From: Akkermansiaceae bacterium
Lineage (GTDB): Bacteria; Verrucomicrobiota; Verrucomicrobiia; Verrucomicrobiales; Akkermansiaceae
NCBI GenBank assembly: GCA_903919975.1
Contig: CAIXKE010000044.1
Coordinates: forward strand, 1-44,938
Direction: 5' to 3'
DNA length: 44,938 bases
Shown here one piece after another: positions 1 through 44,938 of the stretch (position 1 is the first letter of the stretch; each line of letters opens with the position of its first letter). The translations under genes and the position numbers were made by a program. The notes under the pieces were generated by a model. That model saw only the letters and a list, made by a program, of their open reading frames with translations, did not search any database and was not told the DNA's origin.

Positions 1-80
1 ACCCAATCGCGCAGGTCGGGCGGCAGGAGCAGCGGCGTGTCGTGGTCAATGTTGACGAAACGGACGGACATTTCCTCCAT
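1..80 (-). CDS. IS transposase, 5' end only (partial)
   Basis: Reading the minus strand from 80 gives MEEMSVRFVNIDHDTPLLLP followed by PDLRDW, and the frame runs off the window edge. The aromatic-rich start followed by LLLPPDLRDW is typical of the N-terminus of IS1182-like (DUF772) transposases, which cut and paste their own element. A second in-frame ATG lies at 71. Only about 26 residues are visible, so the catalytic DDE residues cannot be checked. The family call rests on recognising the N-terminal motif; that it is some IS transposase is fairly safe, the exact family less so. Confidence 0.7.
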   Translation of the reverse strand, partial: MEEMSVRFVNIDHDTPLLLPPDLRDW

Positions 81-139
81 ACGCCGCTACGCGCCTAATT
101 ATTCAGTGAATCTGATTTCTAAGTCCGACAGGCTGCTAG
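1..139 (-). mobile_element. Terminal part of an insertion sequence
   Basis: The transposase start lies at 71-80 and the non-coding stretch 81-139 separates it from an interrupted sulfatase frame beginning at 140. The outer end, read on the minus strand, begins near 139 with CTAGCAGCCTGTCGGACTTA. A sulfatase reading frame becomes recognisable immediately outside this point (NAFISAPSCTPSR), so the element boundary is placed at about 136-139. CTAG at the junction could be part of the target or of the terminal repeat. The other IS end is outside the window, so terminal repeats and target duplication cannot be confirmed. Confidence 0.55.
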
Positions 140-1011
140 AATGCCTTTATTTCGGCTCCGTCTTGCACACCGTCGAGGGGTGCGGTTTACACAGGGCGGC
201 ACTTTTTTCGCAATGGATCGTCATCGCAGCTTCACAGTCCGTGGCAAAAGGGCGTGCCCGATCCCTTCGAAGCCATTCAAGGCATGCCGAACACCCTTGC
301 GGCGGCAGGATATCATATTGGTTGGTCGCACAAATGGCACCTGCGCGAGAGTCTGATGGGGGGCAAGCAAAACCAATACTCCACCCATGGTGGACGCATC
401 AACGAGTTCTCGGAGATGGTCACGAAGTCGGATGACAAAGCGGCCACCAAGCAGGCGATCCTCAAGGATGTGCGCGGCAACTTTCAGGATTTTCTCGATC
501 GGGAAAAATCCTGCCAGCCGTTTTTTTACTCTTTCAACTCCACCAACACGCATCGCCAATGGGTCCGAGGCTCGGGCAAGGCTTTGTGGAATCTCGATCC
601 CGACAAGCTGAAGGGGAAATTGCCGCCATTCATTCCGGACAATGAGGTCACCTGCGCGGAAAAACCAACGTCATGGATTTCGGGGCGCAGGTTCTCCTCG
701 CCATCCGCTGGCCGGGAAAATTAGCGAATGGCCGCAACGTGCTTGCACCTGTTTCGCTCACCGATTTCGCTCCTACATTCCTCGCCGACGCGGGACTTCG
801 CGGATGGGCATTGATCGGCCGCGAGAGGTATTTTGAGGCCGCTCGTGAGGGGGACCCTCCGTATCCGGTCCGTGCACTTCGAACGGCGGATTTCCTCTAC
901 GTGATCAATTTCAAGCCAGACCGCTGGCCTGAGGGAGCGCCATTCGCTGTCACGGAAGCTTCAGGTCCTTCCTTCGACGAGATTGCCATACATGGCAACT
1001 CTGGACCGTAA
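140..1011 (+). pseudogene. Sulfatase (SGSH-like) pseudogene, cut by an IS and internally deleted
   Basis: From 140 the frame reads NAFISAPSCTPSR, which holds the CxPSR signature where the catalytic formylglycine is made, then AAGYHIGWSHKWHL, a conserved sulfatase segment. At about 655-661 the frame jumps to a second one reading KTNVMDFGAQVLLAIRWPG, SLTDFAPTFL, PVRALRTADFLY and KPDRWPEG, all typical of heparan N-sulfatase-like enzymes. Compared with that family, the N-terminus before CTPSR is missing, a central segment carrying the usual SDNG-type metal site is missing at the frame change, and another stretch is missing after FLADAG (about 805). The product would be non-functional. Intact enzymes release sulfate from polysaccharides in the periplasm or outside the cell. 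Confidence 0.8.
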
Positions 1012-1048
1012 TCATTGAGAGGTTCTCAGGTTGGAATGAATTTTGTTA

Positions 1049-1122
1049 GCCACAAAGAGGCGCAAAAAACTTCAAAAATGAAGACCCTCTGGCTTTTTGC
1101 GTGTTTTGTGATTTTTTGCGGC
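1049..1122. repeat. Small inverted-repeat element, CGCAAAAA type
   Basis: The left arm at 1049-1069 (CACAAAGAGGCGCAAAAAA) is mirrored by the right arm at 1094-1122, whose reverse complement repeats the CGCAAAAA and CACAAAA units. A small CTTCA/TGAAG stem at 1070-1083 sits between them. The layout, short A-rich CGC units in inverted arms round a short core, resembles the empty element next to uppS. It may be a decayed relative, but the unit sequence differs. It lies upstream of the HerA-like gene and could also act in the mRNA leader or as a terminator. Confidence 0.5.
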
Positions 1123-1215
1123 AAATCCTCCTGTAGGTGGAACCAAGGACATCAATCGAACGGGTGAAAGGTTCCTGTTGGCAATGCCCTGCGGATTTTG
1201 CAGCATGCTTGCATC

Positions 1216-3621
1216 ATGAGCATCGCATCTGCGGATTACGAAAAACTCGGGCAGTTCTATCTTGGGCGGGAATACGATTCGGAGGCTGGGAAAATCACCG
1301 ACGATTTGGTGCTCTATGATTCCAAGGATTTGGTGACCCACGGCGTGGTGCTCGGCATGACGGGTTCGGGGAAAACCGGGCTTTGCCTTGCGTTGTTGGA
1401 GGAGGCGGCGATGGACAATATTCCGGCGATCGTGATCGATCCCAAGGGCGACATTTCAAATTTTTTGCTAATGTTTCCGGATCTCGATGCGAAGAGTTTC
1501 CGGCCATGGATCAATGAGGATGATGCAGCGAAGAAGGGAATATCGCCGGACGAACATGCGGAAAAAACCGCCGCGCTGTGGAAATCGGGTTTGGCTGATT
1601 GGGGACAGAATCCCGATCGCATCGCGGCGCTGCGCGACAAGGTGGACATCAATGTTTTCACGCCCGGCAGCAAGGCGGGGATTCCGGTTTCCATTCTCAG
1701 TTCGTTGGAGGTGCCGCCGTTTGAAATCATGGATGACGCCGAGTTGTTAGGTGAGAGGATTGAAAGCACGGTTTCCTCATTACTCTCGCTGGTGGGCGTG
1801 GATGCGGATCCGATTCAGAGTCCGGAAGCGGTGCTGCTTTCATCGATCTTCCAGAACGCGTGGAACGCGGGGCATAACATTACCTTGGAAACCCTGATCC
1901 GCCACATCCAGAAGCCTGCGTTCGACAAAGTGGGCATCATCGACCTCGAATCCTTCTTGTCGGAGAAATCCCGCCAGACGCTGGCGTTGAAGTTTAATAA
2001 TTTGTTAGCATCGCCGGGGTTTTCATCCTGGCTCGAAGGGCCGCCGCTCGACATCGCGAAGATGCTGCATGATCCCTCCGGAAAACCTCGGATCTCGATC
2101 TTTTCGATTTCGCATCTTGGCGACGCGGAACGGATGTTTTTTGTCAGTCTGCTGCTCAACCAAATGCTTGGCTGGATGCGTGCTCAGAGTGGCACCACCT
2201 CATTACGGGCTCTGCTGTATATGGATGAGATCTACGGATTTTTGCCGCCCAGTGCGAATCCGCCGTCCAAGCGGCCGATGATGACAATGCTCAAGCAAGG
2301 TCGGGCTTTCGGGCTCGGGTGTTTGTTGGCGACGCAGAATCCGGTGGATTTGGACTACAAGGCGCTGTCCAACATCGGGACTTGGTTTCTCGGCCGCCTG
2401 CAGACCGAGCGGGATAAGCTCCGCGTGCTTGATGGCTTGGAGGGGGCGGCGGGATCGCAGAACGCGAAGTTTGACCGCGCCTCGATGGAGCGGTTGATCT
2501 CCGGCCTCGGCAATCGGATTTTCCTGATGAACAACGTGCATGAGGACGGCCCGGTGTTGTTTCACGTCCGCTGGGTGATGAGTTATCTAACGGGGCCTCT
2601 CACCCGCGGCCAAATCAAGAAGCTGATGGACCCGAAACGTGGCGCTTTCGATACCGTAGCGGGGCCTTCGGCCGTGGCAAACCCGATGGCCATGCCGGGA
2701 ATGTCCGCGGCGGCAGTTTCCTCGCCACGTCCGGCGGTGGGCACGGGTGTCACCGAAGTCTTCGTCGCACCCGCCGGGGGCGGTGAGGGTGTGGTCTATC
2801 AACCGCACTTGTTGCGTGCGGCGACAGCGCGTTTTTTCTCCGCAAAACTGGGGGTTGATGGAAGTCGGAACGTGCGTTTGGTCAATCCGATCACCGCGAC
2901 TGGCATCGATTGGGAAACACAGGTGCCGCCGCCAAGCCGCCAGGAGGAGATGAGCGAACCCGCCAAAGGAGCGGGTTTTGCGGAGCTCCCGGGCTTTGCG
3001 ATGAATGCGGCGAACTACAAGCAGGTGGAGAAAGATTTCGCCGATTGGCTTTTCCACAATGAGCGGGCGGATGTGTTCAGCTGTCCGGCGCTCAAGCAAT
3101 GCTCGAAGCTGGGTGAGAGTGAGGGAGATTTTCGTGCCCGACTCACCCACGAAGCACGCGAGGTTCGGGACGCGGCGATCGAGAAACTACGGGCTGCTAC
3201 GGCGAAAAAAATAGTGACTCTAGATGGGCGGTTGCGGACTGCGGAAGGGCAGCTGATGAAAGAAAAAGCCGAGGCGAATGCGGCGAAAATGCAGGCAAGT
3301 GTTTCCGTGCTGGGTGGTCTGCTCGGCGGTTTGTTCGGTCGTAAAGCAGGGCTGGGATCGATCACGCGTGGCTCCGCCATGATCGGCAGAGCGACCAGCG
3401 CCTACAAGCAGCACCAGGATGTGGCCAACGCGGATGCGAAAATCGCAGGGATCAGTGATGAAATTGAGGCGATTCAGAGTGCTTTTGAAGCTGATATCGC
3501 GGAGATCAGCGCGTCTTACGATCCGGATGCGCTTGCGTTGGAGACCGATGTGATCAAGCCAATGAAAACGAATATTGATGTTGAGAAGGTCGCCTTGCTC
3601 TGGTTGCCAGTGGTGTCTTGA
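1216..3621 (+). CDS. HerA-like P-loop ATPase (DUF87/DUF853-type) with C-terminal coiled coil
   Basis: 801-residue cytoplasmic ATPase. Walker A is GMTGSGKT at residues 47-54, followed by AIVIDPKGDISN, a strand typical of the HerA/VirD4/FtsK clade, and a Walker B-like LLYMDEIYGFLP near residue 335. MLKQGRAFGLGCLLATQNP follows, as in HerA-type motors. The C-terminal third is different: a small domain around 600-640, a charged, probably coiled-coil helix around 650-700, a glycine-rich patch (GGLLGGLFGRKAG) and a final helical stretch. Members translocate DNA or remodel substrates; the substrate here is unknown. ATG at 1216 is chosen over an upstream in-frame TTG at 1198 because the family homology begins there. 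It stands alone, with no NurA-type nuclease beside it. A Snf2 helicase follows after a repeat-filled gap. Confidence 0.8.
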   Translation: MSIASADYEKLGQFYLGREYDSEAGKITDDLVLYDSKDLVTHGVVLGMTGSGKTGLCLALLEEAAMDNIPAIVIDPKGDISNFLLMFPDLDAKSFRPWINEDDAAKKGISPDEHAEKTAALWKSGLADWGQNPDRIAALRDKVDINVFTPGSKAGIPVSILSSLEVPPFEIMDDAELLGERIESTVSSLLSLVGVDADPIQSPEAVLLSSIFQNAWNAGHNITLETLIRHIQKPAFDKVGIIDLESFLSEKSRQTLALKFNNLLASPGFSSWLEGPPLDIAKMLHDPSGKPRISIFSISHLGDAERMFFVSLLLNQMLGWMRAQSGTTSLRALLYMDEIYGFLPPSANPPSKRPMMTMLKQGRAFGLGCLLATQNPVDLDYKALSNIGTWFLGRLQTERDKLRVLDGLEGAAGSQNAKFDRASMERLISGLGNRIFLMNNVHEDGPVLFHVRWVMSYLTGPLTRGQIKKLMDPKRGAFDTVAGPSAVANPMAMPGMSAAAVSSPRPAVGTGVTEVFVAPAGGGEGVVYQPHLLRAATARFFSAKLGVDGSRNVRLVNPITATGIDWETQVPPPSRQEEMSEPAKGAGFAELPGFAMNAANYKQVEKDFADWLFHNERADVFSCPALKQCSKLGESEGDFRARLTHEAREVRDAAIEKLRAATAKKIVTLDGRLRTAEGQLMKEKAEANAAKMQASVSVLGGLLGGLFGRKAGLGSITRGSAMIGRATSAYKQHQDVANADAKIAGISDEIEAIQSAFEADIAEISASYDPDALALETDVIKPMKTNIDVEKVALLWLPVVS

Positions 3622-3672
3622 ACTTGAGGTATGGATCGCGGAGGCATGATCATGGAGGGGCGAAACGTGTTT

Positions 3673-3757
3673 GCCCTGACCATGAGATGACCATGGGAAG
3701 CGCTTTACTCATTTCATGGGCTCTTCATGGGCATCGGCGGATGCGTTCCGCCGCTCC
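3673..3757 (+). repeat. 85-89 bp double-hairpin repeat, copy 1
   Basis: Begins GCCCTGACCATGAG and ends CCGCCGCTCC. A first stem pairs CATGAGATGA (3681-3690) with TCATTTCATG (3709-3718), one G-T wobble, around a loop holding the palindrome AAGCGCTT. After the constant TTCATGGGCATCGG comes a second hairpin, CGGCGGA/TCCGCCG. Copies at 3777 and 7781 keep this layout while the stem bases change. Confidence 0.8.
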
Positions 3758-3776
3758 TTGTGGACGATGTATGATC

Positions 3777-3865
3777 GCTCGGCCATGAGAGGTGCCAATG
3801 AGAAGCGCTTTGCCGTCACTCATTGGCTTTTTCATGGGCATCGGCGGATCGGATTCCTCCGCTCC
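3777..3865 (+). repeat. 85-89 bp double-hairpin repeat, copy 2
   Basis: Same layout as copy 1: CCATGAG, then a perfect 8 bp stem CCAATGAG (3795-3802) with CTCATTGG (3819-3826) round the AAGCGCTT loop, then TTCATGGGCATCGGCGGA and a second stem GCGGA/TCCGC. The stem differs from copies 1 and 3 at both sides together, which points to selection on the fold. Confidence 0.8.
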
Positions 3866-3936
3866 GGAGGGGAGCGGGTTTGGTGAATTGCTAAGGCATT
3901 GCCCAAGGCTCTCGGAAAGGAAATGATCCTCCCGGA

Positions 3937-6900
3937 ATGATCGGTTGGACGGAACAAACATTGCGGGCGGCGGCCTCGTGGCAGGCATTTAAAGAGGGGA
4001 AAGCGCTCTTTGAATCTGGCGCTGTGGCTGAGGTGAAGGTGGGTTCAAACGGTTGGCAAGGCTTGGTGAAATGGGGAAAGCGGCCGTTTCGCGTCAGCGT
4101 TGCGGTGAAATCCGGGACCAACATCGAAGCCCGTTGTTCGTGCCCGGAAAACCAATCGTCAGGCGCGGTTTGTGCCCATGCGGTGGCGACCGGACTGGCG
4201 ACGTTGTCCGCGAAAAAGGCGAAACCTGCCACTGCCGCAGTTGCGCCACCTCCGGCAGTTGCCGCGCCTGTGGCATCGGTCGCATGGCAGATTTTGCTGC
4301 CGCTCAATTGGCGTGAGGCGCTGGCTCGTGGCAAATTCTCGGCCACGCTAGCGGTGTCGTCCGGCGACTCGATTTCCCCGGCGGATGATCGCCTCAGCGC
4401 TTGGCTCGCCCGCGAACGGGTCGCGCCGAAGGGGATTCTCAGCCTGAATCTTGATGGCGGCCGGGTTTCCGCCTTTTTGGAAGCTGTCGCCGATCACCCG
4501 CGCATGGTGGTTGGCAAGGATCGCCTTTCGATCGCGATTCGTTCCGGCGAACGTTTCCTGCTGGACGATGCAACTCGCGATGGTGACCGGATTCGCTTGG
4601 TCCCATCGCCGGATTCCGGGCCGTGGGTTGAGATTTCGGGGGCCTTCTGGCGGATTTCGGCGGAAACGGTGAGCCGTGTGGGTGAGGGGAGCGTTCCGGC
4701 GGATCTGGCGGCCTCGCTCACGGAAATTTCCTGTGGCAAAACTGTTGAAATCCCAACGGCTCGGTTTTTCAACAGCCTCGATGCATGGCAGGAATGGGTC
4801 GCTTTTCCGGATGGCTCTTGGCTCGATGCGTTGCATTTCGTGCCGGCATCGGTGGGGATCGAACTCACGTTGGAAGGCTCGCTCCAACATCTCGAAGCTC
4901 GCCTGCTGGCGAAATATGGCGACGCTCCGGCAGTGCCGCCCGGGCTTGGGAAGGTGGACGGTTTGCCCCGACTTTTGGAAGATCGATGCGAGGTCCGAAA
5001 TTCGGCAGCTGAAGAGCGCGCCGCGAACCGTCTCATGCAAGCCGGATTTGAGGCTGAGGATTATTCAAACGGTCGTTGGGTTCTGAAAGGCGAGTCCGCC
5101 ATCATTGGCTTTCTCACCCGGGCGCTGCCGGAGCTCCGCAAGGAGTGGTCGGTGATTGAAGGGGAGCGATTTAGCCACGTGCAAAAGCAGGTGGCGGTAG
5201 TCGCTCCAAAAATCGACATTCTGGGTTCCGGTGAAGATTGGCTGAGCTTTGATCTTAGCTTTCAAACAAGTGATGGAATTTCGATTCCCGCTGCCGAAGT
5301 CAGGCAGCTTTTGAGGTCGGGCCGGAACTCCGGCCAAGCTGCTGGGGGCCGTCATTTGGTCATTTCGAACGACGTGGCGGAGATCATTGATCCGCTGTTT
5401 TCGGAGCTCGATTTGCGACAGGAAGACGGGCATTTCAGAAGTTCGGCGCGCTCGGGCGAGATTGTTCGGGAAATCCAGAAAAAGATATCGAAGTCGAAAG
5501 ACAGCAAAGACTTAGAAGATTTATTAACATTTAATTCACCACCGACATTTCAGGCAGAACTTAGGCCGTATCAGACTCATGGGGCAGCGTGGCTTCACGA
5601 CCGGGTGCAGCGCTTTGGGGGTGCCTTGTTGGCGGATGACATGGGCTTGGGGAAAACAATTCAAACAATCGCTTTAATCGAACAATTGTTTTCTGAATCG
5701 TTGGAGGATTCAGGGGTGGTATTGGTCTTGGCGACGGCGTCGCTGCTGGGGAACTGGAAGGCGGAGTTTGCTAAATTTGCGCCGGGACGGGTGGTCAGGA
5801 TTTTGCATGGAACGGCGCGCGACCGCATGCGGGATGAGGTGCGGGCTGGCGATGTAGTGATCACGAGCTACGGCACTTTGGCGCGTGATCTCGCGTGGCA
5901 TCTCAAGCGCGACTACCGCGCGGTGGTGGTGGATGAGGCGAGTTTGATGCGGAATCCGGATACGGATCACGCCAAGGCGATTGCGAAATTGCGGGCTTCA
6001 CGCCGGGTGGCGCTCACGGGAACGCCGATCGAAAACGGAGTTCGCGATTTGTGGTCGATCTTCCGATTTATTCAACCTGGTTGGCTCGGTGGGCGGGACG
6101 ATTTCAAAGCGCGCTATGAAATGCCGCTTGCCACCGGGGAGGCGGCCGGGGTGGCGATGGAGCGGCTGCGGCTCAAGATTTCGCCGTTTTTGTTGCGTCG
6201 AACCAAGGAGGAAGTTGCGCCGGAATTGCCCTCGAAGTTGTTCATAGATGAGTTCTGTGATTTGAGTCCGGACCAGCAAGCGGTTTATCGCGAGCTGTTG
6301 ATCGAGGGTCGCAAGCGGGTGGATGCCATCGCTGATTCCGGCAATGCTGGTGCTGCCCGGATGCAAATGCTGACCGCGCTTCTTCGTCTCCGACAAACGT
6401 GTTGTGATCTCGCGCTGTTTGAAAACGATCGATTCAAACAATTGTTGGTTGCGCGGCGATCCGCCAAGTTACAACGCCTGTTGGAGTTGTTGGAAGAGGC
6501 GGTGAATGGAAATCACAGAGTATTGGTTTTCAGTCAGTTTCAGAAACAATTGGTGGAGATCGAGAAATGCGTTTTAGAGCAGGGTTGGAATTGTCTGCGG
6601 CTGGATGGGCAGACGCGGAACCGTCAACAACTTGTGGATAAGTTCCAGGATCCGAAGGGGCCACCGGTGTTTTTGATCAGCCTCAAAGCCGGCGGTTACG
6701 GACTGAATTTGACCGCAGCGGACACGGTCATTCACTTCGACCCTTGGTGGAATCCGGCGGCGGAGGCGCAAGCGACCGACCGCGCCCACCGGATCGGCCA
6801 GACGCGTCCGGTGACGGTGTATCGACTTTTAACGCGTGGAACGGTCGAGGAAAAGGTCGTCCGTCTTCAGGCGAAGAAGCGCGAGCTCGCTGCGGTGATC

Positions 6901-6984
6901 GATGAAAGCGGTAGCGGAGATGCGGCTGGTTGGACGATGAAGGATTTTGAGGCAGTGCTTGGGGAGTCGCTGCTGACGATTTGA
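3937..6984 (+). CDS. SWIM zinc-finger Snf2-family helicase
   Basis: 1015-residue Snf2/Rad54-type ATPase, expected to track on double-stranded DNA and displace bound proteins. A SWIM-type zinc motif CSCPENQSSGAVCAHA (C-x-C...C-x-H) lies at about residues 66-82, followed by a long poorly conserved segment of about 450 residues. The motor starts near 540: LRPYQTHGAAWL, then Walker A DDMGLGKTIQT (about 567-577), the DExx box VVVDEASLMRNP (about 665), TGTPIEN, a second lobe with VFSQFQKQL and LDGQTRNRQQ, and the final motif DRAHRIGQTRPVTVYRL near 950. All motor motifs look intact. The start at 3937 gives the N-terminal domain expected of this type. The role in the cell is unknown; in many bacteria such genes stand alone, as here. 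Confidence 0.88.
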   Translation: MIGWTEQTLRAAASWQAFKEGKALFESGAVAEVKVGSNGWQGLVKWGKRPFRVSVAVKSGTNIEARCSCPENQSSGAVCAHAVATGLATLSAKKAKPATAAVAPPPAVAAPVASVAWQILLPLNWREALARGKFSATLAVSSGDSISPADDRLSAWLARERVAPKGILSLNLDGGRVSAFLEAVADHPRMVVGKDRLSIAIRSGERFLLDDATRDGDRIRLVPSPDSGPWVEISGAFWRISAETVSRVGEGSVPADLAASLTEISCGKTVEIPTARFFNSLDAWQEWVAFPDGSWLDALHFVPASVGIELTLEGSLQHLEARLLAKYGDAPAVPPGLGKVDGLPRLLEDRCEVRNSAAEERAANRLMQAGFEAEDYSNGRWVLKGESAIIGFLTRALPELRKEWSVIEGERFSHVQKQVAVVAPKIDILGSGEDWLSFDLSFQTSDGISIPAAEVRQLLRSGRNSGQAAGGRHLVISNDVAEIIDPLFSELDLRQEDGHFRSSARSGEIVREIQKKISKSKDSKDLEDLLTFNSPPTFQAELRPYQTHGAAWLHDRVQRFGGALLADDMGLGKTIQTIALIEQLFSESLEDSGVVLVLATASLLGNWKAEFAKFAPGRVVRILHGTARDRMRDEVRAGDVVITSYGTLARDLAWHLKRDYRAVVVDEASLMRNPDTDHAKAIAKLRASRRVALTGTPIENGVRDLWSIFRFIQPGWLGGRDDFKARYEMPLATGEAAGVAMERLRLKISPFLLRRTKEEVAPELPSKLFIDEFCDLSPDQQAVYRELLIEGRKRVDAIADSGNAGAARMQMLTALLRLRQTCCDLALFENDRFKQLLVARRSAKLQRLLELLEEAVNGNHRVLVFSQFQKQLVEIEKCVLEQGWNCLRLDGQTRNRQQLVDKFQDPKGPPVFLISLKAGGYGLNLTAADTVIHFDPWWNPAAEAQATDRAHRIGQTRPVTVYRLLTRGTVEEKVVRLQAKKRELAAVIDESGSGDAAGWTMKDFEAVLGESLLTI

Positions 6985-7074
6985 TGCTTGGAAGGAAGAG
7001 TTTCGCGGCGCCCCATGATTGCTGTGCCGTGAATTCCGGGTTGCGGATTGGGCAGGTGGGGGTATCACGGGTGG

Positions 7075-7746
7075 GTGATTTTTGACGAGTTGCAGGTATG
7101 GATGGATCCGGTGCGGCGCAGCGGGCCGGAGGCGATGGCGGTGGACGAGTGGTTGTTGGCGACCGTGGAATCGCCGGTTTTGAGGATTTACGATTGGTTG
7201 GGCGATTGGGGGAGTGTTGGGTATTTTGGGGATTTGGAGGCGGCGCGGGCGACCTTTCCAGGAGTGGGCTGGGTGAGGCGTTGGACGGGTGGCGGGACGG
7301 TGGATCACCGTGCGGATTGGACGTATTCGGTGATTGCGCCGGGGCGGGAGACGCTGGCGGGAATGCGCGGGGCGGAGAGTTACCGGGCGCTTCATGCGGC
7401 GCTGGCGCAGGCTTTGCATGCGGAGGGAATGGATGCCCGGCTGAGCACAGGGGCGGAGGAAACCGGGGCGGCGGCGTGTTTTGAGAATCCGGTGAGCCAT
7501 GATCTCATCGATGCCGTCGGGCGGAAGATCGCGGGTGCGGGTCAGCGCAGAACGAAGCGGGGCTTGCTGCACCAAGGATCGTTGGCGCGGATCGCAGATC
7601 CGGTGCTTTCCCGTCAGCGTGCGGAATCATTGGCGTCAGTGATGGCGCGGCAGAGAGATTTCCGGGAATTTTATCCGCTGGAGGAGTTCATCGCGGAGAG
7701 GGTGTCGGCACGCTACGGACTGCCGGTATGGACGGAGCGTCGGTGA
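7075..7746 (+). CDS. Lipoate-protein ligase A-like (BPL/LplA family) protein
   Basis: About 223 residues with the family's core: RRWTGGGTVDH, matching the RRxxGGGtV-H lipoate-pocket motif, then DWTYSVI, and KIAGAGQRRTKRGLLHQGSL with the conserved lysine and GLLHQGSL. These enzymes attach lipoate, octanoate or biotin to a carrier lysine, or move octanoyl groups between proteins; which of these applies cannot be told. GTG at 7075 (IFDELQVWMDP after the start) is preferred because the homology starts there, though the frame opens at 7048. It is short for a full LplA, lacking the C-terminal accessory domain, which fits a transferase of LipM/LipL type or a variant ligase. Confidence 0.72.
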   Translation: MIFDELQVWMDPVRRSGPEAMAVDEWLLATVESPVLRIYDWLGDWGSVGYFGDLEAARATFPGVGWVRRWTGGGTVDHRADWTYSVIAPGRETLAGMRGAESYRALHAALAQALHAEGMDARLSTGAEETGAAACFENPVSHDLIDAVGRKIAGAGQRRTKRGLLHQGSLARIADPVLSRQRAESLASVMARQRDFREFYPLEEFIAERVSARYGLPVWTERR

Positions 7747-7780
7747 CTCGGTCCCGATGGAGCATGGCGATCGCCGAATC

Positions 7781-7865
7781 GCCCTGACCATGAGGGGACA
7801 ATGGAAAGCGCTTCGCCCAGTTCATTGACTTTTCATGGGCATCGGCGGACGGATTCCGCTGCTCC
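7781..7865 (+). repeat. 85-89 bp double-hairpin repeat, copy 3
   Basis: Begins GCCCTGACCATGAGGGGACA and ends at GCTGCTCC. CATGA...CAATG (7789-7803) faces CATTG...TCATG (about 7823-7837) across the AAGCGCTT loop, then TTCATGGGCATCGGCGGA and a GCGGA/TCCGC second stem. It lies about 4 kb from copies 1 and 2 in the same orientation, between the lipoate ligase-like gene and the convergent uppS. Confidence 0.8.
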
Positions 7866-7939
7866 CTGGGGCACTTCGCACTTTCTCGCTGCTTGGATCC
7901 GCTTAAAGACATTGCGCTTTGGCCGGAGTGAAGTGGCCT

Positions 7940-8650
7940 TCACAGTGCGCCGAAGCGGCGGTGCCTGAGTTGGTATTCGCGGACGGCTTCGATGAGGTCG
8001 TTCTTGCGGAAATCGGGCCAGAATTTTTTAACGATGACGATTTCCGCGTAGCTGATTTGCCACAGCAGGAAATTAGAGACGCGCATCTCGCCGGAGGTGC
8101 GGATGAGTAGGTCTGGGTCCGGGATGCCGGTGGTTTGCAGGTGGGATGCGAACATCGTGCAATCGATTTGATCCGGGGAAATCGTTCCTGCGACGGCTTC
8201 CGCGGCGAGTGAGCGGGCGGCGCTGATGATTTCTTCGCGTCCGCCATAGGAGAGGGCTAGCACGAGGGTCATCGCGGTGTGATCCGCCGTTTGCGCCATG
8301 ATTTTATCCAGCAGCGCACGGGTCTTGACGGGCAGTCGATCAAGCTGACCAATCGCCTGAAGGCGGATATTCTGCTTTTTGAGATCCTTGGATTTTTCTA
8401 CTAGAAAGCGGTCGAGCAAGGCCATCAGGGCTTTGACTTCCGCTTCCGGGCGGTTCCAATTTTCCGAGGAAAACGCATAGAGGGTGAGGTATTTGACGCC
8501 GAGTTCGATGCAGGTGTCGGCGACTTCGCGGACGGATTCCGCACCCGCGCGATGGCCTTCCCTGCGCGGCAGGCCACGTTCCTTGGCCCAGCGGCCGTTA
8601 CCATCCATGATGACGGCGATGTGACGGGGAATGTCTGGAAAGTCGGGCAT
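7940..8650 (-). CDS. uppS: Undecaprenyl diphosphate synthase (isoprenyl transferase)
   Basis: 236 residues, usual length. It condenses isopentenyl diphosphate units on farnesyl diphosphate into the C55 cis-prenyl lipid that carries peptidoglycan and LPS sugar units. Visible signatures are HIAVIMDGNGRWA with the magnesium-binding Asp16, REGHRAGAESVREV, LTLYAFSSENWNRP, and DLLIRTSGEMRVSNFLLWQ near the C-terminus. It lies downstream of purA on the same strand, separated by a small inverted-repeat element (8666-8808), so any co-transcription must pass through that structure. A cdsA gene, the common neighbour in other bacteria, is absent. Confidence 0.95.
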   Translation of the reverse strand: MPDFPDIPRHIAVIMDGNGRWAKERGLPRREGHRAGAESVREVADTCIELGVKYLTLYAFSSENWNRPEAEVKALMALLDRFLVEKSKDLKKQNIRLQAIGQLDRLPVKTRALLDKIMAQTADHTAMTLVLALSYGGREEIISAARSLAAEAVAGTISPDQIDCTMFASHLQTTGIPDPDLLIRTSGEMRVSNFLLWQISYAEIVIVKKFWPDFRKNDLIEAVREYQLRHRRFGAL

Positions 8651-8665
8651 TAGGAGAAGAGTATC

Positions 8666-8808
8666 AAACCGCGAATGAACGCGAATGGACGCGAATCTTA
8701 AAAGAGTTAGGAGTGTTTTTTGATCTGCTTGAAAGAAGCTGGAAAAAGTTACCGAGTATCAATTTTCAAAAAAATCATTCGTGTTAATTCGCGTTCATTC
8801 GCGGTTTT
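8666..8808. mobile_element. Empty inverted-repeat element with decamer arms
   Basis: The left arm at 8666-8696 reads AAACC then GCGAATGAAC, GCGAATGGAC, GCGAAT. The right arm at 8777-8808, reverse complemented, reads AAAACC, GCGAATGAAC, GCGAATTAAC, ACGAAT. The 80 bp core between them is AT-rich and has no recognisable gene. The arms match those bracketing the GxxExxY gene at 10102-10543, on the other side of purA. I read this as a solo or internally deleted form of the same element. Mobility is inferred from the shared arms, not shown. Confidence 0.65.
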
Positions 8809-8814
8809 TAATCT

Positions 8815-10083
8815 TTAAACCACGAGTGTTTGCACCCGGTCCGGTCCCACGCCGACGAAGGCGATGGGCGCGCCGCAAAGTTCGCTGAGACGATTCAGAT
8901 AGGCTTTCGCTTGTGCTGGAAGCTGGGTGTATTCGGTGCAAGCGGTGGTGTCGGATTGCCAGCCGGGCATCGTTTCGTAAATTGGCACTGCGCGATCCCA
9001 GGCCGAGCGATCAGCGGGAGGGAGCGTGTGGACCACGCCATCGATGTTGTAACCGGTGCAAATTTGCAGGGTTTCATAAGCATCGAGGCCGTCCACATTG
9101 GTGACGGCGAGGCCGGTGACACCATTGACCATGCAGGCAAAGCGCAGCAAGACCGTATCTAACCAACCGCAACCGCGCGGGCGACCGGTGGTGGCTCCAA
9201 ATTCGCGGCCGAGTCCGTGCAGATATTCTGATAGACCTTCATCCACGGTGGGGAATGGGCCGGAGCCGACGCGGGTGGTGTAGGCTTTGCAAACTCCGAT
9301 GACGGCATCGATCGCGGTGGGTGGTAGGCCGGAACCGGTGCAGGAGCCACCGGATGTGGTGTTCGATGACGTGACAAACGGATAGGTGCCGTAGTCGATG
9401 TCGAGCAAAGTGCCTTGGGCGCCTTCGAAGAGCAGGTTTTTGCCTGATTTCCATGCGGCATGCAGCACGGGAATGGTGTTGGTGATGTGCGGGCGGAGGC
9501 GTTCGAAGGCGGTGTAAACCTCATCGATGACTTGGCTGGCTTCGAAGATGGTGAGGTTGTAGCGGACGAGCACTTCGTTGGCTTCAGCGACGCGGCGGGT
9601 GATTTGAGCGGTAGCGAACTCACGGTCTAGCAGATCCGCCATGCGGAGGCCGCAGCGGTTGACCTTGTCGGCGTAGGCCGGGCCGATACCGCGTTTGGTG
9701 GTGCCGATTTTTTGGTCGCCGAGCGAGGCTTCGCGGGCGGCGTCGAGTTCCTTATGAAAGGGGAGCACGACGTGGGAGCGGTCCGAGATGAGCAGTTTTT
9801 CCGGGGTGATGGCGATGCCTTGGGCTTCGATGCGTTCAATTTCGATAACCAAGCCGACGGGGTCGAGTACGACGCCGTTGCCGATGACGTTGGTTTTGTT
9901 GTCCCAGAGGATACCGGAGGGCAACAGGTGCAGCACGTATTTCGCACCGCCGGCAATGACCGTGTGACCGGCGTTATTGCCGCCTTGGCCGCGGATGACG
10001 ACGTCTGCGGATTCCGTGAGGTAATCCACGATTTTGCCTTTGCCTTCGTCGCCCCACTGGAGGCCGGTGATGATGGTGTTCAT
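8815..10083 (-). CDS. purA: Adenylosuccinate synthase
   Basis: 422 residues, close to the usual 425-430. It joins IMP and aspartate using GTP, the first committed step to AMP. The N-terminal WGDEGKGKIVD holds the catalytic Asp and His-loop region, followed by GGNNAGHTV, KIGTTKRGIGPAY, FEGAQGTLLDIDYGTYPFVT, TTGRPRGCGWLD and the terminal GVGPDRVQTLVV. The start is an ATG at 10083. The gene has repeat elements on both sides: its stop lies 6 bases from the arm ending at 8808, and its start 18 bases from the arm beginning near 10102. Its promoter, if separate from carA, must lie in or next to that element. Confidence 0.97.
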   Translation of the reverse strand: MNTIITGLQWGDEGKGKIVDYLTESADVVIRGQGGNNAGHTVIAGGAKYVLHLLPSGILWDNKTNVIGNGVVLDPVGLVIEIERIEAQGIAITPEKLLISDRSHVVLPFHKELDAAREASLGDQKIGTTKRGIGPAYADKVNRCGLRMADLLDREFATAQITRRVAEANEVLVRYNLTIFEASQVIDEVYTAFERLRPHITNTIPVLHAAWKSGKNLLFEGAQGTLLDIDYGTYPFVTSSNTTSGGSCTGSGLPPTAIDAVIGVCKAYTTRVGSGPFPTVDEGLSEYLHGLGREFGATTGRPRGCGWLDTVLLRFACMVNGVTGLAVTNVDGLDAYETLQICTGYNIDGVVHTLPPADRSAWDRAVPIYETMPGWQSDTTACTEYTQLPAQAKAYLNRLSELCGAPIAFVGVGPDRVQTLVV

Positions 10084-10101
10084 TTTTTAATAAGATTTTT
10101 C

Positions 10102-10543
10102 AACCGCGAATGGACGCGAATAGACGCGAATTTTTTTTGAGTAATTAATGGGAGAGTATGATGCGTTCCCATTCGAGTTTTGGTTTTTTGAAATTGATTA
10201 TAAGACCAACAGGCAGGCCGGTGATGCGGAGATAGTTGAGCATCTTTCCACGTTCAATGTCGGTGATGCGATCGATGGTCTTGGTGTCCACGATGACTTT
10301 ATCGTAAGCAATGAGATCAGGGATGTAGTCAGCAACTTTTTGGTTTCTCCAAATGACGGGGAAAGCACGTTGCTGTTCAAAAGGGATTCCACGATATTGA
10401 AATTCGACAGCTAGCTCGTTTTCGTAAGGTTTCTCGTGCAATCCATGACCAATGCCGTTGATGATCTCAAGTGAACACGAAATGATGGCATAGACCTCAT
10501 CCTTCAGAATCAATTCGCGTCCATTGGCGTCCATTCGCGGTTT
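10102..10543 (-). mobile_element. Inverted-repeat cassette carrying a GxxExxY gene
   Basis: The left arm 10102-10131 reads AACC, GCGAATGGAC, GCGAATAGAC, GCGAAT. The right arm 10512-10543, reverse complemented, reads AAACC, GCGAATGGAC, GCCAATGGAC, GCGAATT. Between them lies a single gene (10145-10534) whose start codon is inside the right arm. The right arm also overlaps the carA stop codon at 10542-10544. GxxExxY genes are, to my knowledge, often found next to such repeats in Verrucomicrobia and related phyla. The empty element at 8666 supports a unit that can exist with or without the gene. Confidence 0.65.
10145..10534 (-). CDS. GxxExxY protein (PD-(D/E)XK nuclease-like fold)
   Basis: 129 residues, the usual length for the GxxExxY family, with the name-giving motif in GHGLHEKPYE (residues about 28-37). 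Further on, VADYIPDLIAYDKVIVDTKT gives an Asp then Asp-x-Lys pattern like the PD-(D/E)XK nuclease core, where a Glu is more usual at the DTK position. It ends in the typical LPVGLIINFKKPKLEWERIIL. The cellular role of the family is not established. The start ATG and the codons for MDANGREL lie in the repeat arm, so the N-terminus is encoded by repeat DNA. No alternative start would preserve the conserved helix before GxxExxY. It sits between carA and purA on the same strand. Confidence 0.85.
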   Translation of the reverse strand: MDANGRELILKDEVYAIISCSLEIINGIGHGLHEKPYENELAVEFQYRGIPFEQQRAFPVIWRNQKVADYIPDLIAYDKVIVDTKTIDRITDIERGKMLNYLRITGLPVGLIINFKKPKLEWERIILSH

Positions 10544-11693
10544 AAGCTTTTTTGGTTTGATCGATCAGTGCCGCGAACTCCTCGAAGAAATAGGAGGCGT
10601 CGTTCGGGCCGGGGGCGGCTTCGGGGTGGTATTGGACGCTGAAGACGGGATGTGTTTTGTGGCGCATGCCTTCGACGGTGCCGTCGTTGAGGTTGATGTG
10701 GGTGACTTCGATTTCCGGTGGTAGCGAGTCTGGATCGACGGCGAAACCGTGGTTTTGCGAAGTGATGGAGATTTTCCCGCTGCGGAGGTCTTTGACGGGT
10801 TGATTGCCGCCACGGTGGCCGAATTTCAGTTTGAAGGTTTTTCCCCCGTAGGCGTGGGCGAGCAGTTGATTGCCGAGGCAGATGCCGAAGATCGGTTTTT
10901 TGCCGATGAGTTGGCGGAGCTCGGCGTGGATGTAGTCGAGTGCCGCTGGATCCCCGGGGCCGTTGGAGAGGAAAATACCATCCGGGTTTTTCGCGAGCAC
11001 TTCGGCTGCGGTGGCGGTGGAGTTTACGACTTCCACCCCGAAGCCAGCTTGGCGCAGGCGGCGAAGGATATTGTATTTAATACCGAAATCGTAAGCCACG
11101 ATGCGGTGGCGGACGGGTGGGAGTTCTTCATAGGGGCCGGGGTGGCCGGTGAGCACATTGGGCAGTATCCATTCGCGGGATTCTTCCGTCCAGTGGTAGG
11201 ATTCGGAGGTCGATACTTCTTTCACGTAGTCCATGCCTTCCATGGAGGGCGATGCTTTGGCTTTGGCGACGGCGGCTTCGCAATCGAGTTCGGTGGTGAC
11301 ACAGGCGCGCATGGCGCCGAGCGAGCGGAGGTGTTTGGTGAGTGCGCGGGTATCGATGCCTTCGATGCCGAGGACTCCATGGCCTGCGAGGTATGCTCCG
11401 AGTGGCTGGCTGGAGCGCCAATTCGACGGGACTTCGCATAGCTCGCCGATGACAAAGGCGCGGATATGCGGCCTGCTGGATTCGTTGTCCTCTGGATTGA
11501 CTCCATAGTTTCCGATTTGCGGATACGTCATACTGACGATCTGGCCGCGGTAGGACGGATCGGTGATGACCTCTTGGTAGCCGGTCATCGAGGTGTTGAA
11601 ACAGATTTCCCCGGTGGTGGTTCCGGTGGCTCCGAACGCGTTTCCTTCGAAACAGCGTCCGTCTTCTAGGGCGAGAATGGCATTAATCGGCAC
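10542..11693 (-). CDS. carA: Carbamoyl-phosphate synthase small (glutaminase) subunit
   Basis: 383 residues, usual length. It strips ammonia from glutamine and passes it to CarB to make carbamoyl phosphate for arginine and pyrimidines. The N-terminal domain shows LALEDGRCFEGNAFG and SMTGYQEVITDPSYRGQIV. The class I glutaminase domain has FGICLGNQLLAHAYGG with the nucleophilic Cys, FGHRGGNQPV, and VQYHPEAAPGP with the His-Glu pair. The start is a GTG at 11693. No carB lies in the window. The stop codon overlaps the arm of the GxxExxY cassette, which suggests the cassette sits exactly at the 3' end of the gene. Confidence 0.96.
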   Translation of the reverse strand: MPINAILALEDGRCFEGNAFGATGTTTGEICFNTSMTGYQEVITDPSYRGQIVSMTYPQIGNYGVNPEDNESSRPHIRAFVIGELCEVPSNWRSSQPLGAYLAGHGVLGIEGIDTRALTKHLRSLGAMRACVTTELDCEAAVAKAKASPSMEGMDYVKEVSTSESYHWTEESREWILPNVLTGHPGPYEELPPVRHRIVAYDFGIKYNILRRLRQAGFGVEVVNSTATAAEVLAKNPDGIFLSNGPGDPAALDYIHAELRQLIGKKPIFGICLGNQLLAHAYGGKTFKLKFGHRGGNQPVKDLRSGKISITSQNHGFAVDPDSLPPEIEVTHINLNDGTVEGMRHKTHPVFSVQYHPEAAPGPNDASYFFEEFAALIDQTKKA

Positions 11694-11739
11694 GGCGGCG
11701 GAAAACTAGGCACCTGCTTCGGACCTTGCAAGAGAATGC

Positions 11740-12192
11740 TCACTCGCGGGCCCGGCTATCGATCAGAATTGTGACCGGGCCGTCATTGACGAGGGCCACT
11801 TTCATGTCGCCGCCGAAGATGCCGCGTCCGACGGGTTTGCCGATTTCCCGCTCCATCGCGGCGCAAAACGCTTCGTAAAGTGGTTCCGAGTGGCTCGGGG
11901 TGGCGGCGCGGAGAAATGACGGGCGGTTTCCTTTTTTGGTGGAGGCGTGCAGTGTGAATTGGCTGACCACCAAGGCGTCGCCGCCGGTATCGGTGACCGA
12001 GAGGTTCATTTTGCCATCGGCATCGGAGAAAATCCGCATTTTCGCGATTTTTGAGGTGAGCCATTCGACGTCTTCCGCTTCGTCGATTTCCTCAACTCCC
12101 AGCAGGATCAGCAGGCCGGGGCCGATCCGGGAAACCGTTTCGTCCTCGATGGTGACGGACGCTTCAAGGACACGCTGGATGACGGCTCGCAT
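11740..12192 (-). CDS. dtd: D-aminoacyl-tRNA deacylase
   Basis: 150 residues. It removes D-amino acids and mischarged glycine from tRNA. Both active-site motifs are present: SQFTLHA (SQxTL type) and NDGPVTI (NxGP type, the Gly-cisPro selector) near the C-terminus. The start is the ATG at 12192 (MRAVIQRV); the frame is open further upstream to about 12327, but that extension has no family counterpart. It is divergent from dnaB, with a 140 bp gap that holds DnaA-box-like repeats. carA follows 47 bases downstream on the same strand. Confidence 0.93.
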
Positions 12193-12252
12193 CCGTCGAC
12201 TTTGTGGATTTTTTTTGACTCCGCAAGTGTTGGTTATCAGCGGGCTAGCGGC

Positions 12253-12282
12253 TTGTTCACGGTTGTTCACAGGTTGTTCGCA
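12253..12282 (+). promoter_or_regulatory. Three direct DnaA-box-like 9-mers upstream of dnaB
   Basis: TTGTTCACG (12253-12261), TTGTTCACA (12263-12271) and TTGTTCGCA (12274-12282) follow each other at 10-11 bp steps, about one helical turn. The middle one differs from the E. coli DnaA box TTATNCACA at one base and is close to the actinobacterial form TTGTCCACA. They lie in the dtd-dnaB divergent gap, about 50 bases before the dnaB start. DnaA binding is inferred from sequence only; other regulators bind similar iterated sites. Confidence 0.45.
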
Positions 12283-12332
12283 AACTCCCAAGATTGCAAA
12301 GGGCGGAGGACTCGCCAAGATCTGCACCCCAC

Positions 12333-13784
12333 ATGGCCACCGAACTCAAATCACCGCCTGCGACCTCCTCCAAGACGAGTCCATTTTTGCAACAAGGGGC
12401 GACTGCGGTGGATGATGTCACACGGGCCCTGCCGCATGCGCTCGGGCCGGAGAAGAGTTTGTTGTCCTCGATGTTGCAGGATCCGCAGGAATACATCGGT
12501 GTGGCCATCGAGGAAAAGCTCACCAAGGAGCATTTCTATCTGCCGGCGCACTCGACGCTCTATGAGTTTCTCATCGGCTTGTTCGAAGCGGGAAATGAGG
12601 TGGAGTTGGTTTCATTGGTGCAGCGTTTGTTAGATCGTGGCTTGCTCGATCGGGTGGGTGGGCCGGCGGCGTTGACGGACCTTTACACGTATGCACCGAG
12701 TCCGGGGCATTTCAGGCACCATCTTCAGCACGTGAAGGACAAGTTCGTGCTGCGCTCGATCATCCAGAACTCCAACGAGGCGATTGCGCAAGCTTACGAT
12801 GCTCCGGATGAGGTTGCTGGTTTGTTAGACTCTGTGGAGGCGAAGATTCTGGCGATTCGTGAGGGATCCGAGACCAACAAGGCGCCGACGATCAAACAAT
12901 CCGTCGAAGAGGTGCTTGAGCAATTCCAGGCCTTGCTTGCCGGGGAGCGAGGAGCGCAGGGGATTTCCACCGGATTTGAGCAATTGGACCGCATGAGCAG
13001 CGGCCTTAAACCGGGTGAAATGTTCGTTATCGCGGCACGTCCATCGATGGGTAAGACCTCGCTGATGATGAACATCGTTGAGCATGTGTGCATCGAGCAG
13101 AGCAAGCCGAGCATGGTGTTTTCCTGCGAAATGAGTGCCTTCCAACTGGTCCAGCGCTTGGTGTTTTCGCGGGCCAAGTTTGCGATGAGCCAGCTCTCGC
13201 GCGGTTACACGCCGAACAAGGGTGACCTGCAGCGCATCCAGCGCGCCGCTGTGGAAACCACCGCGTCCAAGTTGTTTATCGATGACACGCCGGGGATTTC
13301 TATCAATGAACTGCGAGCCAAGGCCCGGCGCAAAAAACGTGATGAGGACATTCAATTCATTGCGATCGACTACTTGCAGTTGATGAAATCGCGGACCAAG
13401 CAGGCGGAAAACTCGCGTGAGCGGGAAATCGCGGAAATTTCCGCAGGGATCAAAGGGCTGGCTAAGGAATTGGGTATCCCTATCATTATTCTAGCCCAGC
13501 TCAACCGCGGTCCTGAAAGCCGGACCGGTAAAAGCCTGGGTGTGCCGCGGATGTCCGATCTTCGGGAGTCCGGTGCCATCGAGCAAGACGCGGATATGGT
13601 CGGCCTGCTCTATCGGACGGCGTATTATGCCGAAAGCGCCGAAGAGAAGGAAGAAGAGGCGGGCAAGGCCGAACTGGTGCTTGCCAAGAACCGGAATGGC
13701 GAAACCGGGCACATCCCGTTGACGTTCATCGCCGAATTGATGCGCTTTGAAACCGGACCACCGGCGCAAGAGTCGGAAGGGTGA
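12333..13784 (+). CDS. dnaB: Replicative DNA helicase DnaB
   Basis: 483 residues. It is the hexameric 5'-3' helicase that unwinds the fork and recruits primase. The N-terminal domain starts near residue 25 ([18 protein letters not shown]); the linker leads to [20 protein letters not shown], Walker [11 protein letters not shown] (about 234-243), the [12 protein letters not shown] helix, Walker [11 protein letters not shown], and [11 protein letters not shown] with the arginine finger region, then [16 protein letters not shown]. No intein is visible. ATG at 12333 is preferred; a TTG at 12294 in frame would add 13 residues without homology. The usual neighbour rplI is absent. Its likely loader, DciA, is encoded at 16917-17288. 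Confidence 0.96.
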
Positions 13785-13797
13785 GAGAGGACTGAAT

Positions 13798-14076
13798 TTA
13801 CAATTTCAGGATTGCCTCGTTGATGGTGTCTTCGGCTCCGGGTTCGGTGCGGATGAAGATTTCCTGAAGGCCTTTGGCGGACTGGGTGACGGCTTTGAGT
13901 CCGCCTGGGACTTTGCGTTGGATTTTAATCGATCCGGTCCGGCATTGAGAGCCAAGAGATTTTCCGCCGTAGGAGCGGCCGATGATCACGCCGATGACCC
14001 CCTCCATAGCGGAGATCCGGCGAAGGACTTCGTGGCACTCCTTGGAAGTGCTCTGATGGCGGCCGCGTGATGGCAT
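13798..14076 (-). CDS. Small conserved-looking protein, function unknown
   Basis: 92 residues, starting MPSRGRHQS. It includes GVIGVIIGRSYGGKSLGSQ, then GSIKIQRKVPGGLKAVTQSA and a C-terminal TEPGAEDTINEAILKL. The composition is soluble, basic and glycine-rich in the middle, without a membrane segment or cysteine pair. I do not recognise the family. It faces dnaB tail to tail, 13 bases apart, and lies between dnaB and a cluster of REP-like repeats. Codon use looks like that of its neighbours and the frame is clean, so I regard it as a real gene, possibly an RNA- or DNA-binding basic protein. Confidence 0.6.
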   Translation of the reverse strand: MPSRGRHQSTSKECHEVLRRISAMEGVIGVIIGRSYGGKSLGSQCRTGSIKIQRKVPGGLKAVTQSAKGLQEIFIRTEPGAEDTINEAILKL

Positions 14077-14134
14077 GGTTTGAGATCGATATAGACCGCC
14101 ATCGTCTGCATCGCGATCCTGATTTTCACAAGAA

Positions 14135-14205
14135 ATAAGGAGCAGGGACCTTATTGGTGGCCGGGACGATGAGGAAGAGGCGACAGTAAGGTCGCCACTC
14201 CTTAT
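14135..14205. repeat. REPIN-like element A (AAGGAG...CTCCTT ends)
   Basis: Bounded by ATAAGGAG (14135-14142) and its exact inverse CTCCTTAT (14198-14205). The right half carries the hairpin GGCGACAGTAAGGTCGCC (14179-14196), one base before CTCC. The left half carries a less perfect counterpart, CAGGGACCTTATTGGT, whose reverse complement shows the same AATAAGGT loop. Two REP units in inverted orientation make this look like a REPIN. Confidence 0.75.
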
Positions 14206-14214
14206 GGATGAAGA

Positions 14215-14231
14215 GGCGACAGTAAGGTGCC
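14215..14231. repeat. Single degenerate REP unit
   Basis: GGCGACAGTAAGGTGCC repeats the hairpin of the flanking REPIN-like elements, but the right arm has decayed, leaving a GGC/GCC stem. It lies between elements A and B and suggests the cluster grew by local duplication. Confidence 0.6.
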
Positions 14232-14237
14232 ACGGAA

Positions 14238-14319
14238 ATACGGAGCAGGGACCTTATTGTCCCTTCTTCCGCGACCGGGACGATGGGGAAGAGGCGACAG
14301 TAAGGTCGCCACTCCTTAT
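14238..14319. repeat. REPIN-like element B, supplying the rlmN stop codon
   Basis: Bounded by ATACGGAG (14238-14245) and CTCCTTAT (14312-14319). The left hairpin is GGGAC/GTCCC round CTTATT (14248-14263); the right hairpin is GGCGAC/GTCGCC round the AGTAAG loop. Read on the minus strand, both hairpins share the ACARTAAGGT loop but have different, internally matching stems. The right end overlaps the TAA stop codon of rlmN at 14316-14318. Confidence 0.78.
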
Positions 14320-15395
14320 GTAAGGCTTGCGGAGATGATACCTTCTTCGGTTTCTTGTTTCAGGCGGAGTTGGCCGCAGGCGGCATCGATATCGTGGCCT
14401 TTTTCGAGGCGGAGGTTGGCGGTGACGCCGGCGTTTTTCAGGATGTCGCGGAAGGCGCGGCAATGGACATCGGGCGGGCGTTTCCACTCCAGGCCATCCA
14501 CGGTGTTGTAGGGGATGAGGTTGACCTTGGCTTGGATGCGGCGGGCGTGGCGGGCGAGGATGGCAGCTTGTTCGAGTGAGTCGTTGACGCCTTGGATGAG
14601 GATGTATTCGAGGGTGAGTTTCTGGTTTTTGCGGGCGTTCCAGAAATCGAGGGCGTCGAATAATTCGGCGACCGGCCATTTTTTATTCACCGGCATGATT
14701 TGTTGGCGGACTTCATCGGTGGCGCCGTGGAGTGAGATGGCGAGGCGGATTTGTTGCGGGTGCTCGGCGAGTTTGCGGATCTGGGGGACCAGGCCGGAGG
14801 TGGAAATGGTTAGGTGGCGTGCGCCGAGGTGGAGGGTTTTCTCGCCGGTGATCAGGGAGATGGCGGCTAACAGGCTGTCGAGATTTGCGAGCGGCTCGCC
14901 CATGCCCATGAAGACGAGGCTGTCCACGCGCTCGCCGGAGAGTTGTTCGGCGGCGAGCACTTGACCGGCGATTTCCGAGGCATCCAGATTGCGGGTGAAT
15001 CCTGCTAGGCCTGAGGCGCAGAATTTACAGCCGTAGGCACAACCGACTTGGGAGGAAACACAGAGCGTCCGGCGGTCGGATTTTTCGCCGTAAAGCGCGG
15101 GATTGGCTGGGATGAGCACGCTTTCAACGTAGCGGCCGTCGTGCAGGCGGAAGAGAAATTTGCGGGTGGTATCGGCGGAGCCTTGGGTGTGCGTGTGTTC
15201 GAGTGCGCCGAGACGGAATGAAGCGGTTAGTTTGTCTCGTAATGCGATCGGGAGATTGCTCATCGTATCGATCGAGGTGACTTTTTTCTTCCAAACCCAT
15301 TCGAGGATTTGGGCGGCGCGGAATGAGGGTTCGCCAGCGTCCTTGAGCCATGAGGCGAGGGATTCCGGGCTGATTCCTGTGAGGGCGGGGAGCAT
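14316..15395 (-). CDS. rlmN: 23S rRNA (A2503-C2) / tRNA (A37-C2) methyltransferase RlmN
   Basis: 359 residues. A radical-SAM dual-substrate methylase acting on A2503 of 23S rRNA and A37 of some tRNAs. The iron-sulfur motif is CAYGCKFC (C-x3-C-x2-C, about residues 115-122), preceded by the DRRTLCVSSQVG strand and followed by GMGEPLANLDS. The second catalytic cysteine is in GHDIDAACGQL near the C-terminus, so the enzyme looks complete. After that the protein ends in SASLT, and the TAA stop is part of the CTCCTTAT terminus of a repeat element. The last few codons may thus have been changed by the repeat. folB lies 31 bases upstream on the same strand. Confidence 0.95.
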   Translation of the reverse strand: MLPALTGISPESLASWLKDAGEPSFRAAQILEWVWKKKVTSIDTMSNLPIALRDKLTASFRLGALEHTHTQGSADTTRKFLFRLHDGRYVESVLIPANPALYGEKSDRRTLCVSSQVGCAYGCKFCASGLAGFTRNLDASEIAGQVLAAEQLSGERVDSLVFMGMGEPLANLDSLLAAISLITGEKTLHLGARHLTISTSGLVPQIRKLAEHPQQIRLAISLHGATDEVRQQIMPVNKKWPVAELFDALDFWNARKNQKLTLEYILIQGVNDSLEQAAILARHARRIQAKVNLIPYNTVDGLEWKRPPDVHCRAFRDILKNAGVTANLRLEKGHDIDAACGQLRLKQETEEGIISASLT

Positions 15396-15426
15396 GGGCT
15401 GGGGGATCGTTGAAATGGTTGGAATC

Positions 15427-15783
15427 TCAGCGACTCCGTTCCAGATGCACGGCCACGCACTCGGTGTCCGGCAGGATGTGTTTCTCGATGGTGATGGCGA
15501 TGCTCTTGAGCGGATGTTTTAGGAACAACTTATCGGCGATTTCCACGGCGAGCGTTTCGATCAGGTTGCGGGGTTTGGCGGCGGCGAATGCTTGGATTTC
15601 CATGGCCACGGCGTGGTAATCAATCGTGCGCGAAATGTCGTCGGCTAGGCCGTCGAATCCTTGGGCGGGAATCATCCGCAGGGTGATCCACAAAGTTTGC
15701 GCTTCGGCGCGTTCCGCATCGGGCACGCCGATGTGGGTGCTGACGCGCAGGCGGCGGATCTCGATGGTGTCAGGCGTTTGCAT
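15427..15783 (-). CDS. folB: Dihydroneopterin aldolase
   Basis: 118 residues, the normal length. It cleaves 7,8-dihydroneopterin to 6-hydroxymethyl-dihydropterin and glycolaldehyde in folate synthesis. THIGVPDAERAEAQ at residues 16-29 corresponds to the G-x-x-x-x-E/ER stretch of the family, RTIDYHAV contains the conserved Asp-Tyr, and NLIETLAVEIAD contains the substrate-binding Glu. The start overlaps the end of the upstream HAD-Nudix gene by 14 bases, so the two are translationally linked. A Nudix hydrolase coupled to folB is meaningful because a Nudix enzyme removes pyrophosphate from dihydroneopterin triphosphate earlier in this pathway. Confidence 0.9.
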   Translation of the reverse strand: MQTPDTIEIRRLRVSTHIGVPDAERAEAQTLWITLRMIPAQGFDGLADDISRTIDYHAVAMEIQAFAAAKPRNLIETLAVEIADKLFLKHPLKSIAITIEKHILPDTECVAVHLERSR

Positions 15784-16828
15784 GGGGAATCATGTTGCGT
15801 TCGGTGGCTTCGAGAAGAAGCGTGCGGGTCGGGTGATTGAGATCGAGTTCTAGGGCGGCGGCAGGCGATAACCAAAGGAATTCTTCGGCTTCGTCATTGA
15901 GTGTGACGTCGGTGCTGCGGGTGCGGGCGACGTAGTTGAGTAAGATGAAATGTTCGGGACGCATGAACTCGGTGGAGTCGATCGAATCCTGGACCATCAC
16001 AAATTCGATGTCGTCGATGGTCAGCGCGGTTTCCTCGAGGACTTCGCGTTTTAGAGCGGCAAGAGATGGCTCGCCGCGTTTGATTTTCCCGCCGGGGATG
16101 CCCCAAAGGTCGCTCCATTTGTGGGTGCGGATCATCAGGACTTGGCCGGCGCCATTGTGGATCAGTGCACCGACGGTGGCGATCGGTCGGGCTTTGGACG
16201 GTTGGTGGCGGCGGGCGAGTAAGGAGCGGAGCACGCCGAGGTCTGGGACGGTGATGTCCGGTCGGACTGTGGCGAGGATTTCCGGGTGATTGTAACCGGT
16301 GAGCACGGCGATCGAGGCAATGCCCCCGTGGCGTGCGGTTTCCATGTCGTGGGTCATGTCGCCGATGAAGGCGGTTTCCGCGGGATTGAGGCCGTGGGTT
16401 TCCAGGATGCGATGGATGACTTCACGTTTGTCGAGCACTCCGGAATAGGTGGCTTCGAAGTGGCCGCGGAGGCCGAATTCGTCCATTTGGCGTTCGAAGG
16501 CGAGGGTGTCCATGGATGTGAGGACAAAAGCGCGGATGCCGATGGCGGCACACCATTCGAGTTTCTCGCGGGCGTGCGGGAGGATGGTGACGGGCGTGAG
16601 CGCCGCATCGAATGCCGGGCGGAAATGGGCTTCCAGTTCGTCGATGGGGACTTGTGGGAGGATTTCCGAGTAAAATTCGTGGTATGGCAGGCGGAACCGG
16701 CGGCGGAATTCTTCGCGGTCGAGTGGTGCGACGTCGTATTTTGCGAGCACGGCATTGGTCGCCTCGATCACAGGGCCGAGATCGTCCACCAAGGTGCCGG
16801 ACCAATCGAAGATGAAGTTGCGGAACAT
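15770..16828 (-). CDS. HAD phosphatase fused to a Nudix hydrolase
   Basis: 352 residues in two domains. Residues 1-200 are a HAD-superfamily phosphatase: FDWSGTLVDD carries the nucleophile Asp, but Ser stands where the second Asp of DxD is usual; LTSMD and FIGDMTHDMETA give the later motifs. Residues about 215-352 are a Nudix domain with GGKIKRGE then REVLEETAL, which fits the Nudix box except for Ala at its last Gly. ATG at 16828 is chosen because an upstream TTG at 16855 adds only nine unconserved residues. The stop overlaps folB. A protein that could remove both pyrophosphate and phosphate from dihydroneopterin triphosphate would suit this place, but the substrate is unproven. Confidence 0.85.
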   Translation of the reverse strand: MFRNFIFDWSGTLVDDLGPVIEATNAVLAKYDVAPLDREEFRRRFRLPYHEFYSEILPQVPIDELEAHFRPAFDAALTPVTILPHAREKLEWCAAIGIRAFVLTSMDTLAFERQMDEFGLRGHFEATYSGVLDKREVIHRILETHGLNPAETAFIGDMTHDMETARHGGIASIAVLTGYNHPEILATVRPDITVPDLGVLRSLLARRHQPSKARPIATVGALIHNGAGQVLMIRTHKWSDLWGIPGGKIKRGEPSLAALKREVLEETALTIDDIEFVMVQDSIDSTEFMRPEHFILLNYVARTRSTDVTLNDEAEEFLWLSPAAALELDLNHPTRTLLLEATERNMIPHANA

Positions 16829-16916
16829 GGTGTAGGGAACGTTGATATGAGACAAGCAGGCTCCGACAATGAAGGCTGAAGCGTTGAAAAAGATTCAACT
16901 TCAAATGGCGGGCTCG

Positions 16917-17288
16917 CTAACCGAGGGCAAATTTCACGGATTTGACGCGATTTTCACCGAGTTGTGCGCGAATTCGGGTGAGGAGCATGGGTTTCATCTG
17001 TTCGAGGTGGAAACGCATGGCTGGCTGGGTGACGCGGAGGACAAGGTGGCCGTTTTTCACTGAGACGGGCTCGGTGTGGCGGGAAATGAAATCTCCGGCC
17101 AGTTCTTTCCAAGCGGAGCGCACCTGATCTTCATGCAGTCCGTCCTCGGCTCCGGCTGAGCGCAAGATGGCGGAAATGAATTTTTCCGCCGCGTGAATTC
17201 CTTGGTTGAGGTTCGTCGCCTCCTCGCAGCCGCGCCATTCGCTGAGGATCTCCTCACGGATCGCTCCCGGGCGCGGTTTGCGTTTCAT
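16917..17288 (-). CDS. dciA: DciA-like DUF721 protein (DnaB loader family)
   Basis: 123 residues. The DUF721 core is visible as VRSAWKELAGDFISRHTEPV, then KNGHLVLRVTQPAMRFHLEQ and MLLTRIRAQLGENRVKSVKF. DciA proteins interact with DnaB and help load it in bacteria that lack phage-type DnaC or DnaI, which fits a genome with dnaB 3 kb away. The ATG at 17288 is preferred over the preceding GTG at 17291. The ferredoxin gene ends 23 bases upstream on the same strand and the HAD-Nudix gene follows, so these may be co-transcribed. Naming rests on the family pattern. Confidence 0.8.
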   Translation of the reverse strand: MKRKPRPGAIREEILSEWRGCEEATNLNQGIHAAEKFISAILRSAGAEDGLHEDQVRSAWKELAGDFISRHTEPVSVKNGHLVLRVTQPAMRFHLEQMKPMLLTRIRAQLGENRVKSVKFALG

Positions 17289-17311
17289 CACGACTGACGG
17301 CGACTGGGCGC

Positions 17312-17548
17312 TTATTCGTCGCCGTCGTCACCGATGGCTTCGACGGGGCAGCCTTCCATCGCCTCGCGGCATTGGGCGATTTCCTCGTCATTTTCGGGTT
17401 GTTTGAACACGTAGGAGTAGCCCTCGTCTTCAGCACGGGAGAAATTGTTGGGTGCGGTTTCGCGACAGAGGTCGCAATCGATGCACTGGCTATCGACATA
17501 AAATTTGCCAGCAACGTTTTCGGAGTTTTTGTCTTCGCGGTCAGCCAT
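17312..17548 (-). CDS. Small single-cluster ferredoxin
   Basis: 78 residues, acidic. CIDCDLCRETAPNNF gives C-x2-C-x2-C, and GCPVEAIGDD gives the final CP of a ferredoxin of the Bacillus/Thermotoga kind. An extra Cys lies in AQCREAMEGCP and may form the disulfide seen where a second cluster has been lost. It would carry one [4Fe-4S] cluster and pass single electrons to unknown partners. ATG at 17548 (MADREDKNSEN) is preferred; the frame extends to 17602 without conserved residues. It is divergent from the membrane protein gene at 17686. Confidence 0.88.
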   Translation of the reverse strand: MADREDKNSENVAGKFYVDSQCIDCDLCRETAPNNFSRAEDEGYSYVFKQPENDEEIAQCREAMEGCPVEAIGDDGDE

Positions 17549-17685
17549 GGTATTTAAATGATTCGTGAGGGATTGCATGCCTCCGCTGGGCGTGCGATGC
17601 AATCCGATTTTTCAGGAAATGTCAGATTGTCATTCGCACTGGCCAAGTCGGCGTTCCGCCCGTATGAAAATCCAAAGCACCTGCC

Positions 17686-18801
17686 ATGACCCCTGAGCCA
17701 CCTCCATCTTCCGACGGATCTTCTCCACCACCGCGCCATCGACTGGCACCGGAAAATTTTGCCAAGGACACGACGGAGGTGCATTTGTGGGATTTCGATG
17801 GCGATTTCGAGTTACCGGAGAAACCTGCGGTTACCGAAACTACTCCATCTTTGAATCGGGAGATTCCCGTGCGGAGGGTGATTGAGGTTCGGAAACCTCG
17901 TGAAACGCAGGATCGGCCGGCATTCAAGCCATTCGCAGCGGAGGATTCCTCCCACGTGGATGTCAACAAGCGGGCCACGGCAAGCCGTCCCGCCGAGTCG
18001 ACGGCCAAGGCATTGCCCCCCGCGATTACGTTGGACGATGATCTCGAAGATTGGGATGACATCGATATCGTGAGGGAAATCGAAGATTTGCCTGCCATCG
18101 GAAAGCCGGGAATGATTCAAGCTTCGGCATCAAACCTTAAGCCGAGCCAGTCCATTTTTGCGAAAAGTGCGCCTGAGCCGACGGTCCAAGCCACCGCGCA
18201 AGCGGAGACGGATGATGAATTTTCACCTGTGTTATCTGAAAACGCCGTTCCCATCTCGTTGCGTCCGCGTCTGGGACTTTCGAATGTCGAGCGGATCGGA
18301 TTGATCGGCTTGCTGGCCCTTCTTTTGGGCGGAGGTGCGATGGTTTACTTTATGTTTCTGCAGCCTTTGGCGCAGCAGACCGCTCAGGCGAAGTCTGTCG
18401 ATTTTCCGGTCAAGGGATCCAAAGTGACGATCATATCCGCTAAAAGTTATTGGCGTGCACCGGTCACAGACGGTGACGACACGGACGCATTCCGTCGCGG
18501 CACGGTGCTACTGCCGGTGCTTGAGTTGGCGGTGACTGGCGGGCCGGCGGATATCCGGGTTTTCTTTCGTGATGAAGCGGGCCAAATTGTAGGTGACGCG
18601 ATGACGCGCAATATCAATGGCGGTGCCACCCTGAAAATTGCTGCCACGGCGGGTTTTGATGACCCGGGAATGCACGCCGCCTATCGCACGGGGGAGAGCA
18701 AGCCGTGGACGATCGAAGTGCGGGAAACTCCTTCTGGCGCAAGTTCAGATCGAGAATTCACCAAGCTTTTTGAAATCAATATTTCCACCGAACGCCAATA
18801 G
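17686..18801 (+). CDS. Single-pass membrane protein, function unknown
   Basis: 371 residues. The first 200 are Pro-, Glu- and Asp-rich, low in structure, with an acidic patch (LDDDLEDWDDIDI, about 117-129), and lie on the cytoplasmic side by the positive-inside rule. One hydrophobic span, GLIGLLALLLGGGAMVYFMF (about 205-224), follows. The last 140 residues form a compact, mostly beta domain (SKVTIISAKSYWRAPVTDG, LELAVTGGPADIRVFFRD) that would face the periplasm. I do not recognise the family. It lies 11 bases upstream of hemQ in the same direction, so they probably share a transcript, but nothing in it suggests a haem role. Confidence 0.75.
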   Translation: MTPEPPPSSDGSSPPPRHRLAPENFAKDTTEVHLWDFDGDFELPEKPAVTETTPSLNREIPVRRVIEVRKPRETQDRPAFKPFAAEDSSHVDVNKRATASRPAESTAKALPPAITLDDDLEDWDDIDIVREIEDLPAIGKPGMIQASASNLKPSQSIFAKSAPEPTVQATAQAETDDEFSPVLSENAVPISLRPRLGLSNVERIGLIGLLALLLGGGAMVYFMFLQPLAQQTAQAKSVDFPVKGSKVTIISAKSYWRAPVTDGDDTDAFRRGTVLLPVLELAVTGGPADIRVFFRDEAGQIVGDAMTRNINGGATLKIAATAGFDDPGMHAAYRTGESKPWTIEVRETPSGASSDREFTKLFEINISTERQ

Positions 18802-18812
18802 AAATCACCTCT

Positions 18813-19640
18813 ATGTCCACCGAAGAAATCACTCCGATCGTGCCCCGCGAAGGTTGGCACGTCATGCATTTGTTTTATCATGTCGATCACGCGCAATGGG
18901 CGATTTACGGCGACGACGAAAAGCGTCAGGCCAAGACCCGTTTGACGGAGTTGGTGCAGGAAATCCGCGCCACGCCGGACACGCACCTGCTGATTTTTTC
19001 GGTGGCCACGCCGAAGGCTGATCTCGGATTCATGCTGCTCACCCCCGATCTCCAGGTGGCGAATGCTTATGAGAAACAACTCACTCTTTCGCTAGGGCCG
19101 GAAATTCTCAGTCCTTCCTATTCCTATCTCTCGCAGACGGAGAGTTCCGAATACACCACCACCCGAGAGCAATACACTGCGGATACCTTGATCGCGGAAA
19201 AAGGCTTGAGCGAGTGCAGTCCGGAATTCGAGACCGCGCTGAAGGAGTTCGATGAGCGGATGGAACATTACTTGAAGCACCGACTCTATCCGGTTTTGCC
19301 GGATTGGCCGGTGATTTGTTTCTATCCGATGTCGAAGCGCCGCAGCGGCAGCGATAACTGGTATTCCCTGAGTTATGAGGAACGCCGCCAGTTGATGGCC
19401 GGGCACGCCCGTGTCGGTCGGACTTATTCGGGTCGGATTCTGCAACTCATCACCGGCTCGACCGGCTTGGATGAATTTGAGTGGGGCGTCACCCTACTCG
19501 CTAAGGATACGATCGACATCAAATCGATCGTGTATGAAATGCGGTTCGATGAAGTCTCCGCCCGCTATGCGGATTTCGGGGATTTTTATATCGGCATGCA
19601 ATTACCGCTGGATGTCTTGTTCCGGCGGATTTGTTTGTAA
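18813..19640 (+). CDS. hemQ: Coproheme decarboxylase HemQ (chlorite dismutase family)
   Basis: 275 residues, in the HemQ size range. It turns Fe-coproporphyrin III into haem b by two peroxide-driven decarboxylations, the last step of the coproporphyrin-dependent pathway. Visible are the N-terminal ferredoxin-like half (GWHVMHLFYHVDHAQW), YPMSKRRSGSDNWYSL with the catalytic Tyr, and MAGHARVGRTYSGRILQLI with the proximal His, then GLDEFEWGVTLLAKD. The distal Arg of true chlorite dismutases is not evident, favouring HemQ. It ends a two-gene unit with the membrane protein, and faces polX. Confidence 0.92.
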   Translation: MSTEEITPIVPREGWHVMHLFYHVDHAQWAIYGDDEKRQAKTRLTELVQEIRATPDTHLLIFSVATPKADLGFMLLTPDLQVANAYEKQLTLSLGPEILSPSYSYLSQTESSEYTTTREQYTADTLIAEKGLSECSPEFETALKEFDERMEHYLKHRLYPVLPDWPVICFYPMSKRRSGSDNWYSLSYEERRQLMAGHARVGRTYSGRILQLITGSTGLDEFEWGVTLLAKDTIDIKSIVYEMRFDEVSARYADFGDFYIGMQLPLDVLFRRICL

Positions 19641-19675
19641 TGAAGCGCTGGAGTGGCATGGCAGGAAAGAGATTG

Positions 19676-19704
19676 AACCGCCAAGTCGCAAAGGCCGCCA
19701 AGAG
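19676..19704. repeat. Degenerate CGCCAAG repeat
   Basis: AACCGCCAAGTCGCAAAGGC followed by CGCCAAGAG is a short run of near-repeats with roughly 9-10 base steps. A very similar run occurs at 44857-44884. It resembles the arms of the decamer elements in starting with AACC and in unit length, though the unit differs. Confidence 0.5.
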
Positions 19705-19717
19705 ATGGATTGACGAT

Positions 19718-19765
19718 TGATGAATGATGTTTATTGATTTCTGATTGAAGAATCTTCATTCATCA
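19718..19765. terminator. Inverted repeat between convergent hemQ and polX
   Basis: TGATGAATGA (19718-19727) is exactly mirrored by TCATTCATCA (19756-19765), a 10 bp stem round a 28-base AT-rich loop that itself contains TGAAGAATCTTCA. It sits between the 3' ends of two convergent genes, so a bidirectional terminator is the natural reading, though there is no clean T-run. Confidence 0.4.
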
Positions 19766-19802
19766 TCAGCAGTTCTTGTGTCACTCACCGATTGCGAACT
19801 TT

Positions 19803-21542
19803 TCAGCGTTTTGCTTTCGGGGTCTTGAGGAAATTCTCCACATCGGCGGCGGAGCGGGTGTTGAAGATGTCTTTTTTGCGAAGCCAGCCTTTGCGAGCGA
19901 TGCGGACACCGATGCCGAGGAAATGCAGTCCCATGGTCGAGTGGGCGTCCGGATTGATCGAGCAGAGCACACCTTTGTCGCGGGCGCGCTTCCACCATCG
20001 CCAATCCATATCGAGCCGCCATGGATTGCAATTGAGCTCGATGATGGTGCGGGTTTCCGCCGCGCAATCGATGATGGCGGCATGGTTTACGGCATAACCC
20101 TCGCGCTTGAGGAGCAGGCGGCCGGTGAGGTGGCCTAACATGGTGACATGCTCGTTTTCCATGGCGCGGCAAATCCGATGCGTCATCTCTTCCTCGGGGA
20201 GGTTGAAGATGTTGTGAACCGAGGCGACGCAGTAATCGAGTTGGGCGAGCGTTGAATCGTCGAAATCCAGCGAGCCGTCCTTGTGGATATCGACTTCCGA
20301 GCCGGCGAAGAGGCGGAAGTGGGTGAATGTCGAGTTGAGCTGGCGGATGGTTTTGACTTGTTTCAGCAGGCGTTCCGAGTCGAGGCCATTGGCGATGACC
20401 ATGGATTTCGAGTGATCGGCGATACCGAGGTATTGCAGGCCGAGCTCCATCGCTTCTTCCGCCATTTCCTCAAGGGTGCTGGTTCCGTCCGACTCGGTGG
20501 TGTGGTTGTGGAAAGTGCCGCGGAGGTTGTCGAGTTGGACGAGGCGGGGGAGTTGGTGATGGGCGGCCGCTTCAAGTTCGCCGCGATTTTCGCGGAGTTC
20601 GGGTTCGATGTAGTCGAGTCCGAGTTTATGATAGATGTCTTTCTCTTCGTAAATCACTGAGGAGATTTCAGGATTGCCGTCGGAAGCGGCCGTGAAGCCG
20701 TATTCATTGAGCGAGAGTCCTTGTTTGAGTGCGAGTGAGCGCAGGGCGACGTTGTGTTCTTTGGATCCGGTGAAGTATTGGAGGGCGAAGGGAAACTGGG
20801 CGTTGGAAACCGCCCGGAGGTCGCACTGGATGCCGGTTTTCAGGCGAACGGATGCTTTGGTTTCACCGCAGACGATGATGGATTCCACTTGGGGCAGCGT
20901 GGTGAAATCTTCGCAGACGAGAGCGCCTTCCTTGGTGGCGACGAGGAAATCCAAGTCATGCACAGTTTCTTTGGAGCGGCGGTAGGATCCGGCCACGGCC
21001 ACGCGGCTGATCTCCGGGTGCAGGCGCAAGGTTTCGAGGATTTCGGAAACCAGCGGGTTGACGTCGCCTAGCAGAAATGTTCCGGCGAAGGTCTCGTGCA
21101 GGGCGATGGCTTCGAGAATTTTGTTTTGGGTCTTTTCGCCGAAGCCGGGTAATGCGGCGACTTTTCCGTCGGCGCAGGCGGTTTTGAGATCCGCGATTGA
21201 GGCGATGCCGAGGGATTGGTGGAGGATTTTGACTTTTTTAGGGCCGAGTCCCTGGAGGTCGAAGAGTTCGGTGAGGCCTGCGGGAAACTCAGCGAGGAGG
21301 TCTTGATGAAATTTGAGACTGCCGGTGGAGGCGAGTTCGTGGAGTTTTTCGCGCAGCGCCTCGCCAATGCCCTTGATGCCGGTGAGTTGATTGTCGATGG
21401 CGAGTTGCATGATGTCGCCATCGTAATTGCGGACGGTATCCGCGCCGTGGCGGTAGGCGCGGACCTTGAAGGGGTTCTCGTCCTTGAGTTCCAGCAACAG
21501 GGCGATTTCTTCAAGGACTTCGGCTAGATTTTCGCGGGTCAT
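19803..21542 (-). CDS. polX: DNA polymerase X with PHP exonuclease domain
   Basis: 579 residues, typical for bacterial PolX. It fills short gaps in base-excision repair, with a 3'-5' exonuclease in the PHP domain. The N-terminal POLXc part has LAEVLEEIALLLELKDENPF, helix-hairpin-helix segments (GIKGIGEAL, LQGLGPKKVK, ALPGFGEKTQNKI) and the nucleotidyl-transferase motif GSYRRSKETVHDLDFLVAT. The C-terminal PHP domain begins near residue 330 with FHNHTTESDGTSTLEEM and shows LGIADHSKS and NPDAHS metal-binding motifs. Start ATG at 21542 matches the family; an upstream in-frame ATG at 21593 is possible. Confidence 0.94.
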   Translation of the reverse strand: MTRENLAEVLEEIALLLELKDENPFKVRAYRHGADTVRNYDGDIMQLAIDNQLTGIKGIGEALREKLHELASTGSLKFHQDLLAEFPAGLTELFDLQGLGPKKVKILHQSLGIASIADLKTACADGKVAALPGFGEKTQNKILEAIALHETFAGTFLLGDVNPLVSEILETLRLHPEISRVAVAGSYRRSKETVHDLDFLVATKEGALVCEDFTTLPQVESIIVCGETKASVRLKTGIQCDLRAVSNAQFPFALQYFTGSKEHNVALRSLALKQGLSLNEYGFTAASDGNPEISSVIYEEKDIYHKLGLDYIEPELRENRGELEAAAHHQLPRLVQLDNLRGTFHNHTTESDGTSTLEEMAEEAMELGLQYLGIADHSKSMVIANGLDSERLLKQVKTIRQLNSTFTHFRLFAGSEVDIHKDGSLDFDDSTLAQLDYCVASVHNIFNLPEEEMTHRICRAMENEHVTMLGHLTGRLLLKREGYAVNHAAIIDCAAETRTIIELNCNPWRLDMDWRWWKRARDKGVLCSINPDAHSTMGLHFLGIGVRIARKGWLRKKDIFNTRSAADVENFLKTPKAKR

Positions 21543-21659
21543 CTTGGGAGTAATCTCGTCTGCCGATGAAATCCGGTCAAGTCCGCCAAGCATGCGTGGG
21601 GGAGGGATGGCGCTGGCAAATCACTTGCCGACTGCGGGAGGCTGGTCTTTACTCCGCGC

Positions 21660-22205
21660 ATGCACGAAGAAATCAAGCTTACCCGGGAAGTTTCAGCCAT
21701 TCAGATTCCGAGTGGCGACTCGCTTTCACTGCCGGCGGGCACGGCGGTTTTCATCACTCAGCGCTTGGGTGGCACTTACACGGTGGCCACTTCGCAGGGC
21801 CTTGCGCGGATTTCCTCGCAAGACGCCGATGCGCTCGGTGTGGATGCCGAGGAGGAGAAGAAAAAGCATGCGGCGGCTGTAAGGCTCAAAGACGCGCCGC
21901 TTGAAGAGCAGGTGTGGTCCCAACTCAAGGGTGTCTATGATCCTGAAATTCCGGTGGATATTGTGAATCTGGGTTTGGTGTATGACTGTGCGGTCGAGGA
22001 CATCGATGGGCAAACCGTGGTCTCGGTGAAAATGACGCTCACCGCTCCGGGTTGCGGCATGGGACCGGTGATTGCCGCGGACGCCCAAGCGAAAATCATG
22101 ACGATCGACGGCGTCGATGATGCCCGCGTCGAGCTCGTTTGGGATCCCGCGTGGAATCAGGAAATGATTTCCGAAGAGGGCCGGATGAAGCTCGGAATGG
22201 TCTGA
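21660..22205 (+). CDS. sufT: SufT-like Fe-S cluster assembly factor (MIP18/DUF59 domain)
   Basis: 181 residues. An N-terminal part of about 75 residues (TREVSAIQIPSGDSLSLPAG) precedes the DUF59 domain: YDPEIPVDIVNLGLVYD, VSVKMTLTAPGCGMGPVIAA with the conserved Cys, and VELVWDPAWNQEMISEEG. This two-part layout matches SufT, which helps mature Fe-S proteins. No sufBCDSU genes are in the window, so it is separated from any SUF operon. It faces the phosphatase gene tail to tail, 23 bases apart. Confidence 0.88.
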   Translation: MHEEIKLTREVSAIQIPSGDSLSLPAGTAVFITQRLGGTYTVATSQGLARISSQDADALGVDAEEEKKKHAAAVRLKDAPLEEQVWSQLKGVYDPEIPVDIVNLGLVYDCAVEDIDGQTVVSVKMTLTAPGCGMGPVIAADAQAKIMTIDGVDDARVELVWDPAWNQEMISEEGRMKLGMV

Positions 22206-22228
22206 GCAAGAGGCGGAAAATGCCGCAT

Positions 22229-22714
22229 TCACTTCACTTTGCCAACGCCCGCGTCCACGTAGGCAATGATCGCGGGGATGGCGGCGTCGAGCACTTTGGC
22301 GACTTCCTCGTAGGCGGCTGCGCCCATGCCGATCGGATCCGGGACATCGATTCCCTGGCGTTTATCAGAGATTCCGGAGAACTCACGAACCAGAAAAAAC
22401 TTGTCGGAATGTTCGGGAAACCGGGCTTCAAGAACGGCTAGATGGCTTTCCGTCATGGTAAAAACATGAGTGGCGGCGTTGAGGATATCATCCGTGACGG
22501 GACGGCTTACAAATCCATCGATGGAGGCCCCTCGTTTTCGCAGAATGGCCCGGGTTTCCTGACTGACCGGGGCGCCCTTGGACGCGGCAACTCCGGCGGA
22601 ACTCACCGTGAAATCGCGGCGACCGGCGATGGCTTTGCGAAATAGGCCTTCAGCCAACGGGCTGCGGCAGGTGTTTCCGGTGCAAACGAAGAGCACGTGC
22701 TTCTGGTCGGACAT
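22229..22714 (-). CDS. Low-molecular-weight protein tyrosine phosphatase family
   Basis: 161 residues. The P-loop FVCTGNTCRSPLAEG at residues 9-23 contains the C-x5-R-S catalytic motif, and the general-acid loop is DVPDPIGMG near residue 125. Such proteins dephosphorylate tyrosine or arginine residues; the arginine kind (YwlE) often has Thr after the Gly, as seen here in CTGNTCRS, so protein-arginine phosphatase activity is possible. No kinase partner is adjacent. It is divergent from trpD, 128 bases away. Confidence 0.88.
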   Translation of the reverse strand: MSDQKHVLFVCTGNTCRSPLAEGLFRKAIAGRRDFTVSSAGVAASKGAPVSQETRAILRKRGASIDGFVSRPVTDDILNAATHVFTMTESHLAVLEARFPEHSDKFFLVREFSGISDKRQGIDVPDPIGMGAAAYEEVAKVLDAAIPAIIAYVDAGVGKVK

Positions 22715-22842
22715 GGCGGCGGACTTTGCCCGGCGGAATGCAATCCGTCAAACCGCAATGGCAGCTCCCTGCTGATCGATGAAACTCGGCCGAGGTTCTG
22801 TTCGTTCTGGCCCTCTCTCGGATGTCGTGATAGTCTTTTCCC

Positions 22843-23886
22843 ATGGATGCTTTGATTCATCACCTCGAAGAAAACCAAGAACTCTCGCGGCGCGAAGTCG
22901 AAGTGGCTGCCGACCTTTTGCTTGATCCCGCCGTGGCCGATTCGAAGAAAGAACGACTGCTCGAAGCGCTTTCAAAAAAAGGCGAAACGCCCGCTGAGAT
23001 TGCGGGATTCGTAGAGACCTTTCTCAGTCATGCGGTGGACCCGCATCTTGGGTTGCTGGATCTTGAAGGCCCCACACTCGATGTCTGTGGCACTGGCGGA
23101 GACCAGTTGGATCTTTTCAACGTTTCCACCACCGCGATGTTTATCGCCGCTGCTGGTGGGGCGATCGTCGTCAAACATGGAAACCGTGGTATTACTTCGA
23201 AGAGCGGCGGTGCGGATGTGCTTGAAGCGCTGGGCGTGCGGATTGATTTGCCGGCCGATGGTTTCCGCCGTTGTCTTGAGAAAGCCGGTGTAGGTTTCAT
23301 GTTTGCTCCGATCTATCACCCCGCATTCAAGGTCGTGGCCGGAGTTCGTAAAACCCTCGCCGCGCGCGGGGTGAAAAGCATTTTTAATTTGATAGGCCCG
23401 CTGCTCAACCCGGCCAAACCCCAGTGCCAACTCGTCGGCGTCTTCTCGCGGGAGTTTTGTCCGGCTTTCGCGGAAATCCTGCAACGCCTTGGACGTGATA
23501 GCGCATGGGTCGTCCACGGCACCACCGGCGATGGCCGCTCCGTGGATGAAATCAGCCTGATGGGCTCCACCCGCATCTGCAAAGCCGGGCTTTACCAGGA
23601 TCTCGAAGACGAGGAAGTCCGCCCGCGTGACTTCGGCCTGAAGCACGCCGAAGTCGCGGAATTGCAAGGCGGCGATGCGGAAACCAATGCGGCCATCCTT
23701 TTGGCGATACTTTCCGGTCGCGACACCGGTCCGAAGCGCGACATGGTTCTGATGAATTCCGGCGCGGCACTCGCCTGTGCCGGCCTAGTGGACAACATGG
23801 GAGATGGCATCACGATGTCGCGTGAATTGATCGAAAGCGGGGCGGCATTGGAACGGCTTCATCTGCTACGCGAGGCTTCCCTCTGA
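22843..23886 (+). CDS. trpD: Anthranilate phosphoribosyltransferase
   Basis: 347 residues, usual length. It transfers phosphoribose from PRPP to anthranilate, the second step from chorismate to tryptophan. Seen: LDVCGTGGDQLDLFNVSTTA with the PRPP-binding GTGGD, VKHGNRGITSKSGGADVLEALG with the KHGNR and SGGAD motifs, FAPIYHPAFK, and FNLIGPLLNPAKP. No other trp gene is close, so the pathway is dispersed in this genome. Start ATG at 22843. The FtsB-like gene follows after 92 bases. Confidence 0.96.
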   Translation: MDALIHHLEENQELSRREVEVAADLLLDPAVADSKKERLLEALSKKGETPAEIAGFVETFLSHAVDPHLGLLDLEGPTLDVCGTGGDQLDLFNVSTTAMFIAAAGGAIVVKHGNRGITSKSGGADVLEALGVRIDLPADGFRRCLEKAGVGFMFAPIYHPAFKVVAGVRKTLAARGVKSIFNLIGPLLNPAKPQCQLVGVFSREFCPAFAEILQRLGRDSAWVVHGTTGDGRSVDEISLMGSTRICKAGLYQDLEDEEVRPRDFGLKHAEVAELQGGDAETNAAILLAILSGRDTGPKRDMVLMNSGAALACAGLVDNMGDGITMSRELIESGAALERLHLLREASL

Positions 23887-23978
23887 CAACTAACGGAGCT
23901 GTGCATGGTGCGGAATCGATGTAAATGCTTTAGTTTGCTTGACATTTAGCGTATTCGAGGGATTTCTCGTGGCCGCTA

Positions 23979-24320
23979 ATGGCTAGGAAACGTATGGAAG
24001 CGTCGAAGTTGACGCGCCTTGAGGCCCGCACACGGGCTATAAAAGGTGCCGGGAAACTCGCGCTCATCGCATGTTGCCTTTCGCTAGGATTCGTGGTGGT
24101 GGCCACCGCGTTTCCGCAACGGCGGACATTGGATAAGCTTGAGGCCAAGCTGGCACTGGTCAAAGAGCGCCAGCGCGAGGTGGTTGCCCAGCGGGATCAC
24201 CGAAACATCGAACTCCGCGCCCTGCGTGAAGACCCGACGTTTCTGGAAATCCATGCGCGCGATCGGCTCGACTATTGCCGCGAAGGTGAGCGGGTGCTGA
24301 GATTCAAGCAAGGCCGGTGA
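23979..24320 (+). CDS. FtsB/DivIC-like septum formation initiator
   Basis: 113 residues. A basic cytoplasmic N-terminus (MARKRMEASKLTRLEARTR) leads to one membrane span, LALIACCLSLGFVVVATAF (about 28-46), then a coiled coil (LDKLEAKLALVKERQREVVA) and the C-terminal DPTFLEIHARDRLDYCREGE, which matches the DPxxIExxAR-x-L-x-x-x-xxGE pattern of DivIC/FtsB. In the divisome this protein pairs with FtsL and FtsQ. A later ATG at 23994 is also possible. It is downstream of trpD, same strand. Confidence 0.82.
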   Translation: MARKRMEASKLTRLEARTRAIKGAGKLALIACCLSLGFVVVATAFPQRRTLDKLEAKLALVKERQREVVAQRDHRNIELRALREDPTFLEIHARDRLDYCREGERVLRFKQGR

Positions 24321-24392
24321 GCCGTTAGTCGCTTGGATTTGTACTTGGTCTCCGTGCAATCGATGGAGTTAGCACGCCGATGGCGTTCCGTT

Positions 24393-24803
24393 TTATTCCT
24401 CCTCTTCCATGAACTTGCCATGGCCGGCCTTTTTCAATTCCTTGAGTGTGGTTGTGATCTTCGCCACTTCTTCGGGTTTCCCCTTGAGAAAAGCTTCTTC
24501 CATCTCACAAAGCGCAACAAAGGCCTGACCGATCATTTTGCGATATTCCGCTGCTGCCAGTTCTTTCGCCGGGCCTGCGGGCATCTTGGCCACCAGCTTC
24601 GGGGTTTCGCTCATGGACTTGATCAGCGCTTGTTGTGCCTTCCGTGCCTCGGCGGCACCTTTGGCGGCGTCGGTCTCTTTGCGCATGGCCTTGTATGAAT
24701 CGTCCACCGATTCCATTTGTTTGGCCAATGGTGAGTCCTCTGCGGCTGAAATGGGTGCGAGAAATCCGGCGGCACAGGCGAGTATGATCAATCGGGTGTT
24801 CAT
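24393..24803 (-). CDS. Cytochrome b562-like exported four-helix protein
   Basis: 136 residues with a signal peptide (MNTRLIILACAAGFLAPISA, cut before or after AE). The mature part is all helix. MESVDDSYKAMRK near the mature start and KKAGHGKF near the end match in spacing the Met and His that bind haem in cytochrome b562, the middle helix carrying AEARKAQQALIKSM. The similarity is by pattern and weak in identity, and many family members have lost haem. No CxxCH motif is present. It lies 26 bases downstream of the lipoprotein gene on the same strand and likely belongs to that unit. Confidence 0.65.
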   Translation of the reverse strand: MNTRLIILACAAGFLAPISAAEDSPLAKQMESVDDSYKAMRKETDAAKGAAEARKAQQALIKSMSETPKLVAKMPAGPAKELAAAEYRKMIGQAFVALCEMEEAFLKGKPEEVAKITTTLKELKKAGHGKFMEEEE

Positions 24804-24829
24804 GTGCGCGGAATTGAGCACGGGATTTC

Positions 24830-25567
24830 TCAGATTTCCAATGGAAAACGATTCCGCTGTTTCCGGCGGCGCAAAAGCACGGTGGCGCAGGCCACTCCTG
24901 ATAGCGGAACGGCGATGGTTGCGACGAGGTGCCATGGGATCGGGATCTGCATTTTAAATCGGGTGACCACCGGTGATTTGAGCGCTTGGCTGAGGGGAAT
25001 GTCCCAAACCAAGGTGCGCCCGGCATTTTCCACCCGGGTTGCGTTGGATTCCATCGGCACGGATGGCAGGTGCATGATGTAGGTCATGCGATATCCCTCG
25101 AGTTGCGCGGCGGATAGAAAAGCCGCCCCCGGGAGTGCTTTGGAGGCGGAGATTTTACGGATGTATTCCAAGGTGCGCCCGTGCAGACCGGCCGTGACTT
25201 CGCCGGCGAGGTGCGTTGCGGCGGCGGGCAGGGTTTTCATGGATGCTCCATTGCCGATGTCTCGCAACGCCAGCGCAGAATCAAAGGCAATGTTGATTTT
25301 TATCCGCACACGCATTTCTTCGATGACCACTTCACAGGCGGAATTAGTGAATTCCGGCGTCTCTTTGAGAAAGCCAGCGATCATTTCCCTGAGTCCTGAT
25401 TCGCCGCCATGGACGGCTGCAGCTGCGGCGGGTAGATGATAGGTTATTTCCGCCCGGCCACTGCCGTCGGCTTCCAACCAGTATTCCTCCCGGCTATCGA
25501 TGCACGAGGAAAGACATGCGGCGATGGCGATGATCAATAGTCGGAGAATGGAATGCAGCCGGCTCAT
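24830..25567 (-). CDS. Lipoprotein with a C-terminal membrane anchor, function unknown
   Basis: 245 residues. The signal peptide ends in a lipobox (LSSC at residues 19-22), so a lipidated Cys22 is expected. The body (EEYWLEADGSGRAEITYHLP) resembles the DUF-type lipoproteins that track mostly beta structure. Near the C-terminus WHLVATIAVPLSGVACATVLL followed by RRRKQR forms one membrane span with a basic tail. A lipid anchor at one end and a membrane span at the other would hold the domain tight against the inner membrane. The start overlaps the upstream thioredoxin-fold gene as ATGA, so the two are translationally coupled. Confidence 0.75.
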   Translation of the reverse strand: MSRLHSILRLLIIAIAACLSSCIDSREEYWLEADGSGRAEITYHLPAAAAAVHGGESGLREMIAGFLKETPEFTNSACEVVIEEMRVRIKINIAFDSALALRDIGNGASMKTLPAAATHLAGEVTAGLHGRTLEYIRKISASKALPGAAFLSAAQLEGYRMTYIMHLPSVPMESNATRVENAGRTLVWDIPLSQALKSPVVTRFKMQIPIPWHLVATIAVPLSGVACATVLLRRRKQRNRFPLEI

Positions 25568-26121
25568 GGAGATTCGTCAGTATGCGCCACCGCCTCGAAA
25601 AGCTTGGGAAGATCCGGTAAATCCGCCGCCGAATGGGCGCGCTGGGCGGCGATGATTTCATTATCGCGAAACAGGAAGGTGCCCGGCATTTGCAGGGCGT
25701 TGCCGGCGAGGTGGCCGACTCCACAGCCTTTGAAAATCGAGACAAACCCAAGCCACCAAACGCGCGGGCCGAACAACTGAAGCGGTCCGCCTTTTCCTAA
25801 ACCGAAGGCGCGGTAAAGATCGCAGCGTGGATCTGCGATGCGGGCGATATCGCCGTGGCCGCCAAGGTAGCGGATTTCCCCGCCGCTCTTGAGCATGTGG
25901 ACGAGCACGAGTCGCGCGTCGTGGCGCTGTGCGAAATCCTCAAGTTCCTCGAGCTTGCCAAGAATTTGGCGGGTGAACGTGCAACCGAAGTGCCGGAGAA
26001 AAACCAGCACCAGCAAGCCGGAGGCGGAGGCCTCCGCGAGAGTCTCGCCAGTCGTCAGACAGAAGGCGGTCGCCGCTTGACGGAGATCGGAAGTTGTTGA
26101 GCCATCGCCGGCCCCGGTCAT
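25564..26121 (-). CDS. Thioredoxin-fold peroxiredoxin-like (AhpC/TSA-related) protein
   Basis: 185 residues. VLVFLRHFGCTFTRQILGKL has a Cys at the end of the first strand, where the RxxGCxFxR pattern matches AhpC/TSA-like proteins of the SelL-related and PRXL2 kind. The second cysteine of a CxxC motif is replaced by Thr-Phe-Thr-Arg, so it is not a classical thioredoxin. DPRCDLYRAFGLGKG and PGTFLFRDNEIIAAQ follow, both family-typical. No signal peptide is seen when starting at ATG 26121; the frame is open to 26172. It is the first gene of the three-gene unit with the lipoprotein and b562-like genes. Confidence 0.8.
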   Translation of the reverse strand: MTGAGDGSTTSDLRQAATAFCLTTGETLAEASASGLLVLVFLRHFGCTFTRQILGKLEELEDFAQRHDARLVLVHMLKSGGEIRYLGGHGDIARIADPRCDLYRAFGLGKGGPLQLFGPRVWWLGFVSIFKGCGVGHLAGNALQMPGTFLFRDNEIIAAQRAHSAADLPDLPKLFEAVAHTDESP

Positions 26122-26414
26122 TTTGCGGCGGAGCCTGCATTGCTGGTGATTGCAGCGAAACATCAGCATCATCTTAGGCGGCTTTCCTCCTCACGCAAGA
26201 AACGCTTCCGTAGTCTCTATTCTGAGGGCCTTCAACACAACCGGATCATCGACGGTCAACACATCATCAATCCGTTTATCGAATAATCCGACTCACAAAG
26301 CCGCGAAATACTCCGCAACGCTCGATTCATTTAAGGCGCCATCATTTGTTGTCATTCCCCTTTCCGCGCCGGCCCGATCGTTCCGCCGGGCACAAATTCG
26401 GCCTTGGTGTGTAA

Positions 26415-26804
26415 TTGTCGAATATCTTTTTTTCCGCAGCTCACATTAGCTGCCCAGCGCACGATTCGCCGGACTACGGGTTGGCTGTCCCATCGGATGT
26501 GGGCGACCGACGGCCGGCACCACTCAAAGTATGGGGCGTCATCCGCGCCAACGTAATTGCACCGGCTCTCGTCGAGACGCTGATGGCAAAACGCGCCGCT
26601 GGCGATGAGGAAATCCTCACGTTCATCCCGCTCGCCAACGAAATGGATCGAATGGAATGGCGGTCTAACGGCCATCGAGTCGAAATTCTCCCCGCCACCC
26701 TAGGCGACTGGGCCGGAGCCACCGGTGCCGCTTATCAAGCAAACCAATCACTAATAACTTTGCCACTTCCGCTAAAGGTGTGGGTTGTTTTCAAGTCCTT
26801 ATAG
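26415..26804 (+). pseudogene. Possible gene fragment, family uncertain
   Basis: A 129-codon frame. Its middle, GVIRANVIAPALVETLMAKR and AGDEEILTFIPLANEMDRME, reads like a real protein. The stretch ILPATLGDWAGATGAAY recalls the C-terminal end of ROK-type sugar kinases, but I cannot show this. The first 35 and the last 25 codons look non-coding in style, and there is no clear start. I interpret it as the tail of a decayed gene. Confidence 0.25.
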
Positions 26805-26848
26805 TAACTGACCCTGGTGATGTCCTGTTTTCGGAAAAGTTCTTTCAT
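26792..26848 (-). pseudogene. N-terminal fragment of a DUF2007-like protein
   Basis: The minus strand from the ATG at 26848 reads MKELFRKQDITRVSYYKDL, very like the first 19 residues of small DUF2007 proteins (MKELYRNxDxTxVGxYxSxL, by memory). After residue 19 similarity stops, where the family would continue with a GI-P-T-x-x-RNE stretch. The gene is thus cut off at about 26791, next to the end of the plus-strand fragment. Confidence 0.45.
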
Positions 26849-27297
26849 CGTGCTTTGGTTTCCCCCCAAATTGGTATTAATAAGCCGCGTGCGGTGGAAC
26901 CTGCGCAAATGCGGAACGGATAAACACTTCTCCGGAAAGTTCATTCATGAGTGGTCACTTTTAGCCAGCGAGCGAGGAACTGCCAAGTAGGAAAAGTGGG
27001 AGGCAATTGGAATGTATCAAATGGGAAATGTCAGACTCGGACATTGGGTCTGCCTGGAAATGACATCGGTGGCTCGGAAAATGGCAAAGGCGTGCAAGGG
27101 TGGCTATGGGGAACCAGAGACTTGCGGATCACGATTAGGGTATAACCAGAGCTTTTTGGATCGGTCATTTGGCAGGTCGCATTCGGAGTGATTTTTGGGG
27201 AAATGGGCGCACTTTATGTCAAACGCTTTGTTCTCTGCTGAAAACTGAAAACTGGCACTGGCAAACTTTCCCTGCAGGTGGCAACCTGCGGCCGAGC

Positions 27298-29340
27298 ATG
27301 GCCCGTCAATACACCCTTCACCGCAGCACACCCACCGTCACCTCCGGTATCGATTACCGGGCGGCGCTCAATGAGGAGCAATACGCTGCGGTCTCTTCGC
27401 CTCCCGGTCGTGCTCTCGTCATCGCCGGTGCTGGTTCCGGGAAAACCCGCACGCTCACCTATCGCGTGGCCTGGTTGCTCGATCATGGCATCGATGCCCG
27501 CGAAGTCCTGTTGCTCACCTTTACGAACAAGGCGTCCCGCGAAATGACCGAGCGCGTCCGCGAACTCGTGCCGCATGACACATCCGCACTCTGGGCCGGC
27601 ACTTTCCACTCGATCGGATCCCGCATTCTCCGCCGTCATGCCGATGACCTTGGCTTCACCCGCTCGTTTTCCATTCTCGATCGCGACGATCAGAAATCCA
27701 TTCTCAACGCCGTGATCGGCTCGCTCGATATCGATACGAAACAGCGCCGCTTCCCGAAGGCCGACGTGCTCGCCTCGATCTTCTCCCTGATCGAAAACAC
27801 CGGTGCCTCACTGGAGGAAGTCATCGCTTCCCGCTACGACCAATTCTACGACTGGATCGCAAAAATCGAAGAAGTCCGCCAAGGTTACATCAAGAAAAAG
27901 CAAGCGACGAACTCGATGGACTTCGACGACCTACTCGTTCTGACCGTTCGTCTATTCGAAGAGAATCCCGATGTTCTTGATCTCTATCAACAACGATTCA
28001 AAAACGTTCTTGTTGACGAGTATCAGGATACCAATGCCGTCCAAGGCCGCATGATCGATCTGCTCGCCGGGAAACACAACAGCCTGATGGCAGTCGGTGA
28101 TGACGCGCAATCGATCTACTCCTGGCGCGGTGCGGATATGTCGCTCATCCTTGGGTTTCCCGTGCGCTATCCTGGGGCGAAAGTCTATATCATCGAGATC
28201 AACTACCGTAGTGTTCCCGAGATTCTCAATCTATCAAACGCCGCCATCAGCGCCAATACCGGCCGTTTCGAGAAAGACCTGCGATCGTCCCGGGAAGCCA
28301 TCGGTACGCGGCCCGCGCTCGTCGCCTTGCCGGATCCATCAACCCAAGCCGCCTTTGTCGCCCAGCGGATGTTGGAACTTCGCGACGAAGGCGTGCCGTT
28401 GGAAGAAATGGCGGTGCTCTATCGCGCGCATTTTCAGAGCTTGGATATCCAGATGGAGCTCACGGTGCGCGGTATTCCGTTTTCGATCACCAGCGGTTTG
28501 CGCTTCTTTGAGCAGGCCCACATCAAGGACGTCGCGGCGTTCATGCGCTTCGTTGTGAATCGCCGCGATGAAGTCAGTTTCCTCCGCATGGTGTCATTAC
28601 TACCCGGCCTCGGGCCCGTTGCCGCCGCTAAACTTTGGAGCGAGTGGTTGAAATCCGGTTGGGCGGAGAAAGAAGAACTTCCGCCCAAGTGGTCCGATCT
28701 TTTCCTTAATTTCAAGGTTCCGAAAAAGTCCGCCAAACATTGGGAGCAACTTTGTTTTACGCTCGACGAACTCACTCCCGACGGCGAATTCGCGCGGCCA
28801 TCCGCCATGATCTTCAGTATCCTCGAAGGGGTTTACAAAGATTACCTCGACGCCTCCTTCGACAACGCTGAAAGCCGCCGCGCCGACATCGAACAACTCT
28901 CGCAATATGGCGGGAATTTCGACGATATCCTCGAATTTCTCGCCCAGCTCTCGCTGATGAGTTCCACCGACGGCCAACCCACCGGCGATCAATCCGAGGC
29001 CGATGAGGGAAAAGTCACGCTTTCCTCCATTCATCAGGCGAAGGGCCTCGAATGGAAAGTCGTCTTTCTGATCTGGCTCGTGGACGGTCAGTTTCCTAAC
29101 GGACGAATCCTCGAAGCGGATGACGATGAATTGCTAGAAGAAGAGCGCCGGCTGTTTTACGTCGCCCTGACCCGAGCCAAGGACGAACTTTATCTCACCT
29201 ATCCGATGATGAATCCGAAATCCTATACCGGTGACGTTATCTGCCGGCCTTCCCAGTTTCTCGAAGATTTCCCTGCGGAACTTGTTGAAGAATGGAACGT
29301 CGGCAACGAGGACGCTTGGAGCGACGACGAGCCGTTCTGA
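27298..29340 (+). CDS. UvrD/Rep/PcrA-type DNA helicase
   Basis: 680 residues of superfamily 1A, 3'-5' translocase on single-stranded DNA. Motifs in order: Q-motif LNEEQYAAVS, Walker A VIAGAGSGKTRTL (about 42-54), TFTNKASREM (Ia), GTFHSIGSRIL, NVLVDEYQDTNAVQ (II), VGDDAQSIYSWRGAD (III), INYRSVPEILNLSN (IV), LSSIHQAKGLEWKVVFLIWL (V) and EERRLFYVALTRAKDELYLTYP (VI). ATG at 27298 gives MARQYTLH, close to the homology start; the frame is open further upstream. It is about 40-60 residues shorter than PcrA and lacks the usual long C-terminal extension, ending in DAWSDDEPF. It converges on lpxC-fabZ. Confidence 0.92.
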   Translation: MARQYTLHRSTPTVTSGIDYRAALNEEQYAAVSSPPGRALVIAGAGSGKTRTLTYRVAWLLDHGIDAREVLLLTFTNKASREMTERVRELVPHDTSALWAGTFHSIGSRILRRHADDLGFTRSFSILDRDDQKSILNAVIGSLDIDTKQRRFPKADVLASIFSLIENTGASLEEVIASRYDQFYDWIAKIEEVRQGYIKKKQATNSMDFDDLLVLTVRLFEENPDVLDLYQQRFKNVLVDEYQDTNAVQGRMIDLLAGKHNSLMAVGDDAQSIYSWRGADMSLILGFPVRYPGAKVYIIEINYRSVPEILNLSNAAISANTGRFEKDLRSSREAIGTRPALVALPDPSTQAAFVAQRMLELRDEGVPLEEMAVLYRAHFQSLDIQMELTVRGIPFSITSGLRFFEQAHIKDVAAFMRFVVNRRDEVSFLRMVSLLPGLGPVAAAKLWSEWLKSGWAEKEELPPKWSDLFLNFKVPKKSAKHWEQLCFTLDELTPDGEFARPSAMIFSILEGVYKDYLDASFDNAESRRADIEQLSQYGGNFDDILEFLAQLSLMSSTDGQPTGDQSEADEGKVTLSSIHQAKGLEWKVVFLIWLVDGQFPNGRILEADDDELLEEERRLFYVALTRAKDELYLTYPMMNPKSYTGDVICRPSQFLEDFPAELVEEWNVGNEDAWSDDEPF

Positions 29341-29489
29341 TTCGTCAATTCGCGCAGCCACACCCGCTGCCGCAGGAACCCGGTAGCGATGGCTGGAATG
29401 TTGGCGAAGACCGTTGGAAATGAGCCGCCGCATCTCTTTCTCGGAGGTGCCGGTGGGAGAGTGGACCATGCAGGCGACGGGGGGATTTC

Positions 29490-30809
29490 TCAGCGGTCTA
29501 GCAGTGCGAACTTGAGCTCGGCTTCGGAGACGACGTCGCCATTGACGAGGCAGCGGCAGCGGGTTTGGCCGATGGATCCGCGCATTTTGATGATTTCGGT
29601 TTCGATGAAAAGCGTATCGCCGGGAAGGACCGGGCGGCGCCATTTCACGCTGTCGGCGCTCATGAAGTAGCCGATTTTGCCGACGTTTTCAGGTTTGCGG
29701 AGCATCAGGACGGAGGAAACCTGGGCCATGGCTTCGAGTTGCAACACGCCCGGCATGATCGGGTGGCCGGGGAAGTGGCCGGCGAAATACGGTTCGTTGA
29801 TGGTGACGTTTTTCATGCCGGTGCATTTGCTCTCGCCAAGGCAATCGACGATGCGGTCCACCATCAGGAATGGGTAGCGGTGCGGGAGGATGCGCAGGAC
29901 TTCATTGATGTCCAAGACGCTCTCGCCATCCGGGATGACGATGGCGGCGGGGACCATCGAGCGCATGCGCAGGTATTCGGTTTTGAGAGTGGCGGCCATT
30001 TTGGTGTTCGGGCCGTGGCCGGGTTTCACCGCCATGACGTGGCCGAGAATGCGGACGCCGGAGAGCATGAGGTCGCCGATGAGATCGAGCGCCTTGTGGC
30101 GGGCGAACTCGTTGTGGAAGCGCATCGGTTCCTTGGACATGATCTCGTTGCCGCGGATGACGACCGCGCTTTCGAGCGATCCGCCTTTGATGAGGCCTTT
30201 GTCTAACAAAGGCTTGACGTCCTCGTAATAGACGAAGGTGCGGGCGGCGCAAATTTCATTTTCATAGGTCGTGGGATTGACCTCGGAGGAGAAATACTGG
30301 GTGAATCGGCCGTCCGGGCCGACGTTGGTGACGGAGACTTTGAAGGTTTTGCAGGGGACGATGGTGATGATGGTGCCATCGGGGGTTTCATGATGGATCG
30401 GCTCACGGATTTCCCAAACGCGGCGTGGGGTGGCTTGCGAGACGATGCCGACTTTTTTGATCAGCTCCACGAAAGGGCGGGACGAGCCGTCGCCGATCGG
30501 CGGTTCGTTGGCATCCATTTCGATGAGTGCGTTGTCCACACCCATGCCGGTGAGAGCGGAGATGACGTGCTCGACGGTGTGAACCTTGACGGAGCCTTCG
30601 GCGAGAGTGGTGGCGCGTTCGACGGTTTGGACTTTTTCGACATCGGCGTTGATGAAGGGTTGGTCCGGCAGATCGATGCGGCGGAATTTGAAGCCATGGC
30701 CTTCCGGGGCGGGCCTCAGGGTGAGAGTGACTTTTTCTCCGGTGTGGAGGGAGGTGCCTTCGAGAGAGGCGGGGCCGGCGAGGGTGTGTTGCAGATGAGC
30801 GGCGGACAT
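29490..30809 (-). CDS. lpxC/fabZ: Fused UDP-3-O-acyl-GlcNAc deacetylase / 3-hydroxyacyl-ACP dehydratase
   Basis: 439 residues. Residues 1-295 are LpxC, the committed zinc deacetylase of lipid A synthesis: LQHTLAGPASLEGTSLHTGE, VHTVEHVISALTGMGVDNAL with a zinc His, and FARHKALDLIGDLMLSG with the second His-Asp pair. Residues about 308-439 are FabZ: LPHRYPFLMVDRIVDC, GHFPGHPIMPGVLQLEAMAQ with the catalytic His and Glu, and RRPVLPGDTLFIETEI. The fusion is known in Bacteroidetes, Chlorobi and Verrucomicrobia among others and ties lipid A synthesis to fatty-acid supply. It implies an LPS-bearing outer membrane. Start ATG at 30809. Confidence 0.96.
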   Translation of the reverse strand: MSAAHLQHTLAGPASLEGTSLHTGEKVTLTLRPAPEGHGFKFRRIDLPDQPFINADVEKVQTVERATTLAEGSVKVHTVEHVISALTGMGVDNALIEMDANEPPIGDGSSRPFVELIKKVGIVSQATPRRVWEIREPIHHETPDGTIITIVPCKTFKVSVTNVGPDGRFTQYFSSEVNPTTYENEICAARTFVYYEDVKPLLDKGLIKGGSLESAVVIRGNEIMSKEPMRFHNEFARHKALDLIGDLMLSGVRILGHVMAVKPGHGPNTKMAATLKTEYLRMRSMVPAAIVIPDGESVLDINEVLRILPHRYPFLMVDRIVDCLGESKCTGMKNVTINEPYFAGHFPGHPIMPGVLQLEAMAQVSSVLMLRKPENVGKIGYFMSADSVKWRRPVLPGDTLFIETEIIKMRGSIGQTRCRCLVNGDVVSEAELKFALLDR

Positions 30810-31361
30810 GCGCCCGGAGGGTTGATGGTTTCAGGCCGGGGATCAAGCGGGAATGCGGGAAGAGAAAGACGCTGCGCGGTCTGAAGGTCAAAGGTCTAAA
30901 AGTCGAAAGTCTGAAGAGATCCCCGATCCACGATCCTCAATCCCCGATCCACAATGACACGGGGGATGTTATTGGGGAAGAATCGAAGAGGGAGAAGCGT
31001 CGCAAATGACGAGCTACGACACGGAGCCACGACACTCATGTCGTGGATGCGGATGAAAAGCCTTTGAGGAAGAGTTTTGCGCTTTTCAAAGAAACCACAT
31101 CCGCATGCACCACAGTAAGGTGGTGCCTCCTTATGAGCTTCGCGCGGGGCTTGGACATCGACATTCGTAGAACAACGCTACATGCGGTTCAGAGGGGGGA
31201 TGGGAGGGCTTCGCGCGGAGCTTTGGCGATTCGGTTACGGTTCGCGCTCGGGCGACAAGTGGGCGGGGCGCGGCGGCCCAGCCCTACCGATTTTAATCCC
31301 CTATCCGCGATTTGATATTGGAGATTGGCGGGGGTGGAGGAAATGGGGGAGGATCACGGCC
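30810..31361. other. Repeat-rich gap between lpxC-fabZ and mutY
   Basis: 552 bp with no convincing gene. 30880-30955 holds two degenerate short-repeat runs: GGTCTGAAGGTCAAAGGTCT with AAAAGTCGAAAGTCTGAAG, and GATCCACGATCCTCAATCCC with further GATCC units. 31023-31134 is a REPIN-like element. TTCGCGCGG-type 20-mers recur at about 31136 and 31207. The mutY Shine-Dalgarno (GGGGGAGG at 31346-31353) ends the gap. Confidence 0.6.
31023..31134. repeat. REPIN-like element C
   Basis: Starts GGAG followed at once by the perfect hairpin CCACGACACTCATGTCGTGG (31027-31046). Then TGCGGATG and CTTTGA pair with TCAAAG and CATCCGCA further on, making a long central stem. It ends with CACCACAGTAAGGTGGTG (31109-31126), one base, and CTCCTTAT. 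Its closest relative is at 36405-36532; the last hairpin shares the ACAGTAAGGT loop with the elements at 14135-14319. Confidence 0.75.
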
Positions 31362-32396
31362 GTGTTGAAGACGCGTCATGAAATCAGTGCCTTGGATGCC
31401 CCGGAGAAGTTCAGGGAGGCGTTGGCTCGGTGGTTTGGGACAAACGGGAAAGACTATCCGTGGAGGCGGACGCGAGTGCCGTATGAGGTTTTGATTTCCG
31501 AGGTGATGCTCCAGCAAACGCAGATTGCGACGGTGCTCGGGAAGGGGTATTACACGAGGTTTTTGGCGGTGTTTCCGGATGTTGAGACTTTGGCGGTGGC
31601 TGAGGATGCGCCCTTGCTCAAGGCTTGGGAGGGGCTGGGTTACTATCGTCGGGCGAGGATGTTGCGGGAAACCGCGCGGGCGGTGGTGGCGGAATATGGT
31701 GGCGAGTTTCCGACGGGATTGGAGGATTTGATGCGGCTACCGGGCATCGGGCGTTACACGGCGGGGGCCTTGCGGGCGTTTGCGTTTGGTCTGCCGGCAG
31801 TGGTGGTGGATGGGAATGTTTCGCGGGTGCTGTCGCGGTTGATGGATTGCGCGGAGCCGATCGATGATGGGGTGGGGATCAAGCGGGTTTGGGGCTGGGC
31901 TGCGGATTTGGCCGATGCCGAGCGGCCAAGCGTCTATCATGCGGCGTTGATGGAACTCGGGCAGAGCGTTTGCCGCCCGGGTGTTCCGGATTGTTTGGCG
32001 TGTCCGGTGTCGGGTTTTTGCAAGGCGTCCGCGCCGGAGCTGCTTCCTATAAAGCGCGGCAAGGTTTCGATCACGACAGTGGACGAACACGCACTCTGGT
32101 TGCGTGATGGCGCGGGCCGTTTGCTCATGCACCATGAGTCCGGGAAACGGCGCACGGGATTGTGGAAACTACCGATCCGCGAGTTTACTGAAGTGCAACA
32201 TTTGCCGCTGCTGACAGAGCAGCGCTATGCGATCACTCGCTATCGGGTGACCTTGCGGGTTTATGATGGAAATGCGGCGGAAAGCGCGTGCCAACTAACA
32301 ACCGGCGATGCCTGGGTGGAACCGGACGAGGTGTCAGTGCTGGCGATGGCCGCTCCATTCCGACGAGTGGTCGAAGAATGGTTGTCGGATTTTTAA
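31362..32396 (+). CDS. mutY: A/G-specific adenine glycosylase
   Basis: 344 residues. It removes adenine mispaired with 8-oxoguanine. SEVMLQQTQIATVLGKGYY holds the catalytic Glu; LPGIGRYTAGALRAFAFG is the helix-hairpin-helix and VVVDGNVSRVLSRL carries the catalytic Asp. The iron-sulfur loop is CRPGVPDCLACPVSGFC, C-x6-C-x2-C-x5-C. The C-terminal Nudix-like domain that reads 8-oxoG starts near residue 235 but is short and weakly conserved. The start is the GTG at 31362, nine bases after a strong GGGGGAGG ribosome site; the open frame continues upstream through repeat DNA but is not coding there. The serine protease gene follows on the same strand. Confidence 0.93.
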   Translation: MLKTRHEISALDAPEKFREALARWFGTNGKDYPWRRTRVPYEVLISEVMLQQTQIATVLGKGYYTRFLAVFPDVETLAVAEDAPLLKAWEGLGYYRRARMLRETARAVVAEYGGEFPTGLEDLMRLPGIGRYTAGALRAFAFGLPAVVVDGNVSRVLSRLMDCAEPIDDGVGIKRVWGWAADLADAERPSVYHAALMELGQSVCRPGVPDCLACPVSGFCKASAPELLPIKRGKVSITTVDEHALWLRDGAGRLLMHHESGKRRTGLWKLPIREFTEVQHLPLLTEQRYAITRYRVTLRVYDGNAAESACQLTTGDAWVEPDEVSVLAMAAPFRRVVEEWLSDF

Positions 32397-32442
32397 AATC
32401 GAGTGTGACGGATGCTTGCGTCTGTGCTATGCTGCAAACCGG

Positions 32443-33219
32443 ATGTATCGCAATTTGAGGTTGACTGGAGTGCTGCTCGCGGTGGGTTTTTTTCAGGCTT
32501 GTGCGGATGCGCAGGCTCCTGATTCAAAAATTCCTGGGCCGGAAGCCCGTAGGTTGATCGTGCAGAGATTGAGCGCGGTAGTGGTGACGGATCAAGGCAG
32601 TCTTGCAAACTGGGCGAGCCGCGGGTTTTCCTCATCTCAAACTCCAAGCGATGCGGACGGAGGATCGGCCACGCCGATTTCCCCTGACGGTTATTTTCTC
32701 ACGGCGGATCATGTCTTGGCGCAGATGGATGGGCGGAATGTTTTCGTGCTCTATGGCAATCGTGGCCGCCTGATTCCAAAAAAGGCGCGAGTGGTGTGGC
32801 GTTCTGAAGCGGCGGATTTGGCGTTGCTGCATATTCCTGAGAAAACTCCGTATTATTACCGCTGGACGACTGCCGGGCGCTGGTTGCCACGCGGCACTGG
32901 CGTCGTGCATGGTGGAATCGCCACGGGTTTCAAATCGGTGCCGGGAAGACTCGGGACACCGATTTCGCCGGAGAGTTTCCTGACTGGAAGCCGGGCGTTT
33001 AAAATTGATATCCCGTTGCAACCCGGCGATAGCGGAGGACCGGTGGTGGATGCTTACGGATCATTGATTGGGATCAACTCCGCCGTGGAGTTTCTCATCC
33101 CGATGGAGACCGCATTTTTTGTCGATTCCGAGGCAAATCGGCCGAATATCCGCAAGCTCGAATCCATCATCCGGATGGATCGCAGACGAAACATTTCCTC
33201 GGGTGCAGGCGTAGAATAG
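32443..33219 (+). CDS. Exported trypsin-like serine protease without a PDZ domain
   Basis: 258 residues. A signal sequence (LTGVLLAVGFFQACADAQA) suggests export; FQAC could even be a lipobox with Cys at residue 21. The catalytic triad is complete: His in FLTADHVLAQ, Asp in AADLALLHI, Ser in LQPGDSGGPVVD. The chymotrypsin-fold domain is the only one; there is no PDZ domain as in DegP. ATG at 32443 is chosen because the signal sequence follows directly. The small lipoprotein gene starts 4 bases after the stop and a two-component pair comes next, so it may act on envelope proteins in the same circuit. Confidence 0.82.
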   Translation: MYRNLRLTGVLLAVGFFQACADAQAPDSKIPGPEARRLIVQRLSAVVVTDQGSLANWASRGFSSSQTPSDADGGSATPISPDGYFLTADHVLAQMDGRNVFVLYGNRGRLIPKKARVVWRSEAADLALLHIPEKTPYYYRWTTAGRWLPRGTGVVHGGIATGFKSVPGRLGTPISPESFLTGSRAFKIDIPLQPGDSGGPVVDAYGSLIGINSAVEFLIPMETAFFVDSEANRPNIRKLESIIRMDRRRNISSGAGVE

Positions 33220-33223
33220 CGCG

Positions 33224-33658
33224 ATGGCTGAAACTAACTATTGGATTGGCCGGATGGTCAAAGGATGCGGTCTCGCGGTGACTTGCGTTTTGATGATTGG
33301 TTGCGCGCGCTTCGAAGAGTCCGGATTTCCGGGCAGCGCGTCATCGATGGCGCGGAATCAAATGATGGTGGTGCGCCAGGAACCCGCCACCTTCGGGTAT
33401 TACCGGCTGACCTCGTTGGCGCGTATTTATCCGGATCTGGAGTTTTTCGTGGGAAAGCGCGGGGTGCCTGATTTCCTAGCGGAGACGGATAGCGAGAATC
33501 AGGATTATTTCATCCTCTACTATCTCAAGAAGCGCGAGGCCTTCGCGTGTCGCACTCATCTCGGGCGGCAGCACTCCATCGAATTTGCCGGGCCTTACCC
33601 GATCACCAAACGCGAGTTTGAAACGCTGGATGGATTCCGCAAGAAAACAGTCCGTTGA
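33224..33658 (+). CDS. Small lipoprotein, function unknown
   Basis: 144 residues. A hydrophobic run GCGLAVTCVLMIGC ends in a lipobox (LMIGC), giving a predicted lipidated Cys near residue 27. The ATG at 33254 (MVKGCGLAV) would give a more normal signal peptide than 33224. The mature part (ATFGYYRLTSLARIYPDLEF, GRQHSIEFAGPYPITKREFE) is mixed alpha-beta and not one I recognise. It lies 4 bases after the serine protease gene and 52 bases before the histidine kinase gene. Confidence 0.7.
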   Translation: MAETNYWIGRMVKGCGLAVTCVLMIGCARFEESGFPGSASSMARNQMMVVRQEPATFGYYRLTSLARIYPDLEFFVGKRGVPDFLAETDSENQDYFILYYLKKREAFACRTHLGRQHSIEFAGPYPITKREFETLDGFRKKTVR

Positions 33659-33710
33659 GGTATTGCTTGCCGACAGGGTGATTTTTGGAGGAAAAGCGGG
33701 ATTGTCTTTC

Positions 33711-35075
33711 ATGAATCTTTCGATGGAAAAACCAACCCACGACCTACGTCCGACCAGTTTGAGTGTCTGGATGACGTCGAGTGTGGCGGTATTCGTGCTG
33801 TTGGGTTCGCTTTTATTGGTGCTGGTTTTTGAACGGCATCTGGATCGCGAGGAACGGCGGGCGTTCGAGGGTTTGGCGCGGACGAATGCGAGTTTCCTAG
33901 AGCGCACGCATTTGCCACAAAGCGCGAAAATGGCGGCCCAACTCGGTGAAATCATAGGCGCGAGGGTGTTTTTCTGGCATCCCCGGACGGGCGAGGTGAT
34001 CGGCGAGAACGGCGATACGCTGGACCCCGCAGCGCTGCGGATGCGTTTCGATGGCAGCACAAATTCCATGCCAAACGGCGATTGGATGGTGGGCTTTTCC
34101 GGGCGAGCTGAAACGAAGGTGATTTTTCTGCGTCCGGCATCGGTCCGGGTTTTGGCCATGGATAACACGGATACCTGGCTCGCATTGGGGGTGTTTTGGG
34201 CGCTTTCGTTAGGCCTTGGACTTTGGCTGGCCCGGCGGGTGACCCGACCGCTGCGGAGCTTGGTGGAATCGCTGTCACTTGTCGGAACCGATCAAGCCTT
34301 GCCGGAATTGCCGGTCGATCGGCGGGATGAAATCGGTCTGCTGGCCCAAACCTTGACGCGCACTCACGAAGGATTGTTAGATGAGCGGAGGCGTCGACGC
34401 GCTGCCGAACGCCATGCTTTGTTAGGTCGGATGACCACCAGCCTGGCGCATGAAGTGCGCAACCCGGTGGCCGCGATCCGGATGCACGCACAATTGCTCG
34501 ATCAGGCTGAACCGGCAGAGGCCGCCATCTCGCGGCGCTTGATCGAGAGCGAGGCCGAGCGGATCGAGGGATTGGTGGGCCAGTGGCTGAATTATGCCAA
34601 ACCCGAGCCACCGAAGTTGGGAGAAGTGGATGTTTTCGAGTCCCTGCGCCAAGCTGTCCGGCTGATAGGCCCGCAAGCGCGCCATGCGGGAGTGGTGATT
34701 GATTTGATTGATTCAGGGTCGCCAATTATTTCCGCGGATCGGCATCGGATGCAGCAGGTTTTGGGGAATCTTTTGCGCAATGCGGTGCAGGCCATGCCGA
34801 CTGGTGGTCACGTCACCGTTCGCGTCGTGGATGGTGAATCGCGGGTGGCGATCGTCGTCGAGGATGAGGGTGTGGGTTTTAGTGCGACGGCGCTTACCAG
34901 GTTGGGCGAGGCGTTTTACTCCGAAAAGGAAGGCGGCATGGGCCTCGGTCTTGCTGTTGCGAAAGACATTTGCGAGGCGCATGGTGGTGAGATGGTCGTC
35001 GAAAACCGCGACGGCGGCGGAGCCCGGGTTCAGGCGATCTTTGCAAAATCCGCGCCATCCCACATCAAACCATGA
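33711..35075 (+). CDS. Membrane-bound sensor histidine kinase
   Basis: 454 residues. Two membrane spans (VWMTSSVAVFVLLGSLLLVL near 20-40 and WLALGVFWALSLGLGLWLA near 160-180) enclose a periplasmic sensor of about 120 residues. HAMP follows (RRVTRPLRSLVESL). The dimerisation helix carries the phospho-His in LAHEVRNPVAAIRMHAQLLD; the ATPase has NLLRNAVQAMPTGG (N box), VEDEGVGFS (G1) and GGMGLGLAVAKDICEAHGG (G2). The HExxN form suggests kinase and phosphatase activity, as in NtrB-like kinases. ATG at 33711 or 33723. Its stop overlaps the regulator start by four bases (ATGA). Confidence 0.9.
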   Translation: MNLSMEKPTHDLRPTSLSVWMTSSVAVFVLLGSLLLVLVFERHLDREERRAFEGLARTNASFLERTHLPQSAKMAAQLGEIIGARVFFWHPRTGEVIGENGDTLDPAALRMRFDGSTNSMPNGDWMVGFSGRAETKVIFLRPASVRVLAMDNTDTWLALGVFWALSLGLGLWLARRVTRPLRSLVESLSLVGTDQALPELPVDRRDEIGLLAQTLTRTHEGLLDERRRRRAAERHALLGRMTTSLAHEVRNPVAAIRMHAQLLDQAEPAEAAISRRLIESEAERIEGLVGQWLNYAKPEPPKLGEVDVFESLRQAVRLIGPQARHAGVVIDLIDSGSPIISADRHRMQQVLGNLLRNAVQAMPTGGHVTVRVVDGESRVAIVVEDEGVGFSATALTRLGEAFYSEKEGGMGLGLAVAKDICEAHGGEMVVENRDGGGARVQAIFAKSAPSHIKP

Positions 35076-36400
35076 CAGCCCTCCCCATCCTGATCATCGA
35101 AGACGAGCATGCCCTCGGCACCGCTCTTTCATTTCTCGTCCGCCGGATGGGCCATTTGCCCACTTTGGCGGCTTCGGGGACAGCCGGGCTGGACGCGATC
35201 AAAAAAACCTCCTTTGCGGCGGTGGTGCTCGATATCGGCTTGCCGGATATGAGCGGACTGGAGGTTCTGGAGCGACTGCGGCAAGGCGGAAATTCCGTCC
35301 CGGTGTTGGTGATCACCGCGCATGCCACGCTCGACCACGCGATTCACTCGCAAAAATCTGGAGCCACCGGCTACCTGACAAAGCCGCTCGATTTGCCACA
35401 ATTCGAGCAAACTCTCGGTGCGATGCTGGCCCCCGGTTTGCCGGTGAAAGAAGAAGCATTGCCGGAACACCGTGAAACCCGGAGCGCCACCTTGATCGGG
35501 GCAGCCCCTTGTTTGCGGGATGCCTTCATCGGCATTGCCCGCGCTTGCGCCGGCGACGTGCCGGCGCTCATCACCGGCCCGAGCGGCGCTGGGAAACGGC
35601 TCGCCGCCGCAGTGATTCACGCCCACAGCCCACGGTCGAGCGAGCTGCTAGAGGTGCGGGCTTGTTTGCTCATGACCGAGGCCGCGGACTTCGAGTGCAG
35701 CGGCGGCGGGACGCTCGTCTTAGATGAGGTGACCGAGCTATCAGCTGATCTTCAAACACGCCTTGCCGCATGGTTGGCGAATGCCTCGCACGACCAGGTG
35801 CGCGTGTTGGCGACCACTTCCCGCGACCCTCGTGAGGCGGTCCGCAGCGGGGCTTTGCGCGAGGATTTATACTATGCATTGAGCACATTGACGATTCCGC
35901 TGCCGCCCTTGTGCGAGCGCAGCGGAGACATTCCGGCGCTCAGTTCGTTTTTCGTGGGAATGCGCGGCGGGGCATCTCCGCCACCCGTGCTGACTCCGCC
36001 GGTGGTGGCCGCATTGCAGGCATACGGATGGCCGGGAAATGTCCGCGAATTGCGGCATGTCTTGGACTACGCCGTCACCATGAGTGGCGGCGGACCGGTT
36101 TTCCTGAGTCACCTGCCCGCACATGTGGCGGCTGCCGCGATCACGGGTGATGCGGCCGAAATCGCGCCCGGCGAGCTTGAGGCGGTGATTGCCCGTTGGT
36201 TGGATGCCGGATTGGTCCTACCCGAAAGCGAGCAACCGGATTACGAGCTGTTGCTGGAACGGATCGAAACCGTGATGCTGCGACACTTGTTAGGGCGCCA
36301 TGAAAACCGGCCGACTCGTTTGGCTGCCGCCCTGCGCATCCACCGGGCGACCCTCCGGCAAAAGCTGCGCCGCGTCGGATTGCAACGCGATGATGTTTGA
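35072..36400 (+). CDS. NtrC-like response regulator lacking the GAFTGA loop
   Basis: 442 residues. The receiver domain has acidic DE at 11-12, phospho-acceptor Asp54 in VVLDIGLPDMSG, and LTKPLD. The AAA+ domain has Walker A GPSGAGKR (about 169-176; Arg where Glu is usual) and Walker B GGGTLVLDEV (about 212-221), only 36 residues apart instead of about 60. The missing stretch is the one that carries GAFTGA, the sigma-54 contact. The sensor II WPGNVRELRHVL and a Fis-type helix-turn-helix (RLAAALRIHRATLRQKLRRV) are intact. It probably does not activate sigma-54 promoters and may work with the main sigma factor or as a repressor. Confidence 0.9.
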   Translation: MTALPILIIEDEHALGTALSFLVRRMGHLPTLAASGTAGLDAIKKTSFAAVVLDIGLPDMSGLEVLERLRQGGNSVPVLVITAHATLDHAIHSQKSGATGYLTKPLDLPQFEQTLGAMLAPGLPVKEEALPEHRETRSATLIGAAPCLRDAFIGIARACAGDVPALITGPSGAGKRLAAAVIHAHSPRSSELLEVRACLLMTEAADFECSGGGTLVLDEVTELSADLQTRLAAWLANASHDQVRVLATTSRDPREAVRSGALREDLYYALSTLTIPLPPLCERSGDIPALSSFFVGMRGGASPPPVLTPPVVAALQAYGWPGNVRELRHVLDYAVTMSGGGPVFLSHLPAHVAAAAITGDAAEIAPGELEAVIARWLDAGLVLPESEQPDYELLLERIETVMLRHLLGRHENRPTRLAAALRIHRATLRQKLRRVGLQRDDV

Positions 36401-36404
36401 TCGG

Positions 36405-36532
36405 AAAGGAGCCACGACACTCCTGTCGTGGATGCGGATGAAAAGCCTTTGAGGTAGAGCTTCGCGCAATTCAAAGACCCCGCATCCGCAGCACCACAAG
36501 AGTGTGGTGCCTCCGGAGTGTGGCACCTCCTT
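36405..36532. repeat. REPIN-like element D
   Basis: Starts AAAGGAG and at once the hairpin CCACGACACTCCTGTCGTGG (36412-36431). TGCGGATG and CTTTGA are matched by TTCAAAG and GCATCCGCA. The closing hairpin CACCACAAGAGTGTGGTG is followed by CCTCC, then a near-duplicate of the end, GGAGTGTGGCACCTCCTT. It is about 80 percent like element C at 31023 by eye. Confidence 0.75.
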
Positions 36533-36671
36533 CATCGGTCGAAAAAACGCCATCATTTCGAGCGCTTGGACAAACCCTGTCCACCTCGGTCGATTGACTC
36601 CGGGCGGCCGTTTATGCGATTGAGGGTGCCGCGAAGCCTGTCAGGCGCGCAATTTCTCTTCAAAAACGATC

Positions 36672-38774
36672 ATGAATCAAAGCGCCCCGATTCTCTTCCT
36701 CATCGCGACTACGCCCGTTTTTGCTCAGGATTTTCTCGATCCCTTGTTTGTGACTGCCTCGCGCTCGGAACAAGCGGCGAGTTCCGCGGCGTATTCGACG
36801 GCATACGTCGATGCGGATTTCATGCGGGATAACACGCGACGCACCTTGCCGGAAGCTCTGCAATACACGCCCGGCGTGCTCGTTCAAAAAACCGCGCACG
36901 GTCATGGGTCGCCATTCATCCGTGGCTTCACCGGTCGACAAAATCTTCTGCTTTTGGATGGCGTGCGCCTCAACAATTCGACGCTGCGCAGTGGTCCGGT
37001 GCAGTATTGGAATACGGTGGATTCGCTCTCCATCGATCACTTGGAGTTGATTAAAAGCCAAGGATCTGTGCTTTACGGGTCCGATGCCGTCGGCGGGACT
37101 TTGAATGGGTTTACGAAATTTTCGGATTTTCGTTCACGCGCAGCAGGTGAGGCTTATGTCGGCGGCTCGGCTTCGTATGAATTCCGCGCGAACGGGCAGG
37201 GAAGTCACATCGGGCGATTGGAAACGGAAACCGGCGTCGGCGGGAAATTCGGGGTTTGGCTCGGTCTTTCCGCCAAGGATTACGGCGATATCGAGGACTC
37301 TTCGGTCGGCCGCATGACGGGAACGGGCTATCCTGAAGAGGATATCGACTTCCGTGCGGACTGGGCAGTAACGGCGGATTCCACACTGACATTCGCATAC
37401 AACCGGGTGAATCAAGACGCGATTTCGCGCTGGCACCGGACGCCGGACAACCCCGGTTGGGAGAAGGATGGCCACGTCGCCGAGCCCGGACTCTGGAATA
37501 CCAATACCTATGATCAGGAACGCTCGTTAACCTACTTGCGATACGCTGGTGAAAACCCGCAGTCGGGCTCGTTTATCCAACGCTGGAACGCCACGATTTC
37601 ATATCAATCCTCCGCCGACTCCGAGTTTCAGGACCGAAATCCCGCTCAAAACAGCATCCGCGCCTCGAACATCGATCTCGAAACCTTCGGCACCGACCTC
37701 ACGTTGGAGTCGGAGGCGGGACCGGGGACTTTGGTATATGGCTTCGATTTTTATCACGACAACGTCAATTCCTCCGGCTACCAGCAACGGGCCGACGGCT
37801 CGAATTTTAAGGAAGTTCTGCCCATCGCGGATGATTCGGAATACGATCTCTTTGGCTCGTTCGCCCAGTATGTTTGGAGGCCCAGCGACGCCGTGGAAAT
37901 CACCGCCGGTGCGCGTTACACGCATGCCAAGGCTACGCTCGGTCGATTTTTCGATGCCAATAACGTAGAGCAAACCGATCAATCCCAGAGTTGGGATTCG
38001 GCGGTCGGAGCGTTGCGCGGCCTCTACCGGATCAATTCCACCTGGAGTGTGTTTGGTGGAATTTCGCAGGCTTTCCGCGCGCCGAATCTCGATGACCTCA
38101 GCGGAAATATGAGCTCCCGGTCGGGTGGCGATTCGCTGGGTTCCGTCGATGTCGATCCTGAGAAGTTTTTGACCTATGAAATCGGCGTCCGCCAAGTCGC
38201 CGACAGTTACTCGTTCGCAGGCTCGGTGTTTTACACGGATGCGGATGATCTCATCACCGGAGTGCCCGTCGTTTCCGGCAGTAAAAACCAAGTCACCACC
38301 AATGCCTCGTCGGCTTATATCTACGGAGTCGAGGTCGAAGGTGCATGGCGGTTTTCCCCGCAATGGACGCTGTCTGGTTTTGCCGCTTGGCAGGATGGCC
38401 GAACCGAGAGTCCGGCATACCTCGGCGGACCGCTGAGTGACAAGCCAATGACTCGCCAGCTTCCGCTCACCGGTTCGCTAGCCCTCCGCTGGACGACTCC
38501 GTCGGAAAAGTATTGGATCGAGGGGCGCATGTTGGTCGCCGCCACCGAGGATCGCATCACGGCCGAGGATCAGGCTGCGGACAACCAACGCATCCCGACG
38601 AATGGTACGCCCGGCTACATCATCGCCTCGCTCCACGCCGGTTGGAAGGTCAGCGAGCACATCGATCTGACCTGTGGAATCGAGAATTTGACGGACGAGG
38701 ATTACCGCAGTCACGGTTCCGGCCAGAATGAACCGGGCCTGAGCGGGATTTTCGGAGCCAAGGTTTCTTGGTGA
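36672..38774 (+). CDS. TonB-dependent outer-membrane receptor
   Basis: 700 residues. Signal peptide MNQSAPILFLIATTPVFAQ. A TonB-box-like LFVTASR near 25-31 is followed by a plug domain (TLPEALQYTPGVLVQKTAHG, SPFIRGFTGRQNLLLLDGVR, SIDHLELIKSQGSVLYGSDA, GGTLN) and a beta barrel that ends in the usual aromatic residue (GAKVSW). Late segments YEIGVRQ and LTCGIENLTDEDYRSHGSG are family-typical. It imports a ligand such as a siderophore, cobalamin or sugar across the outer membrane; which one is not evident. No TonB, ExbB or ABC genes adjoin it, and I see no cobalamin riboswitch in its leader. Confidence 0.92.
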   Translation: MNQSAPILFLIATTPVFAQDFLDPLFVTASRSEQAASSAAYSTAYVDADFMRDNTRRTLPEALQYTPGVLVQKTAHGHGSPFIRGFTGRQNLLLLDGVRLNNSTLRSGPVQYWNTVDSLSIDHLELIKSQGSVLYGSDAVGGTLNGFTKFSDFRSRAAGEAYVGGSASYEFRANGQGSHIGRLETETGVGGKFGVWLGLSAKDYGDIEDSSVGRMTGTGYPEEDIDFRADWAVTADSTLTFAYNRVNQDAISRWHRTPDNPGWEKDGHVAEPGLWNTNTYDQERSLTYLRYAGENPQSGSFIQRWNATISYQSSADSEFQDRNPAQNSIRASNIDLETFGTDLTLESEAGPGTLVYGFDFYHDNVNSSGYQQRADGSNFKEVLPIADDSEYDLFGSFAQYVWRPSDAVEITAGARYTHAKATLGRFFDANNVEQTDQSQSWDSAVGALRGLYRINSTWSVFGGISQAFRAPNLDDLSGNMSSRSGGDSLGSVDVDPEKFLTYEIGVRQVADSYSFAGSVFYTDADDLITGVPVVSGSKNQVTTNASSAYIYGVEVEGAWRFSPQWTLSGFAAWQDGRTESPAYLGGPLSDKPMTRQLPLTGSLALRWTTPSEKYWIEGRMLVAATEDRITAEDQAADNQRIPTNGTPGYIIASLHAGWKVSEHIDLTCGIENLTDEDYRSHGSGQNEPGLSGIFGAKVSW

Positions 38775-38884
38775 GTGGGCTCGGATTTAGTAAAATCTTC
38801 CGTATTTATTACTTGCCGCCATGAAAGGCACGAGTAAATTTCATTTAATTAAGTGCGGCATCTCCGTGCTTAATATTAATAAAC

Positions 38885-38898
38885 CGGGGCGTTCGCCC
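38885..38898 (+). other. Perfect GC hairpin ahead of the pseudopilin gene
   Basis: GGGGCGTTCGCCCC forms a 6 bp stem with a tight TT turn, or a UUCG-type tetraloop, in an otherwise AT-rich 160-base gap. It is 33 bases before the pseudopilin start. No T-run follows, so it may be a leader structure that protects or controls the pilin mRNA rather than the end of the receptor transcript. Confidence 0.4.
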
Positions 38899-38931
38899 CA
38901 TTGATAAAAACCGAAAAATACACACAACCCT

Positions 38932-39609
38932 ATGAAAGCTAAATTCGCAATACGTCGAGGTTTTACCTTGGTGGAACTTCTTGTCGTCATCGTTATCATC
39001 GCAGCCCTTGCTGGTCTTACCGCCCCAATGGTGCTCAGCAAAGTTAAGAAAGCCGACCAAACCGAAGCGATCAGCAATGCCCGCCAGATCGGAATGGCTA
39101 TGTTCGAGTTCCAATCGGAATATGGCAGATACCCCGATACAAAGACGCTCGCGACGCTGACGGCAAACGGCCTTACCGAAGAATACACACCCACTGCAGG
39201 TGCCGACTCCAATGGTTACTTCCTCCAGTTGTTCGCTGCGGGCTTCACAACATCGGAGCAAATGTTTTTCGCCAAAACTGGCGTCTCTAAAAAACCGGAC
39301 GGTAATATTCTTGGTGCGGAAGCCTTGGCAGCAGGTGAAGTCGGCTTTGGCTATATCCTTGATGGCACGGATGGTCTGACCACTGGCGCTAATCCTGCGT
39401 GTGTGCTTGCGGTAACTCCTCTCGCAGCGGGCGGTGCCACTTTCAATCCAGGCACATTCGATAAGAAGGCTGTGCTTCTGCGCCTCGACAACAGTGTTTT
39501 GGTTGCGAATGTCAATAAAGCCGGAGAGGCGACGGTAGGCAGTGAAGAACTGCTTGCCGCCAAATTCTGGGACGATGTTGAACCGACAATCGTACCTCCC
39601 AGCGAATAA
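38932..39609 (+). CDS. Type II secretion/type IV pilus-like pseudopilin
   Basis: 225 residues. A short basic leader MKAKFAIRRG is followed by FTLVELLVVIVIIAALAGLT, the prepilin peptidase site (cut after Gly10, Phe methylated) with Glu5 of the mature protein. The hydrophobic helix continues into KVKKADQTEAISNARQIGMA and a globular part with SEYGRYPDTKTLATL, as in G/H-type pseudopilins of Verrucomicrobia. It could be a minor pilin or an exported surface protein; many such single genes occur in this phylum. No assembly genes are near. A strong terminator follows at 39636. Confidence 0.88.
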   Translation: MKAKFAIRRGFTLVELLVVIVIIAALAGLTAPMVLSKVKKADQTEAISNARQIGMAMFEFQSEYGRYPDTKTLATLTANGLTEEYTPTAGADSNGYFLQLFAAGFTTSEQMFFAKTGVSKKPDGNILGAEALAAGEVGFGYILDGTDGLTTGANPACVLAVTPLAAGGATFNPGTFDKKAVLLRLDNSVLVANVNKAGEATVGSEELLAAKFWDDVEPTIVPPSE

Positions 39610-39635
39610 GGATCTGTTTCAAATTTAACGACAAA

Positions 39636-39669
39636 CCGGGCAACCTTCTGGGTTGCCCGGCTTTTTTTA
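39636..39669 (+). terminator. Rho-independent terminator after the pseudopilin gene
   Basis: CCGGGCAACC (39636-39645) pairs exactly with GGTTGCCCGG (39651-39660) round a five-base loop, followed by CTTTTTTTATT. It lies 27 bases after the pseudopilin stop, so this gene probably forms its own transcript. Confidence 0.92.
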
Positions 39670-39725
39670 TTTGCGCGGCAGCGGTTCCTCGCCGACGGAT
39701 CTGCCGAGTCCCGCCCCAAGAAAAA

Positions 39726-40139
39726 ATGCCTCAGGAAATCATTTCGCAAGCGTTCCTTCCGTATCCCGTCTCCACGCTGAGCCCCCCCATCATTCCGACG
39801 GACCTCAGTTCTTTCAAAGCCCGTGGAATCTCCGAGGTGGAACGGGACTTGCAGCAAAAACTACAGGAAATCCGCGAACAATACTTGCGGGCCATCGATC
39901 ACTTCAATTGGAACAAACTGGTCTATGAGGCGGAGATCCGCTTCGAGCCGATCGTAGGCGGAATTTATCATCTCTACGATATGCGCGGACGTCGCGCTCT
40001 ATCGATGATTTCTCCTCATCAATGGTCAAGTCGGCACCTCGCCACCGTGCGCCTGAATGTGGATCGGCAATGGTTGATCGTGGAAATCGGCAAAGGGGTG
40101 GATTCGCGAGAACTCTTTGGAAGAGAGTTGGCCATTTAA
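39726..40139 (+). CDS. DUF2452-like protein, function unknown
   Basis: 137 residues, soluble. After a proline-rich start there is a helix (VERDLQQKLQEIREQYLRAI), then FNWNKLVYEAEIRFEPIVGG and YHLYDMRGRRALSMISPHQW. The pattern, in which a small beta domain with YxLY and LSxISPxxW follows a helix, matches what I remember of DUF2452. The role of the family is unknown. It faces the Tricorn-like gene, with only 4 bases between stops. Confidence 0.7.
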   Translation: MPQEIISQAFLPYPVSTLSPPIIPTDLSSFKARGISEVERDLQQKLQEIREQYLRAIDHFNWNKLVYEAEIRFEPIVGGIYHLYDMRGRRALSMISPHQWSSRHLATVRLNVDRQWLIVEIGKGVDSRELFGRELAI

Positions 40140-40143
40140 GAAG

Positions 40144-43100
40144 TTACATGTCTTTCAGTAATTCCAGCGCCTTGATGAGTTGCGGATCGTGTCCGGCGGC
40201 TTGATCCGCAGGCGTTGATTCCACCATATAGTCGGGTTGCGCTCCGCGGGAATCGAGGTTTTGTCCTGTGCCGAAATTGAACCACCCGCGAAAGGGGACT
40301 TGGAGCACGCCTACATCGGGAATGGTGGTCTTGACTGCTGAAATCACGCCTCCAGCGGTGGCGACGCCGACCAGTGGGGCCCGTTTGAGATGTTTTACGG
40401 CGTGGCAGAAAATTTCCGCATTGGAGAAGGTGTCCTGATTGCAAAGCACCACCATCGCTTGGTTCCATGAAGGGGAGGATTGGCGATCCACCGGGTATCC
40501 AGTCGGTCCGTCGCGGGAAACGGTGAATGCATGTTCGGGTTGGCAGAACATGGCCAGCATGCGGTCGGCCTCGCGACCACCGCCGTTGTCGCGGAGATCA
40601 AGAATCAATGACTCGGAGGTGAGGGATGCTTGATAGATCTTCAAGGCCAGATTCTCCAAGGTGTCACGGTTCATATTAGGCACTCGCAGATAGGATGCTT
40701 TGGGATTCGCCTGCGCCACCTGTTCACGGGCGGTGTTTTCCCGTTCTTGAAGGCATAGTTCCCGGGCTTTCCGGTAGGAAATGCAGCGCAGTTCGATCAC
40801 TCGTTCGCGACCGTCCTTGCTGCGGATTCGTAAGGGCAGCGGACGATTTTCGGCATCGTTGAAAAACCGATGCAATGGGGTCCCGTTGAAAACCTCCTCG
40901 CCCGCGATCCGGAGGATGCGATCACCGGGTTCCGGCGGCTCCGGAAGCATGGAGACTTCCGAACCCGGGATCACCCGCGTGATGAGTAGCGGGCCGGCAG
41001 GATCGGCGTTTTCATCAACGAATACGAACCCCGGGTGGGCACTCAGTTCTTTATCTGGTGTCTTGCGGCTTTCTTTGGGCCAAGGTTCTGGGGTGAAGCC
41101 CAGGTGCGAGGCGTTGAGTTCGCCGCGCAGGTGTTTGATCACGCGATTGAATTGCCGCGAATCTCTCGCCAGCTTTGCGGCATCCTCGTATTTTGCCCGT
41201 AGAGCATTCCAATCCCGACCATTCATTTTTGGATCGTAAAAACGTTCGCCGAGCGTCCGCCAGATCCGCCTGAATCCGAGAGTGAGGACTTCTTCGCGAG
41301 GCCGCTTTACCTTCATGGAAATCGGAAATTCAATGGTCCCGGATTTCGTGAAAACCTCAGGTGTTTGATTCACCCGCCACAAGATGGCTCCATCTGAAGT
41401 GATTCGGATGGGAATGCCTCCGCGCTCCACCAGCATTCGCATGTCGGTGCCGTCCACGTTGATTTGATAGGTTTTGTTCGAGGATTTCTGAGCGCTTTGA
41501 AAATAGAGTGAGTCTGAGTCGGTCGCCCACATCAGGCGGGTTGGCTCAATGTCTTGGGTGGAAATGTGTGTCGGCTCAGAGGTAGCGGTGGGCCCGATTT
41601 TGCCGAAATCGAATCGCCACAATTGGGATTTTTCCGATTTGTCACGCGTGGTGGAAAACACCAACCAGCGACCATCCGGCGACCATTTGGGTGAATCATC
41701 GTAAGCAGGGTGGCGCGTCAAATTCACCGGCTCCCTCCCGCCATCGGCGGCGGTCAGCCAGATGTCTCGATTGGAATTGCGGTCTTCCGCGGCAATCGCC
41801 AGCCAACGACCATCGGGTGACCAGTCAAAGGTCGGCTTGTCCCAACACTTGTAAACGAGGCGCGCATCAGTGCCGTCCGCCGCAGCGGTGAATACGTCAC
41901 CATTGCCCTCAACCCAGGCGATTTTCGAGCTATTGGGGCTTAGTTTCAAACGTCCTTTTGAGCGAGTGCCATAGGTGACCGGGGTTTCATGGAGCAGCGT
42001 GTCATTTTGAATGCGAGCGCGGAAATAGTTAGCTTCGATGCCGTCATCTCGCAGGAAATACAGCCAGTCGCCGATTGGTGATAAATGGACATCGTCTTCC
42101 GCCGCCGGGGTTTCAGTCAAATGGACTGGAGCCTTACTCGATTCCGTGATTTTCCACAAATCACCCGCCGCCGAGAAGACCACTTGTTTGAGATCCTGGG
42201 TGAAATCAGCGCTCAGAGTTCCGTCGATCATTTGAGTGTCGGTGGAAACATCGGGAAGTTTCTGATGGGTCCATAACTGGATGGAGATCGGCTTAGGATC
42301 ACTCTTCGGGCGATAACGGAATATCTCGAAACCGCAGGTGAATACCAGCGTTGATCCATCGGCTGATAGATCCGGTGAGATCACGCCATCGTCGTCGAAA
42401 TGCGTGAGTTTTTTCTCCTCTCCATGATGACTCCGTCGCCAAAGATTGGGCGTGCCGTCGATGGCTGAAACAAAGTAAAACCCCGTCCCATCCGGCAACC
42501 ACAACGGCGAGCGCGCTTCCGTCTCTCCGGCGACAAGGCATTCGAAGGTCCGGCCCTTGATCTGATAGAGCCAAATTTGTGAAGCCCTCGATCCCCGGTA
42601 CCCCTTGCGGTAAAGTTGTTCTCCGCCCCGGCAGAAAAGCACGCTTTTGCCATCGGGCGACCATGCGGGGGAATGGCCGGCGGCATCGAATAAACGCCGC
42701 TCGCGGCGATCGCTTGTCAGGTCGATTTCTATGAGCTGTGTGCCTCGGGAATCCGGGCGTTCGCGGGCACCTCCGATGAGCGCGTATCGGCCATCCGGCG
42801 AGAGGCACTCGAGTTTATTGCCCTCGGTGTGGTGGGTATGCTGGAAAAGATCCCCACCGGTTACCGGCATGGAATAGACCTGTTGTGAGCCGCTGCGGTT
42901 TGAGGAGAAAATGATTCGTTTCCCATCCGGGCTGAAGCGCGGATAGGCATCGTGGGCCGGGTGTTGAACAATGCATTTGGCCTCACCGCCATCGACCGAT
43001 GCGGTCCAAAGGTCTTCCGCCCACTCGAAGACCATCGATTTTCCATCGGGCGAAACCGCCGGAGTCGAAATGATCCGCAAGGGAACGGCTCCCGGTGGTG

Positions 43101-43155
43101 GCGCGGCGGCGTTGAACGTCGCCGCCAGGAGCCAAGCGGTAAACCATGGTCGCAT
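40144..43155 (-). CDS. Tricorn-like exported protease (beta-propellers, PDZ, S41 peptidase)
   Basis: 1003 residues. A signal peptide MRPWFTAWLLAATFNAAA is followed by many WD/PD40-type propeller blades (AVSPDGKSMVFEW, RFSPDGKRIIFSSN, KWSPDGRWLVFST) up to about residue 620. A helical C1-type domain (RIWRTLGERFYDPKMNGRDW) leads to a PDZ domain (near 740-820, PEPPEPGDRILRIAGEEVFN), then an S41 core: ESLILDLRDNGGG and CNQDTFSNAEIFCHAVKHLK, with the Ser in the family's nucleophile position. It degrades peptides; the bacterial forms are mostly periplasmic. ATG at 43155 is chosen since the upstream extension uses TTG. It is divergent from alr, 97 bases away. Confidence 0.9.
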   Translation of the reverse strand: MRPWFTAWLLAATFNAAAPPPGAVPLRIISTPAVSPDGKSMVFEWAEDLWTASVDGGEAKCIVQHPAHDAYPRFSPDGKRIIFSSNRSGSQQVYSMPVTGGDLFQHTHHTEGNKLECLSPDGRYALIGGARERPDSRGTQLIEIDLTSDRRERRLFDAAGHSPAWSPDGKSVLFCRGGEQLYRKGYRGSRASQIWLYQIKGRTFECLVAGETEARSPLWLPDGTGFYFVSAIDGTPNLWRRSHHGEEKKLTHFDDDGVISPDLSADGSTLVFTCGFEIFRYRPKSDPKPISIQLWTHQKLPDVSTDTQMIDGTLSADFTQDLKQVVFSAAGDLWKITESSKAPVHLTETPAAEDDVHLSPIGDWLYFLRDDGIEANYFRARIQNDTLLHETPVTYGTRSKGRLKLSPNSSKIAWVEGNGDVFTAAADGTDARLVYKCWDKPTFDWSPDGRWLAIAAEDRNSNRDIWLTAADGGREPVNLTRHPAYDDSPKWSPDGRWLVFSTTRDKSEKSQLWRFDFGKIGPTATSEPTHISTQDIEPTRLMWATDSDSLYFQSAQKSSNKTYQINVDGTDMRMLVERGGIPIRITSDGAILWRVNQTPEVFTKSGTIEFPISMKVKRPREEVLTLGFRRIWRTLGERFYDPKMNGRDWNALRAKYEDAAKLARDSRQFNRVIKHLRGELNASHLGFTPEPWPKESRKTPDKELSAHPGFVFVDENADPAGPLLITRVIPGSEVSMLPEPPEPGDRILRIAGEEVFNGTPLHRFFNDAENRPLPLRIRSKDGRERVIELRCISYRKARELCLQERENTAREQVAQANPKASYLRVPNMNRDTLENLALKIYQASLTSESLILDLRDNGGGREADRMLAMFCQPEHAFTVSRDGPTGYPVDRQSSPSWNQAMVVLCNQDTFSNAEIFCHAVKHLKRAPLVGVATAGGVISAVKTTIPDVGVLQVPFRGWFNFGTGQNLDSRGAQPDYMVESTPADQAAGHDPQLIKALELLKDM

Positions 43156-43252
43156 GCCGCTGAAACAAGCCGGAGTCCGGTGTTTGGGCAAGTGCCGAGT
43201 GTCGGGCGTATCCGGTTCTTGCCAGTTCGTCCGGACGATCTACTCTTCCGGC

Positions 43253-44362
43253 GTGAACGCATCATTTCCTGTTTCGCCGCCGAGGGCGTGGGCTGAGATC
43301 GATCTCGCGGCGCTGGGAAGAAATCTCCAAGTCGCCCGGGATGCGAGTGGCGGTTGCGACGTGATGGTGGTCGTCAAGGCCGGCGCCTACGGCCATGGCT
43401 TGGAGGAAATATCAAAGGTGATGGCTGGTGAAAATGTCGCCTATCTCGGAGTTGCAAACGTCGGTGAAGCTCGTCGGATTCGGAATGCGGGAGTGACGAC
43501 GCCGCTTTATTTGTTGGGGGCCACATGGGCCGGTGAGCGCGAGGAAATTGTTGCTCGGGATTGGACTCCATGTCTCTCGACCGTTGAAGAAGCGGCTCAT
43601 TTCAACGATCTCGCGAAAGCCTCAGGCAAGCGACTTAAGGTCCATCTCGCAGTGGATACGGGTATGGGGCGTGGGGGATTCTTATTGGCGGATTTGCCAA
43701 ATTTGATGTCTAGCTTAGACAAGTTAGAGTGCTTGGAAATTGAGGGTATCGGCTCGCATCTGCCATCGGCGGACGAGGACGATGAATTCACCCGCAAACA
43801 AATCATCTGCTATCAGGAAGTCATCGAAGCGCTCGGTGGCCCGGGCCGATTCAAGTGGCGGCACTTGCTGAACAGCGCAGGCTTGCTGGGTTATGAACGC
43901 GGCGTGTGCAACCTCACGCGACCGGGTTTGATGCTTTACGGTGTTTCTCCTTTGTCGATCTATCAGGAGAAGCTTTCCACGGTCATGACGCTGAAATCCC
44001 GTATTACATTGGTGCGCACATTACCTGTAGGTCATGGAGTTTCCTATGGTCGCCAGTTTGTGACCACCCAAAACACGCGCGTTGCCACGATTGGTATCGG
44101 CTATGGAGACGGCTATCCTCGTCATGTTTCCGGGAAAGGTGCCGAGGTGTTTATCCATGGCCGGCGTTGCCCGATTCTCGGGCGGGTGACGATGGACCAA
44201 ATCATGGTGGATGTGACTGGCGCGGGCGAAATGAATGAGGGCGACGAGGTGGAAATATTCGGACCTAACATATCAGTAGTCGAGGTAGCAGAGAAGGCGG
44301 AAACCATCGTCTGGGAAATCTTCACCGGCATCACTCCGCGCGTCACGAGGTGCTATCTTTAA
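43253..44362 (+). CDS. alr: Alanine racemase
   Basis: 369 residues. It makes D-alanine for peptidoglycan with PLP. VMVVVKAGAYGHGLEEISKV has the PLP-binding Lys, HLAVDTGMGRGGF and RPGLMLYGVSP are conserved, and the C-terminal part has VSYGRQF with the catalytic Tyr, IGIGYGDGYPR, and GRVTMDQIMVDV. The start is the GTG at 43253 (VNASFP), as the long open frame before it runs antisense through the Tricorn-like gene. No other cell-wall gene is adjacent. Confidence 0.95.
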   Translation: MNASFPVSPPRAWAEIDLAALGRNLQVARDASGGCDVMVVVKAGAYGHGLEEISKVMAGENVAYLGVANVGEARRIRNAGVTTPLYLLGATWAGEREEIVARDWTPCLSTVEEAAHFNDLAKASGKRLKVHLAVDTGMGRGGFLLADLPNLMSSLDKLECLEIEGIGSHLPSADEDDEFTRKQIICYQEVIEALGGPGRFKWRHLLNSAGLLGYERGVCNLTRPGLMLYGVSPLSIYQEKLSTVMTLKSRITLVRTLPVGHGVSYGRQFVTTQNTRVATIGIGYGDGYPRHVSGKGAEVFIHGRRCPILGRVTMDQIMVDVTGAGEMNEGDEVEIFGPNISVVEVAEKAETIVWEIFTGITPRVTRCYL

Positions 44363-44514
44363 GCCAGTATGGGAAGATTGCCGGATGGAGCGTGTCGTAA
44401 ATGCGCGTCAGGTTTCCGCGTTATCACAGCCAAATCATGCGGATTATTGAAAGGCCAATGTGGTATCGGCGCTATTAGAATTGGCGAGATCCTGCGGAGT
44501 TGGAGCGCGGGAGA

Positions 44515-44739
44515 CTAGCTCACCTTCACCTGGGTATTCTTCCTCGTCCATAGGTCTGCTTCTTCGTGGCTGTTGAATCGAAAAACGCCTTTAGGTGTGC
44601 ATCTCACGGGGAGAGCCTTTTGCCATTCGCTCGCACGCTGAATGGTGAAGGTCTTCGTGCAAAGGGGGTTCGGAGGACGGCGGCGACCCACGGTCTTGCC
44701 AGCGGGGTCGTCGATATTGATGACGCTAACCTGTTTCAT
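44515..44739 (-). CDS. Small protein, function unknown
   Basis: 74 residues, basic. It begins MKQVSVINIDDPAGKT and contains KTFTIQRASEWQKALPVRCT and PKGVFRFNSHEEADLWTRKN. The second half, with a Trp-rich pattern and PKGVFRF...EEADxW, looks like a small family I have seen in Verrucomicrobia-type genomes, often ahead of nucleotidyltransferase- or toxin-like genes, but I cannot name it. Nothing coding is seen just downstream (44363-44514), so any partner has been lost or lies elsewhere. Confidence 0.55.
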   Translation of the reverse strand: MKQVSVINIDDPAGKTVGRRRPPNPLCTKTFTIQRASEWQKALPVRCTPKGVFRFNSHEEADLWTRKNTQVKVS

Positions 44740-44856
44740 TGAAACCAGATTAGCTCATGTTGCGGAAATAGGAAGCTTTGAAAATCGGGGTCGCCAACAG
44801 GGTCCCTACACAAGGGATGGTCGAATTCGATCATCGGCACCGACTGGAAGAATTTG

Positions 44857-44884
44857 AACCGCCAAGGCGCCAAGAGCGCCAAGG
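44857..44884. repeat. Degenerate CGCCAAG repeat, second copy
   Basis: AACCGCCAAGGCGCCAAGAG followed by CGCCAAGG has the same AACC start and near-tandem 9-base units as the run at 19676-19704. It lies alone near the window end, so a matching arm could be outside. Confidence 0.5.
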
Positions 44885-44938
44885 AAACTCCACATGGGTT
44901 CACTGAAATCCGTTTCGATTCCTCATACACGATCTATC

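Follow-up and report, generated by a model that had tools for sequence, protein, structure and literature searches.

The window, by which we mean the whole stretch of 44,938 nt that was analysed, contains a hairpin cluster at positions 14135–14319, flanked by rlmN on one side and, on the other, by a small minus-strand frame (recognized by eye) that precedes dnaB (assigned by Pfam). The cluster is made up of two REPIN copies, one of which has a damaged arm, and a REP fragment (Table 1). Read with GGAG first, an intact arm of the cluster consists of ATAAGGAG, one base, a 6-bp stem, the loop CTTA(C/T)T and the 3′ stem. Compared with the other copies (alignment A4), the left arm of copy a is short by ~12 nt, 3′ stem included, and thus no longer forms a short hairpin of its own.

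Table 1. Hairpin elements of the window and the gene adjoining the cluster (positions in the window).
Feature	Position	Strand	Composition
REPIN-1 copy a	14135–14205		left arm ATAAGGAG and broken hairpin; spacer CCGGGACGATG; right arm GGCGAC-AGTAAG-GTCGCC, then CTCCTTAT
REP right-arm fragment	14207–14237	+	loop AGTAAG retained, foot gone; direct repeat D2
REPIN-1 copy b	14238–14319		82 bp; ATACGGAG-C-(AGGGAC CTTATT GTCCCT)-spacer-(GGCGAC AGTAAG GTCGCC)-A-CTCCTTAT; layout and spacer CCGGGACGATG as in the REPINs at the G030 RAYT
rlmN	14316–15395	−	23S rRNA methyltransferase; Pfam RlmN_N and Radical_SAM
REPIN-2	31023–31134		left arm GGAG-CCACGACA-CTCA-TGTCGTGG (loop CTCA); spacer with ATGCGGATG/CATCCGCAT; right arm CACCAC-AGTAAG-GTGGTG, then CCTCCTTAT
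REPIN-2	36408–36514		loops CTCC and CTCT; spacer family common with 31023–31134

A first-pass annotation of this DNA had described hairpins that share the loop ACARTAAGGT while their stems differ and still pair. The 10-mer is indeed repeated: five exact copies lie in the window (14183+, 14219+, 14251−, 14297+ and 31112+), a sixth copy in the cluster carries one mismatch (14148−), and with up to one mismatch the window has eight matches, compared with 1.16 expected and with none of 100 shuffles reaching eight. The unpaired loop, however, measures 6 nt (CTTAYT, GGAG first), and the outer letters of the 10-mer belong to the stem. The differing stems all pair (GGCGAC/GTCGCC, AGGGAC/GTCCCT and CACCAC/GTGGTG), although the CACC/GGTG hairpin at 31109 turns out to be the right arm of the separate REPIN at 31023. 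The arrangement in bounded pairs needs a similar correction. Paired hairpins are present in copy b, but copy a has its broken left arm and a third, footless and broken unit lies between the two copies. The border word CTCCTTAT stands at 14135(−), 14198+, 14312+ and 31127+ (four matches in the window against 0.54 expected, with one shuffle as high), except that the foot at 14238 reads ATACGGAG.

The further copies that the annotation expected elsewhere in the genome are there. Among 59 genomes, the exact hairpin pattern was found in six, with 8 matches in the window's own genome (G000; assembly of 3.81 Mb in 112 contigs, 97.6% complete), 103 in G026, 20 in G030, two each in G020 and G025, and one in G005. 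With the GGAG tag and up to one mismatch, the own genome yields 12 REPs, compared with one match for the backwards pattern; these are three arms with the CACCAC stem and nine others at four places. Thus, the elements are short hairpins in multiple copies, often in inverted pairs, as REPs and REPINs in the broad sense are. At rlmN, the window's genome alone among 20 genomes compared has an intact REPIN 3′ of this gene; none was seen there in 19 relatives (loci fetched out of 38 searched). The foot of the REPIN supplies the TAA stop codon of rlmN (14318–14316), and the C-terminal residues of the protein differ from those of the 19 relatives. One relative (L278, in G022) has a single degenerate REP-like hairpin, GTAGTGGCGACCTTAGATCGCC (GGCGA-CCTTAGA-TCGCC), ~10 bases after the rlmN stop. 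The site may therefore have been struck before, or the insertion may be older and not new to the species.

The annotation had also likened the GGAG foot next to a palindrome to REPs moved by RAYT transposases, and had named, as the thing to look for, a RAYT gene with these hairpins at its flanks. Such genes were found in four genomes. Thus, a RAYT of ~199 residues lies between window-type hairpins, on both sides, in G026 (C49) and G030 (C220), where it was located by reading the DNA between opposed hairpins, and in G034 and JAPLUJ010000543, too, such hairpins stand on either side of a Y1 transposase of RAYT type, the latter locus with TTCC loops as well on one side. A matching enzyme was not found in the window's own genome: a search of the 97.6% complete assembly for RAYT relatives (E ≤0.001) gave none of the CTTAYT clade. 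Relatives at this threshold occur in 55 of the 59 genomes. The own genome has two close ones, at C22:11771–12367 (60% identity to the G026 protein) and C3:59888–60475 (54%).

The assignment of these proteins draws on several comparisons. Against Pfam Y1_Tnp, the G026 and G030 proteins score 21.0 and 18.6 bits, below the cut-off of 23, compared with 24.9 bits, above it, for the C22 RAYT, which is among those of the 15 PF01797 matches in G000 that remain after setting apart nine from a family of ~370 residues. Against NCBIfam NF047646 (REP_Tyr_transpos), they reach 52.6 bits (E 4e-14) and 58.5 bits (E 7e-16), short of the cut-off of 80. A profile of 23 relatives finds the E. coli TnpAREP–REP complex, PDB 4er8, as its best match in the PDB (E 3.3e-8), and the same entry tops a fold search with an AlphaFold model of the G026 protein (mean pLDDT 81; E 5.3e-6), making it the best solved relative by both sequence profile and fold. 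In the 47 RAYT rows that were aligned, the Y---NP motif is present in all and the HUH motif PNHxH in 45 (L148 has PNHVR, and L177 has no PNH match); the loci examined leave out the weaker L136–L143.

The ~370-residue Y1 family raises the question of whether the hairpins are instead the ends or remnants of an IS200/IS605-like element of that family. There is a point to be made for this, since window-type hairpins in G026 also occur 3′ of these longer genes: a same-strand hairpin follows six of the eight copies with a readable 3′ side at a distance of ~40–195 nt, and L101 stays homologous to L103 and L040 up to where the hairpin foot ends. However, no hairpin was seen upstream of those copies, L100 and L097 have none, and none was found by pattern at the G000 loci of the family (several of them truncated by a contig end), whereas the small RAYT has a hairpin on both sides in four genomes. 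We regard an origin from the longer Y1 element as very improbable. Hairpins beside two kinds of Y1 gene do mean that more than one enzyme could use them in G026.

Several side observations concern the longer family. The six G026 copies with a downstream hairpin (L095, L096, L099, L101, L103 and L040) have one each, with a stem of GTGGAC or CGACGAC and the loop CTTATT. Five members in the own assembly (L012, L013, L014, L017 and L011) are situated at a contig end or close to one, and four of these are truncated, as would be expected if repeats broke the assembly. Short direct repeats such as CACGAGGAGGTGACGGAGAGAT or ACAGAGGGACGGGCC occur 5′ of some of the genes (L109, L097, L112 and others), in L109 on the 3′ side too, and are possibly the ends of that element. 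A second palindromic repeat, GCGCGTTGTGACCAACGCGGCCACT, with its variants, recurs in G026 downstream of the Y1 gene (L099 and L043).

Next to the RAYT genes, GGAG is the prevailing tag. Tags were counted at hairpins around 51 RAYTs and at hairpins ~700–1200 nt away, using 51 of 80 loci (the partial L196 and L202, and L209–L235, being left out). GGAG stands at the foot of 156 of 209 hairpins near the RAYTs, compared with 11 of 66 farther off; counts of other tags among the 209 are 27 for GGGG, 24 for GTGG, 3 for GTAG and 3 for CGTC. The GT(A/G)G head that marks the GTAG super-family is thus present in a minority of these hairpins. The tags described in the passages of PMC2817692, PMC3733652, PMC6006769 and PMC8266576 that deal with them are GT(A/G)G or CGTC. 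The main texts of these four papers and of PMC3686654 contain no word beginning with GGAG, and none of the papers searched has both RAYT and GGAG as whole words; twelve that name ‘repetitive extragenic palindrom’ together with GGAG are, judging by their titles, typing or detection studies and the like. GGAG would be a third tag beside the GTAG and CGTC of PMC3733652.

In other respects, the known systems offer close parallels. As portrayed in PMC6006769 and PMC8266576 (see also PMC3116915), REPIN/RAYT systems (REPtrons) with RAYTs of group 3 (TnpA subclass 2.5) likewise have inverted REP pairs and REP-flanked RAYTs, a tetranucleotide 5′ of the foot, perfect short palindromes with a loop that matters, and a protein with HUH and Y---NP motifs. 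They differ in that the tag here is GGAG and not GT(A/G)G, the loops are CTTAYT, TTCC, CTCC and others, the carriers are mostly Verrucomicrobiota, and the two proteins scanned here fall below the curated family cut-offs. Residues Q95, D100 and R104, reported in part of PMC8266576 as relatively conserved in group 3, have their counterparts in Q155, D160 and R164 here (aligned with Q95, position 100 and R104), and we consider the present RAYTs putative members of that group. The GTAG and CGTC super-families, as presented in portions of PMC3733652, also comprise tagged stem-loops in dimers, clusters and singles, with compensatory changes in the stem; their tags account for only 3 (GTAG) and 3 (CGTC) of the 209 feet near RAYTs. 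A verrucomicrobial species, Opitutus terrae, is listed there with GTAG repeats mostly altered to GTGG.

The stems of the hairpins covary. Units were picked by loop and foot only, pairing being ignored and badly pairing ones retained, which gave 105 places in 39 of 235 loci and, from these, 62 distinct rows. Across the 62 units, 86.6% of the stem cells pair (68.6% in shuffles) and 79 cells are double changes (29.8 in shuffles, with none of 500 as high); when the stem registers are slid, pairing falls to 36–60%. The foot ATAAGGAG and the loop are nearly invariant, in line with the earlier notion of a loop signature of its own, selected for structure. Folded as ssDNA, the two cluster REPINs have z-scores of −3.98 and −4.13, and those at 31023 and 36408 of −7.38 and −6.60. 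The hairpin structure is under selection, more likely as DNA than as RNA.

The alternative is that the hairpins are RNA elements, such as terminators or 3′-end stabilizers, selected on transcripts, with the link to RAYT being incidental. In its favour are their intergenic position after stop codons, the foot that provides the rlmN stop, and their stable folds. Yet G-U pairs account for 11 of 376 paired cells, as one would sooner expect of a DNA hairpin, the window has no Rfam match at the gathering score, and the absence of an intact REPIN after rlmN in the relatives is likewise at odds with it. Moreover, at 43 of the 51 loci at least one GGAG-footed hairpin lies beside the RAYT, often on both sides. 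Selection as RNA is in our view improbable.

A pseudoknot between loop and foot was considered and rejected. CTTAY is complementary to ATAAG of the foot in 87.7% of cells (A3), but 309 of 500 shuffles are equally good, and the match is a static complementarity without covariation. By eye, CTCC loops could pair with GGAG. No evidence is drawn from either complementarity.

The reading that we prefer, at a probability of about 0.86, is that the hairpins are REPs arranged as REPINs, which are non-autonomous and processed as folded ssDNA by a RAYT, a Y1 HUH transposase. The repeats of the cluster are thus of the REP kind, essentially as first proposed. In the mechanism we envisage, a lagging or otherwise exposed single strand would fold, and the RAYT would recognize the ssDNA hairpin by the GGAG at its 5′ foot and by the loop, while the stem need only pair. 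If recognition depended on tag and loop in this way, free drift of the stems would be expected. Cleavage by the enzyme would then take place at a CT beside the foot (at CTCC on the REPIN's far side), as has been reported for REPs with a GTAG tag, and the REPIN would be copied or moved into intergenic DNA, where its foot could even act as a stop codon. Binding and cutting of the hairpins by the RAYT is proposed here by analogy with PMC8266576.

Three REP populations coexist in the genome; a resident RAYT is known for two of them. First, REPs at the C22 RAYT have the C-first loops CTCC and CTCT. A pattern for this type (tag, five free bases, ACA-YTCY-TGT) gives 44 matches in the own genome, 24 exact and 20 with one mismatch, against two for the backwards pattern; 37 are C-first and seven T-first. 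This dialect, that of the resident RAYT at G000:C22:11771–12367, includes the window's REPINs at 31023 and 36408. Second, REPs at the C3 RAYT read GGAGCGCCGACATTCTGTCGGC, with 66 matches at up to three mismatches (33 exact; none backwards). Third, there is the type of the window cluster, whose 12 matches are to be compared with the 44 and 66 bearing in mind that the three patterns are of unequal strictness. An IS200/IS605 insertion sequence would have a hairpin at either end of a single transposase unit and would move as a whole; the RAYTs within one genome have diverged from each other, and their REPs are many. Loop types are also mixed to some degree: three REPIN-2 arms have CTTAYT loops, and L157, one of the four CTTAYT RAYTs, has TTCC hairpins downstream as well. 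As a minor observation, the tandem half-REPINs at G000:C112:16703–16787 and G000:C23:62580–62663 have an identical CACCAC stem with a CTCC loop and then CTTATT, that is, the loop has changed while the stem stayed constant.

Since CTTAYT RAYTs are found in congeners and not in the own assembly, the window cluster is probably part of a CTTAYT population orphaned of its RAYT. An enzyme of this type may also be hidden in a gap of the assembly. Alternatively, the resident C22 RAYT could be mobilizing the cluster now, despite the different loop. The CTTAYT loops on the three REPIN-2 arms with the CACCAC stem (window 31109, C23 and C112) and the seven T-first sequences among the 44 C22-type matches would agree with this. 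Against it, the loops that flank the C22 RAYT are C-first and its residue 106 is Asp, compared with Phe106 in the four CTTAYT-flanked RAYTs, and REPs of the CTTAYT type are scarce and in part damaged next to 44 and 66 of the other types (again by patterns of unequal strictness). Current mobilization by the C22 enzyme therefore seems unlikely to us, and we retain the orphan reading.

Loop class follows the RAYT on a tree of 47 sequences, comprising 41 of the 51 loci and six others; L192–L195, L197, L201, L203–L205 and L207 were dropped as having no clear loop class. The loop class of each row was read by eye off its hairpins, at a stage when column 106 had not yet been noticed. On this tree, the 13 loop classes require 16 changes, compared with a mean of 32.1 and a minimum of 28 in 200 label shuffles. 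The careful trees place the four CTTAYT RAYTs in one group (support 93/89 and 98/87); in a quick tree one TTCC row falls among them, and constraining the CTTAYT rows together is not rejected (p 0.46). For the comparison of loops with residues (L156 numbering), the 6-nt CTTAYT was counted as TTAY, its outer letters being taken as a mismatched closing pair. With 11 distant rows set aside, column 106 then separates all 36 main-clade RAYTs, having Asp in 13/13 with C- or A-first loops and Phe, Tyr or Gln in 23/23 with T-first loops; the next best column reaches 89%. A further scan of 288 genomes of the order gave 24 places, seven of them already used, and all of the other 17 agree with the rule, although L301, L303, L310 and L314 are near-identical to earlier rows, L311 and L312 had been fetched earlier and left unlabelled, L301 is called from a single hairpin whose foot is degenerate, and the feet in L313 and L315 are mainly GGGG. 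Combined, the agreement is 53/53, with the next best column at 83%. A mechanical majority call of the loop agrees in 52/52, one row being uncalled, with single hairpins against the majority in L163 and L185.

The rule has its limits. On the best tree, residue and loop each change eight times, and well supported branches provide only two independent pairs, so that no significance is obtained by that test. Among the 11 distant rows, five are C-first by eye without Asp; by the mechanical call, with 6-nt loops trimmed, nine are called, seven T-first and two not. Of the 39 loci outside the 47 rows, 18 could be called (2 ties and 19 without a loop call make up the rest), 13 agreeing and five disagreeing (L195, L197, L207, L227 and L228). 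Just two Asp rows with a called loop are among these 39, one A-first and the other C-first, the latter being a Planctomycetia record with seven CTCC/CTCT hairpins. Thus, Asp106 goes with a non-T first loop base in 24/24 callable cases, and the reverse fails in distant lineages. A second candidate for the residue that sets the CTTAYT loop, H146, is consistent with the data but amounts to one change on the tree and was rejected.

From these alignments, one amino acid of the RAYT, residue 106, which aligns with V42 of 4er8, appears to go with the first loop base. In the mechanism outlined above it would read this base or sit beside it. For group 3, the part of PMC8266576 concerned with the loop reports single loop bases to be essential in two systems, with contacts that can only be guessed at without a structure. 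In the GGAG clade, residue 106 would determine which first loop base the enzyme accepts, Asp selecting C or A, while T would be selected by Phe, Tyr, Gln and small residues, an assignment that we put forward tentatively. The broader proposal of a one-residue REP code, for which we would give slightly less than even odds, is that tag and loop form the address, the stem is free to drift, several REP dialects can share a genome and hardly interfere with one another, and a dialect that loses its RAYT stays behind as a fossil population, of which this window would hold an example. How RAYTs of perfect palindromes tell their own REPs from others becomes directly testable with this large natural set of RAYT–REP pairs, mostly from Verrucomicrobiota, whose loop classes are told apart by one position in the protein.

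Lastly, the C22 RAYT lies between genes that read as ffh and miaA. RAYTs with C-first loops precede a gene reading as miaA in five genomes (L128, L129, L164, L166 and L135), with ffh upstream by Pfam in L166 and by eye in the other four; Pfam (SRP54 and IPPT) was run on these neighbours in L166, a relative with the same arrangement. The shared position beside miaA suggests that these RAYTs were vertically inherited.
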